64,000 nt of DNA from Daucus carota subsp. sativus (taxonomy: Eukaryota; Streptophyta; Magnoliopsida; Apiales; Apiaceae): the NCBI RefSeq assembly GCF_001625215.2, contig NC_030385.2, positions 7,557,135-7,621,134 of the forward strand. The letters run 5' to 3'. The translations under genes were made by a program, and so were the position numbers. Positions 1-64,000 of this stretch are shown here, in pieces (within the stretch, counting starts at the first letter, position 1; each line of letters begins with the position of its first letter). The notes beneath the pieces were generated by a model, which was not told the origin of the DNA, searched no databases, and was given only the letters and a program-made list of their open reading frames with translations.

Positions 1-579
1 ATATGTGCAAACGTAATCGAAGGCGAGTGTCGAATAATATTTGTTATAACATAAGAATCTATTGATTATCGGGGTATCATCGATTTTATATGAGCGGGTT
101 ATTCAACGGTCATTAATAAAATAATAATCATTTTATGTTATATTAATATCGTTGTTATTTTTTAGAATAACATTGATATCACTGTTAGATTTCGATAAAT
201 AGCATGAACATATATGCATTAATTAAATTTCCACACCGTTGAAAGAGACTATACCTAATATTTAGATGGGTGACAAGAAGAACCTCACTAACGTTCTTTC
301 ATAACTTGATGGTCCTTGTTTAATAACACTCCTAATAATACTCTGAGGATAAGAGGTATCATTCAAAAACTGGCAAGTGTGCAAATGTTTGCCTACAATT
401 TACTAACTATTGCATACTACAAACAATCTCCAACATAATTCTGTTACAAACTTCCAAGTCATAATCATTTCATGCCAACAACCACCATTTTGCATGCAAC
501 ATTGTTTTCTGGCCTCGTTTGAGTTCCATGTTAGACGTAGATTTTCTATAGGAGTAGAGAGGATTAAGGTTTACGAGAA
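1..579. other. Upstream region of the MLO gene
   Basis: AT-rich sequence with no coding potential that I can support. The last part must hold the promoter and 5' UTR of the MLO gene starting at 580, but I see no clear TATA box at a convincing distance. No repeat was recognised here. Confidence 0.4.
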
Positions 580-3500
580 ATGTCTGGAGGAGATGCGCCT
601 GGTGCGAGGCAGCTTGATCAGACGCCTACATGGGCAGTTGGTCTTGTTTGTGCAGTCATTGTTATTTTCTCCATTTTATTGGAGAAAATTTTGCATTATA
701 TCGGACATGTAAGTCTTTATTCTATTGCAGTAACTGACTTCTTAATTATTGATTCTTCTAGCTGCAATTTCAACAAAGCACATTTCACAGGTTTTTTTGG
801 CTTTCTACGTGGTTCTTTTCTCAATTGCTCAATGTTGTTTAGTCTCTTGGATTCGTAATTGTACAATTGATGACAGCTTGTGTATTTCCGTTTAATTATT
901 TGTTTGGACCTTGTTATGCTTTGCCCCACACCTGCTAATCATGGAGCATTAAGGGCAATGTTTAGAAATTTGAGTTGAAAAACACATGTACTGAAGGAAA
1001 GGCAAGCACCCGACAGATTTGAGGGTTACCCTTTTGATTTTGTTATGTTATTATTTCTTTCTTAGCATTTCCTTTTAATCAGTACAGTTGGCCTTTAGCA
1101 CAAAACTAAAAAAGTGATAGGATCAGTATGTTCTGGAAAAACGCAGGACTTATGGTTCAATAACTGCTTTCAAATTTCCCATGTCTCTCCAGCTACGTCT
1201 CTTTTCTCTCATATTATGGTTTATCCCCCGTCATGTCTAACATGTTGTCCTCACAGATCTCTTTGTAATAGTCATGGCCTTATAGGTAGATTTAGCACAA
1301 AGATGTTTCTTAGTGTCATTTTCCACATTGGTAAACTTTTGGTCTATGGTTTAGTATTTGCGCCAGTATTAAAATATTACTCTTTTCAGTATTTTGAAAA
1401 AAGGCACAAAACAGCCCTCGTCGAAGCTCTTGAGAAGATTAAATCAGGTACAACCACCAGCTTCTATGCAGCTGCTACCAATGTGTATTAGTTTGTCAAC
1501 TGGCCAACTGGAATGATTTTGTGTTCCTTACCGACTCTCCTCATTCACTTTGCAGAGCTCATGATTCTGGGATTCATATCATTACTTCTCACCTTTACGC
1601 AGAGCTACATTGCTAGAATCTGTATTCCAGAGCATATTGCAAACACAATGTTACCATGCGCAAGGCATTCTGAAAGTACTCATCAACCTACACAAGAGGG
1701 TAACCATCAAGGTGGGGGGGAGAATAAAGGTGGGGGTGGCCATGGCGGGGGTGGTGGCCATGGCGGGGGTGGACAGGGCGGGGGTGGACAGGCAGAGGGA
1801 GGAGGGCATCGGAGGCTTTTATGGAACGAGCATAGAATGTTATCAGGAGGAGGAGGTCACCAACGCAAGTGCCATGATGTAAGTACATCTGGTTCTGTGG
1901 AATTTATATATGTTGGATTCTTACACTCCTTCACTTGATACAATAAACTAACTGGTGGGAGTACTCCTTCCTCCAATTTAATGCCAACTGACATGCATAT
2001 ATATGTGAACTTATGAGGAAAATTTTATTCTTTATACTCTATGCCTGTGACTACTGATACTGGATCACAATGGGTAAATTTAAGTATAAACTTCATGTAT
2101 GCTCCTAAATTTGTCTAGCAGTTAAATTTTTTGAAGCAAGTGAGCATTTGCATTTGTTGTCATTGATATTCAGTAAAATAAATTTTCTATAACATATCTA
2201 TACATCTATTACAGGCAGATAGACTCACATCCTAAAGCTTGCATCCTAAAAAGGGGTTTGTTGGAAAGGAATATACTGAAATAAAAAATCATTAATTTGC
2301 TTACTGACATGAATCAACCAGTGTCTATGTTTAGGGATTAATGTGATTAATCACTGATTTACTGTAATAACTGTCGGAATTGAGTCAAGTATTTAAGAAA
2401 ATATAATAGTTTAGCAATGAAATCTTTCCTAATATATCTATAAGCTACCTTGTAAACAGAGAAATACTAGAAAAGTGTAAAAAATAATTATCTCTTTAGA
2501 TTGTACCTATAAATTTCATTTAAACATCAGGCAAAGGATTTATGAAATTTGTTATTACATGTAAGCATTGAGCACTGACTGAATATATTTGAAATAGGGT
2601 CAACAACCGCTAATATCTGTTGATGGAGTTCATCAGTTACATATCTTCATCTTCTTCTTGGCATTGTTTCATGTTATTTACAGTGCCCTTACAATGATAC
2701 TTGGAAGGGCAAAGGTAAGTTATCTTAATTGTTTTCCTTGATTTAACAGTTTGTAGCTATCAACACTGTAGTTAAAATTTGAATCTTAATATCGCTATCA
2801 AAGCAATATCGCCTTTTTTTTTTAAATTCAGATTCGCAGGTGGAAAAATTGGGAGCGTGAGGCTGATGCAATGGACCCGAACAGCGGTCTTTCCTTCATA
2901 CTGACAAACTTTTATACTTTCTTTTCACTATTTAACAGTGATTTCCATAATTTCAACAAGTCATTAGATTGTTTAATTAATTTTTACTATGTATAACAAT
3001 GTAGAACAAGCAAAATTCAGGCTTACACACGAGACATCTTTCGTGAAGGCTCACACTAGTTTCTGGACAAAAACACCTGTCCTCTTTTATCTTGTAAGAG
3101 AATCCGAAATACTCTTTTAAAAACACAGTTCTTAGTCCTATCTTATATGTCATGTAATGTCATTGTTTTAGCTTTGATTTTCTTGCTATCTCTCACCTGA
3201 TTTCTTGGGAAGACGATGCTTCATAGTTCACCTTCATTCTGCTTATCTGTTGATCTGCATATTCAAATTGTCGTATAGCTTCTAGCTTCATGTATTTACG
3301 TTTGAAATTAGAGCATCTGGTGACAACTAGGTAAAATCATGTAAAAAGTTGTTGTAGTGATGGTAATCATACTCCAAGTTGTTAATAAAGGGATGCCAAT
3401 CATACTACTATCAGAAATAATTTCAACTTACTTGTAGCTCAACTCACAGCAATAGGCCAAATGCATTGATAATTAGAAGCAACATCAGCACACTGATGCA

Positions 3501-5459
3501 ATATATATTGCCTGATTCTCTACTCCTACCTGATGCATTTTCCCATTTCAGGTATGTTTCTTCCGACAGTTTTTTAGGTCTGTTGGCAAGTCTGACTATT
3601 TAACTATGCGCCATGGATTTATCTCCGTAAGTTCTATATAATATATAAATTCTGTCAAACTGTATCGAGTTTTTAATAAACTAATTTTGACTTTTTATTG
3701 CTCTTATAGGTTCATTTATCACCTGGAACAAAGTTTGATTTTCAAAAGTATATCAAAAGGTCTTTAGAAGATGACTTCAAGGTTATAGTGGGAATCAGGT
3801 ATACTTCAGTCACACTATAAACATATGAATATGATGCCAACTATCTTGTGCACCTCTTTTTTCTGAGCATATATATCCATTTAGACTAAAGTATAACATG
3901 ATTTTTCAGTCCCGTCTTATGGACTTCAGCAGTCATCTATCTGACTCTTAACGTTGAAGGTACATTAGCTCTTCTACATAATGTTTATTTCTACCTGAAA
4001 GTTATATGTAATTTAGAGTTGTACTTTGAACAATTTGAATATGCCGAAGTTATGTTTATTTAACCTTCGCAGGATGGCAAGCTATGTTTTGGCTTTCAGT
4101 CCTGCCGCTAGTTGTAAGAATTTTAAGTTGCATAAATATTCATCATTGTATTTAAAGAAAAACGTTAGAGCAATTTATTTACCGCTGAGTTGCTTCACTG
4201 AAGGTAATTTTATTAGTTGGAACAAAGCTCCAAGCAATTATATCGCAGATGGCCATCGAAATCACGGAAAGACATGCTGTAGTACAAGGCATACCTTTAG
4301 TCCAAGTATCTGACCGACATTTTTGGTTTAGTTGGCCTCGTCTAGTTCTCCACCTCATTCATCTCACACTCTTTGAGGTCACTTCTACTTCCTTTTTGAA
4401 ATTCTCTAAGTATTAATGTCTTGTCAATATTCTAGCTTCCTGTATCAAGCAGCAAACTACAAAGCGTTATGAAGGTCTATGCAAGTTGTCATAATGCTTT
4501 CATAAATTTTCTAACTGATGCTATTATTATTTATTCCTTCCCAGAACGCGTTTGAGATAACATACTTCTTCTGGATATGGGTAATGAAGCAATTTTCCCC
4601 TTGAACTTTTCTTCTTCATACACTTGTGTACTCTCAGTGAGAAGTGATATTTTCTTGATGCAGTACGAGTTCGGGTTGCATTCTTGCTTTCATAGTCACA
4701 TGATTTTTCAGTATCTGAGACTTTGCATCGGGTAGGTCTTATTGTAAATCATATTTACCAAAAGATTCCAGAGGAAACTACTGCCTTCCGTGTCCTGTTA
4801 CCATATGCTTATTAGAAAAATCCCATGTTCTTTTCAGAACGGCGAGTGCTATAACATAAAGTCATGTCTATGCATTATGCAATTATTACAATAAACAAAA
4901 TTACTTGGACATTTCAAAATAATTAGCATTTTGCAGGGTTGCAGTTTTGGTTTTATGCAGCTATATTACGCTCCCATTGTATGCCCTGGTCACACAGGTA
5001 TTTTGGTTTATGCTACTACCATCTTATTAGGATTCCCTTCTCTGAACAAAGTTCCATTGGCCATATTATATGCTGAAAAGAGTTATTAGCGACACATTAT
5101 ACTTGTGTTTGCCATTGGCCAGTTGTTATGGTTTTCCTTTCTCAATATATAGTTCAAGGATGATTCGCTTGGACACATTATACAGATTAACACCGAATTT
5201 AACCAATTCCTTTTTCTTTCTTTTTCCTCTTATCCCCTTGTGGGAATTTCAGATGGGATCAACCATGAAGAAGTCTATTTTTGATGAGCAAACTAACAAA
5301 GCACTAATGTCATGGGCCAAACACGCAGCAAAGAAGAAGGTTGATGGAAAGCCAGGACCAATTGCTACTCATAATCCACACAGTCCGAGTGGTTCACCTC
5401 AAGATTCCCCATCTCATCCACATTCACGTAAAGTACATGGTTTTCAGACAACCCCATAG
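580..5459 (+). CDS. MLO-like seven-transmembrane protein, 15 exons, 523 aa
   Basis: Spliced from 15 exons: 580-708, 1390-1447, 1556-1878, 2598-2714, 2832-2886, 3005-3093, 3552-3626, 3710-3798, 3910-3959, 4073-4113, 4204-4377, 4545-4580, 4664-4731, 4937-4997, 5253-5459. All junctions are GT..AG and keep frame, giving 523 residues, a usual MLO length. Family signatures read directly: TPTWAV near the N terminus, [13 protein letters not shown] (TM2), the QLHIFIF segment (TM3), [34 protein letters not shown] in the second cytoplasmic loop, [23 protein letters not shown], and [15 protein letters not shown] before the tail. The C-terminal tail has a basic helix with Trp ([13 protein letters not shown]), the usual calmodulin-binding site. 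MLO proteins are plasma-membrane, calmodulin-regulated proteins; some clades act in powdery mildew susceptibility, others in pollen tube or root signalling. Wording of the middle loops recalls Arabidopsis MLO5/7/8/9/10 rather than the mildew clade, but I could not build a tree. Odd: a Gly/His-rich insertion in the first extracellular loop (entered separately). Exon 11 could be mis-set at the later AG (4219), which breaks frame; 4204 keeps it. Confidence 0.95.
1711..1804 (+). repeat. Coding G/C-skewed minisatellite: Gly/His/Gln-rich loop of the MLO protein
   Basis: Short repeats of the type GGTGGCCATGGCGGGGGT and a GGACAGGGC variant lie within exon 3 of the MLO gene. In frame they encode runs such as [16 protein letters not shown]. 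The tract is flanked by normal loop sequence ([13 protein letters not shown] before; [17 protein letters not shown] and KCHD after), and reading frame is kept on both sides, so it is a true in-frame low-complexity insertion between TM2 and TM3, on the extracellular side. This loop varies in length in the family; this composition is unusual. Replication slippage is the likely origin, and length polymorphism between individuals is likely. Confidence 0.85.
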
Positions 5460-6055
5460 GAGAAACAGCTACAGTTGGTGCAAGTGTTGACACTCCTATA
5501 CCAAATCCATAATCCAATGATAAATAAATTCCAACTCCGTGGTGGCTTACTAATTACTACAACTCATACGTTTTACTGACAGGAATAGTAACGAGACAAA
5601 TAGCCTGTGACGCGCTGATCTCATTGGTTTTTCAGTAAAACCTTATAAACATCGACCCTGGAAGTACCATTAGTTTTAGTTTTTTGTGTATATAACAGAG
5701 AAGCATAGGATCTTAGCACCTACTGCACAGGAAAAACAATAATTTACAGAGTAGTATTTTGTTTTCAGTGGTTCTGTACAGCTGATCTCTTTCAATGTAA
5801 CAAGTTGCATTATGCTTTATGCAAATTTGATGTAGTTGCAGATTTTGCATTGTCTGTTTCAAACCATATTTACCAGGAAAGTCTTTGAATTTGTTCTTCA
5901 AAGCAGAAAAGCACTTTTCATGATAAAGGGTATAAAGGGAATCACATAATATAAGTGGATATACTTGGGATAAATCACAGTATCAGACTACTACTTGTAT
6001 ACCAGAATACACATAGTATATATTGGATGTAACAAAGATTTATGTGTAGAATTCA
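5460..6055. other. Spacer between MLO and FKBP18 genes
   Basis: Holds the 3' UTR of the MLO gene and the promoter/5' UTR of the FKBP gene. I see no ORF with family resemblance and no recognisable repeat. Confidence 0.4.
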
Positions 6056-8412
6056 ATGGCCATGGCTTCATTACAAAGATTTGGGACATGGGCAGTTGAA
6101 TGTTCGAAACCCAGTAGCAGCAGTAGCCACACAAAGCAATTTATAAGGCCAATAATACCCATATCAAGAAGGTCTGTAATTCTCATTTCTGTGCTCTCTT
6201 TGGACCTCATTTCACCGCCATTGCAAACACTAGCTAGAGAGAGGCGCAACAGGAAAGTCATCCCTCCCGAAGAATACCTCACCAGCTGTGAGTCGGTTCA
6301 TCTTTCTTTTCTCTTTTGTACAATTTGATAATTTTGGTAATCAGTGTCTTCATTTAATTTTTTTAGTTTGTTTGAGTATTACTTCTTGATTAAATCGGAA
6401 TAGATATGCATTGGTTTGATCATTTGTGTAGTTTTTATTTTTTCTATTTTAGCTATGCATTGGACTTCCTGTTAGATTTTTAGTAGGTAGTTTAGAGCCT
6501 TTTTACTATATCTAATCTTATGATATTCTATTACATTTTCATGATAATATAAAGAGAAGAGAATCCAATTTTTCTTACGAAAACATCATGTTCCTCTCTA
6601 TAAGTTCCGGGGTACTCTTATGCAACTCAGAGTCTCAAAACATACTTTGAAAATAGTACGAGTAACAGAGTAATTACCTAACTGGGATATGCTTTTGAAA
6701 ATATACGAGTAACAAAGTAATTAATACTACAAGGATGAAGTCTTGACAAATAAAAAAATACAAGGATGAAGACGTTTACACAGAAAGCTTATTCTCCATA
6801 AAAGAAGTTAGATTGAATATAACTTATGATCTAATTAAGCTCACCTCCTAATGCCTTGAGGCCTTAGACAGCTGGTCAATTAACGAACTTTTAGTTCAGA
6901 TGCTAAAACTTCTCTTTATTATATTCTATGCTTAATATATATGAGTTATGTGCTTAACTGCTTGTAATTGATAGCGGGTTATGTCACTAAATGTCTGAAA
7001 GTAGGCAAGATAATTGACAGAATATACATTAATTAGTTGTTTTGAACAGCTGATGGACTGAAATATTTTGATATTGTTGAAGGAAAGGGTCCAGTAGCTG
7101 AAAAGGGCTCTACAGTTCTGGTCTGTTTATTATGGAAACCAACAATCTTTTGTATATTGTTTACATTCTTCTGTCCTTAAATCTAGCTTGCATCTTCACA
7201 GGTCCACTTTGATTGTGCCTATCGTGGTATTACAGCAATTTCAAGTCGAGAGTCGAAACTATTAGCTGGTAATCGCAGCATTGCACAGGTTATTGCATAT
7301 TTCTATATGCTCTACTACCAGCCTTTAGAAGAATGTAGAATGTATTCTCTTTTTTACGCGTCTTTCTTCTTTTCAATATTCGCAGGACTGACATAACTTC
7401 TAGGACACTAAGATTTTGAATAACCCTGTGTTTACTTGTAGAGGACTTTGGGTTTAATGATGCTTTATACATTTCTAATTATGGGGTTTTGTATTAGCAG
7501 CTTAAAGATTTTATCAAAAGCAAGCATAACCAGGATCCATAAATATGCCAGAAGCAAAAACACGTCTTTGTGATTATTTGGTGAAGCCAAATGTTTTAGT
7601 TTAAGTTCTCCGCCCATGGTTCCAGTTACGCATTATTCCCCTGAATTTCAGAATCGTTTGCATTTTAGACCAACCAAATATGTTTTTTAAATGTTATCAA
7701 ACATAATTATCTTCTATCATATGATCCATGGTGATCAATGATCATTGGCGTTAAGAACTGACATATATAATTGAATGTCGATGTATGTAGCCTTATGAGT
7801 TTAAGGTTGGGGCTACCCCTGGAAAAGAACGAAAGAGAGACTTTGTAGACAATCCAAACGGATTATTTTCTGCACAGGCATCACCAAAACCTCCGCCAGC
7901 CATGTATTCAGTTGTTGAAGGGATGAAAGTTGGGGGAAAGGTAAATACTATCATTATTAGTTTCCTTTCTGTTATTGTACGTATAAACACTTAAAATTAT
8001 TGGATTGGTATGCAGAGGACTGTCATTGTTCCTCCAGAAGCTGGATATGGCAAGAGAGGAATGAATGAGATTCCGGTAAATCAACTATTCCATCTTCATA
8101 TATGAATCTTTGGTTTATTAGGCCATCTATATGTTACTATGCAGACCGCACTAAAAGAAAAGATCTGAAAAAAAAGCAGTGGTTATATGATCAATCTAAA
8201 AGTTGTATTATATGACTGACTATAAGCAAAATAAGTTGATTAAAATTATGCCACTGCAAGCAAAATAAGTTGATTAAAACTATGCCACTGCAAGCAAAAT
8301 AAGTCTGAGTCTACTTATTTTAATTGAGTTACTTGTATTTATTATGCAGCCGGGCGCCACTTTTGATCTGAATATAGAGCTCTTGCAGATAATGCAGCCC
8401 GAAGGAAAGTAG
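6056..8412 (+). CDS. FKBP18: FKBP18-type peptidyl-prolyl isomerase, thylakoid lumen, 6 exons, 220 aa
   Basis: Exons 6056-6287, 7050-7120, 7202-7288, 7791-7940, 8016-8075, 8350-8412; all GT..AG and in frame, 220 residues. FKBPs catalyse cis-trans isomerisation of peptidyl-prolyl bonds. The start ATG (MAMASLQRFG) opens a Ser-rich plastid-type leader followed by ISRRSVILISVLSLDL, a twin-arginine pair before a hydrophobic stretch, which fits Tat-dependent import into the thylakoid lumen. The FKBP fold follows: DGLKYFDIVEGKGP, STVLVHFDCAYRG, then a long insertion (SRESKLLAGNRSIAQ, KVGATPGKERKRDFVDNPNG, SPKPPPAM), then VVEGMKVGGKRTVIVPPEAGYG and IPPGATFDLNIELLQI. The SSRESKLLAGNRSIAQ and FVDNPNGLFSAQ segments are characteristic of the FKBP18 subgroup rather than of FKBP13 or FKBP16. 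Several aromatic active-site positions of FKBP12 are not obviously kept, so isomerase activity is uncertain. A 34-bp tandem repeat lies in intron 5. Confidence 0.95.
8224..8305. repeat. 34-bp tandem repeat in FKBP18 intron 5 (about 2.4 copies)
   Basis: The unit AAGCAAAATAAGTTGATTAA plus 14 more bases ending in CCACTGC occurs at 8224-8257 and 8258-8291 with one mismatch. A third, partial copy covers 8292-8305. Recent local slippage or unequal exchange. Confidence 0.85.
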
Positions 8413-9534
8413 GTTGTTGTGAACTGAGATCTGGGCAAGTACATAAAGTTCTGGTTTGGTTAAACTACATCTCTTATATCAGTGAAAACTGAATTTCTGA
8501 GGCTTACATCTTCCATTCTTTAGTCTTCTTTTCCTACTTCAACACTGAAGTTCTGTTGTTATACACTTATACCAGATAGTTTTAAAGTGTTGATTAACAT
8601 TCTAGAGCTCAATAGCCTGCTCAAGTTGTAACAGAGTCTTCCAAATTTTGCTTTCTTATTTATTTCAGAAACTTAATACGATATTGTGAGTTATTGAATT
8701 GCTAGCAGGCAATAAAATCAAAATAAGTACAAAGAAAGAAAGAATTTCATTTTTAAAAGTTGCTGAAACTTTTGGCTGAGTTTTTCAGCCATTATGCATG
8801 GACACAACACCGGCATAGTAGCAGGAATAGTTTGTTGCTAAAATGGAACTAAACTATCGATGTGAAGTGAGAGCAAGTTAAATATTATGTATTCATGTTA
8901 AAATATAATATGATCCTGGTAAGCCTTTCTCGTAACATATTAAGTTTTAGATGAGCTAGTTCTCTAGGAGCTGGTCATAGTTCAGTTAGAGGCAGTGTTA
9001 TCATATTGAAAACACAAGATGCTGGTGCATAATATGCCACTTCAGGTAGAGATTCACTTTCAGATGCAGATTTATGTTTAACAAAGAATGTCGGACTCCA
9101 TCTTATCCTACTGGACGAATTAGAGTAATGCAAATTTACAATACAAATTTATATTTCAATGTACTATCTGAGATATTTTTCTCATAAACACATGATTTTT
9201 AATACAAAGCTCAAACTGTAGTTAAGAACTCTCATATAGCCATCTGACTTCTTGCAACAAACCTGCGGATTCAGAATCTTCAAAAGCACTTTCGGACTTC
9301 CGGGACCGTGTCGGGGGAGTGCGAGGAGAGCGACCGCATAGCCTGCCCGAAATAAAGGGCGCAAAATTTATAAATTCATGCTACATACATATTGAAATTC
9401 AAAAAACAATTAGTTACATTTATGGAAATTGCTGTTGATGATATTTTCCAAAGTATACAAGAGCAGCATACTTTTTAAGTAAATTCAAAAAATGTTGCAC
9501 ACTTCAAGACTTCGTTTCTTTGCTTCTTTTTTAA
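8413..9534. other. 3' flank of FKBP18 and gene-free spacer
   Basis: Starts with the FKBP18 3' UTR. No ORF with family resemblance. A short GC-rich island (about 9275-9360: GGACTTCCGGGACCGTGTCG and following) stands out from the AT-rich surroundings and has no explanation that I can give. Confidence 0.4.
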
Positions 9535-10268
9535 GAGCAAGTCCAACAGTGTCTTAATAGATGTCTTATAAAGATAATAAAATATGATGTCTTAGTAGTT
9601 TAGGACATTATTTTTATACATTCACTCCAACAAGAAGCTTTATCCACAAGTCCTATTATTAAAATATTAATATTTTGGAAAGAGAGGGAATGATAATATT
9701 TTATTATTAAGAATGAAATGAGGCTAAGTAGGTGAGCCCTAAAAATAGGGCTGGAGTAAGTTGTCCTAGTGATTTAAGGCATCACTAGGACACTGTTGGA
9801 GCAATATTTTTAATCAAATGCCTCAAATTATGACTTAGAGCAACTCCAATGCAATGCTATACTTGATTCTATTGCTATATTATAGCATCAAAAGTAAAAA
9901 AACTCAACTCCAAAGGGGTGCTATATTTGGATGCATCCATGCTTAGATGCATCCTTGGTTCTATATTTGAAACCAAGGATGGATCCATCCATGTTGCCAC
10001 ATCATCAATAACTAGAAATTGGAAACTAGTTAATGAGTTAATGAGTTAGGTAAAAGTTAATGAGTTGGTTCTATATAAAAGTTAGGTAAAAGTTGATGAG
10101 TTGATTAAATTTGAAACTAGTTATAGAACTTAGTATTGGAGTGCAAGTTTTATTTTAGCACCAAAAAACACTTTTTGGTGCTATATTATAGCAATAGCAA
10201 TAGATATATAGCATCTAGCATTGGACTTGCTCTTAGGACATCATTTGACGCAGCTGTTGGACTTGCTC
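9535..10268. mobile_element. PIF/Harbinger-like MITE (outer element of a nest)
   Basis: Terminal inverted repeats GAGCAAGTCCAACAGTG and CTGTTGGACTTGCTC are flanked on both sides by the 3-bp duplication TAA (9532-9534 and 10269-10271), as expected for PIF/Harbinger-type elements (TWA). Non-coding. Interrupted by a second element of related type at 9838-10232. Confidence 0.8.
9838..10232. mobile_element. PIF/Harbinger-like MITE nested in the previous one
   Basis: Ends GAGCAACTCCAATGCAATGC and GCATTGGACTTGCTC, flanked by TTA on both sides (9835-9837 and 10233-10235). 395 bp, non-coding. It lies inside the 9535-10268 element, so it inserted later. Confidence 0.8.
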
Positions 10269-10287
10269 TAAGGTTAAAATTTTGAGT

Positions 10288-10455
10288 AGTGCTAGGCGCA
10301 CATAAAACTTGTACATAATGATGTGGCAACTGAAGTGGAAGATTTTAATTGGGGTAGTAAGGTTGATGTAAATACAGGGAGTCATTCCAATTAAAACCTC
10401 CCACATGTCATTATATACACAATTCTGTATATAATTATGTGTACCAAGCATTTTC
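10288..10455. mobile_element. Short MITE-like repeat, copy 1
   Basis: Ends GTGCTAGGCGCACAT and ATGTGTACCAAGCATT form a rough inverted repeat. A diverged copy in the same orientation is at 11352-11515; the two share the core TGATGTAAATACAGGG, a TTTTAATTGG block and the TNGTGTAC...AAGCATTTTC end. Non-coding. Confidence 0.55.
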
Positions 10456-11351
10456 TTAAAAATTTTGCTAGCAGGAATGTTTACCTGACATTGATAATTT
10501 CAACTTCTAAGAAATAAATAAATAAATAATCACTTACCAATGACGTTACATGGAAGTTGATTCGCAATTTCGCATTATAGTAAATTAAATAAACACCGAA
10601 GGACAGAACGACGGGAGTGAAAATACTAAGATAAACTAGTCTATCACCGCTAGTCAATTATACATCAGCAGAGAATCTTTTAATGATTTATAAATATAAC
10701 TGAAGATGAGTATAGGAATAACTAAAAAGGGTCTGTTGTCCCTCGATATCGGATTCGACTCTGACTCATCACAAGAAATATTAGAACAGATATTCATTTA
10801 TAAGACATATAAGTCTAAGTTGTCAAAAAGGGTCCGTGCATGTAACATACATATATATGAAATATTATCAATGATTTTTTTTGTTGGATGATATTAATCC
10901 TAGATTCCCGTCAAAAATCCATAAAATTATTGTATCTTTTAACATATTTTTAATTTTTATCATTTATCGATCTTTTCTACTAAACATATATTATTTATAA
11001 TCAATTATTTTGGATCATTCACACTAAAAAGAAGCAGTATATCATTTGCTGTAGCGGCAGTCAAGAGAGGCAGCCATAGTTCTAGAATACGAGGACCTTA
11101 TTTCTTTGTATTTTATCAGCAATAATGGACACATTATTGACTTTATTCATGTTAAAGAAAGTCCACGAAAGGAAGAGTTGAATAAGAGTGATGTTATAGG
11201 ACTGGATTCTGATTTTTTATGTCGATCTTTGTTTTTTGTACGAGATGTGACTATGATCGACTTCATTTTCGTCCAAATTTGTCCGCAATTCTGACTTTTT
11301 TCTCTTATCACTTGAACTGCACTGCTGATATTAATTCTGATATCGAAAATA
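10456..11351. other. Gene-free spacer
   Basis: AT-rich sequence between the two copies of the short MITE-like repeat, with an (AATA)n run near 10513. Two ORFs of about 60 codons show no family resemblance and are probably chance. Confidence 0.35.
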
Positions 11352-11515
11352 TAGTGTTAGGTGTACAAAATTGTGTACAGAAAATATGTGCATAGTGAGA
11401 TGGTAATTTGATGTGGTTGATTTTAATTGGAGTGATTGATGTAAATACAGGGTTCCATTCTAATCAAAACCCAAACAAATGTCATTTTGTATAAAATTTT
11501 GTACGAAGCATTTTC
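11352..11515. mobile_element. Short MITE-like repeat, copy 2
   Basis: Starts AGTGTTAGGTGTACAAAATT and ends TTGTACGAAGCATTTTC; a diverged direct copy of 10288-10455. It lies about 330 bp upstream of the lectin receptor kinase start codon and so falls in its promoter region. Confidence 0.55.
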
Positions 11516-11848
11516 CTTTAAAAATTGTTTAGATGAGAAGGATATTTTTTGTGAATGGTCTGGGATATACTTGAACTTATTTTTGTGAATGAATGATTGA
11601 TGCCATGAAACTCTTCGCAGCCAGTCAACTTAAAACCAGCTATGCTCCTCCACCAAATTGTGGGGGCTGGCCCTTAAATTGTGATCGACAACTCAAGTGC
11701 TGGTACCACATGCCGCAAACGACGACTCTCATCTCTCAAGTCGTCGCTTCTCGTGATACTACAGTATATATTTGTTTCTACAAACTAATCAGCAACATAT
11801 ATATGAGTAGTTAAAACAAAGCAAGAGAGCACATACAGCTAGCTAGCC

Positions 11849-14596
11849 ATGACGCTGTTCAAACTCCTTATGGTCATACACATTCTGCTCAAACTCACCA
11901 ATGTTTCTTCCCAACAAGCTGAATTCGTCTACACCGGCTTCCAGCCCAAAGACATGACCCTCGAGGGAGCGGCTACGTTTACCAGAAACGGACTCATCAA
12001 GCTCAGCAACGACAGCAAGCAACACTCCCACGCGTTCCATTCCACCCCAATCAAATTCAGAAAAAACAACGCTTCGTCGGTGCCCTCGTTCTCCACCACT
12101 TTCGCGTATTCCATAGTCTCGGAATACCCCAAAATCAGTAGCCACGGAATGACCTTCTTTATTGCACCCACCACGCCTTTCCCGGATGCTCCGCCTGTGT
12201 ATTTTGGCCTTTACAGTCCCCTGACAATGGGGAACGCCACGAATCATGTTTTCGATGTGGAGATTGATACGTTGCAGAATGATGAGTTTGGTGACATTGA
12301 TGGGAATCATATGGGGATTAATATCAATGGATTATTCTCGAATGCCTCGCATTCTGGAGGATATTATAGGGATGATACAGGGGAGTTCTTGAATTTGTCC
12401 CTGATTAATACGCCTCGGCCTATGCAGGTTTGGGTTGAGTATAGTGGCGCCAAGAAGCGGGTTGAGGTCACACTAGCTCCCCAAGGTATAGGCAAGCCCA
12501 AGAAACCGCTCATGTCGTTAGATTATGATCTTGATCAGGTGATCGATGAGGAAATGTATGTGGGTTTTTCTTGTGGGACTGGGCCAAGAACTATTTCACT
12601 GCACTATGTTCTGGGATGGAGCTTTGTGGTCAATGGTAAGGCTGCAGAGCTTGACCTGTCAAAGCTCCCAAAGCTTCCTCGAATTGGGCCTAAGAAGAAA
12701 TCAAAATTCTTGACTATTGGGTTGCCAGTGATTTTGGTGACTGTGATGGTAATGATCGTTTCGGGGATAGTTTATTATGTAAGGAGAAAGAAGAAATTCG
12801 CGGAGGTTCTGGAAGATTGGGAGCTTGAGTATGGTCCTCACAGGTTCAAGTACAAGGATTTGTATGTGGCTACTAAAGGTTTTAAAGACAAGGATTTACT
12901 GGGGGTAGGGGGTTTTGGTAAGGTTTACAGAGGTGTGTTACCAAACTCCAAAGTTGAGATTGCCGTGAAGAAGGTGTCCCATGAATCAAGACAAGGAATC
13001 AGAGAATTCATTTCTGAGATTGTTAGTATTGGGAGGCTCAGGCATCGAAACATAGTCCCCCTCTTGGGGTACTGTCGACGAAAGAGTGAATTGCTTCTGG
13101 TTTATGATTTTATGCCGAATGGGAGCTTGGATAAGGCCCTTCACGACCAACCAAAATTAAGGCTGAATTGGAGGCAGAGATTTCAGGTCATAAAGGGTGT
13201 GGCCTCAGGGCTGAACTACCTACATCAAGATTGGGAGCAGGTGGTCATTCATAGGGATGTTAAGGCTAGCAATGTTTTATTAGATCATGAATTAAATGGA
13301 AGATTAGGAGACTTTGGGCTAGCAAGACTGTATGATCATGGAACAGACCCTCAAACAACCCGTGTAGTTGGAACTATCGGTTATTTAGCCCCAGAACATC
13401 ACAGAACCGGCAAGGCCACAACTAGTACTGATGTCTATGCTTTCGGTGCATTTTTGCTAGAGGTCACTTGTGGCAAAAGGCCAATATATGTACAGCCCGG
13501 TGCAGAAGACGTGATTCTGGTTGATTGGGTGTGCTCATGTTGGAATCACGGTGACATTGTTGCTTCAGTGGATCCGAATCTAGGGATTTTTGATTATGTG
13601 AAGGCGGAAGTGGAGTTGGTTCTGAAACTTGGCCTAATGTGTTGCAACACGGAGCCTTCAGCCAGGCCTACGATGCAACAAGTTGTGCAATACTTGGAAG
13701 GTAGGGGTGTCAAACGGATAATTCGGATACGGATCTGCCTGTATCCGGATCCGAATCCGAATCCGAAAATCCATATCCGTATCCGAATCCGAATCCGAAA
13801 TTTTTTAAAGGATGATATCCGAATCCGGATCCGACGGATATTATCCGAATTCGGATAATATCCGGATCCGAATCTGATTTTTAATCAGAATTTTTATTTT
13901 TCTATTAAAATTTCTAAAAAATCATAAAAATAGTAAAAATTAAAAATTAATTTTTAAAAACTGAGTAAAAAAATTAAAATCACTAAAGAAGGTTTATATT
14001 AATATAAAAATTAATTCATATTTATCTTTCAATATAAATTTGTTATCTTTAGAATATTAAACTCAAATAAAATTATGATATATGTCTATAATATTTTAAA
14101 ATTACAAAAAAAATTATATAAATATATTATTTTATGTATACATATATAAATATACACATTATATAGTTATTGAATATATTATTTTATGTATATATATTAT
14201 ATACATATATAATATTTAATATCATATATATTTAATTTCGGATTCGGATATTATCGGATACGAATATGCCTATATCCGTATCCGTATCCGGAATTGTCGG
14301 ATTCGGATGCGGATAATATCCGCTTTGTCTCGGATACGGATAATATCCACTTTATCTCGGATACGAATGCGAATTTTTCGGACGGGTATCGGATTTTTCG
14401 GACTTTTTTGACAGCCCTATTGGAAGGTCATGCGCCGCTCCCAGAATTATCAGCAGTGATCATATCTTCGGCTGGCTTGGCATTTGAACCATTTTCTAAC
14501 ATTGCCATGTCAAATTATTCATCATCTTCTGCGGGAAAACCTTATTCTCAACCAGTTTCACTGATTGCAGATTCGATATTCTCTGGTGGTAGATGA
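11849..14596 (+). CDS. L-type lectin-domain receptor kinase, coding sequence interrupted by a hAT MITE
   Basis: Plasma-membrane receptor kinase of the LecRK family (LecRK-IV-like by wording), which senses extracellular signals in immunity or development. The uninterrupted reading frame from ATG 11849 gives: signal peptide 1-21; legume-lectin domain about 23-265 (FVYTGF, SFSTTFAYSIV, GMTFFIAPT, DVEIDTLQNDEFGDIDGNHMGI); transmembrane helix about 287-311 followed by basic RRKKK; kinase about 347-617 with GVGGFG (352-357), Lys374 in IAVKK, HRD (468-470) in IHRDVKASN, DFG (488-490), and LAPE (513-516). It is an RD kinase with all catalytic residues present. At residue 617 a 718-bp MITE (13702-14419) interrupts the frame. 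Read straight through, 52 element-encoded residues follow and the frame stops at 13858 (669 aa). Removal of the element as an intron (13701-14426) restores GHAPLPELS...FSGGR and a stop at 14596, giving 673 aa; use of the acceptor at 14414 gives 677 aa. The kinase core is whole in every case. The promoter region has TATATATTT near 11764. Confidence 0.9.
13694..14427. mobile_element. hAT-type MITE (718 bp) with 8-bp target duplication, inside the LecRK gene
   Basis: Element 13702-14419. Ends TAGGGGTGTCAAA and TTTGACAGCCCTA are inverted repeats with one mismatch. The 8-bp duplication TTGGAAGG is at 13694-13701 and 14420-14427, as expected for hAT transposition. Subterminal regions are full of short palindromic motifs built on GGATCCG, GGATAC and ATATCCG. 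The AT-rich middle has no transposase. The two copies of the duplication are identical, which suggests a fairly recent insertion. A second family member lies at 35739-36461. Confidence 0.93.
13699..13706 (+). promoter_or_regulatory. Potential splice donor made by the MITE insertion
   Basis: AG followed by GTAGGG: the G of GT is the last base of the target duplication and the T is the first base of the element. It matches the plant 5' splice consensus at -2, -1, +1 to +3 and +5. Splicing from here to AG at 14425-14426 or at 14413-14414 keeps the frame. Not shown to be used; this is read from sequence only. Confidence 0.6.
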
Positions 14597-15964
14597 ACTA
14601 CAAGTTTCAGCTTGTGTTGTAGTTGTTTTTTAGTTACTCTATTATTTAGGGATGCAGAAATGCTATCTCCATGTTCTTATGTATGGATCGATGTCGCAGT
14701 ATGCTGTATTTCCTTTACTTCATAATAAGTTTTTAGTTCTTATGTCAAGCTTGTAAAAAATCAAACACTGAAATTAGTAGCACAAACACATGTTAAAGGC
14801 TAATACTGATAATCACATAACTTCTGCTGTGTCTTTCTTTTACACTTCTCACACTTCTCTTTTTTCTTAATATTGTGTCTAAGAATTTCAAAGTTTGTTG
14901 CATAATGAATACACACTTCAAGACTTCTTATTGCATGTCTTCTCTGGAGGTTGAAAAAATCTAGTACTAGCAGTCTAGCAGACATTCAAAGAACGGCCCA
15001 CCTGCCCGTTTCCCATTTAGTCATCTTTGAGTTAAATTTCAGTGAATATTTATGTAGGAAAAATGTGGCTGCGCCTTCTTGCTTTCAAGATTATATTCAT
15101 CACATTTTTTTATCTTCTACTCCCTCCGATTTAAAATACAGATACTTTTTTCACGTATTTTTAAATCTTTTGACCACAATACATGTTTAAAATCATTGTT
15201 TTCGAATTTTTATTTTTTAAGTAATAATATCAATCATATATTTTTATTCAGAATTTTTTAAAAAAAAAATAATGATTTTTAACATATAGTCAATGGACTT
15301 AAAAATGCTTGCAAAAAAATCAAACGACTTATATTTCAAAACAGAGATAGTATACTGTTAACTAATTCTTGACTTAGAGATTATAATCTTCATCACAGCT
15401 TATTTTTGAAAAATAACACAGAAAAATTTACTTTTTTTTAGAATAAGTTCTTACTTTTATCTAAATAACAAATATACAACATCTTCTTGATATTTATGTT
15501 CAAAATAATTATAAAAATATTTATTTAAAAAAAATTAAGTGCTTAATTTTTTTAAAAAAAGAACTTTATCCAAACGGGCGTTTGCTTGACAACTTACTGA
15601 TAACTTGCTTTTAGGCGGATAAATCAAAATATTAATAAACTTTTTCTCATTAGAAAAAGATAAAATAAAATTTTAAATTAATTACATATATTTAAATATC
15701 TCCATTTTATTAAAAATCGTCAGGTGATATAACAAAAAGACATTTCGGTTTATTTTAAAATCAAAAAAGTTAAATTGAATAACAGAAAAAAAAAATTGCA
15801 TATTCTATCAATTAGCTAAAAAGGATTTTTATATAACAAAAATTGGAAATTTTAGTTACAAAATTAAGGAAGGAACGAAAAACAAAAGCAAGAATTTTAT
15901 GGATAAAAGGGTGACTAGAAGCTAGGGTTTTAGAGCAGAGCAAAAGCAAAGAGGTTGAAATTGA
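14597..15964. other. Spacer between LecRK and OEP21
   Basis: Contains the LecRK 3' flank, one Stowaway-like MITE (entered separately) and AT-rich, low-complexity sequence. No supported gene. Confidence 0.4.
15120..15350. mobile_element. Stowaway-like MITE, diverged
   Basis: Left end CTCCCTCCGATTTAAAATA after TA; right end TATTTCAAAACAGAGATAG before TA. The ends are imperfect inverted repeats, typical of an older Tc1/mariner-derived Stowaway copy. Confidence 0.65.
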
Positions 15965-18772
15965 ATGGAGACTTCTTTGAGATATGGCGGAGATTCCAAG
16001 ATTCTCAGAATCCGTGCCAAAGAGAAGATTCCCTTTGATTCCGAAACTCATCTTGAGGTATCCATTTTTTATCTTACTGTAATGCCGTTGAAATTTCATC
16101 TCTTTGTGTTATGTATATTAATTTTACCCCTTTTTTGTTGCTTGTTGAATTCAGTGTAAAATTTTGATCTTTTTAATGTGAAAGTAAGTATCTGGCAGAG
16201 ATTTGGATTGGAATGTAACTGATATACTTGCCATTTTGATATCTATAACGAGTTTTCTTATGGTTGTTATGTGTGTTTATATGTATGAAAATTGACAGCT
16301 TCATGGAGAGCTTGACACAAAGATTGGAGCTCCGAGTTTCTTGAGTGGAACAATAAGGCACTTTTACCCGGATGTATGCTCTGCTGTCTTGTTTTGCTTA
16401 TTGTAGGCATGTTCGGCTGTGGTTTGTTGCTTTGTGTTGATGTTTTTGGTGAAATCTTGTAGTTATTGGCTAGCCTTGGTCTAGGCGTGCAATATGATAA
16501 ACGACAGAAACTCCGCTATGTTGTCCGTGGGAAAAAGGAATTTCCTGTGACAGCTGATGGGATGATAAAATTTCATGTCAAGGGGAGGTGTGACATTGGC
16601 AAAGATTTTATACAGGTGCGTGTTTCGTGAATTGATGGAAATTGATCTTAGGATATTGCATATTGTGCGTAATCTTACCTATTGTCGTATCGAAAATTGA
16701 GGTACAAATACTCACTGAACTCCTCTTTGTCTTGGTCAAGAACCATTTTTTGTTGAGGAGTTTACACATCTGAGTTATGCATTTAAGAGCTGAAGTTTGT
16801 TATCACAACAGAATGAGTTTCAATGTTTGACGTCGTTTTGATTTTTTTTTAATGCAAAAGAATTAGTTATATTCAAAGGAATTTGTATAACAAAATTTTT
16901 GTTTTAAACATCTTTGGTAAGAGTAAGTCCAACAGCTTCCCTACTGAGCTACTAAGTTAAAATACAGGGAATGTATGATAAAATATGATAACATGGTGTC
17001 CTAACAGGATCCTAGTGATTCCCCTAAATCACCAAGACATCCATTTTATCCCTATTTTTAGGAACGACGGACTATTGTCTATTTTATTTTTAAGAACAAA
17101 AAATTCACTTTCATCCTTTTCTAACCACTAATTTTCACTTTCTATACTCTTTGTCCGTATCTTTTTTCACCTAGTAGTTCAAATATATGATCATTTTAAT
17201 AATAGGAAATAAAAATAAGGAATGTTGTTCTAGTTGAAATGCAGAATAATGTCCTAAACAACTTCAATACAATATTTATTATATTTATAAGGAATCCACT
17301 AGTTAGCTGTTGGACTTGCTCTAAATTTGGAAGCCATTGTCATTTTTAGTGAAATGGAGGATCAAAATATTGTATTGAGTTTGTATATAGTTTTTTGTTA
17401 TGTCTTTACACGTGTTGCATCCTCCCTAGGATTAATAAATTTGAATGCGAGTATAATTGTCAGAATTGATTCACTTTCTACTCAAAAATGTTTTTACACA
17501 GAGGAATACGAAAGGGCATGCTGAACTTACGTGGGACATTTTTAATTTCCGGAAAGACCAGGATGTAAGATTGAAGATTGGCTATGAAGTTTCTGATAAG
17601 GTATTTTTCCTTATATACTGTTGCTTGTTTTCCATTGGCCTGGTTCTGCTCATCAATGTTGTAGTTCTTGTGCAATGAAATGTAGTGACTCTTTGTTGAC
17701 TTCTGATATCAAAATGTGAATGTTTGGGTTCGTACCCCGTACCCGTCAAATGTTAGCACTTGTTACTTTATATACTAAGATATCACGTGTGAGGTGTCAA
17801 TCTTGTATATGCCTCTCCCTAGCATTACTGGGCTCAGTGTTGCAATTGTACCTCATCTGTGTGTGTACTGTCGAAGATAAAATCCTCCGGAATATGGAGC
17901 CTGATTGGTCAACTGATAGTTAGCTTTCTCATTAATACTAGTTATGTTGCCAATCGAAGATATCGTGTAATAAATTGAAGATAAACTCCTGCAATATGGA
18001 AATTGGAACCTGATTGGTCAGATGACGGCTGGCTACTTATTATTACTAGTACTAATTGCAAATCATACAATTTCAGAGTCCTCTAAAGGTAGAAATATAG
18101 AATATTGAAGCAATTTTGTGGATTCTTGAAGGTTTACTGATTGTTCTAGATACTTTTGTTAATCAAAGAATTCCCCATCTGTTCCTTATTAGTTGTCTTC
18201 CTCGAAATAATTACCTTGTGCTGTCAGTATCGTGGATCAGACAGGTTATTTACTTATTTGTGTCACTATAATGCTAACCGTACAGTAGCAACTTGTGTAA
18301 GTTTCTTTTAAATTCAAGATTTATTCAAGGATTCATGTTCCTTGCCATCTCACTACTATGGTTAAATTATACAGTAGCAACTCATGTAATTTTCTTCTAA
18401 ATTCAAGGTTCTATTAAGGATTCATGTTCCTCGTCATGAAGTGATATGTGTCTGTGTATATATAGTTTGATTAATATACACATACCTTTTTCAAGGTAAG
18501 CGATTATGGCAAAAATTTATTGTTTATATGCATGTATTTAGGATGAAGAAACTTGGACAATATTCATTTGCAAAGCTTAGGGATAGGTTGTCTTGTGTAA
18601 TGTTAAATAGCACCAAAATTATCTTAGTTTGACATCTACTTGCCTACCATACCTCGTGTCACTGAATTTTGTTATTATGTCATTGCAGATCCCCTATCTG
18701 CAGATCAGAGAAAATAATTGGACATTCAATGCTGATGTTAATGGCAAATGGAATGTGAGATACGATTTGTAA
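15965..18772 (+). CDS. OEP21: Outer envelope pore protein 21 (OEP21), 5 exons, 167 aa
   Basis: Exons 15965-16057, 16299-16373, 16463-16615, 17502-17600, 18689-18772; all GT..AG and in frame, 167 residues, the same length as the Arabidopsis proteins as I recall them. Recognised by [84 protein letters not shown] and the highly conserved end [25 protein letters not shown]21 is a beta-barrel, inwardly rectifying anion channel in the chloroplast outer envelope, thought to pass phosphorylated C3 carbons and regulated by ATP and triose phosphate. No transit peptide or alpha-helical membrane segment, as expected for a beta-barrel. Intron 3 hosts a PIF-like MITE; intron 4 contains old local duplications (about 17880-18060 and 18280-18440). 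Confidence 0.96.
16921..17321. mobile_element. PIF/Harbinger-like MITE in OEP21 intron 3
   Basis: Ends GAGTAAGTCCAACAGC and GCTGTTGGACTTGCTC with TAA duplicated on both sides (16918-16920 and 17322-17324). Same family as 9535-10268. Non-coding, 401 bp. Confidence 0.8.
17880..18440. repeat. Local duplications in OEP21 intron 4
   Basis: Two pairs of diverged direct repeats. One pair shares GAAGATAAA, AATATGGA and CCTGATTGGTCA (about 17872-17945 and 17977-18055). The other shares ACAGTAGCAACT, AATTCAAG and AAGGATTCATGTTCCT (about 18282-18342 and 18371-18432). They suggest old segmental slippage within the intron. Confidence 0.6.
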
Positions 18773-20484
18773 TAGATGAAATGATTAGAGAGTATATTGG
18801 TTTTGAGCCGAGGGTCTGGTTGTAGAGTATGTCTGCAATATATGTCCTGTTCTAGTTAATAACTATGAAAATGGCTCTAGAATTGTGAAACTCTTCGTCT
18901 TTGGCTTTGGAAAAAGATATTGCCATGTTCATTCTTCAAAACCTGAAAGAGGTAAAGCTGATTATCATTTAATCAAGTGCATGTCCTAGCAACGAAATAC
19001 GGGATATACAGGTATATAGTAGAGAGAAAAGGTATGCAGATGTTTCTAAGTCAGCCAGATTGTTTACATTAAGGACCGAGGTTTGATAAGCATTTCAAGG
19101 CCCCTGTAGATTATAGTTTAACAAACTATTTTAATCTTTTTTCTTCTAAAATTTTATTATAAAATTAGATATTATATATATTTTAAAATACGTGTATGTT
19201 TTAGGAATGCATGATGTATGCTATTGTCTTTGATTTTGGTATGCACCGTCTTTTCGTGTGGGCAATAAGATTAAGGGAGAACACGTAAAATGGGTAAGGT
19301 ACTGTTTGGGGGGGTTGTTGCAGACATCAACAGCAGCTTTTTGCTGAAAAGCATGTGAAAAACTGTTTGGTAAATCGAAAAGCAGCTTTTCTGAACAGCA
19401 GCTTTTAGCTGAAAAGCTGCTGTTAGAAAAAGCAGGTCCTCTCATGCTTTTGGAAAAAGCTACTTTTCAGCTTTTGCAGAATGCTGTTATAGATTTCATT
19501 ATAAAACCTCACCAAAAATATTATTATTATTTATATTATAACTCAAAATAAGTAAATATCAAAAAATTACCAAACAGATATCTGAATTCTACAACAACAC
19601 TTATTTTACTAGCACTTTTTCTGACAGCACAGCAATTTTTAACAGCACTCCCAAACAGACCCTAAGTATCAGGGTTGAGTATGGTTCCATTTTTCTGTAA
19701 AATCGGAACTGGAATAATAAATTCTGGTTTTTCCGGTTTTAAAATCGGAAAAAATGAATTATTCAACTAAATAAAAAAAAAATTAAAATCATGGACCTCA
19801 AGGGATTCATGGTACATGATAATAACAAGAAATCAGTAAAAAGTCATAATAATCATCTGAAGAGTCTTTGCATTAGCCACTAGTGTGTAATGTGTACTCC
19901 TGTACTGTGTTAGTGGGCAGCAGATGGAAATGAGAAGACGGAGCAGCAGCAGACATTTTTTTTTTTTTTTTTATTTTTTTAGCAGCAGACATTTTCACAA
20001 TAGCTAAACAGCAGTAAACTCATTACTGCATGAACAGTAGAAGGCCAGCAGAACACGTAATAGCAGCAGTAAAATATTGGCAGAAGGCAGATAGAAAAAT
20101 TGAATTAATGCATTAATTTACTTGGTATTTATTAATTTTCATATTCGGTTCGTTTCGGTTTGTGTACAGAATTATTTAAAACATTTCGGTTTGTGATTTT
20201 CGATTTTGATTTGGTTTAGTTTTTACGCAATTAGACGTGCAAGACATTATGTGAAATTTACTGAACGTATAAGATATTGTACTTCGATGGTGGATATATT
20301 GGTTTCACTACAATTTAAAATTAGTATGTTATTAATGTTTTAGATTGTTATTAATTGTATATATTACTCGTTATCTTCCTACATATTTCTTACACCATAC
20401 AGAAGAAGTTCGACAAATATAGTCATTCGAGTTTGGATATATTATAAACACGAGGAAGGTACGAGTGGAGTGTGATATTTTCGA

Positions 20485-20534
<50 letters not shown>

Positions 20535-20655
20535 TATTTTTGATATGTCAATTCATTTTTTAGTTAAAGTTTTTCAGTGGTTAGAGATGTTCAAGGAGAA
20601 AAAAAAATTAGAATAAACCAAACCAAACCAAACCAACCCAGTATATCCTGCTTAG
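18773..20655. other. Spacer downstream of OEP21
   Basis: OEP21 3' UTR, a MITE (19299-19662), a long T run near 19958-19975, GCAG-rich sequence, a (TA)n microsatellite at about 20489-20532 and a short AACCAAACC run near 20617. No supported gene. Confidence 0.45.
19299..19662. mobile_element. MITE with GGGTCTGTTTGGG ends
   Basis: Left end GGTACTGTTTGGG and right end CCCAAACAGACCC are inverted repeats. The inside is dominated by AGCAGCTTTT/AAAAGCTGCT motifs in both orientations, so the subterminal parts can also fold back. Probably hAT-derived; the target duplication is not clear. Confidence 0.65.
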
Positions 20656-20745
20656 AGCAGGGTCTAGGGAGGGTAAAATGTACGCAGACCATGCCCTGCT
20701 CATTTAGAGTAAGGAGGCTGTTTCCGTGAGACCCCCGTCTTAGTG
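20656..20745 (+). repeat. Au-like plant SINE remnant
   Basis: GGGTCTAGGGAGGGTAAAATGTACGCAG, written here only in part, and the later GGAGGCTGTTTCCGTGAGAC resemble the 3' body of a widespread plant SINE. The pol III boxes are not evident, so it is a truncated remnant. Assignment is from memory of the consensus. Confidence 0.45.
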
Positions 20746-20897
20746 TAAGACAAAGTTTTGTGTGAAATATAAATAAATTGTGCCTTGGCCCATGATTTCT
20801 AACACATGGGACTCACCTTTATCGGCAATGCATCTGTTCATGAATGATCTGAGCCGTTGCACCTGAGTCTTGTCTTAAAAGAATAACACCAGAACAC

Positions 20898-21083
20898 TCA
20901 AAACCTCTGTAAGCCACTAAACCGAGTCTCAACTACTCTAATACGCCGTCGCCAATCATTCTTATCTAATGTCATATCTCCCGTTCGATTTAGGGCTCCC
21001 AAATCCAAACTCAATTGATCAAACCACGTCCGACGGGGCCGACCTCTCTTTCTCTTTCCCCGAACCGAATAACATTTTATCAA
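20898..21083 (-). pseudogene. C-terminal fragment of a LINE reverse transcriptase
   Basis: The minus-strand frame reads RGKRKRGRPRRTWFDQLSLD, then MTLDKNDWRRRI and VVETRFSG. The RGRPxxTW motif followed by a DRxxWRxRI-like block is the typical C terminus of non-LTR retrotransposon polyproteins in plants. Only about 60 codons remain; the rest of the element is missing, so it is a 5'-truncated or degraded insertion. Confidence 0.7.
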
Positions 21084-21248
21084 AAATGTGTAGTTTCAAA
21101 AGTGACATGTAGGATGGATTAAATGGATATTAAATATTAGTACAAGTAATATAAATTATTTTAATTAATAAATATTTATGTATTCATAAAATATATAGTA
21201 TTTATTATGATATATCTGAGGATTATGGCATGACATATATGATATATG

Positions 21249-21257
21249 TATATAAAA
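21249..21257 (+). promoter_or_regulatory. Candidate TATA box for the ATL gene
   Basis: TATATAAAA lies 192 bp upstream of the start codon at 21449. The distance implies a 5' UTR of roughly 160 bases, rich in CT as often seen in plants. Inferred from sequence only. Confidence 0.4.
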
Positions 21258-21448
21258 TTTGGTGAAATTTTTTTGGTGGATCGCGTTTGTAAAAACATTT
21301 TCATGTCCAAATTCTAAAGCTATTTCTAAATTCCAACTCCCTTGACTGTCTATCCGACCCTTCACACCTTCCACACTTTCTCCAGCTCCTACTCTCTTTA
21401 ATTCATCAAACACACCCGCTCCCTTGTTATTCTCTTCACTTATTCTTC

Positions 21449-22015
21449 ATGACTCTCCATCTCCATCCTCATCCCAGAAGGTTCCTCACCACCACCGACT
21501 CGCCGCCGGACTCCACTTCCCCCGAATCCGCCGCCTCCGACTTCATCGTCATCCTCGCCGCTCTCCTCTGCGCCATCGTCTGTCTGCTCGGCCTCATAGC
21601 CGTCGCTCGCTGCGCCTGGATTCGCCGCTTCTCCGGCAGAATCACCGGGAATTCACCTCCTCTACCTCATCTCCATCCAAACAAAGGCCTCACCAACAAA
21701 ATTCTCAAAAAAATCCCCAAAATCACGTACTCCGCCGATGACGCCGGAAAGTACTTCGACTGCGCGATTTGCTTGACGGAGTTCGTCGCCGGAGATGTGC
21801 TCCGAGCGTTGCCGCAGTGCGGCCACGGATTCCACGCCGGATGTATAGACACGTGGCTGAAATCTCATTCGTCGTGTCCGTCGTGTAGGAAGATACTTGT
21901 GGATAGTAGTTGCCGGAAATGTAGTCAATTGACGGCGGCGGAGATGGAGATCACAGTCGCCGGAGTTGACACGGCGGCGCCGAGACGAGATGACACGTAT
22001 CGGTTCTTGCCTTAG
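21449..22015 (+). CDS. RING-H2 finger E3 ubiquitin ligase of the ATL family (ATL8/ATL80-like), 188 aa
   Basis: Single-exon gene, as is normal for ATLs. One N-terminal transmembrane helix (residues about 31-57), a basic segment, the GLD-like region KGLTNKILKKIPK (79-91), and a canonical RING-H2: C105-x2-C108-x15-C124-x-H126-x2-H129-x2-C132-x10-C143-x2-C146, with the ATL hallmark Pro122 before the third cysteine and Trp136 after the sixth ligand. ATL proteins are membrane-anchored ubiquitin ligases that act with E2 enzymes in defence, carbon/nitrogen and hormone responses. Length and the short tail fit the ATL8/ATL78/ATL79/ATL80 group. The coding sequence is much richer in G+C than its surroundings. 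A frame-shifted ORF begins at 21424 but lacks the RING, so the start at 21449 is preferred. Confidence 0.93.
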   Translation: MTLHLHPHPRRFLTTTDSPPDSTSPESAASDFIVILAALLCAIVCLLGLIAVARCAWIRRFSGRITGNSPPLPHLHPNKGLTNKILKKIPKITYSADDAGKYFDCAICLTEFVAGDVLRALPQCGHGFHAGCIDTWLKSHSSCPSCRKILVDSSCRKCSQLTAAEMEITVAGVDTAAPRRDDTYRFLP

Positions 22016-22582
22016 AATTTTCAATTAATTAAAATAATTCTTAATTATTGTGATAATTAGCTAGGTTACGTAGTTACAGCACACAGAAAAAGCATGTCTG
22101 TTAGAGGATGGCGTTAGCAACATTTCACGTCTATGTAAATATAGAAACTTTGTTGTTGTATGTTTATGCAAGTCATTTTATTTTTATATTTAATTTTGTT
22201 GATAATCGAATTAGTGGATAATTTTATTCGGTGATGTAGGATATATCATATCTTCCGTTTAATTTAAAACGATGTTTGTTTTGTGGGGCAATCAAACGGG
22301 TAGTTGTCATTATTTCTTGATTTTATTTGTTACAACCTCCATTGAATATGTAGGTCTCGACGTTGAAATTCTAATGATACAAAGTAAACCTGTGTGAGTG
22401 GTCCTGATTTGTTGGGTTTGATGTCGATTATCTTTTATTTATTATAAGAAATGATAATTATTTTATTTCTTCAAAAAAAAAATGCTAATTATTTAGAAAT
22501 TATCTTCATTTTTTTTCAAATTTAACAACGTAAAATTGATTCAACTCGGGAATACTTGACATTCACGATTGTATTCAATACA
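22016..22582. other. 3' flank of the ATL gene
   Basis: AT-rich 3' UTR and spacer. No gene or repeat recognised. Confidence 0.4.
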
Positions 22583-23371
22583 CTCCAGCAGTTATGATCC
22601 AAAAATCCAAATTTGGATCATCCAAATTCTGATCCAAATTTCTGACCAACTCCAACAGCGTGATCCAAATTTTGATCCAAATTATTTTTTGTATATTTTA
22701 TTACATAAATTTTATATTAAACTATATAATCTTAAATTTAAATTTTATTCATTATTAACTACTTATATCATATTTAATTAATTAATTTAATTATATTTTT
22801 AACATCGATCAAAGTATCTCAAAATCAAGGAAATGAACATGAAGCTCAAGTATCTCAAAATAATACGAATAGCTACCAATAATATTTTGATTATCTCGGA
22901 GCAAACAGAAATAATATGTTCGACTAAATCAAAATTTATATTTATCGTAATGTTTTCTAGTCATTTCCTGGTATTGTAATTCTATTTTATGCATTTTATG
23001 TACTTTCTATTTTATGCATGTAATGTACTCCTTTTTTTTTTTCCAATGAAATTTGCTTTTCTATTATTCTAAGTTTTTACTAAAACATTAATTTTATTAA
23101 TTAATAATTATAAACTATTATTAATTAAATATTAATAATCACAAATTAATTTTAAATCCGATAAACGAAAGATATAGAAATAACAAAATCATTATTTTAT
23201 AATAAAGTAGGTGATCCAAATTTGGATCAGTGAACAGTGGTGATCCAAATTTGGATCAGTACTATTCACTGATCCAATGATCCAAATTTGGATCACTTTT
23301 TGGATCACTGCTGGTGGAGAATTTGGGGTAATTTGTCCCAAATTTGGATCTTTGGATCACTGCTGGGTTTG
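22583..23371. mobile_element. MITE-like element built from GATCCAAATTTGGATC palindromes
   Basis: Ends CTCCAGCAGTTATGATCCAA and TTGGATCACTGCTGGG are inverted repeats. Both flanks carry clusters of the 16-bp perfect palindrome GATCCAAATTTGGATC and its half sites: at least four at the left (22598-22684) and seven at the right (23212-23358). The middle is AT-rich and non-coding. Similar arrays of subterminal motifs bind transposase in hAT and other DNA elements; the superfamily here is not certain. Confidence 0.7.
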
Positions 23372-23463
23372 CCCTTATAAACATTATTTTTGATTTGTTT
23401 TGTTTTGCATGAAAATATTATTATATATTTTGGTACATAGTCAAATAATATTTTATAAACAGA

Positions 23464-23774
23464 CACTCTCTCCGTATCGGTTGTATATATTTGGTGTAGA
23501 TACGGATACCAAGAAAAAGTGTAAAAAATAAGTAAAGTTAGATAAAAAGTGGGTAAAGTAGCGGGATCCATTTGTATTTAATTATAGATTTGTGATAGTG
23601 GAGGAAAGTAGTGGGTGTAATAGTGTTTATATTATTATAAAATGAAGATAGCGGAAGAAAGTAGTTGGTGTCATAGTGTTTTACATTATTAAAAGTTGTT
23701 ATTCAAGGAGTGTATAGAAATGATGGGACATCCAAAAGAAGAAACTGTATAGAAATGACGGGGACGGAGGGAAT
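23464..23774. mobile_element. Stowaway-like MITE
   Basis: Left end CTCTCTCCGTATCGGTTGTA, right end GGGGACGGAGGGAATA. Internal pieces (for example GTGGGTAAAGTAGCGGGATCC and TAGTGGGTGTAATAGTGTT) are the reverse complement of the middle of the element at 42298-42609, so both belong to one subfamily. Confidence 0.75.
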
Positions 23775-23833
23775 ATCGAATGTATTAAAATACGTCAAAA
23801 AAGAAAATGATTCACTCGTGGACATGAGTATTA

Positions 23834-24068
23834 CTCCCTCCGTTCTTTTTTATTAGTCGCTTTGATTTTTTGCACGTATTTTGAGGTGCAATAAAAACGT
23901 ATTTCTACACGTTATTTTTTCAATTTTCTTTTTTTTGAATAAAAATATAGATGTTAAACTTTTATTCAGAAAAAAAAAATTAAAAAATTATACGTAAAAG
24001 TATATTTTTTATACATCTCAAATTACATGCACAAAGTCAAAGTGACTAATATTTAAGAACGGAGGGAG
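23834..24068. mobile_element. Stowaway MITE
   Basis: CTCCCTCCGTTCTTTTT at the left and AAGAACGGAGGGAG at the right, both bordered by TA. Long AT-rich hairpin, non-coding. Confidence 0.85.
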
Positions 24069-24324
24069 TATTTGTTTAGAATACTTAATAAGCAAGATTC
24101 GAGATGAGTTGACGGTTTACGAACTTGATAAGCGAGCCCAGGTGGTTGTGGTGTAAGTTGTAAGCTGATGAGACCCGGTCTTTCATCCTGTGGCAAGAAC
24201 GAACATTTCTGCCTTTGTCTTTTCCCGTTAAAAGAAAAGTAACAAATCGAAGCATCTGTCTAGTACTAAAATATTTTAAACCAACCAAGAATATTTCTCA
24301 CTCGCATATCAAGATTATTTTCTA

Positions 24325-24574
24325 CTCCCTCTGTCCCATTTAATTGTATACGTTTCTTTTCAACTGCTCGACACGCATTTCAATGCTCTTATAAAATATA
24401 GTTCCGTAACTTATTTTTGAGATTTTTTTTTCTAAATAAAAATACAACATCCAAACTTTAATTCAGAAAAAGAAAATTTTAAAAATAAATTACACAACTA
24501 CACTCTACAGGAGCATTAAAGTCCGTGTCGCGTCCCCGTCCCTCAATGTATACTACTCAGGGGGACGGTGGGAG
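24325..24574. mobile_element. Stowaway MITE
   Basis: CTCCCTCTGTCCCATTTAAT at the left, GGGGGACGGTGGGAG at the right, bordered by TA on both sides. Confidence 0.8.
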
Positions 24575-24768
24575 TAATTGTATAATGGAGATATTTATCA
24601 TATTTATGTCCAAAAATGAACGGTTAGCAGATGAACCACCTCAAATGCTACCCAGGAGAATTTACCTAAAAGTGATAATGATGATTAATTATATACTACT
24701 ATGATATGATGGCGCTTAATCACTTATTAGTGGACAGTGATACTCTACCATATTCTAGTTGTACATAT

Positions 24769-25012
24769 AGGTGGTGTTTTGGAGACAAATATAAGCCAAC
24801 TTCTGGGCTTATAAGTTATAGTCACTTATTTGTAGCGTTTGTGTAAAAACTAGAGAAGCACTTAAAAAAAGTTAGGAAGCTTTTGTTTCAGGACTTCTGC
24901 TTATTTGCCAAACAGTTTAATCACTTATAAGTCTTAACTTGCTTCTGACTTCTACTTCACTTTTTTATTTTAAGCAAAAAGCACTTATTTTAAGCTCACC
25001 CAAACGGCCCCA
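24769..25012. mobile_element. hAT-like MITE (GGTGGTGTTTGG family), copy 1
   Basis: Left end AGGTGGTGTTTTGG, right end CCCAAACGGCCCC, imperfect inverted repeats. Shares ATAAGCC, CTTCTG, GCACTTATTTTAAGCT and other blocks with 43988-44237 in the same orientation. Confidence 0.7.
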
Positions 25013-25026
25013 TAATTATTATCTTT

Positions 25027-25165
25027 TTTTTTTTGACAAATATGGCTTATAGCCTTACAAGTGAGTATCTGTTCTAAGATATTCTTAGAGATGAGTCAGG
25101 GTCGAACCCAAGACCTGGGACGACAGAGGATAAGCCCTTAACCACTAGGCTATCCAACCGTGCTC
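25027..25165 (-). mobile_element. tRNA-derived SINE with intact target duplication
   Basis: On the minus strand the element begins GAGCACGGTTGGATAGCCTA with an A-box-like TAGCCTAGTGG, then the B-box-like GGTTCGACCC, a tRNA-unrelated body and an A-rich 3' tail (the T run at 25027-25034). The 9-bp direct repeat ATTATCTTT flanks it exactly (25018-25026 and 25166-25174). The length of about 139 bp, the pol III boxes, the tail and the duplication together identify a complete SINE. Confidence 0.85.
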
Positions 25166-25174
25166 ATTATCTTT

Positions 25175-25376
25175 AAGCATATTACATAATGCTTGTTATA
25201 TTAAATTCTTAACATGGGACAACGAGGATCATCAGTCACTGTGGTTACGGGGTTCCAATTATTTATTTCTTATATGACAAATCAGTCTAATCCATTTATT
25301 TCCTTTCCAGTTTTGTATCTGTAAATAATAATTAAGCATATGCTTTACAGCTTAACTCACTAAACGCCCACTAAAT
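25175..25376. other. Short gene-free spacer
   Basis: No feature recognised. Confidence 0.3.
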
Positions 25377-25829
25377 GGGTGTATTCAACTAAAATTTTAA
25401 TAAATTATGAATTTTAATAAATTATATATGATTTTGATTTGTGCGGATTCTTGATAGCATGTTGCAGAATCGATATATATTTTTTAATATTTAATTAAAA
25501 TGCTTCAAAATCCCATGAATGTTGGTGGAATTTCAAAATCTTATAATACACCGAACAATCCTGCGATTAAAATTTCATCAACATTCGATAACTATCATAT
25601 TTTAATGATATTTAAACGATCTCAATTCAATATCATCAGATATTTAAGTATAATAATTAAAAATCCTAATAAAATACCAACATATCAGATATTTAAGTAT
25701 ACTAATTAAAAATCCTAATAAAATACCAACAGTTTTTGTATCATGATATAAAATTTCAATTAAATACTTAGATTCAGATACACTTAAATTTCATAATGAT
25801 TTTTTTTAAAATCATAGTTGAATACGCCC
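25377..25829. mobile_element. MITE with GGGTGTATTCAACTA ends
   Basis: Left GGGTGTATTCAACTA (25377-25391) and right TAGTTGAATACGCCC (25815-25829) are 15-bp inverted repeats with one mismatch. 453 bp, AT-rich, with an internal direct repeat (AGTATAATAATTAAAAATCC at about 25647 and its near copy at 25695). Target duplication not clear. Confidence 0.7.
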
Positions 25830-26310
25830 CTGATTCAGAGCTCAGTAATATCAACACACCACGGCAGTGCTTCTCCTTGGGATTCTTGCTTTACTTTTGT
25901 TAATTTGACATCGCACTGAATGCACAATTTGTATGTGCTTCTGATCCTTTTGATCACCACAGATGAATGGAAATGTTGGAAAGAACAGAAATTGAAGTGT
26001 GAGTCTATGTGATGGTGATAATGGAGGCACATATGGCTGAATATTATAGAATTTACAAAACACAAAAAACACGGCAAAGCCTGTATTTATTTCAAAGTAC
26101 TACAAACCAGATGAACAAAAATAACTATGAGATTGAATTTCAAACTGAAGTTTCAAAATTTGTACGATGAGAGTGCCATTCCTAGCCTGCCAACTTATAA
26201 CTGCTTTGCATTTTCAAAATCCCCACTCCACTCCTTGACAGCAAGGACTTGCACTGCCCTATCAGCAAAGAAGTCGTCGAATTACTGGAAAACGGTTCAG
26301 CTGTCTTCCG

Positions 26311-29300
26311 TCACTCTGTTTTTGCAGCATCGACTTGCCTTGCACCGATAGCAAAGAACTCTGTAATAACTTCCAGGGGCATGCCTTTGGTTTCTGGAAC
26401 CTTTACATAGACGAAGATCCAAGAAATGACACATACAATGGCATATATGCCAAAGACGCCAGCTAGTCCAATCGAAGTGAGCATCACAGGCAACGTGTAG
26501 GTCACAATGATATCACAGATCCAGTACACAAGAGCACATATGGCAATGCAAAGACCTCTAACTCTTGTAGGGAATATTTCTGAGCAGAGGATATTCGGGA
26601 TCGGTCCATAACCCATGACGAAGCAGCAGAAATAGATTATGACACAGATGGTCGATATGATTGCATGAAGAACGGTACCCATGTTGACCACATTACCGAT
26701 GACTAGGACAACAAGTGAAACTATCAGCACAGGGATGGTCGTGAGCAGCAATGTCCTTCATCAAGTAGTATAACAGCACATTAATATCGAAATCACAAAG
26801 ATAAAAAAACAAAGAGCACCTACTTAAGAATTCAATATGAAATATAGCAAGCGTGTGACAGACTCGCAATGAATTCGCTTTGACAAGGTACATCAGCTTC
26901 TAACAAGAAATTTAATAGTAAAAAAGGAGGGATCAGGACAACCATATTTTTGGTTACAATATGTAAAATGGAACAATCTGGCATTATTTTTAACTCATTG
27001 CTCTATATACAAGTTTATAGTACAAGAAGTAAGTGTTTGCTTGTCTCAAGGTCTACAGGAAAAACTGAAAACCAAAATGATTCAAATTAAAAGCTAAATT
27101 TATGGTAGTAACATCTTTAAACACAAGAAAATATAATACATAGATGAGGTATTTGATAGCCTTGCAGTATATATTCGAAGAACTACTTATGCAACTAATA
27201 GTGGCTTGTTGTGCATAACATTATTATACAACACGTCAAAGAATTCAACACTTTGAGCATTCACCACTAACGCCTGCCTTCATTTATTAGATAATAAGCA
27301 ATAGAAATCTCTATGTGATGGTTCTTCCTCCGGACATGCAGAACTATATATAATTAATAGGGAATTTCTCAATGGTACACTTTTAGTTTTGACTGTCAAA
27401 AACATTTTGCGTACCATTTGGAAAAGCCAAAACTAGAAGTGTACCATTGAGAATTTCCCTAATTAATATATAGCGACAAAAGCAACATTCAGAGTTATAT
27501 GAATATTTAAAACAACAATCTACCAAAATGATTCTCATGATGCCGACGCTCATAGAGCATTCCATTAACTATTTACTTAGATCAAAGATGTATGGGGACG
27601 ATTATACTACATGTATATTACTATATTAAGTTCTAATCAACTTATGCATACATAAACACAAACACATACAAAGATCTATAAACTTAGATTAACATGTTGA
27701 TTATTTCTGATTTTGAGCAGGTTCAAAATTTTTTTTCTTACTTTTCATTTTAATTTTTGATTGACTTTTGCACTTGTCGGCCGACTAGTCGACCGAATAG
27801 TCGATAAGTCGATCGATTAGTCGACCAAGTCGACCGACTAGTCGACAATTCACAAGTCGACCTCTCCAGTCGATTTCTCTCAACCCGACTAGTCGAGCGC
27901 CGTGACAACAATGCCGCAAATTATTAATTTCCAAAATACCTATGTCCCTTTAAGGAGTTTATTATGCAGGGCATGAGAGAAAATGAGAAACCCAAAACCA
28001 TATCACTAGATTTCCCTCTTACTAATTGTGCATACGAGGTAGACAAAGTCCAAGAAACAAAGTTGTGATTACCTAGAAGTAAAAAATTGATATAACAGAA
28101 GTAGTATCAAATTTAACAATTACTGGAAACTCAACAAGTTTCTAATGCATTTTACATATGCAACATTTTCCATATTCTGCTATCTAGTTTTCTAAACATT
28201 TTAAAATTAACTTCAAGCCATTAAAGGTTAGAGCATAAAGAACAGTAGTTTCACGGTTAAATTAAAACAAATAAGTAACTAACCTTCTGCCAGCAACATC
28301 AACAAATCTCATTGCTACAGCTATGCAAGGAAGCATTAACAAGGTTGTAAATGCACTAATGAGGAAAGATGCAGACTCAGAACCAATTCCCAAGCTGGAA
28401 AGAAGAACTTCAACGCCTGCTTGCTCAAGGATTTGCGGAGTGTAGTACATCACCCCATTAATGCCAGAAAACTGCATAATCATTTTAACACACATAAGAA
28501 TCAAAAAAGCAGATATGCTCAATGGATGAGTTGAAGCGCTGATAATGACAAGAAGGGAAACCCATTTCAGGTAAATGTAGAGAATCGCACTATCAGTCTG
28601 TCAATATTATCCACCTATAGTAATCACATGGTTCACAGAAGAAGATAGCATAGTATCTTGAAAATGGATTGCAGGATCATACATTCTGAATCAGTGGGTA
28701 TGATTAAGAATATAAAAGAAAAGTGAGCAATACGATCTAATTGAACATAGCAAGACAGGAAATTTCCAAGTAACATACAGAACTACATTCAGAAAATAGT
28801 AGTTACTGATTCAGTAGCTGGTCAATTTTACCTAGTGAAAAGAAAAAGGATTTACACACACAAAACTTTTGTAGCGGACAAGTGAGTCTGGCAGTCCACT
28901 CAAATAATTAAGTAGAAGAGGAACAAAACTTACTAAAAGTTCATGATAAATGACATAAGGATTCATAAAAAGGATTTCAATACCTGTTGAAGGATTTGAA
29001 TCCCAACGCCAACAATCAGTGCACGCCTGACTCCTGGTTCTAGAAGAGCACTCCAACCCACCCCTTGAGAAACAGTTTCAGATGGATGAACCATTGCTGG
29101 TCCAACTGGATGCTGATTCATAAGGTCCTTTGAATAGAGAGCAGTTTGGCTTACAAGAGCAGCAGCCTGTATGTAGTCATTCTCTGGATTAATCTCCCCA
29201 CCAGGAAGTGAAACAATAGACCCACGCCTGGACCCAGCAATCCCTTCCTCATGCAGATAGATCCTGTTGAAACCTCCTTCTTTCTTTCCATCTTCACCTT

Positions 29301-31443
29301 GTCTTTCTGACCATTTCCATGCCAATTGCCAGCCACCCCCAATGCCCATACTCTCTTCTCCTGTATTTCCTTTCAAGAGACTGCTATTGCGCCTAACACC
29401 AAGGACACTGCCATTTGAACGTGGAGCACCCATGTCCTTATCCATGCTTGTTGTTTGACGTGAAATCAATGGGCTCTGCAAGTTATCATCGGAGTCTTCT
29501 CCACCAGCATCTGTGGTATAATCTTCACCTTCTCTCTGCAGGCTCTCTTCATCCCACTGTTCGTGTTTAGCATGAGGATCAGCCATGCTAAACATGCTGC
29601 CAAAATTTGGAAACAGCATGCTTCGCATACTTCCTGTTTCGGGAAGTTTCTCATGGACACTGCCAAAGAGAGTCACAATAGGATCCACAAGGGGCATACC
29701 CTGGTTTACAAGGCTTCCATTGCGCGATGCAAGACCAATAGCACTTTGTCCTGTGACAGGTTTGGCAACCCATGAGAGTCCTGCTTCAGGTCCGTACAAT
29801 TTGATTTGCTCTTTTTCTGCCTCTGGATCTTGATCCTCAGTAAGGTCATTGACTGGGCCTATAATGTATTCTTCAAAGGATGCATCACCACCAACTGCCA
29901 GACCTTCAACTAGCAAAGCCATCTCAGCTGTGAACAAAAGAAGCAACAAAAACTTTAGCAATTCTGTCAAAGACGGAGTAAAGGAGCTCAGTGGACAAAC
30001 ATTGGAAATATCTATTTTTAACACATAAATTGAGAAAATGTTTATTAAAATAACAAAGAAAAAATTTCTCTATTTTGCGAATTCATAACTAACATAAATC
30101 AGCGAATATTATACTACAAAACGATGCAATCTATAGTGGTCCTCAATTATATCACTATTTATAAAACTATGTTAGATGATGAGATACTCCAAATAGTATA
30201 TGTCTGCCCATTTGCTTAAAAGCATTGATCATACAGTATTAGAGCGTAATGATATGATACATTACATTAATTTGATGCACCCTTCGAAATTAGAGGGTTT
30301 AAAAGTTGCAATTGTGAACATAATAGAGTATAATAAACTTAAGATTAACTGTGTTAGCATAAAAATTACAGCCAGTTGGGTGTCAAGACTTGTTGCATGA
30401 AAAACTCAGAATATCTTATACATAACTTACAAGGTAGGTCCGGATTATATAGTAAATCCAGATTTTACCGATAAAAAATATCTAATTGTTAAGGAAAAAC
30501 CATATCAATGCAAATTTACCTGAAACATCTTCTCTGCCCCGCAGTTTCTGCAAGACTCGTTTAGCCTCGGTCATCTTTCCTTTACTCACAAGCCATCGAG
30601 GAGATTCAGGTAAATATAGTACAACTAATAAGAAATATACAATAGAGGGGGCAGAAAGAACCCCTAGCATTAATCGCCAACTTGGTGAGTCCATGAGTGA
30701 CATTCCAAAAACCATACAATACGCAAAAAACATTCCAGCAGAACCCAAAAATTGTGGTAGGGTGTTCAACAATCCCCTTATCTCAGATGGAGCAGTCTCA
30801 GAGATATAGAGCGGAACTAAAGTAACAGCCAAACCTACACCGAATCCATCCAAAAGTCTTGCTAAAAGTAGTGTATAAATGTTGGGAGACCATAACATTA
30901 TCAAACCACTGACGAAATAAAACGTGGACGACAGTATAAGCATCGGACGTCGACCAACCCGATCAGATATGGTCCCAGAGCACGTCGTGATTAATGTAGC
31001 ACCAATCAGCGACATGGCAACAACAAGCCCTTCTGCAGTAGTTCCCAAGTTAAGTTCTTTCTTCACGTAAACAACCGCTCCTACAATTCCATATCAAATT
31101 TCATTAGTAACAGTGACCAATCATTACTTAAATCTCCCTAAATCGTGTCTAAATCAACACAAGCAACAAAGAAACATACACAAAACAAAACCCAAAAACA
31201 AAATTCAACATAAGATAAAATATTCCCATAAAAATCAAATCTTGAGTAGAACAAACCAATTTAGAAGAAGAATGAAGAATGAATAAAAACACAAGTAATT
31301 CCAAATATTCAAGATTTACACACAGATGAAGAAATGCAAAAAAGATGATCTTTAACATACATACCTGCAATAGTAGCATTATCCCAACCTTGTAACATGT
31401 TGCCAATTGTGGCAACAATTGCCACCAAAGCAGCTCCGTTCAT
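26311..31443 (-). CDS. Tonoplast monosaccharide transporter (TMT/MSSP), 5 coding exons, 738 aa
   Basis: Minus-strand exons 31443-31365, 31080-30520, 29927-28984, 28471-28284, 26755-26311; all GT..AG and in frame, 738 residues, close to family length. It is an MFS sugar/H+ antiporter of the vacuolar membrane that loads glucose and fructose (and probably sucrose) into the vacuole. Seen: N half starting MNGAALVAIVATIGNMLQGW, DRVGRRP, PLYISETAPSEIRG, PESPRWLVSKG; then the very long hydrophilic loop between TM6 and TM7 unique to TMTs (exon 3, about 300 residues, Ser-, Gly- and Asp-rich: DAGGEDSDDNLQSPLISRQT), followed by FSGINGVMYYTPQIL, VDVAGRR, SEIFPTRVRG and PETKGMPLEVI. The loop holds known phosphorylation targets in relatives. 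A 5' UTR intron (about 31495-31626) and a TATA box are likely. The last intron is 1.5 kb and contains a hairpin MITE and a palindromic minisatellite. Confidence 0.96.
27359..27461. repeat. 103-bp near-perfect hairpin (tiny MITE) in a TMT intron
   Basis: Arms 27359-27395 and 27424-27461: GGGAATTTCTCAATGGTACA and its inverted partner, with few mismatches over about 37 bp, separated by about 28 bp. ATTAATA occurs on both sides and may be the target duplication. Similar hairpin MITEs can yield small RNAs. Confidence 0.8.
27776..27897. repeat. Palindromic CGACTAGTCG minisatellite in a TMT intron
   Basis: A 120-bp tract with repeated GTCGACCGACTAGTCGAC and variants (ATAGTCGATAAGTCGATCGA, AAGTCGACC). 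The unit is itself a palindrome, so the tract can form several cruciforms. It is GC-rich in an AT-rich intron and dense in CpG. Confidence 0.8.
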
Positions 31444-32372
31444 CTTCACAACAATTCAACAATAAAGTTCCAATCTTTGTATACAAATCACCTACATCAA
31501 AACACCCAGATCATTTCTTTGATTGGATCTGTATATTAGTACACACAGACACATACATATTCAACAACTATAATTTGCTAAACAAAATGAACATATGTAT
31601 TGTATAGATAGTAAGAAGGAGTGAAGAAATACCTGAGAAAAGAGGGGACTTGGGCAAGAAATGTGAAGAAAATGTGTAGTTTGTAGGCTTGAGAACAGCA
31701 GAGTATATAGAGAGACTGTAAAGCAGGGGCTTGATGCAATAAGCCTGGTATATTATATAAAATACTATTCATGGGTCCCATGGCTTTTCTACGAATTAGA
31801 CACGGAGACTTGAAAGGTAGCAGGAAAATAATTTAAAAAAAAAAGAAAAAAAAGAGGTGGGGACTGGGGAACATCAAGGGGTAATTTGAAGATCTAAAAT
31901 GTTGGATGAAAATACCGTGAAATTAATTTGTGTATTATAAAAATGAAAATAAAAGAAGGAAAAGGGAAAATTTTAAAGAAGTAATTAGGACCGTGAAGGT
32001 ACATGATGAAAATAAATAGATAAAACAAAAATGATAGATATAATTAATCAGGATTGTGTATTTTATATTTTCAATTACATATATATTAGGGCTAGTACTC
32101 GACAGAAAGATAAACTTTATCAATAAAATTTATATTATTTTGATTATTTTTGGACACATTTTAAATTTTATATAAATGATTTGGGGTTTATTATATTACT
32201 TCTTTTTATATGTTGTGGATGTTGAATAACTTGAATATTTGTTATAATATTATTTATTTGCACATCGATTAATACACACACATATATCGTAAATCTAAAT
32301 ATAAAGACAATCATATCCGTCATCAATATGAAGACAATAATATCTGTCATCTTCCTTGATTATTCTATGAAG
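31444..32372. other. TMT 5' region and spacer
   Basis: On the minus strand this holds the 5' UTR, a likely 5' UTR intron (donor at about 31626, acceptor at about 31495) and a candidate TATA box CTATATA at 31704-31710. The remainder to 32372 is AT-rich with no recognised feature. Confidence 0.45.
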
Positions 32373-32770
32373 TCGAAGGCTTCCGAAGTTTATTTGTTCC
32401 ATAAAGAAAAGCTGAATGAAAGCATCAATGTAATGTTTGACGATACCAAACTCTCCGGTCTCTAGAATAAAAACAAGTCTGAGCTAGAATTTGAAAATCT
32501 ATCAGACACCTACATAGGGAGAGATAAACCTGAAACTTGTACTAGGATTCCTAATACGAGTACAAAATATGGTGATCATGAACCATCAAGAAAAAGTGTT
32601 GGAAAAAATACGAACTCTCTGAGTCATTCTAAACATGGTAGTTAAAGTGGGGGATCATCAAACGGGCCTAGTAATAACTCAAGGGGAGCAAGTATTGAAA
32701 GTGGATCTGCTAGTCATCATACTCAAAACAACTAAGAATTCGGGTAATCATCAAGATCTAATATGCATAG
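32373..32770 (+). pseudogene. Ty1-copia pol fragment (integrase-RT linker), degraded
   Basis: The plus-strand frame reads FHKEKLNESINVMFDDTKLSG followed by a stop, then KSELEFENLSD and an S/N-rich linker with further stops. The phrase ESINVxFDDTK is typical of copia polyproteins just after the integrase. The frame is broken and both ends are missing. Confidence 0.7.
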
Positions 32771-32789
32771 AATGATGACTAACTCAGAC

Positions 32790-33241
32790 TCTAAGTAATC
32801 ATTCCTTTTCCTAAGATCTAGACTTTCAATTTTGATCCTCTCATTTTTTAAAATCTTATCCCTATAGCTAACATGCATGTTTTTAAGAAATAATCTTAAC
32901 TCAGCAATATTATCAGTATCAAAAGTAAGAGTGGAATGAGGTAACTTATTGTCAGAAGCTTATATACTAGATTCAACATTTCCCATCGAGGTATAGTTCA
33001 CTTTCTCATCAGTATCTAAAGTGGCAACCCAATCCTTTTTCTTTGTAATGAGTGCATCTTTTTCAATGCAGTTAATATAACTAGCATCAAGAGACAGGAG
33101 ATGCATCCTTCTCTTTATGTTACAGTGAAAGCCATGTTTCTTATCAAGCATTGGAATTTCAATACCTTCATATGTTCTTACCATTACAGACTGTTTAGAT
33201 CTTTTTCTTCTTATATGTAAGAAGCCTAATCTGACACCAAT
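32790..33241 (-). pseudogene. Ty1-copia gag start and primer-binding site, degraded
   Basis: On the minus strand, just below the LTR, comes AATTGGTGTCAGATTAGG, a diverged primer-binding site (initiator tRNA-Met type, compare TGGTATCAGAGC). Then follows a gag-like frame: YEGIEIPMLDKKHG, RRMHLLSLDASYINCIEKDA, and after a stop AELRLFLKNMH and NERIKIESLDLRKRND. These phrases are common in copia gag proteins. Part of gag is deleted, and the frame ends where the opposite-strand pol fragment begins. Confidence 0.65.
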
Positions 33242-34163
33242 TGTTATTTAAACAATACAACCACAACAAGATTATAGAATGGGTTTCATCAAAATCTTGT
33301 ATATATTCAACTTTTCCTAAATTCAAATTTGAAACAAGAGATAAACAAGGTGCAATGAAAATAATAAACAAAAGCTCTTTCGAAAATTTCAGGTGGACTG
33401 GTTTCTCCACCTGAGAGATTTTTATTTTTAAGAACTTTTATGTGTTAATCAACACAGCTGCATACAATAATGAGAATTGCGAGGTTGCTTGTAAGAGATT
33501 CTTTTTTATAATAAATAACATCATTTGGTTATATAACCCAAGTTTATAATTTTTACTGGAAAACAAATAGACGAGCTTGTTATATCTGGTAAAAGTTGTT
33601 CCCGCGCTCATCCCTTTAGCTTGTACATTCTTTAAAATATTTGTCTTATGACAAATTTTATATTTTTGAATACTCTAATGTTGTAAAGTTAGAAATGACA
33701 AGTTTCGATAACTACAATATGGTACTAAGATAAATATTTGCTTAGCTTCCAAAATAGGCTTTACTTTATCTGATTAACCTATGTGACACTTGTCTTATTT
33801 ACTGCACTGTAGCTGTCAAAATGATAAGTTTTAAGATAGCCGTTGATAAGTCATTTGATCAATCGTTGATTTCACTTCACTTGAGTAAATTGCATAACTT
33901 CAAATATTTACAAATTGTTATCTTAGTTACACGTCTATTAACAGACAAAACTATACCAATTGATCAACTTGTCCTATCAACTGCTAATTTGTAAAGCACC
34001 CATCTTGTTACAAAATACCCCACTTGTTTATGGGCTAACTGATCAACGGATACTACAGTCTACAGATAACATATTATCTTTATCTGTATATCAGCTATTT
34101 TTACTTATATAATATTATGCTAAATGTTTTGTCTTATCATCAAAGGATAACATATTCCTAACA
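33242..34163 (-). mobile_element. Ty1-copia LTR (5' LTR of a truncated minus-strand element)
   Basis: Reading the minus strand, the LTR starts TGTTAGGAATATGTTATCC and ends AAATAACA directly before the primer-binding site and gag. TGTTAG...AACA borders and a length of about 920 bp fit a copia LTR. No partner LTR is seen in the window, so only the 5' part of the element survives. Borders were judged by eye. Confidence 0.65.
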
Positions 34164-34476
34164 CAAGATATTTTCTTTATAAAAAATTATATATAAAGGA
34201 GGAGCGATATTTTCTTGGGATGAATATCAATGAATTTATATTGACATTTTATATATATATCTTATTTTAACTTTTCTCAAAATCGAAAGATAGCATTACG
34301 ATTTAAGTATCTAATACATGTATCAACAAGAGACAAATGATCTAATATATATTTTGAAGGTGATCAATTGATTTGAAAACAATATCTTGAATATCTATAT
34401 GAGTTCATATTATTTGGCTTAAATTGTAATTGGATATTATATCATTTAATCTATGTTAACAGGGGCTTCAATATTA

Positions 34477-34736
34477 CTCCCTCCGTCCCACAATACAAGT
34501 CTCTTTTGAAAAAATTACGCATATTAAGAAAACATTAATTAGATAATATTTTCTCACGTGTACCCCTAATATATGCATGAATGTATACTCTTATTCAACC
34601 CTCATTAATTGTTATACAACTTTCAAGACGGATAATTTTGGAATGATGTCAATATATTTGTATTGGAAAGTAAAATTAGACAGGTACTATGAGAATTTTT
34701 TTTTCAAAAGAGACTTGTATTGTGGAACTGAGGGAG
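34477..34736. mobile_element. Stowaway MITE
   Basis: CTCCCTCCGTCCCACAATAC at the left and GTATTGTGGAACTGAGGGAG at the right, bordered by TA. Non-coding, 260 bp. Confidence 0.85.
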
Positions 34737-35131
34737 TATAAGATTTCTTAAAGATATTATTATTTTTCATTATAAATTAGTGTCAAGCAATAGTATCTAT
34801 TAACACAAGATTTTCCACGTATCTTCAAATATCTTGAAATTTTTAAGAAGATATTGTGATCTACAAGATTTTCACAGATATCAAAATATTTAAAACAATC
34901 ATAATATCTTGTTGAGCTTTGTGTATATATACATATGATATCTCTTACCATTGACTCATCGATTACACACAATTATTCACATACATCACATTTTCGTAAT
35001 AGATGTTTTCTTCTGGCCCTCGGCGAATGAATCTCCCTTCTATCATGAACAGTAAAAATGCATATGTAAGTTTCTATTGTTAAAGTCAAAATGCATATAA
35101 ATCTTTCATGTAAATCATAAACTGATCTAAC

Positions 35132-35199
<68 letters not shown>

Positions 35200-35738
35200 G
35201 AAGCTCTTTTTCTAAATGTGAAAATTCCTCTATTTTTGTCATTTGAAGGAACAATCTGTACCAGACTCCCACTATGGATGTGGGGATGCAGCCTATAGTG
35301 ATACCGTCAGGTCGAAAGGAACCAATATTTTGAGTATGTTTTGTATATATGCATCAAGTTTATATTACTATAACTTTATCTATATACAGATGAATATATC
35401 GATTCTTTAACTAAGATATATTTAGTTTTCAGCACATATATTTATTTGTGATTATTACTTCAATTGAATGAAATTACTACTCAGGTTGCTATAAGAGGTA
35501 GATGACGACCTCCACTAGAAAGAATAGTGCAACAATCATCTCCAAATCAACAAGGTATTATTTTTTTCTTATATTTAATTTTTTTATTGAATGATTTATT
35601 ATTAATTAATCAAATTCTTATTGCAGACACGTCCAAGTATATTGACGAAATATGTGTTTGATTGTTTTAAAAGGACTCGTACCGTTAATAGCAACAAAGG
35701 TTATAGTACAAAACTAATGTTCTTTTTTGTTCATAATT
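34737..35738. other. Gene-free spacer with a long (TA)n microsatellite
   Basis: Holds an uninterrupted (TA)n tract at about 35134-35196. The rest is AT-rich with no recognised gene; short ORFs through the TA tract encode only Ile-Tyr runs. Confidence 0.5.
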
Positions 35739-36461
35739 TAGGAGTGTGAAACGGATAATTTGGATACAGATCTGCCTATATTCGTATCTGAATCCGGATC
35801 CGAAAATTTATATCCGGATCGGATTTAAATTGAATCCGAAATTTTTTTAAAGGATATATCCGAATCCGGATCTGATAGATATTATTCGGATACAAATAAT
35901 ATCCGGATCCGATAGATATTATTCGGATACAAATAATATCCGGATCCGAATTCGATTTTTTTATTTTTATATTTAAAACTAGAATAAAAAAATAGCAAAA
36001 ATAAAAAATTAATATTTAAAAATTGAGTTATGAATTAAAGTCATTAAAGACGGTTTATATTTGTTCAAAATTAATTTTATTTATCTTTCAATATAAATCT
36101 ATTATCTTTAAATATTAAACTTGAATGATATTATGATATATTCCTATAATATTTTACAGTTATATAAAATATATATAATTATATTATTTTATGAATACAT
36201 ATATAAATAGAAAAACTATAAATTATAGAATAATAATATATAATATATATATAATATTTAAATATCATATATATATAATTTCATATTCGAATATCATCGG
36301 ATACGAATATGCCTATATCCGTATCCGTATCCGGAACTGTCGGATTCGGACGCGGATAATATCCGCTTTATTTCGGATACGGATAATATCCGCTTTATCT
36401 CATGTACGAATGCGGATTATCAGACGGATATCGGATTTTTCGGACTTTTTTGACAACCCTA
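35739..36461. mobile_element. hAT-type MITE, second copy of the family inserted in the LecRK gene
   Basis: Starts TAGGAGTGTGAAACGGATAA and ends TTTTTTGACAACCCTA; subterminal GGATCCG/ATATCCG motifs and the AT-rich core match the element at 13702-14419 in the same orientation. The right half is the best conserved (GATACGAATATGCCTATATC). It carries a local duplication (GATATTATTCGGATACAAAT twice, near 35877 and 35915). The flanks share only TCATA, so the target duplication has decayed. Confidence 0.85.
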
Positions 36462-36573
36462 GCTCATATAGTATGATATATTATTATTAAATTATATCTA
36501 AAATAATGTGTTAATATATTGGTTTTAGCATCTAATATTGTAAAATGTCATGTAAATTTTTTTCCAACTATCT

Positions 36574-37004
36574 TTACCTTTTTGCCTCTATTGTAATTAA
36601 ACTTGTACAGACAAATCCAACACAATTTTTAGTGATAAAATTGTCTAAATCAAGTTAGTATAGAAGGGAAAGAATGTATAGATATATTGGTCTCTATATT
36701 TTGAAATGAAAGAGTAAACAAGTGCAAGTAGACATATGTTGAGAGCGGTATATTAGAATCCACACATTTCTTATTATACGTATTAGCTTATTTTATTACA
36801 TCATTTGTGTCCACATTATAATGGTTGAACTTAGCTGTTTATGAGGCTTTATGAGTAGTTTTTATTTATGGGATCATGATTCATGATGAAGTGGAGGTAC
36901 CACACATTTCATAGTAGATCAAATTTTACAAACTTTGTACTTTCCATTAGCGTTTTTTTCTTTTGCATTCAATAAGTTTAACTTGTATTATCTTGAATTT
37001 TTAA

Positions 37005-37057
<53 letters not shown>

Positions 37058-38163
37058 CTGTAATGGGGGAGATGATTTCTCAAGAAATTCTTTAACAAAA
37101 ACAAATTGTTAGTAAAGACTCATATATAATTCTTGTTAGTAATATTGCCCAATTGCAAAATTTGACTGATTATTAAATTTTGCACAGCGCAATGATTACT
37201 TTAACTAGTAATCTAAATACCATCAACATTGTTGGAGATGTTGAAGTTTTTATACATCGAAAGGATAGATAAACTATTGTTATACGTCACTCATGATGAT
37301 TTAACTGAATTCTTGAGAATTGGCCGAATAAATATGGCCACTCCGTAGATCTTTATCATGTGATGCTGTAATATAAACATTATATAAGAACCTATATCAT
37401 TTATTCGGCCGATTCTCAAGAATTCGCTTAAATCATCATGAGTGAGATATAACAGAGTTTCTATATTCTCACTATGCATAAACACCTCAACATCTCCAAC
37501 AATTTTGATAGTATTTAAATTACAAGCTAAAGTGATCATTACGCTATGTAAAATTTAATATTTATCACTCAAATTTTGCAATTCGGCATGATTACCAACA
37601 ATAGTTATATTTGACTCTTTACTAACAACTTGTTTGTATTAAAAAATTTGCTGAGAAGTTATCTCCGAGCTCATTCCCTTTTCTGCGACTACAGAATATA
37701 TATACTCCCCCAAGTTAAAAAATGAAGATGATACAAGTCAAATTTATTTAATGCGAAAAAAATAAAAAACTAATGGAAAGTAAAATGTTGATATAGTTTA
37801 GTCTATTATTAAATAGTAAGTATTCATAACGGTCCATCGAATAAAAACTACTCATAAAGCATGATGAGCGGCTTAGTTCAACCTTTATAATCTTGACACG
37901 AATAATGTAATTGATGAAGCTAACACGTACAATAAGAAATGTGTGGATTCTAACATCCCACTTTTGACATATGTCTGCTTGCATTTGCTTACCTTTTCAT
38001 TTTAGAATATAGAGATCTTTTTGTGTGTGTGTGTGTGTGATGAGTGATCATTTATATATACCTATTTTTTCTTCTACAATGACCTGATGTAGTCAATTAT
38101 ATCACTAAAATTTTTGTTGCTATCCTTTTGTACAAGTTTAATTACAATAGAGGGGAAAAGGTA
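36574..38163. repeat. 1.6-kb imperfect inverted repeat (about 760-bp arms, 65-bp loop)
   Basis: The left arm (36574-37333) aligns to the reverse complement of the right arm (37399-38163) along its whole length, roughly three quarters identical by eye. Matching blocks include CCTCTATTGTAATTAAACTT at the outer ends, AGAATCCACACATTTCTTAT, GGCTTTATGAGTAGTTTTTA, TTGGAGATGTTGA, and GAATTCTTGAGAATTGGCCG at the loop. The arms differ by small indels and by private GT/CA microsatellites (37014-37052; 38019-38039). On the minus strand the right arm contains an 82-codon ORF (37291-37539) with ITLACNLNTIKIVGDVEVF, which I do not recognise. A transcript would fold into a very long hairpin. No transposon ends or target duplication found. 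Confidence 0.85.
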
Positions 38164-39287
38164 CAGAGATTTGCTTTGTATTATTGTCAAACTTTTGTTG
38201 CTATTGACGTTACGCGCCCTTTTAAAAAAGACACATACATGTAAGGCATAATGTAACAAAGAATATAATTACGATAACTCAACACAGTAACAAGACATGA
38301 AACAATAAATAAATCTAATATAGGAATCAACATATCGACAAACATGTACATACATAATCAGATAATTAAGGAAACTGAAGCAATCACAAAATCACTAGAA
38401 GAAGTTCATTAATATGTTCAGGCTTCAGTGAGGAAAAAAAATATAAGTTGTTTCAGGGTTCAGAAGTTGTCCACTGATTTAGTGCGAAGTATTAGTAGAT
38501 TCCAGTATCATTAGATTAATTATTTGTAATCAGATATTGATGTTTTTTTAACCCGAATGGACTCGTCAATATTAGATGACAAAGACTGTATGAAGTTCGA
38601 TTTCAGTTTTAGTCGTTTGTGAACCAAACTAGTGCACTAAATGTCAACATGTACGAAATTTTCATCATATTTATTAATTGAAGAATTGATCAAAGTCAAA
38701 CAATGTCACCGTTTATCCCAAGTCAAAATCAAGCCATGCCTTCATCCTATTTTCTAGAGTCAACACATTCGAACAAAATCCAATCCGACACGAAACCCAA
38801 TATCTAATCCGAACTCGTTTCGAACCGGAAACCCGAAAAAAAAACTCCAGCACATATATATATATATATATATCAAAGAAGAATACTCTTAAAAGAAGAA
38901 CAAAAAAAAACACATTAGAATCCAATATAGAATCTCATCTAAAACTTGAATTAAACTCTAATTTTAAGCTAATTAAACTTTTATTATGAATAATAATAGT
39001 ATCTACCATGTTTAACAATAAATATGGATGAAAAATAACATGATTTTATGTAATATTAATCGTGCAAAACATACATATATGATTCTATTCTAGATTCTGC
39101 TCTGGATTCTATAATATTTAATATTAATAATATGGATGAGTTTGGATTTTAGATTTTATATATTGAGTTTAATTGGTGTTTAACTATATAATTATGATCT
39201 TAACAAATCACTTTTTGTGAAAAATAAAGGTGTTATGATAGTGTTCTGTGATGTTCTTTTTTTTAAAGTGTTCTGTGCGGAGTGCAA

Positions 39288-39376
<89 letters not shown>

Positions 39377-40710
39377 TTAATCTACTGTTAAAAATAATTT
39401 GACAATTAATGAACATGATTAAATATATATATATATATATATGTAAACAATTAATCTACTGTTAAAAATAATCTGACAATTAATGAACATGATTAAATAT
39501 TCTTGTCCTTCATTTCTGATAATATTCTTGTTCTGCATTTCTAATATACAACAATTGCTAAACATTGTAGTTTGTAGAATAGATTCTTGGGATATTATAG
39601 CTTCAGCTGCAAGATCATCGACATGAGTTTTAGTTTTAATTCAAAACTATCTCTATAATTCACACTATTCTTGTCCTGCATTTTTAGTAATGTAATATTA
39701 ATAATTTATCCCGCATATTTGTGATATATCTGAGTGCTATTTTGTCTTGCAACAAATTCAATTCGTCGCACGACAATGACGATGAGTTCAGTGCCAATCA
39801 TAGTAATGTCCAACTACATCTTTGTTTTGTATGCAATTATCATTTTCATTTGATAGGATTTTGGTGTTTGAACACCAATATTATGGAATTATTATTTTAT
39901 GTTCGGTAAGATTTAGAAGTACTGCTTGGTTTTCACCGATTTAGAAGTGCAGGACAGGATAGGGAGAGAAACGAATGTGCAGGACAAATATCGGCAGCCC
40001 TTGGATGTGTAAAAAATGGATGGTTGTGATTAAGTATCTGAAGCCTCCAAAAAATATAGTTTCCATAGAACTTTTTTAGTGCACACACAAGTATATAATA
40101 TAGTAATATACTTTTTTCAATTTTAGACTTAAATTTGCTTATAATATATATAGATAAGTGCAAAAGTTTATATTCGTGAATGATGATGTCTTTTTTTTTT
40201 GTTTTATTAATGAATTAATTTAAAATTTCAGACTCCATATAATGAAGATTTTTATTTAGAAATTGTTAAATACAATTTAAAATTTTATTAATGTGTAATT
40301 TTTTATTATTAATGTAGTTTAAATATAAGTTAAATGAAATTTAATAACAAGGAAATCAAAGATAAAATTACTATAGAAACGCTTAGTTTTTTGGAATTCA
40401 GGTTTCGGATGAATCCGAACTCGATCCGAAACCTGTGAATTTGGGATTGGATTTGATACGTAAAACCCGTTTGGATTTGAACTTTTATACCTTACCTGGA
40501 ACTCTAGAAGCCTAGAATCACTAGGCAACATGTTTTTACATGTGTACTAGACTACCCGTTTACGTGCGTGAGTGGTTTTGCATCCCCTCAGCATTTACAG
40601 CATTACATTTGTCATTATATGTACTGCAGTAGGCAGATAAAGTTACAAACTATAAAACTTTGATAAAGTCTAAACAGGATTTGTGGGCTGCATTAAATTA
40701 ACAAAGTACA
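38164..40710. other. Repeat-poor, gene-free spacer with microsatellites
   Basis: AT-rich. Contains (TA)n at 38857-38872, a long (TA)n at about 39288-39368 and a tandem duplication (entered separately). No gene supported. Confidence 0.45.
39367..39500. repeat. Tandem duplication next to a (TA)n tract
   Basis: The block ATGTAAACAATTAATCTACT through ATGAACATGATTAAATAT occurs twice (about 39367-39426 and 39441-39500) with one difference (AATTTG / AATCTG). Each copy is preceded by a TA run, so the unit probably includes part of the microsatellite. The near identity points to a recent event. Confidence 0.85.
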
Positions 40711-43458
40711 TTAAAAGTGAAAAGGCCAAGATTCTGCTGCTGCTGCAATGTTTGTAGGAGGATCAAGCAACATCTGCTTAAAGCTAGCCCTGTTTAAAGC
40801 CACCACTTCTGAACAAGATGATGATAAAGCCATGGACATATCACAGTCTGAAAACCTGCAATTAGCACCATCCAAGTTTGTAAAAACCAAGGGATTTTCT
40901 GTGTGATTAGTGGGGAGGAGTGGCTGAAACTTGGGAGTTTGTGGGTGATCATTAGAATGAGGTAAGTGGAAATGTAAAAAGTTGGGCTCTGTTTTGCAGA
41001 TTTTAGCAAACGGAGGAGCTTCTTGCTTGTTAAAACAATAGTAATCCTGATGTGATGAGAGGAGAGTGTTGAGGAGTTTAGGGTCTTGTTTGTCTTTGGT
41101 TTCTGTGGGTGAAGAAAAGGATGTTTGGAGTCCATTTAAAACAAGACTGTTTGTCTGGAACTGTGGCACCACAGCTCCAACTGATGATTGGTTGTTTATT
41201 AGAGATTTAAGGTGGCTTTCATGTGTGATATGGCTCATGTTTAGTTGGTTCTGGTTTTGGAGGGACTGCAGTAATGTTTTGTAAGGCTGTAATGCTGGTC
41301 CTGTTTTTATAGTTTGATCAACCAAATGAGACAGACTTGAGTTTGAAGCTTCTTGCATATAGCTGCTTCGCTCTTCGACAGGCAGGACTCCGTTTTTCTT
41401 TTCTCCCAATTTCAGATATATTCTGCAGATCACCCATTCTTCCTGTGAATTCAACCAAATATACAAATTAAATACTCAAAGCTTATCTTACTGTTTTTTA
41501 AATTGAACTTGAAGAATAATTTCGAGTAAAAAGTTGTTAATAACAATGAAAATGACTTAATTTGGACTTTGGAATTGACATGAGGTGCTCAGACACATTA
41601 ACACAAATTATTTTAGGCCAAACAAACGTGAAAAAATTAAAATATGGAAAGTCCGACACTTGAGCACATATTCATGCTGGGTACTTGTAGTCGTGTCATT
41701 GTATCAAAGTAAACAAGCCTATGCACCGTAACAAATGTGTGTTACCTTACAAGTGTGACGACAAGAGAAGTGACCGTCAAGGCGTGTTACCTTACAAGTG
41801 TGACGACAAGAGAAGTGACCGTCAAGGCGATATTCGTGCATGACCCATTTGGTCTTTTCACCTCTGGGAGCTCTGCCTTTGTAGAAAACAAGAGTCTTCT
41901 TCATCCCAACAAGTGCAGGGGCAGCATTGCCAGAATTACCAGTACTGCTGCTGTAAACTTCCTTGTCCTTTCCAGTTGCTTTCCAATAGCCAGCCCCTGT
42001 GGCTCGGTTGGTTCTTAGCCCACTTGGGTATTTCCTGTCTCTCAAGCTATACAAGTACCATTCTCTCTCCCCCATTTTTGCCACATCTATATCATCATCA
42101 TCCACATCATCTCAGTGCAACTATGCATAATTATGTACTACTAGCACTCAGTACTAATCAAGTTTGCCAAAGATAAATAAATTTACTGCCAAGAAGTTGA
42201 ACCTTTTGTTGTTTGTCATGTAGCTGTTAGATCATAATCAAGTATAATATCTGTCAGGTGGTTAATAATGATTTCTGCAAAGGTGAGAAAGATCTTACTC
42301 CCTCCGTCCCAATGAATTGTATACAGTTTCCTCTTTGGGACGTCCCACCAATTGTATACGTTCCAAAAGTAGTAAACTTTTATAATATAAAACATAATTA
42401 CACCCACTACTTTCCTCCACTATCTCCATTCTATAATAATATAAATACTATTACACCCACTACTTTACTCCACTATCTCAAATTTATTATTAAATATAAA
42501 TGGGTCCCACCACTATACCCACTTTTCATCCAACTTTACTCATTTCTTACCCAATTTCTTGATCTCCGTGTCCCAACCATTTGTATACAAATGGCTGGGA
42601 CGGAGGGAGTACTACTTTTCAGCAAAAGTAAAATGGCTGGGGAAAGCTTTTGAGATTTTGCTCATACATACTCCATTAACTATTTCATTATTTGTGTTTG
42701 GCAGAACTAACTACAAAGACCACACATTAAATTTCATCCTTTACGAATAATACTTATAAAAGGGAATATTGGTTCATGATAAATAAGTCCAGTTAATGAT
42801 TAACGAACCTGAATGATAATTCTTATTTCACTGATAGTGTTTGAATTAGCAATTTCCTTGCTTGAAACCCAGTAGATGGATAAATCATATCCTAGCTATA
42901 TTCAGAATTTCCATATTATTCTCATTTATGTTTCTCATTTCACCGACCATCCAAACACCATAAGAATACTGAGAAGAGGGAAAAACACAAATAGTCCTGC
43001 AAACGAAAAATAACATATTTCGACCACAGACGATTGAAAATAGCTATTTTCAACCAGATTCTGACCATCGAAATTAGCCACTTTTGTTGTAGTGGCTGCA
43101 GGAAAAATGGCTAACTTGACATATATTTAAGCACACACCCTACAGTGATTTAGAAAAGATGCATGCTACAGACCTAAATAAGAGAGATGGGTTCTGCATG
43201 ATTGAAAGAAAGAGGAACAAGGAGTGAATAAAAAAGAATAAAATTAGTACCCGGAAGTTCCCAAGGCTCGCATCTGGTGAGATCAACCTCAGAAATGTGC
43301 AGAGCAGAGAGAGAGGAGGCATTGTAGACCTTGGAAGCCAGGTAGAAGGTAATGAGCTCTTCATCAGTAGGGTGAAACCTAAACCCTGGAGGCATCCCTT
43401 GCTCATTCACATCTCCTCCTCCTCTCAGTTCACTTACTATATCTTCTATAGCCAGCAT
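40711..43458 (-). CDS. CUC3: NAC transcription factor, CUP-SHAPED COTYLEDON3-like, 3 exons, 411 or 426 aa
   Basis: Minus-strand exons 43458-43251, 42086-41791 (or to 41746), 41442-40711. The N terminus [11 protein letters not shown] preceding the NAC domain is close to Arabidopsis CUC3 as I recall it (MLAVEDVLSEL). NAC subdomains: [21 protein letters not shown] (21-40), [31 protein letters not shown]...[36 protein letters not shown] and [22 protein letters not shown]. The variable C-terminal activation region is Ser-, Gln- and Asn-rich and ends WPFHF. CUC proteins specify organ boundaries and start meristem formation. I saw no miR164-like site in exon 3, which agrees with CUC3 as opposed to CUC1/CUC2. 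The splice donor of exon 2 is tandemly duplicated (entered separately): the proximal donor gives 411 residues, the distal one adds 15. Intron 1 hosts a Stowaway MITE. Confidence 0.93.
41739..41828 (-). repeat. 45-bp tandem duplication containing the CUC3 exon 2 splice donor
   Basis: Two identical 45-bp units, 41739-41783 and 41784-41828. Each contains, on the minus strand, the last 38 bases of exon 2 (CTTGACGGTCACTTCTCTTG and on to AAG) followed by GTAACAC. Both donors are AAG|GTAACA. 45 bp is 15 codons, so use of the distal donor inserts [15 protein letters not shown] in frame between subdomains D and E of the NAC domain. The units show no differences, so the event is recent, or an assembly error. 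Confidence 0.92.
42298..42609. mobile_element. Stowaway MITE in CUC3 intron 1
   Basis: CTCCCTCCGTCCCAATGAAT at the left, GGCTGGGACGGAGGGAG at the right, bordered by TA. Internally it contains two TTACACCCACTACTTT blocks. 312 bp, non-coding. Confidence 0.87.
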
Positions 43459-43987
43459 CTCCTAATTCTTTTCTTTTCTTTCCGTAAAAACACTGAGAGT
43501 TGAGAGAGAGATAATCAAATTTTGTATAAACAAGCAGGCTGGTGTTATGAGGTGAAAGATAACATGCAGGACATATATTATATTAATATATGTAGAGTAG
43601 CAGTGTAGGTGTTGGGAGGGGTGCACTGAAACCGAAGGTGAGTGAAATAGTAGTGTAAAATGAGGAAGAGATTTTTTGGGTTCATAAAGGCTGAAAAGTC
43701 TTCCGGATTAAGTAAATTATGAATGGATAAATATAAAATGAAAACATGAAAGAAGGGAATGAGATGCGAGTATATTTTTATGCGTGTTTGTGATAAGAGA
43801 GAGCAGGCTTTGCTACGATATGGTCAGAGAGAAAGTGATGGACTTAACAAAGAGGAGCAGCAAAGCTATTAATTAGGGGTCCTGTAATTTGGGGTGTGAT
43901 GTCATCATTATCTAACCCTCTACACGCCTAAAAAAAAACCATGCTAGATCTGCTCTTCTGTCTCTGGTTCCTACTACTAGGATATTT
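43459..43987. other. CUC3 5' UTR and promoter region
   Basis: On the minus strand, the region upstream of the ATG begins with AAAAGAAAAG/GAGAGAG-type leader sequence. I see no certain TATA box or named cis-element. Confidence 0.35.
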
Positions 43988-44237
43988 AGGTGGTGTTTGC
44001 TTGGCAATTATAAGCCGACTTCTGAGTTCAAAAGTTATAAGCATTTATTTGTATCGTTTGTGTAAGAAGTTAAGAAGTAGTTAAAAAAAGTTAGGATTAC
44101 TAGTTTTTATTTCAAGACTTCTGCTTATTTACCAAACAGTTTAATCACTTATAAGTCTTAACTTGCTTCTGATTTCTATCTCACTTTTTTATTTTAAGTA
44201 AAAAGCACTTATTTTAAGCTAACCCAAACGGCCCCTT
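43988..44237. mobile_element. hAT-like MITE (GGTGGTGTTTGG family), copy 2
   Basis: Starts AGGTGGTGTTTGCTTGGCAA and ends AACCCAAACGGCCCC. Close copy of 24769-25012 in the same orientation. About 530 bp upstream of CUC3, so it is in its promoter region. Confidence 0.7.
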
Positions 44238-44632
44238 AGCTTTCTGATTATGCATGCAGAAGCACGATTTATTTTGGTTTAATTACTCTAGCATGGTTTT
44301 GGAGTATATATGTTGCACACTCTGCAATCTTTTTTAGCTAGCTGCTGGTATCTTATTGCATTGCAATGGAGTAATTTGATTCAATTAGCAGAAACAAGTA
44401 AAAATTAGTTTCCAGTAACAACATTTTGCATCTCCTACGGATCATCGAATAACTACTTGTGTAGGCAGTCACACTGCCATCGACATTGTTGCGTCCAAAT
44501 CTGTGGCTCCCGCGTTTATGGTTATTTTTCATCGGCAAGCTAGTACCAAATTCATGCATGAGAGTAGGTTGTCAATAGGTTGGAAATCCGGTTCCATCCA
44601 TTTCGATTTGATAACTAATGAATTAATGAATA

Positions 44633-44934
44633 CTCACTCCGTCCCTTTTTACATGTTCATTTTCAAAATATTTTTTGTCCCTATTTACATGTTCATTTAT
44701 ACTTTCAAAACTAATTTAATGATAGTTTTCTAAATTTATCCCCATAATTTTAATTTTCAAGGCTTGACTTATTTAAAACTTGGTTGAATTCATGTTTTCA
44801 AGACATAAAATAGGAGTATTCCAACATTTTCAAGATATTAATTAGAGGTATCTAATGAAAAAGTTTATACAATCAATTATTCCTTAGTATGTGTTTTTTT
44901 TCCAAAATGTACATGTAAAAGGGGACGGAGGGAG
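44633..44934. mobile_element. Stowaway MITE
   Basis: Left end CTCACTCCGTCCCTTTTTAC, right end GTAAAAGGGGACGGAGGGAG. TA precedes the left end; the right border is TG. 302 bp. Confidence 0.8.
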
Positions 44935-46571
44935 TGGTATCAGTTGCGGATGCAGAAACATTTTAAACTGTGGGCAGAATATACATAACGGTATTACAGG
45001 ATGGGATAAAAAAAATTACTAGACTAAAATTAATACATATAAAATCAAATTTTAAGATCAAAATTATAAAAATAACCAATTTTGAATTATAAAATTTTAA
45101 TTGCTTAAGTAACTAATCAATTAGATGTATTATGTATGACATTTGAATGGAAGTTAGAAATTTTTGTTCTGTTTTTTGAGAGTCGCTTAATTATTTTAAG
45201 GATATGAAGCAAAATAATCACATACTTGACATATAAATTTAAAAATTAGGCATATGTTATGTGGCCCCTCCAAATTATTGGAAACTTGGAGCCCTACATC
45301 ATGATCATTTATCCATTTATAATCCAACGGCCGATATGTTTCTATTTTATAATTAAAATATTTCTTTTCAATTATTTTGTTTCTTCCATAGAGAATGTGT
45401 ACACTGCATAAAGCATTTATCATTGGCAGTTACAAGCGCCAGGTTCTCCACTAATCTCTCAACTCTCGGCATGTATATCTATAAGTCTTTAAGTCCTCTT
45501 CCTGTTCTGCAAATGATAGTTCAAGAAGAAAATTAATATTGTTGTTTTGCAAATATTGAGATTCCGATTGTTCTGCAAATTAATGAGATGTTGTCTTTTT
45601 TTAGATTTCTTCTACAATTGTTTTGCAGTTGTTCATCAATTTTGTGTTTATCACTCAGAAATATGAGATTAATTGAGAGAAGAAAGTTTAGAAGAACAAT
45701 TGATTATGATCTTGTACATATACAATAATCCTATATTTTGAAGATATCTTGCCATTTATCTTGTAAATCAACCGTCAATTTGGTTTTAACCTAATGATGT
45801 TAAATTTGGTTTTCAAGTACTACAAAAAAACAAGTCTCCAAACCTAACTCTTATATAGTAGCAATTTTTTTTTATTATGGGAGCATGGGACCCCAAGGGT
45901 CCCAACCCATCCATTCTGCAATACACCGTTATGTCTAATATTATATCTCCCATTTGTATTTCATAATATATAATATATAATATTAAATATGTTTAAAAAA
46001 ATTAAGGTTAGTTTAGACATAGATTAACCTGGCAGATATATAGTTCTTATTTTTAATAATAGAAGGTATCAATTGTTGATTTTTTATTATGATATTGACA
46101 ATTAGTATGTTTGTATTTGCACTTTCAAGTTATGTTAAGTTATTTAATATATTTTGAAATTAATTCTAATATTTAAACGGATCTGGAGCTCCAATCCATT
46201 AAGGATGATCTCGACAGATCCACACCAGATTAAAAAAAACAAACTAACTCTGACTCAATCTGAATATGATAAAATTAAATGAATACTTATATGAAATTCA
46301 TCATATTCGAACCCCGCCTTGCATGTGTAGGCTGTTACACAAAATTCGGCACATGATAAATTTAAAACATCAAACAAATAATAAATTTTGTGCTTTAACA
46401 ATTAAGATCTGAGAATAGTTATGTCGCGAGTTTTATGCGTTTTTATATTTTAGTGGTCGGAATTTCTAACTATCGATAGAGTGTCAGGATATTGTTTTTA
46501 TGTTTCAAAAAAATGATTAAGGTTCACTATCTTGAGAAAAAAGGCTAATATTTTTCCTCAAAAAATTGTCC
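44935..46571. other. Gene-free spacer
   Basis: AT-rich with no ORF of recognisable family. Nothing further that I can support. Confidence 0.35.
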
Positions 46572-46953
46572 GCAACTCCAACCCAACATCTCCCTTACCT
46601 ATGTGGACAAAAATAGGGGTTCAAGTAAAAACTTCCCACTCCAACCCTTCTTTCCTTACCTAAAATTTTTAGGTGAGAGAAAACCAAACCCCTTCTTTAG
46701 GGGATAGAAAAGCAATCCCTATCTCTTCCACCTCATCTCCCTCACTCATTTACTTTCACTTTTCATTTTCCCTCCTATTTTTATCTCCCCCATCATAGTA
46801 GAAGTTTTAAAAAAATATTATTTTTTCAAATATAAGGATGATTATAGGGAATACCATTGGAGTAAAACAACATTTTGGTTACTTAAATTTTAGGTAACTA
46901 TTAATTTATTATATTTTAGGAATTCAAAATAGGTAACACCATTGGGGTTGCTC
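46572..46953. mobile_element. PIF/Harbinger-like MITE, diverged
   Basis: Left end GCAACTCCAACCCAACATCT, right end ATTGGGGTTGCTC followed by TTA. The ends resemble the GAGCAACTCCAATGC family at 9838-10232 but are more diverged. Non-coding. Confidence 0.55.
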
Positions 46954-49717
46954 TTAGCCACCTTTTGATTACTTAAAATTATTTATGGACATCTTTCTAC
47001 AAATTTAAAATTCTGACAACTAAAATATAAAAATGATAAAATTCGGCTACCAATATACACTTTACACTTATATTTTCACGATGTGTTTACTACTTCGATA
47101 GCATATCCAAAATCGAATCATCTTTATTTTGTTAAACTATTTGATTTTGGATATGTTCTTGATGACAAATTTGATAATATTATAGTTTAGTTCACTTGTA
47201 TTGAATGCAACACAGAGAAACACAAAGTAAATTGTATTTAAAATCGGGGATGATAAGAGAAAAGTTCATTCTATATTAAATTATTTAAACTATAAATCTG
47301 ACTCACATATTTTGTAAAGAATATTTTTAATTTCAATAAAAATATCATAGAAAATTTAGACCTACTCCTATTTAGTTACTATTTATTCATACTATAAATC
47401 TAACTCATATTTATGTTTGTAAAGAATATTCTTTATTTTTTTAAAATTTTTATTTCATTCTCTCCAAGTGTTTGAAACCAAAACTGTGTTAACTTTTATG
47501 AAATGGAGGTTTGATAATGGATTGAAATTTATGTTATAAATTTGGGGTGATTAGAAAAATATATTCATTGTATTTCCCCACAATTTTCGTCAAAAAATAG
47601 ACTTAATCATATTTAGTCACGGTTATCTCATAATTTCTTATATCTCTGTAAAATATTATCGCAATATTTCAATTCATTCTCGCTCGTTTCATTTTGATTC
47701 AAGTAACCACAATTCGATGTTATGTTTGTTTAGGGTGAAAATACAATGAAAGAATCGATGAAATTTGAATTATATTATAAATAATAGTTTAACCGTTTCA
47801 TTCTTTCCTTCAATTTCTTATCCCTCGTATTTCTGAAGGCACCCCTCAATTTAAAAAATAGTGCTTTTTGTTTTTTAACTAATTTCTTCTCAATTTTCAT
47901 CATTATAATTTTATACTCACCTTATTTTTTATGAATTTTTTTATACATAATTTAATTTTAATTTGTACTCATTCTATTTTTATCTATTTCACCCTCCTCT
48001 CACCCCAGCAGGACTGAGTTGGTTAAGCAATAAATAGGTGTAGTAAATGAGGACGGTGGCTAGGTAGAATAGTGCAGAGACCAAAAGTGGGGTTGCGTGA
48101 TTCGATAGAGACTCTACGTGGGCCTTCTTCTCCCATTTCAACATTCGCAAGTCGGAAGCGGGCCCCTTTATTTCCTCGTAGTCCATCTACTAGTAGTAGG
48201 CCCAAGTACAGTTACCGCGTTCACAGACCTACACACATGAGTCTGTTTCGGATTTTTCAATGTTTTTTATTTGTCACTGTAAATCCTTTTTGTATTTAAG
48301 TCTAGTAAAAATGCAGGGGAGATATATCTGTAACCCTATTTTTATGTCATCATGCATCATGTTTAAAACTATCTTACGGAAGGTTACTAGGGTACCTGTC
48401 CCTCCGATTTCAATTTGTTGCAACTAAAATTCTAAATACTTGATTACAACGGGAACTAATTGTGCGAAGGTGAATTGAAATGCTACTAATTTCAAGGTGG
48501 GTTGGATTTCTTGAAATATCATTATAATTTTTTCTATTTTAAAGAATATTTTTATCAAAACAAAAACAACTTTTTACTTGGCTCGTCTATTTGTTTATCA
48601 ACATGATCATATTAGCAGTTTTGGGATTTATCTAGACTAGATTAGGTCTTTTTAATGAAATGCATAATTTTTTTTTAAAAAAAAAAACTATGTTAGGTCA
48701 TAGGGTATACTCTCAATAAATAAAATTTATGTTTTTATAAATATTTGTGAAAGCTTTTCAAAACCTATAAATTATAAGTATACTTCTAGTAAATTAAAAT
48801 TTTATCAGAAGTGCTTCATATATAATTTCATAACAATTTTTAAAATTCAATATATGTAAAGAAAAAATAATAGAAAATCTAAAAACAAAAGAATATCTTT
48901 CTAACTACTTTTTTATACAATAAGCTAAATACGACTCATCCGTCGAACATAATTAAAAATTATGACATGCTTGTTTGTTTAAATAAATGTAAATAGAGGG
49001 CCTGACGGAATTTTTTTTGTAAATATAAGGGCTTTAGAGCAAGTCAAAGAGATGTCCTATATCATGTCATAAGTTATAATTTAGGATATTTGATAAAAAT
49101 TGTTGATCCAACAATGTCCTACTAGCCTTATATAACCATCTCAAACTCTAGTGATAACCATCTCAAACTCTATTTTTAGGCACATCTCTCCTTGTCCTAT
49201 CCTATATTTTATGTTATATGTTAGTATGATATGTAATATTTTATATTATATTTAGAGTACGAACCGGGACACTCTTACATGCTATTGGATTATTTGACTA
49301 TACAGATGCTTTCCGATTCTCCGAGAGCCCAAGCCCATAACTGAGCTTAGCCCAACTTGTATTTCTACAGCCGCTCCTTAAATTAGCCGGATTTGTCTGG
49401 TACTGGGAACATATTGGTGTGATTGTCATAAATATAGAAGATTTATCATTTTTAAAGAATGTAAACTCAATCAAATCTTGTGCTTAGTGTGTGATAAACA
49501 AACGAAATTAGTTTACCTACTGCTTGTCATCATTAACCTGGAAAGACATGCTACATGCTTGGATCTAAAGATTTCTCAGAAGAGAACTAGCCTTAAAGTC
49601 TTGTTTCTTTCCATCTTTAAGAAATTCTAATATCTTATTCAACATCTTTACTTGAAAGCAACACTACCAGTGAGCAATCCCACATAAAATTCTATTATTT
49701 TATGTTGAAAAACCTTG
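46954..49717. other. Gene-free spacer upstream of XCP
   Basis: AT-rich. Around 48003-48115 a stretch with GACTGAGTTGGTTAAGCA and GTGATTCGATAG faintly resembles pol III A and B boxes (possible SINE relic, weak). Near 49034-49200 there is a one-sided remnant of the GAGCAAGTCCAACAG MITE family (AGAGCAAGTCAAAGAGATGT). The segment just before 49717 is the XCP promoter. Confidence 0.4.
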
Positions 49718-49725
49718 TATAAAAA
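49718..49725 (+). promoter_or_regulatory. TATA box of the XCP gene
   Basis: TATAAAAA, 77 bp upstream of the chosen start codon at 49795, in the usual plant TATA context followed by CCCC. It implies a transcription start near 49750 and a 5' UTR of about 45 bases. This excludes the upstream in-frame ATG at 49738 as a likely start. Confidence 0.7.
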
Positions 49726-49794
49726 CCCCATGCACTTGTGTTCATTTCATCACCTTCTTCACTCCACACCTCTCTACTAAACCTTCTCATAAAC

Positions 49795-51185
49795 ATGGCA
49801 TTCTCCTCTTCATCCAAACCCTTGCTCTTCCTCTCATTTTTCCTAGCAGCAGCTTTCGCGACCTCAGTGCTGGCTCGTGATTTCTCAATTGTTGGTTATG
49901 CACCGGATGACTTGACATGCATTGACAAACTAATTAATCTATTCGAGTCCTGGCTTGAAAAGCATGGCAAGAGTTATGAAAGCATTGAAGAGAAATTGCA
50001 CAGGTTTGAGATCTTTAAAGATAATTTGATGCATATTGATGAAACAAACAAGAAAAGCAGCAGCTACTGGCTTGGACTCAATGAGTTTGCTGACTTGAGC
50101 CATGAGGAGTTCAAGGACAAGTATTTGGGCCTCAAGGTTGACTTGTCTACAAGGAGAGAGTCCAATCCTGAAGATTTCATCTACAAAGATGTCGTCGATC
50201 TGCCCAAGTCTGTGGACTGGAGAAAGAAAGGAGCTGTCACTAATGTCAAGAACCAAGGCTCATGTGGTAAGTATATTTCAGACATTTGCAAATACCCTGT
50301 TCTTGAAAATTTTGGATTTGTTCTGAAAACATGATCAATTTGCAGGTAGTTGCTGGGCCTTTTCGACAGTAGCTGCAGTAGAGGGAATAAACCAGATTGT
50401 GACTGGAAATTTGACGTCGCTGTCAGAGCAAGAGCTAGTTGATTGTGATACAAGCTTTAACAATGGTTGCAATGGAGGCCTAATGGATTATGCATTTTCC
50501 TTCATTATGTCCAATGGGGGACTTCACAAGGAGGATGACTACCCTTACATCATGGAAGAAGGCACTTGTGATGAGAAAAAGGTATTCTAGCTTAATTAAG
50601 TAGCTTCATATATATTGCTAGCCTGGATTCTTGAAAGCTGCGTGTCAGTAATTCAAATCTTTTCCTGTTCTGTTGTAATGCAGGATGAATTTCAAGTAGT
50701 GACTATCAACGGGTACCATGATGTGCCACGAAACAGTGATGAAAGCTTGATAAAGGCACTTGCAAACCAACCCTTGAGTGTTGCTATTGAGGCTTCTGGC
50801 CGTGACTTCCAGTTCTACAGCGGGGTGAGCAACATTGTGCCTGAAATTTAATTTTATATCATCTCTACATACATATATCCGCTGTCTGGTCTCTGTTAGG
50901 TCTCATGGATGCGTCTTATGCACTGTATACGGCCTTTATACATAGCTAATACGGCCTTGATTTGTGCAGGGTGTGTTTGATGGGCGTTGTGGAACGGAGC
51001 TGGACCATGGAGTGGCTGCAGTGGGATATGGAACAGCAAAGGGAGGGGATTACATAATTGTGAAGAACTCATGGGGTCCCAAATGGGGGGAGAAAGGCTA
51101 CATTAGACTCAAGAGAAATACTGGCAAGCCTGAAGGCAAATGTGGCATCAACAAAATGGCTTCTTATCCCACCAAGTCCAAGTAG
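49795..51185 (+). CDS. XCP: Xylem cysteine peptidase (papain family C1A), 4 exons, 354 aa
   Basis: Exons 49795-50266, 50346-50581, 50684-50824, 50970-51185; all GT..AG and in frame, 354 residues. Signal peptide about 1-27 ([20 protein letters not shown]...), inhibitory I29 prodomain with the ERFNIN pattern ([21 protein letters not shown] and [11 protein letters not shown]), then the mature enzyme from about residue 136 ([13 protein letters not shown]). Catalytic set present: Gln154, Cys160 (in GSCGSCWAFS), His296 ([11 protein letters not shown]), Asn316 (KNSWGPKWG). The GCNGG motif is present; there is no C-terminal granulin domain and no KDEL. The phrases [29 protein letters not shown]-like sequence and the end [12 protein letters not shown] match the XCP1/XCP2 peptidases, which act in vacuoles of tracheary elements during autolysis and are also linked to immunity. 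The ATG at 49795 is chosen because it starts the signal peptide; the upstream one at 49738 would spoil it and sits close to the TATA box. Confidence 0.95.
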
Positions 51186-51414
51186 ACTTGTCCCAATTCA
51201 TCTCTGTATTCACTTGCTTGTTTTCTTTAAATTAACACTTGTTTCTTTCTTCTTGTTTGGTTTATTGTTCTTGAAGCAATGATCATATAATAAAGTTGAC
51301 AGTTTTTAATTGTAGTACTTGGCATCTAAGTTTTACTTTGGGCTTTCATTGTTTTTATTAAATCTACTTAAAACATAAAATTGAAAAGCAGGTTTATAAA
51401 ACACGCTCGGTTGA

Positions 51415-51889
51415 GTAAAATCTGGCTTAATGACCTTTTAGCACTCGAAGTATGGGTGGAAGTTCCGATGCGGCCTCGAAGTTTAAAAACATACTTTTCG
51501 ACACTCAAAGTATCTTTGTCGTACCTTTTAGCCCATTTTAAAAAAACCGGTATAAATCGGGGGATAAACTTGACAATTCATATTCGGGGTAAAGTTTGGG
51601 CGTACCTTTTAACCCTTAAAGTATACATCTCATTCCTTTTAACCCCTAAAGAATACATTAATATACATTAGATGTTCCTTTTAACCCTTAATGTTTAATG
51701 CCTCTTTTAACCCTCACGTGTCAAATGTCAACTTTGTCCACCCCGTTATATACCAGTATACGCCATAAGGGCTAAAAGGTACGACAAAGATACTTTGAGA
51801 GTCGAAAGGTACGTTTTTAAACTTTGAGGCGGCATCGGAACTTCCACCCAAACTTTAAGGGCTAAAAGGTCATTAAGCCAGTAAAATCT
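51415..51889. mobile_element. Mutator-type MITE with long inverted repeats and 9-bp target duplication
   Basis: Element 51424-51880 (457 bp). Terminal inverted repeats of about 110 bp: GGCTTAATGACCTTTTAGC at the left, GCTAAAAGGTCATTAAGCC at the right, continuing through GTATCTTTGTCGTACCTTTT. The 9-bp duplication GTAAAATCT flanks it exactly (51415-51423 and 51881-51889). Long TIRs and a 9-bp duplication are diagnostic of Mutator-like elements. It lies between the XCP and ACD genes, about 240 bp after the XCP stop. Confidence 0.92.
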
Positions 51890-52031
51890 CACCCTGATCC
51901 TGGTACAAATTACAACATTCTAGTATGCAAACATTAAGACATAACAAACCACAATGAATCCAAGGCGTGGAGAGGTATATACAAAGATAAAGCTCCTACA
52001 TATTCAGAACTTCGATTTATTTCACTGAATA

Positions 52032-54121
52032 TTACTCATATTTTAGTGCAACAGCCTCAAGGATGCCATCAGATCTGAAGTTTGGAAAGAACATCCTTGG
52101 ATCGACGGGTCCTGGTAGGCTGAAGGACAATGTAAATGGACCAGGTGGGCACTGTTGCTGTACTTTCATCTCAAAAACTCGAGTATGCCTTGAAACAAAA
52201 TTTTCACCAGTTGTTGTCACACCTCGAACATGGACCTTTCCATCACGTTCTATCTCACAGCTGAACTGACCTGCAACAACAAGTTGTATCAATTCGTGGA
52301 ATTATAAAAATAACAAGATGCTAATTCTTGTTGGAACTTGGAAGTCGAAACAAATGATGTCTGTGCCGAGAATTGGGATAAAGTAGCCTGTAAGAGCTAT
52401 ACTGTCTAAACAGATGTTATAGATGTGGCAAGTACATAGAATAAGGGAACAAAAAAGTAGTGCAGTAAGTGAATTCTAATGCAGTAAACAAACACAAGAG
52501 TAAAACTATAATATTTCAGGCATTCCTTTGGGCGACGATAAAGGTTCTATCCTGAATTTGATACCACTTTTGCTACCTAAAGAAAATTTTTAGGTGGCAT
52601 AGGTCACATACTGTTACCCCTTATAACAAGATGCAAGCATTGACACCTACTTTTTTTCCTTGAAATCGCAAGTCTAAAATTGGACATACGGTGGAAGCCA
52701 ACCAATCCATTTGAAGATCCTTACTAGTTTGTCTATAGACTAAGTTCTGTTCAATCTCGGAAAAGTAAACAGCATTCTGGATTAAACGGATTATGATGCA
52801 TCGAGATATTCAGCGCAAAAACACTATCTTCCCTCACGGGACTAGTTATATTAGAGTTTAGTAACTTTGTATAAGCATTTTTTGAATTCAATGATTGCAT
52901 ATAATCAGACCAAAATTTATCTGTATATATCGATAAACTTAATCCAACTGCCTATATACATTCTACTTGTTAGAACTAGAAAGCATAATTCAATCCTTAT
53001 GTCACCTATATGTATAATTCTCCTGTCTATTATATTTAAACAGGTTGATCGATATATAAGAAGGCAAATATTACAAATTTTACAGAATTTGACATCTCAT
53101 TATTTATTAAATATGATTATAGTATAAAAACCAGTTCCAATATTGGGACATCAATTCCACGATGGAACTAAGCTTAAGCTAGAATTGCGCGCACATATCA
53201 ATTAGTAAAATTATTAACAAAAAAGAAAAGAAATAATCAATAAGAAATTGGTTAAAACATTTGTGACTGCCGACTCGCTTTTATGCGGGTCTACAACGTA
53301 TTTAAACTAAAATGTTGTAATAATATATACTCAAAGATTAGGTGGTAATGGTGATTATCACGGGTTAGCTCATATCTAATACAGCATCGTAAGAGCATAA
53401 CATTAATTGTGAAACATCTCCCCACACAACTAGGTATATTATATTGATGATACAATTCATCAGTCAGATCAATTCCGTGAACAAGATGTTGTGGCACTCG
53501 TGGGGTACACAGAACAATGCAAAGTGCAGCTACTTTTTTCCTTCTTGTAGATTGGAGTCTTCTTTGTTCGAAAAGATTGAGCATCGCCATCAGTTTTGCA
53601 CTTTTGCTTAAGACTGTTCTTACCCGGTCTAGCATCAAGCCTTTTGACAATATTATATGCTAGAAGGTGGAAGACTATAAAGATAAACATATCTATATAC
53701 TAACATTACAGGAACAACACATTGAAGTCTGGTGAGTATAGGATATACCAGGATCTTTCTTCACTCCAGGTAATGAAACTCGGAAATAGTAGGCAGTCTT
53801 GCTAGTACCAATGTCCACAGCTCCAACAGATGGTCCAGTTCCTCCATTTTTAGCTGTTCCCATTAAGATTATATTAGCCTTTGAACTACCTTCGTCAACA
53901 TTGGGAATGGACAAAAGTGGCATCATGCAAGGCCTGCTCCAATTGGAAGTCGTTGGAAGTAAAGATAACTGCATCGTATCATAGCTAGGTCTTTCATTCG
54001 AGTTGAATTGTGCCAAAAAGCTACTGTTTCCTGGAAAGTAGACATTCCTGTTTGCATCTTTAGCTGCCATTGTCTCACCACTATTTTGCCATAATATAAG
54101 CTCAGAAGGTAGAGTCTCCAT
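52032..54121 (-). CDS. Alpha-crystallin-domain (HSP20-like) protein of the IDM2/IDM3 type, 203 aa
   Basis: Minus-strand coding exons 54121-53749 and 52270-52032, joined GT..AG in frame, 203 residues from the first ATG. The alpha-crystallin domain covers about 98-203: GPSVGAVDIG, AYYFRVSLPGVKKD, FSCEIERDGKVHVRGV, RVFEMKVQQQCPPGPFTLSF, LPGPVDPRMFFPNFRSDGILE. The CPPGPFT and DPRxFxPNFRSDGI phrases mark a plant subgroup related to IDM2/IDM3, nuclear proteins that help the IDM1 complex in active DNA demethylation, rather than classical small heat-shock proteins. The frame is open a little upstream (DLLSQFE) to an AG at 54143-54144, and a non-coding exon at about 56485-56560 with donor AATCT|GTAAG probably supplies the 5' UTR across a 2.3-kb intron. 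The N terminus could be incomplete, since relatives may be longer. Family assignment is firm, exact orthology less so. Confidence 0.8.
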
Positions 54122-54144
54122 TTCAAATTGGCTCAGTAAATCCT

Positions 54145-56484
54145 GTCATTTTAAACCGAGTCAGCATATATCAAGTGACTTGGTAAATCGTTTACTACAA
54201 TATAAAAGTAGATCTTTAAGATCGCCCTTATCATGAAGGAAACCCAAATAAATAAATAAATAAATAAACTAAACGTCATGATTTCATAATTTTGCAGAAA
54301 AGGAGAAACGATTTTCACTATCACACGTGCTTCTAAAACTTATATCAAGGTTAACAACCACACATGATTCCATAACTCTATATCAGATAATGAGAAGTAA
54401 TAATGTAACATGAAAGTCACATCAGTCAAATAACAATAAGCAAAAAGCAAACGAAAGAACCACTGTGTAATGATTCTACAACTTTGAAACTGGACAAGAA
54501 ACAATATATAATAAACAATTCATAAGTTGAACCAATATGATATATTTAAGGACAAACCGCATAGTTAAGATGGAAACCATTCGGTAACTTATGGCAACTT
54601 CTGATGCAGCTTAGTAGTTGCCCAATATGCGGTATTCTGGGCTACACATTATAGCTACGATTATGTGGTCAATAGTCTAAATATGTAATTTACAAAGGGG
54701 TATACTAAACAGGGACATTAATTGGGGTGGCGATACACTTAGGGTTGTTTATGTTTTAAAAGAACAAATATAATGTTGCTATTTATTCGCTTAGTGACAA
54801 ATATGCCATGTAAAGCATACGACTAGGCGATAGTAACAATATGTAGTTCCCTGGGCAAGTAAGAGCAATTAGAGGCAGATGGGACACGGCATACCATGTA
54901 TCAGACTATCAGGTACCAATATGGTGTTCTGTAGATCACTAGGAATATCTAGCAACTGCAACTTTAAATTGAAGACAAGGGGCACAATGTTTTTATTGCT
55001 CTATGTATACAATATAGTGTAGATAGCTTCAGACCGATGCGTCATTCAGCAGATTTTTCATGGATATGGTCAATCACAAGAAATTCAAATGCTTGCACAC
55101 GCCTCCATTGAAGCCAAACCCTTAACCTCTTGTTTCTAACAGAAGAAGGGGTATCTATTCTAGGCTATAATGCAACGAATCATTTCACAGATTATCAATG
55201 CACCCTTGTAAAATACCTTTTCTTTCCCCATCTTGGCTGGTTTTCCAGAGTTAAGGCTTTGACACAAATCATTAGCCGTCGTGACAATGTGTATCAGAGT
55301 AGTCCGTTGACTAGACAGAGAAAGAATGCTATGTCTGATGGGAAGGAGAGTGTTACAACAGCCGATCCTTCCAACAGATATATATACATATCTTTATTCA
55401 ACAGAATGTTATAATTTACCAGTTCTACATAATCTATCTAAAAATCATTGAACTCACTTGTTAATCCTCTCATAATGTCAACTTGACAGTTCTCAAGGTC
55501 CATGACAAAAGACAAAGCAACTTATACTTGTAGAGCAAAATAAAAACTACACAGCTCGTTCAAAAAAACTTCTGCTCATGTGACTCACTCGCTATGGTTG
55601 AACTATGTATTCAGAATCATGCTTTTTTAATAGTTTATGCCTCACGGTAAGTTGTACAATAATATTACGATGTTAAATTCCTGTGTAATTAAATGATAGT
55701 GCCATTATAGCATTGCTAGTTTTACGCATGGTAACAAGTAATCCCAGCTCCGTTGGCACCAATGACCAATAGATTCATTGATTGCCATGACTACCAACTA
55801 ACACCTGTAGGAGGATACTGACTAATATTATTACATAATACTGGCGTAACAGGGTATCCGTGGCCCGTGGGGAAGCCACATAACAGTCGTATCCGACATG
55901 CCATCAAAACCGTAAGGGTGCAAAAGGTGACTACACTAAAAGTTCACCGGCGAGTACGGCGCGATACGCACATCATTTCACGGTCAAGAATGCTGTCATC
56001 CCTCAACATTTTTATCCGCTGAACAGATCATAAACGTCGTCGTTTAGTGCCACTAGCCACTAACATTGTCACCTAACACCGTTAAGGCATTGTTTAACGC
56101 CGTTAGCGGTTACCGCCTAAATTTAAACAAATTAAAAGTATGGTCCAGATTGCAAAAAATGACTACCCCATCTCTACCAATATTGCACAAGCATGAAGCA
56201 TCTGAAGTCAACATTCCACATCTAAGCTTAAATACAAAAATAGCTATACAATATTTTACTATAAAGATCTATAAATTAACAAATAAAAATCCAACTAGAA
56301 CATCTTTAACTCATTATACCCTTGATCACAAAATTTGTCAAATCAAAATGTCAAAACACAAACAGTATCAATCACAACCACATGTATTAAACTGATTTCG
56401 AATGAACACAGCAACAATCTAAGTACAACATACATGAATATGAACATATATTAAAAATTTGTAAGAATAAAGAATGTTTCTTAC
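54145..56484 (-). other. Probable 5' UTR intron of the ACD gene
   Basis: Runs between the donor at 56484-56483 and the acceptor at 54144-54143. It contains no convincing ORF. A C+G-richer patch at 55840-56110 (for example GTTCACCGGCGAGTACGGCG and GCGGTTACCGCC) differs from the rest and may be a repeat that I do not recognise. Confidence 0.45.
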
Positions 56485-56565
56485 AGATTGAAAGAGGAGT
56501 GAAGCTTCTGTCTAAACCCAACAAATTTGCCGCAAAGCTCTTGTTTATGTTTCCTATTTCGTGTG
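56485..56565 (-). other. Probable 5' UTR exon of the ACD gene
   Basis: Minus-strand sequence ending CTCTTTCAATCT followed by GTAAGAAAC, a strong donor. It has no ATG in frame with the coding exons. The upstream border (about 56565) is a guess. Confidence 0.5.
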
Positions 56566-56727
56566 ATTAGGTTGGTTATTACAGCCCTAAGACACACTGA
56601 TAAATTTCTAAATTTTAATTATAAAATAAATATTTTAAGGAAATTCATACTCCTGTATAAATTTCATGGTCGGCCCATCATGATAAACATAAATGATTAA
56701 ATATTTATCCTTTGAACAAACTACGTA

Positions 56728-57028
56728 CTCCCTCCGTCCCATTTTATGTGACCTCATTTCCTTTTTAGGACGTCCCAAAAAGAATGAACCTACAATACTT
56801 ACTATTTTTGAACACTACTTTTCACTATTACACCCACTAACTCTATATTTTATACTCTCTTATTATTAAATAAACACTATTACACCCACTACTTTTCTCC
56901 ACTATCTCAAATCTATTATTAAATATTGATAGGTCCCACCACTTTACCCACTTTTCAACTACATTTACTATCTTTTTCTTAATCTCCGTGAAAGTCAAAC
57001 CCGTTCACATAAAATGGGACAGAGGTAG
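56728..57028. mobile_element. Stowaway MITE
   Basis: CTCCCTCCGTCCCATTTTAT at the left, CATAAAATGGGACAGAGGTAG at the right (last bases diverged), bordered by TA. Shares the internal ACACCCACTACTTTTCTCC block with 42298-42609. Confidence 0.85.
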
Positions 57029-57218
57029 TATGTTTTTGTTGTGTCCGGCCTTTTATGTCACAGACTTTACCATTTTCAATTTTAAATTAAAATTTTATTT
57101 ATTTATTTAAAAGTCGGATCAGGATCAGAAATAATTCTCAATCGAAAGTCAGTAGAATGTATCACTCTATTTACTTATTTTATTTTACAATTTATCTAAT
57201 AAAAAGTAATTTCAATCA

Positions 57219-59415
57219 AATAATGTAACATCCCGACTTTTCGGAATATTAAAACTAAATCCAAAACTAAATTACAATGAATTTATTAATCTAAAATTCT
57301 ATTACAAAGATGACTATTACAAAGGCGCAGCTAAAATCTATAAATCCACGTGTCAAACTTATCCGAAATCTCATATCATCGAACTCCAATTTCAATGCAC
57401 ATCAACTCGCTTTTAAATCAAACCTGAAAAACTGTAAAAGGGGATGAGCTACACAGCTCAGCAAGTAACAATTTGACCAACAATTAATCTCGAAATCAGT
57501 GGGTATTTTTATAAAACATTGTTCCTCAAAACAATAATAATTTTAAAACACTTGTAAAAGCAAATCCAACCCACAGTTTATATTTTAAAAGCAAACATAA
57601 TTTAAAACAGATCAGAAACAAAAATCTTATCAATACCACAGTCTTGCTCTACGGCCACACTTTCCCAGTGACCGGGATCTTATTCTTATTCTTTTGCCAC
57701 ACTTACCCAGTGACCGGTATCTAAAGTTCAATAATCACGCGCCCTTAATAGGTATCTGAAGTTGCACACTTGTGCGCCTACTAAGGGTATCTAAGGCTAG
57801 TTCCGGAACTATAGCGTAAATTACGAACGGGTTCGAAACGTAGAGACTGGGTCTTCAAAGATTCTCATATCTTATATCTTATAAATTTCGAAACAAAATT
57901 CTTATATCTTATACAAAAATCAGAAATTTGCGAAATCAAAATATCCTTTCGAAAATAAAAGTAAGTCAAAAGGTACTTACCTCAAAGCCGACACTTAAAA
58001 TCCGAAATTAATAACACGAACAAAGCCTATACATTTAATTAATAAACAAAACATAATTAACTTATAGTACATCTTAAACAATAAAGAGCAAGTCACGTAA
58101 CAAGTCTTAACAAAATCAAACTTTAACAAATAATAACAATTAACACATTTTCATTTATCGAATAAGATAAATAACATGCATGCTGTTACAAATCTCAATA
58201 TTAACCAAAGATAACTTCTGAATATGAGAAAATAGTCAACTGTAGAATTAAAGTACATTCAACAAGGATTCCAAAATGTCCAGATTCATAATAAACCGAC
58301 AGATAACGAATTAGTTATGAATTTTAGAAGTTCAAGTAACAGAGCAGAATTTTACTCAGGAGCAGTTTACATTCAAAGCAGATTTTCACAAAGCAAACAA
58401 ACTGATATCAATTAGACTATAACTAAACACTTAAAGAGCATTCTCCGAGGTTTCAGAATTGGTAAAGATCACAATTTTATGACAAATAACGAGGGAAATA
58501 CAAATTTTTAAACACGGAACAACTCAGCAGAAAGGTATAAACAGCCCTGAATCTTTGTAAGTCAGTTTAGACAATTAGATAAATTTAAAAAACAAATGGG
58601 TATGACTGATAACGAAAGAATATATCTCAAGCTTTTCAGATTGGTATCATGAGTAAATTTTTGACATACGATCAATTTATAGCGAATTTTTGAACATGGG
58701 AAAAAGTTTCGCGACTAAGAACAGAAGGGTAACAAAGAATGTGATTTTTAGCATAGATACACTGCTAATTTCGAAATAAGTCCTGAGACAAAAGTTGTAG
58801 ATAACGAAAGGAGCTTTTCAGAATGTCCAGAATCAACAAAATCCGATCAATTTTCAATTTACTACGATTTTACCAACCCAACTGATTCACAGAAATTGCT
58901 ATGTACGAATTTCAGCATAAACAAATAGGCAAACAAGATATATTCACATCAAATACACATGACAAGAAACAAGAAATCAATATCTCAAATCAACATATAC
59001 TTGCAAAGATCGAAGAGAAAAGAAAACATACCCGTCCACGTAAAGTACTGTACGACTTATTCGGATTCTAGAGGGATTCTTATATAGCACATAAAACCAA
59101 ATTGCAAATAGTAATTTCCAAACTTGGGTCACAATTTTCTCCACCTCATAAACCAATTTCCAAATATAAGGTCTTCTAAAAAAGATTTCAATTTTCGAAA
59201 ATAATTCCACACTTCTTTCCATCAATAAAGAATCTTCTCTACTTTATTATTCAAAATAACTAACACGAAAATAAATTCTAGAAACTTCCAATTAATACTA
59301 AAATTTAAATATATAAATATAAACAATCTAAATCTAATATCTAACTCATAATAACAATACTAATTAAATAGAAATATTTAAATAAATAAATAAAATCACA
59401 GGATTTTACAAATAA
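57219..59415 (+). mobile_element. Probable solo LTR (2187 bp) of an LTR retrotransposon
   Basis: Proposed LTR 57224-59410. Starts TGTAACATCCCGACTTTTCG and ends CAGGATTTTACA, so the borders are TG...CA inside an imperfect inverted repeat (TGTAACATCC / GGATTTTACA). The 5-bp direct repeat AATAA flanks it (57219-57223 and 59411-59415). TGTAACATCCCG is a common start of plant Ty3-gypsy LTRs. No internal gag-pol, primer-binding site or second LTR is seen, so it would be a solo LTR left by recombination. Inside: a diverged duplicate (CCACACTTTCCCAGTGACCG / CCACACTTACCCAGTGACCG). AATAA is weak evidence in AT-rich DNA. Confidence 0.6.
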
Positions 59416-61279
59416 ATAATTTTTTTAATTTATTTTTTATTATTAAAATTTTAGTAACCCATAATTTACTTATAATATACATTTTTAAAAATAATAATTT
59501 AAGCCGAACAGTTATCATGTTAAGTCACTTTAACTACAAGACATTATAATAAACAAAGGCTAAAGTACTTTCTCCACAATACATTTTATTATAATTTCGG
59601 AATTCGTTAATTAATATTTTTGATATATACAAACAGAAATAAATAAACCTTAAATATCCGGTACTTTTTCAAAAATATATTTACGATGATTTCAAAATTT
59701 ATTTGTTAATTATTAATCACATATAAACATAAATAGATAAACAGACTTTAAATATTTATTTAACTTTATTTTATGTATTTCCAAGTTATTAGCGTTTACG
59801 AGGATAAAACGATAACAACTTTATTATTTGATTTGTTTGATGTAGTCGTTGGATATGGCAAGAAACGGTCAGGATTATAAGTTGGTGTTGGCTCGTCCAA
59901 CGGCTCTTAAGCGTTGTATGCTATACGTTTTAATAGTTTTTAAGTGCTGAAGGGACGTATTTTTTATGTCGAGCGCTTAAAAAGTATTGGAAGCACAATC
60001 ATTTTAAAAAATATATAAAAAATCTGATAACACATAAGTTAGTTATCGATAAGCATTCAAAAACAAAACGACTCAGAATTCCATTACAAAAATGATTGCA
60101 AAAGCTTAATTATCAGCGAAAAGATTGCACGGATCAAAATTGAAGTGTTGAAGACCTCATTATTTCGAAATGTAATGTACAAATGACCTAGCTTTCTATG
60201 TAGATTCGAATGGAGCCTTCCCAATATTTAAAAAAGTATTGAACGGTGCAGATTCAACTTCTTATCGCAGTCGTCGACAAGCTCATCTTAAAGGAGGAGA
60301 AATGATATGCAGTATACTGATTACTAACATACTGATTACTAACATACGATTGCTAAAGACCAACAACAATGTATTTACTAACAACATTGTATTTGTATAT
60401 TAAAATCACTTTCACATCTTACTGCTACTGGGATCAGCGTTCATGTATTCAATACATTGACAATATAGTATCCTTATATTGAAACCACTTTCACATCTTA
60501 TGACAATATAGTAGTATATGTTCATATTGAAACCACTCCCGTCACTCCGCATTTTACATATCATACATATTAATGGGGTATAATTGATGTAATGTTTTTT
60601 AATATTATCAAAATGCAGTGACAAGGAAGGCCTATGCGTCTTCGAAGGCTATGAGACCAAAGACTAAAAATGTTAGTGAAACCAAAAAAATAAATATGAG
60701 ATTTAAGACAAAGACATAACACAAAGCAACGGAAGGAGCCAGGCCCAAAAACAGATTATTTGAATCTTATGATCGATAACAACGGAAAAAGAAAATTAAT
60801 AATATATCAAATAATCTCATGACATCTGCAGACGAAAAGAGATGGTGATAAATGTACAAAAATTAAAGTTTGGGACTCTTAAAATACTACCTAGAATCGG
60901 GACAGAATAGAACTATAGAAGTACAGCAGTTGGGTTGGGATACGACAAACAGACATGCAAGGATCAAAGAATGAAAACATAACCATAACGGGGAAGTTAC
61001 AACACAAACACCTAAAAACAGAACTACATAATGTGACTTATGATCATCTAACAGTAACAGACATGGATCCTAAAAAGAAATTAAGTCAAGGGCTGAGGTG
61101 TCACTATTTGGTTCATATCATCCCGAATCACCAGTTGGGCTAGAGCCATCGACTGCAGTCCTTTATTTTTGCACAACTACGACAACATAGAGAGCTTACA
61201 TTACAAACATCTAACAGTCTAAACCAATCTGCTAATATTAGAGAGTCCATGCCTAATCAGGTATAATTCGACAGAAAGA
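59416..61279. other. Gene-free spacer and AHL 3' flank
   Basis: AT-rich. Near 60395-60540 the phrase TTGAAACCACTTTCACATCTTA recurs in variant forms (three imperfect copies). The last few hundred bases are probably the 3' UTR of the AHL gene on the minus strand. No other gene supported. Confidence 0.4.
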
Positions 61280-63861
61280 TCACTTCCAGGGCATGCTTGA
61301 CATTCCTTGAAAGTTGTTGTTCAATGCTCCTGTACTCTGGTTGAGAGGGCTGCCAGGCCCCCCGGACGATTCACTTAGAGTTCCGCGTGATTGTGGGCTG
61401 CTAGGACCAATGGCACCACTGCCTGGAATGAGCTTTGCTGCAGCAGATACAGGCTCACTTTGCTTAGTTGCCTTGGATCCCTTCTGTCCATCCACAACAA
61501 AACTGCCAACTATCACCTGCGATTCATTTGGAGGTTTTAGATCAAATTTTGAATCAATGTATCATTAACATTAAAATTTTCATGACCAGATAATATAATA
61601 GTGATCACACAAATGGAAAATCGAACTTCTAAATTTGATCTAGAACTCCTCAAAGGTTTTGCATATCTTAATGTGTTGTTAGACAATCATGCATGATGAT
61701 ACAATGACCAAATAAATAAATAATGTATATTAGTGAAAATGAAAAGTAATGAACATTTTATATTACTACATACTGATGGAATTTGTTAAATATTGATGTT
61801 AATTAGCAAATGGACCAAGGGCCAACGTAAGGATTTGATTTTTCAATTATTTATTTATAAACAACCTCATGCAGGTAAATCGACGAAGAAAAAGATTTCA
61901 TATATGCTATGTTACCCGGACTCTTCATTTTGTCTCGAGTACCCGTGTCGGACACTCGACACTCGGACATGGGTATGGACACTCCGACACTTACTTTAGG
62001 CCAAAAACATGTAAAATTTTCAAATTATTGCCGAGTCCGACACTCAGACACGTATCCATGTTGGACACTTTTAGCCGAGTCCGGGTAACATAGCATATAT
62101 GTACTTGAAGAACCATCCAACCAGGTTCATCACAATCACAAGTATAGCCATACAAAGGCAACAAAGGAGAAGATTTCAGAGATATCAGAACCACTGGGAT
62201 CAGTCATTTTATCTTTGCAGATAACACAAGACAGTGGACAAGTCAATACACACAAAATTTGAAGTAGTCATGAAAACATTTATGAGAAAAGCATGTAGAC
62301 CTGGACAGGAGATGCAGCTATGAGAAGACCAGCCACACAACCACCTAAAACTCGCCCATCTGGACCAGACAAGGACACACTTAGTCCACCTGTCCTGCTG
62401 CGCTGACCACCTACCTCCGATAACAGAAATGAACCGGAAAGGGACAAAATATCAAAACGTCCCTGCACGAACAAAGATAGCATCCTCATAATCTGGACAG
62501 AAACTAATTGAATTGCTGAAGTAATCAAGAACAGCATTATTAACAACAACGTTGGAGGTAAATAATCATCAGCCATGACAGGTGACAAGAATTATTAACA
62601 ATTTTAATCTTTTAGCATCAAAATATGCATTGGTTCTTTTTCTTCTTATCTAAGCTATGTTTGCTGGTTCTCTTTGCATAAAAATATATCACGTGTTCTA
62701 CGGATTGCTACACATTAATCTGCTAATAGGAAAAAACAAGATTGAAAATAAATCAGATTAAGGTGTAATTGCATAGATCGATACAAACCTCATATGTTGC
62801 AGTTCCGCCAGAAGTTGCAGCCTGATGTAGAGTTACATTCGATATGGCACCATTTGCAGATAAAATACATACAGCCCTTGGACCATTTTGGGAAAATGCC
62901 ATTATTTTCGACGACACATCCTGAAATTGCAGATGATAAATTTCAGCTATATTGCTTTGGCAGATGTACTGTTTGACAATATGAGCACCTAATTATTCAT
63001 AGGCTACTCAGACTGACCACGAATAAGGTTTGGCCAAAGATTGCGAAAATACTTGTCTCTCTATTATTGATCAGAGATGCAATATTTATCATAAAAAAAG
63101 GATTTTAGCTTGAGACATAATCCATACACGATTAAAATATGAAAAATCAAGCTTACAAAATAACTGAAGTTGGTATTGGGTAATAAAAGATTTTGTTTGT
63201 ACTTCAAACCGATTGTATGATAATTTGTTATCATGCAGTTTCATATATTAGTGTATTACCTCTGCTCAAAGCAATTCAGGACAGGGAAATTGACAGAAAC
63301 TTTGGAATAGTGTTTGTCAGAATTACTTGGTTACATCACCCATTAATTCATGCATTAAAGATCAGAAAACAGGAAGATTTTCAAATACAAAACAGATTAA
63401 AATATAAAAACAACATGTTTGGTTTCACTTGTCACGATAACAATCCAAATATAGTTAAACTATAAATCTGACATTGATTGATATTATTACATAAGGTTGA
63501 GTTCTCCAAATAAAATTGACAGAATACATTTTATGTAAATATTAGTTTTATTTAATCTATAAATGGTTCTGTATAACACCTGCATCACAATTCATCAAGT
63601 TTTGAAGATTATTTGTTATTTCAGATAAGGGAAGAAGTTATTAGAAGAGCTACAAGTGAAACCAAACATATTGTCTTATATCTTAAGCAAATGCAAGCAC
63701 GGTATATAATGAAACTGATATGGAAAGTACAGTTCATAATTCAAAATAAGCGCAAAGATAAACACAAGGACTTTTTTAATAATCAAATTAGCAAATGTAA
63801 ATAATAACCTCTCCGGCCTTCACATCAATAATATGTGGTGTGAATCCTATTCCTGCTGACA
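61280..63861 (-). CDS. AHL protein (AT-hook and PPC/DUF296 domain), 3' part only; gene runs off the right edge
   Basis: Minus-strand exons visible: 63861-63809, 62920-62789, 62462-62301, 61516-61280 (stop at 61280), all GT..AG and in frame, about 193 C-terminal residues. The PPC domain is seen almost whole: SAGIGFTPHIIDVKAGE, DVSSKIMAFSQNGPRAVCIL, SANGAISNVTLHQAATSGG, GRFDILSLSGSFLLSEVGGQ, RTGGLSVSLSGPDGRVLGGC, VAGLLIAASPVQVIVGSFVV. The tail is Ser/Pro/Gly-rich. AHL proteins are nuclear, bind AT-rich DNA with AT-hooks and trimerise by the PPC domain; they regulate growth and flowering. The AT-hook exon(s) must lie beyond 64000. Having introns inside the PPC domain places it in the intron-bearing clade (AHL1-14 type) and not with the intronless AHL15-29 group. 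The last intron hosts a small MITE. Confidence 0.93.
61899..62101. mobile_element. 203-bp MITE in an AHL intron
   Basis: Perfect 25-bp terminal inverted repeats at 61899-61923 and 62077-62101, beginning CATATATGCTATGTTACCCG. The middle repeats GTGTCGGACACTCG-type motifs (TCGGACACTC, CCGAGTCCGACACT). The core CTATGTTACCCGGACTCxxC is common in many dicot genomes. Non-coding. Confidence 0.85.
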
Positions 63862-64000
63862 CTGCAAAGTTATAATCTGTTCCAAATTTAGAAGAAAAAA
63901 AATTAGTTGCAGCTAATACCAAGCTCTGTACATAGCTGCATACACAAGTGGAGGAAGAGTCTCTAAAAAAGTTGAACAGAAGTGAATATCATAATAATGC
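63862..64000 (-). other. AHL intron at the window edge
   Basis: Part of the intron preceding the 63861-63809 exon; the donor and the upstream AT-hook exons are outside the window. Confidence 0.6.

Follow-up and report, generated by a model that had tools for sequence, protein, structure and literature searches.

Splicing of hAT elements from plant transcripts has long been known from maize Ds, and work by Wessler (1987, 1991), Dennis (1988) and Giroux (1994) reportedly showed Ds and Ds1 spliced from maize exons. Luehrsen and Walbot (1994) are said, going by their title, to have found in maize that an AU-rich stretch can direct splicing or polyadenylation. The papers that we cite by PMC number are represented by excerpts; in these, Ds is described as spliced from RNA and behaving as a mobile intron (PMC2836002), further literature on Ds splicing from exons is cited (PMC2836002, PMC3260210, PMC3443670), and Ds1 donors and acceptors are placed within 35 bp of the element ends (PMC5432752). 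One described model derives introns from transposon insertion, with AG|G flanking both borders (PMC3443670). In some algae and other eukaryotes, transposon-derived introners are common, but the excerpted text of an introner survey reports none in land plants (PMC9860276). Those carrot hAT-like MITEs that lie within introns are frequently retained in transcripts; coding sequence is the listed location of 31 of 3637 hAT-like copies (PMC8227079). The excerpts (including those of PMC3488318, PMC3260210, PMC12595863 and PMC2586383) do not describe the insertion presented below, or its element family, as an intron.

We analysed a window (the whole stretch of DNA examined, 64,000 nucleotides) in which such an element interrupts a lectin receptor kinase (LecRK) gene on carrot chromosome 5 (C5). 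Its parts are as follows, with the evidence for each.

11849–14596, + strand: LecRK gene (L-type lectin receptor kinase, IV-like), interrupted by the element; open reading frame, empty-site reading, Pfam, relatives
13694–13701, + strand: target-site duplication (TSD) TTGGAAGG, left copy; sequence
13702–14419, + strand: non-autonomous hAT element, 718 bp; ends, TSD, subterminal repeats, family copies
14420–14427, + strand: TSD TTGGAAGG, right copy; sequence
14428–14596, + strand: remaining codons of the conserved C-terminal tail, with the stop; identity with relatives, dN/dS
11849–13858, + strand: read-through open reading frame, 669 aa, with the end from codon 618 encoded by the element; frame, identity to database protein P0001

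The two TSD copies are identical at 8/8 bases, and the element ends are TAGGGGTGTCAAA and, on the reverse strand, TAGGGCTGTCAAA, matching each other at 12 of 14 bases. An 8-bp TSD and a short terminal inverted repeat (TIR) that starts T/CAGGG, here TAGGG[G/C]TGTCAAA, place it in the hAT superfamily; subterminal repeats are of ATCCGA type. The core (13881–14236, 356 bp) is 90% AT, and a scan of frames of at least 80 aa found none that was entirely the element's own. When the whole window was scanned for TAGGG-like ends 100–4000 bp apart, with an 8-bp TSD (at most one mismatch) and at least 9/14 matching end bases, this element was the only match. As it also has close copies with their own TSDs elsewhere in the genome, its structure is not chance. 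The perfect TSD and the family copies likewise make an assembly artefact unlikely, and the element, coordinates, TSD and TAGGG ends of the original prediction proved exact to the base.

The family was delineated from 780 first-look candidates, of which 40 places, the LecRK copy among them, were scored; with a second copy in the window the set comprises 41 copies. A TSD with at most one mismatch accompanies 35 of the 41, and 37 begin with TAGGG. Genome-wide, the left-end pattern (at most two mismatches) occurs at 113 places, 100 of which were listed, and a reversed control pattern at 0. The right end GACAGCCCTA is present in 33/41 copies on a looser count and its CAG in 31/41 on a stricter one, and 38/41 have a run of five T near that end. 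Thus the U-tract and CAG, common to most copies, are a property of the family terminal repeat and not a local improvement. Six right-end matches in viral contigs were taken as chance. The second window copy has decayed ends, no clean TSD and CAA in place of CAG:

35739–36461, + strand: second, older family copy; 15.6% from the family consensus

Ac-like hAT elements prefer the target nTnnnnAn. Among the family TSDs, T occupies position 2 in 17/35 and A position 7 in 14/35; the LecRK copy has the T without the A. The last TSD base is G in 13/35 and A in 2/35, and 2/35 end in AGG. Judged against a G content of 17.5%, the G-ending count has P 0.0045, and against 25%, P 0.076, so that this family may form GT at its junctions more often than chance predicts. 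Exact-match left ends follow AGG at three places in the genome, namely the LecRK copy, L030 and L068. In L030 (G000:C6:17100630-17101326) the element lies within a Ptta/En/Spm-like transposase frame (PF03004) and its TSD ends in AGG, a second natural case of the junction geometry seen in LecRK. L068 is a 532-bp family member outside any long frame.

The insertion is young. Two family members on different chromosomes, L015 (G000:C1:29412167-29412886) and L016 (G000:C6:32024782-32025500), are identical over all 718 bases and have different TSDs, which suggests that the family moved very recently. The LecRK copy differs from this pair at 9/718 bases; in an alignment of 37 of the 41 copies (L045, L049, L051 and L053, which are cut or unclear, were excluded) it has the family state at five of the nine and a private base at four. 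Four private changes in 718 bp would correspond to ~0.8 My (0.2–2.0 My, Poisson) at an assumed rate of 7e-9 substitutions per site per year. CpG counts of the two window copies (9 versus 2) also pointed to a younger LecRK copy, and the family alignment was clearer. Over such a time 0.94 changes are expected in 168 bp of tail even without constraint. As about one change would be expected regardless, the open tail is no proof of continued translation, and we rejected the intact tail as a sign of splicing.

With the inserted bases removed, the ancestral coding sequence is one open frame of 673 codons, in agreement with the original description of an otherwise intact LecRK. It encodes a legume-lectin domain (Lectin_legB, 24–274), a transmembrane segment and a kinase domain (Pkinase, 346–614 or 349–616) with HRD and DFG motifs, the domains being assigned by Pfam and the motifs and transmembrane segment by eye on the translation. 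The insertion falls at codon 618, and the Pkinase domain is complete upstream of it, a point absent from the original prediction, whose word 'frame-critical' overstated the site because the kinase domain ends just before the element.

Among the best 120 of 6721 protein matches, the nearest relatives of similar length were a Heracleum protein (75% over 91%) and a carrot paralogue on chromosome 3 (73% over 91%). The original prediction had proposed a search for the empty site in relatives; the site is uninterrupted in the four close relatives examined, namely these two and two assembled fragments that are probably from Apiaceae. In a comparison of 10 hand-picked relatives out of 271 fetched proteins, the C-terminal tail of the window gene matches Heracleum at 41/56 residues and the chromosome-3 paralogue at 39/56, and its kinase matches Heracleum at 253/285; the paralogue matches Heracleum at 42/56 in the tail and 244/285 in the kinase. 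Between the window gene and the paralogue, dN/dS is 0.27 in the tail, compared with 0.10 in the kinase and 0.17 in the lectin part. The tail was therefore under constraint over the longer term, and its lack of any sign of decay at this locus is as expected with a young insertion. The paralogue itself lies in two 4842-bp stretches, L055 (G000:C3:37150081-37154922) and L056 (G000:C3:37361436-37366277), which are base-for-base identical and ~211 kb apart, suggesting a very recent duplication or an assembly duplication.

Elsewhere the window holds Mlo family sequence (1492–1938 and 5046–5459), a RING-H2 finger (21293–22015), a sugar transporter on the minus strand (26311–31093), which we take to be of the tonoplast type, and a papain-type protease (49723–50334). 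A NAC-domain frame on the minus strand (41719–42111) has a repeated stretch at its end, which a small tandem duplication could explain, as could read-through into an intron.

The candidate processing signals across the insertion are these.

13698–13706, + strand: candidate 5' splice site AAG|GTAGGG, intron start 13701; matrix score
14403–14415, + strand: candidate 3' splice site CTTTTTTGACAG|C, AG at 14413–14414, borne by the element, 677 aa; matrix score, family
14425–14427, + strand: second AG (14425–14426), in the right TSD copy, exact restoration, 673 aa; matrix score
14550–14571, + strand: competing acceptor within the host tail, its AG ending at 14570, 625 aa; matrix score
14003–14151, + strand: cluster of AATAAA, TATAAA and ATAAAT words, with AATAAA at 14066; scan of five words

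The donor, with the exon ending at 13700, and the two AGs lie where the original prediction had put them, and its three readings were reproduced: 669 aa with read-through, 673 aa with the splice 13700^14427 and 677 aa with 13700^14415, which adds ALLE. Read-through stops at 13856–13858 instead of the ancestral 14594–14596. It does exchange the tail, as had been claimed, and the counts needed correction from 56 and 52 residues to 55 replaced by 51, since residue 618 is G with and without read-through. Splicing to the AG that ends at 14570 gives a fourth in-frame reading of 625 aa.

That all junctions share a phase is true and was presented as noteworthy; it is a consequence of geometry. Since the splice 13700^14427 takes out exactly the inserted bases, it must be in frame, and AG|G at both sides is one event because the TSD ends in AGG, so that the donor and the TSD acceptor are a single coincidence. 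The LecRK coding sequence offers 1972 possible sites for a sense insertion; 498 (25.3%) would have a TSD ending in G, and at all 498 a splice to the element CAG would add 12 nt in frame, in 394 of them without a stop. We thus rejected the in-frame junctions as a striking coincidence. A TSD ending in AGG would arise at 41/1972 sites (2.1%), and a junction donor equally good or better at 26/1972 (1.3%).

We scored the sites with approximate Arabidopsis frequencies, using as a yardstick three introns of neighbouring window genes (donors 4.20–5.67, acceptors 2.18–5.75) that were placed by protein words of their families. The junction donor scores 4.65 and ranks 1 of 152 GT sites between 11849 and 14800, which bears out its earlier description as good. 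The element CAG at 14414 scores 1.82 (rank 13 of 154 AG sites), so the terminal repeat does supply a usable acceptor, as predicted. The TSD acceptor at 14426 scores −1.08 (rank 55/154) and has no pyrimidine tract, and the acceptor ending at 14570, which the original prediction had missed, scores 4.56 and ranks 1/154. By this yardstick we grade the donor as ordinary to good, the CAG as weak to fair and the acceptor for exact restoration as poor. Thus, if the element is spliced, 677 aa is to be expected rather than 673, because the TSD acceptor stands 12 nt behind a better CAG; the exact restoration to 673 aa, put forward earlier as the preferred splice, is the less expected form.

The candidate intron 13701–14414 (714 nt) has GT..AG borders and an AU-rich, plant-like body, and the stretch 14166–14414 contains no other AG, which favours the CAG at its end. 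No YUNAY branch-point word lies 4–59 nt upstream of 14414; within 14301–14426 such words place the branch A only at 60 nt and 3 nt from the CAG. The RNA is predicted to form a strong hairpin (−238.9 kcal/mol, z −12 versus 20 shuffles) in which the candidate splice sites are mostly paired in the TIR stem (unpaired 0.23 and 0.13). The donor is predicted to be unpaired at 0.25–0.43 before the right end is transcribed and at 0.23 afterwards, so that the model indicates no clear block or help during transcription. All eight matches to the five polyadenylation words scanned across 13600–14900 fall within the AU-rich core, and the old LecRK 3' region in that interval has none of the five. The cluster at 14003–14151 could serve early polyadenylation.

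Among the matches listed, protein searches returned solely the read-through form of this locus. Database protein P0001, the one member looked at of a four-member cluster, is identical to the 669-aa read-through and its contig, at 47,556,597 bases, has the same length as C5; we therefore infer that it is the public (DCAR v3) gene model of the locus. No joined-flank protein of the locus was among the best 120 of 788 matches (best identity 83%) or among the 43 matches of a second search with a flank-spanning fragment (best identity 76%). The excerpted genome paper describes the DH1 v3 models as built by MAKER and GeMoMa with DH1 Illumina RNA-seq, mined splice sites and Iso-Seq (PMC10581907). Had the intron been spliced efficiently in a well-expressed gene, these models would probably include it, and the missing joined form may reflect only low expression.

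We consider it slightly better than an even bet that this insertion looks splice-competent without being an established intron, with mostly read-through and/or early polyadenylation and possibly minor 13700^14415 splicing. This explanation starts from what was observed, namely the insertion with its age class, three readings and junction GT, together with the U-tract and CAG of the family end. The element, non-autonomous and from a carrot hAT family with recent activity, landed just behind the LecRK kinase domain, probably in the last one to two million years. The message would then mostly be read into the element, producing a receptor of 669 aa whose kinase is intact and whose basic tail is foreign, and/or the transcript would be polyadenylated within the AU-rich core, and a minor fraction may be spliced to the 677-aa form. 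Read-through is favoured because P0001 is unspliced despite the use of Iso-Seq and of splice sites from RNA-seq in the DH1 v3 annotation, because intronic hAT-like MITEs of carrot are often retained, and because the acceptors rank only 13 and 55 of 154 and both splice sites lie largely in the predicted TIR stem. The gene-model argument depends on P0001 being the DCAR v3 model, and weak expression would give no splice support either way. The likeliest state is thus a modified or weakened LecRK gene. The phrase 'an intron being born' caught the intron-like ends and the AT-rich body of intron-like length and went too far beyond them, since P0001 is read through and the insertion is too young for the tail to testify.

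Splicing could nonetheless be efficient, given a donor that ranks first at a yardstick-level score and a 90% AT core of the kind that plant splicing favours. It is possible, though rather unlikely, that 13701–14414 is a working new intron removed from most transcripts, yielding a 677-aa receptor with ALLE and the full tail. The best GT of the transcript sits at the junction, followed by an AT-rich body of 714 nt that ends in a U-tract and the only AG since 14166, and the 12 added nucleotides are in frame by geometry; excerpted reports describe a four-residue, 12-bp addition in an Aureococcus introner family (PMC9860276) and splicing of maize Ds (PMC2836002). However, the protein record is unspliced, the acceptor falls below all three yardstick acceptors, the nearest usable YUNAY word is 60 nt away and both splice sites are predicted to pair in the TIR stem. 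An intron at 13700^14427 that restores the ancestral 673-aa protein would have AG|G at both sides from the AGG end of the TSD, a geometry described for insertion into AGGT (excerpt of PMC3443670), but its low-ranking acceptor without a pyrimidine tract, behind a better CAG, makes this the least likely splice and very improbable. We regard as unlikely, less so than that restoration and more so than the 677-aa intron, an allele whose function is lowered or abolished by nonsense-mediated decay (NMD), element silencing or tail loss, and which may be private or segregating. The early stop, with NMD conceivable through a 3' UTR longer by ~740 nt, the youth of the insertion, a tail conserved between species and an uninterrupted site in all four relatives would fit such an allele, whereas the complete kinase domain and the existence of a protein record for the locus speak against it.

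On a broader reading, which is highly doubtful, members of this carrot hAT family would be half-made introns that travel with the transposon; they would form the first introner-like family of a land plant, with a live case in the LecRK copy. This reading draws on GACAGCCCTA in 33/41 copies and on the G-ending TSDs (13/35), whose junctions make GTAGGG, so that splicing would always add 12 nt in frame; if true, sense insertions in exons could be tolerated as introns. A recognised host frame was found only at the LecRK copy among the 35 TSD copies, L030 being in a transposase-like frame; this count covers the 35 and leaves outside the six of 41 without a clear TSD, and short exons could be missed, as Pfam was applied to seven of the 35 empty-site frames, excluding the window's own and 27 others, including L043 (104 aa) and L018 (89 aa). 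Because this natural insertion is young and lies in a crop for which 630 resequenced accessions, RNA-seq and Iso-Seq exist (excerpt of PMC10581907), it can be asked directly whether a plant transposon turns into an intron and at what pace, and whether the altered LecRK tail matters.

Compared with known systems, the locus resembles maize Ds/Ds1 in being a non-autonomous hAT element with C/TAGGG ends and an 8-bp TSD, placed in an exon, with proven or candidate splice sites at or near its ends. Ds splicing was shown in RNA, whereas the splice sites of the LecRK element are candidates predicted from sequence. Luehrsen and Walbot (1994) reportedly worked with experimental constructs, whereas this is a natural insertion. 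Unlike Ds1, whose donors are given in the excerpted text as 12, 22 or 33 bp from the terminus (PMC5432752), the LecRK element has its donor at the TSD junction. It shares species and superfamily with the carrot hAT-like MITEs, some of which form MITE-containing isoforms; the examples in the excerpted report keep MITE sequence in the transcript and none is described there as a new intron (PMC8227079). Introners form families of annotated introns that closely resemble one another, whereas LecRK is one host-gene case among 35 TSD copies. Like the Aureococcus introner (Gozashti et al. 2022; excerpt of PMC9860276), the LecRK element has an 8-bp TSD and a candidate splice that would leave 12 added bases and four added residues, made up of 4 bp of element and 8 bp of TSD in Aureococcus and of 5 and 7 in LecRK.
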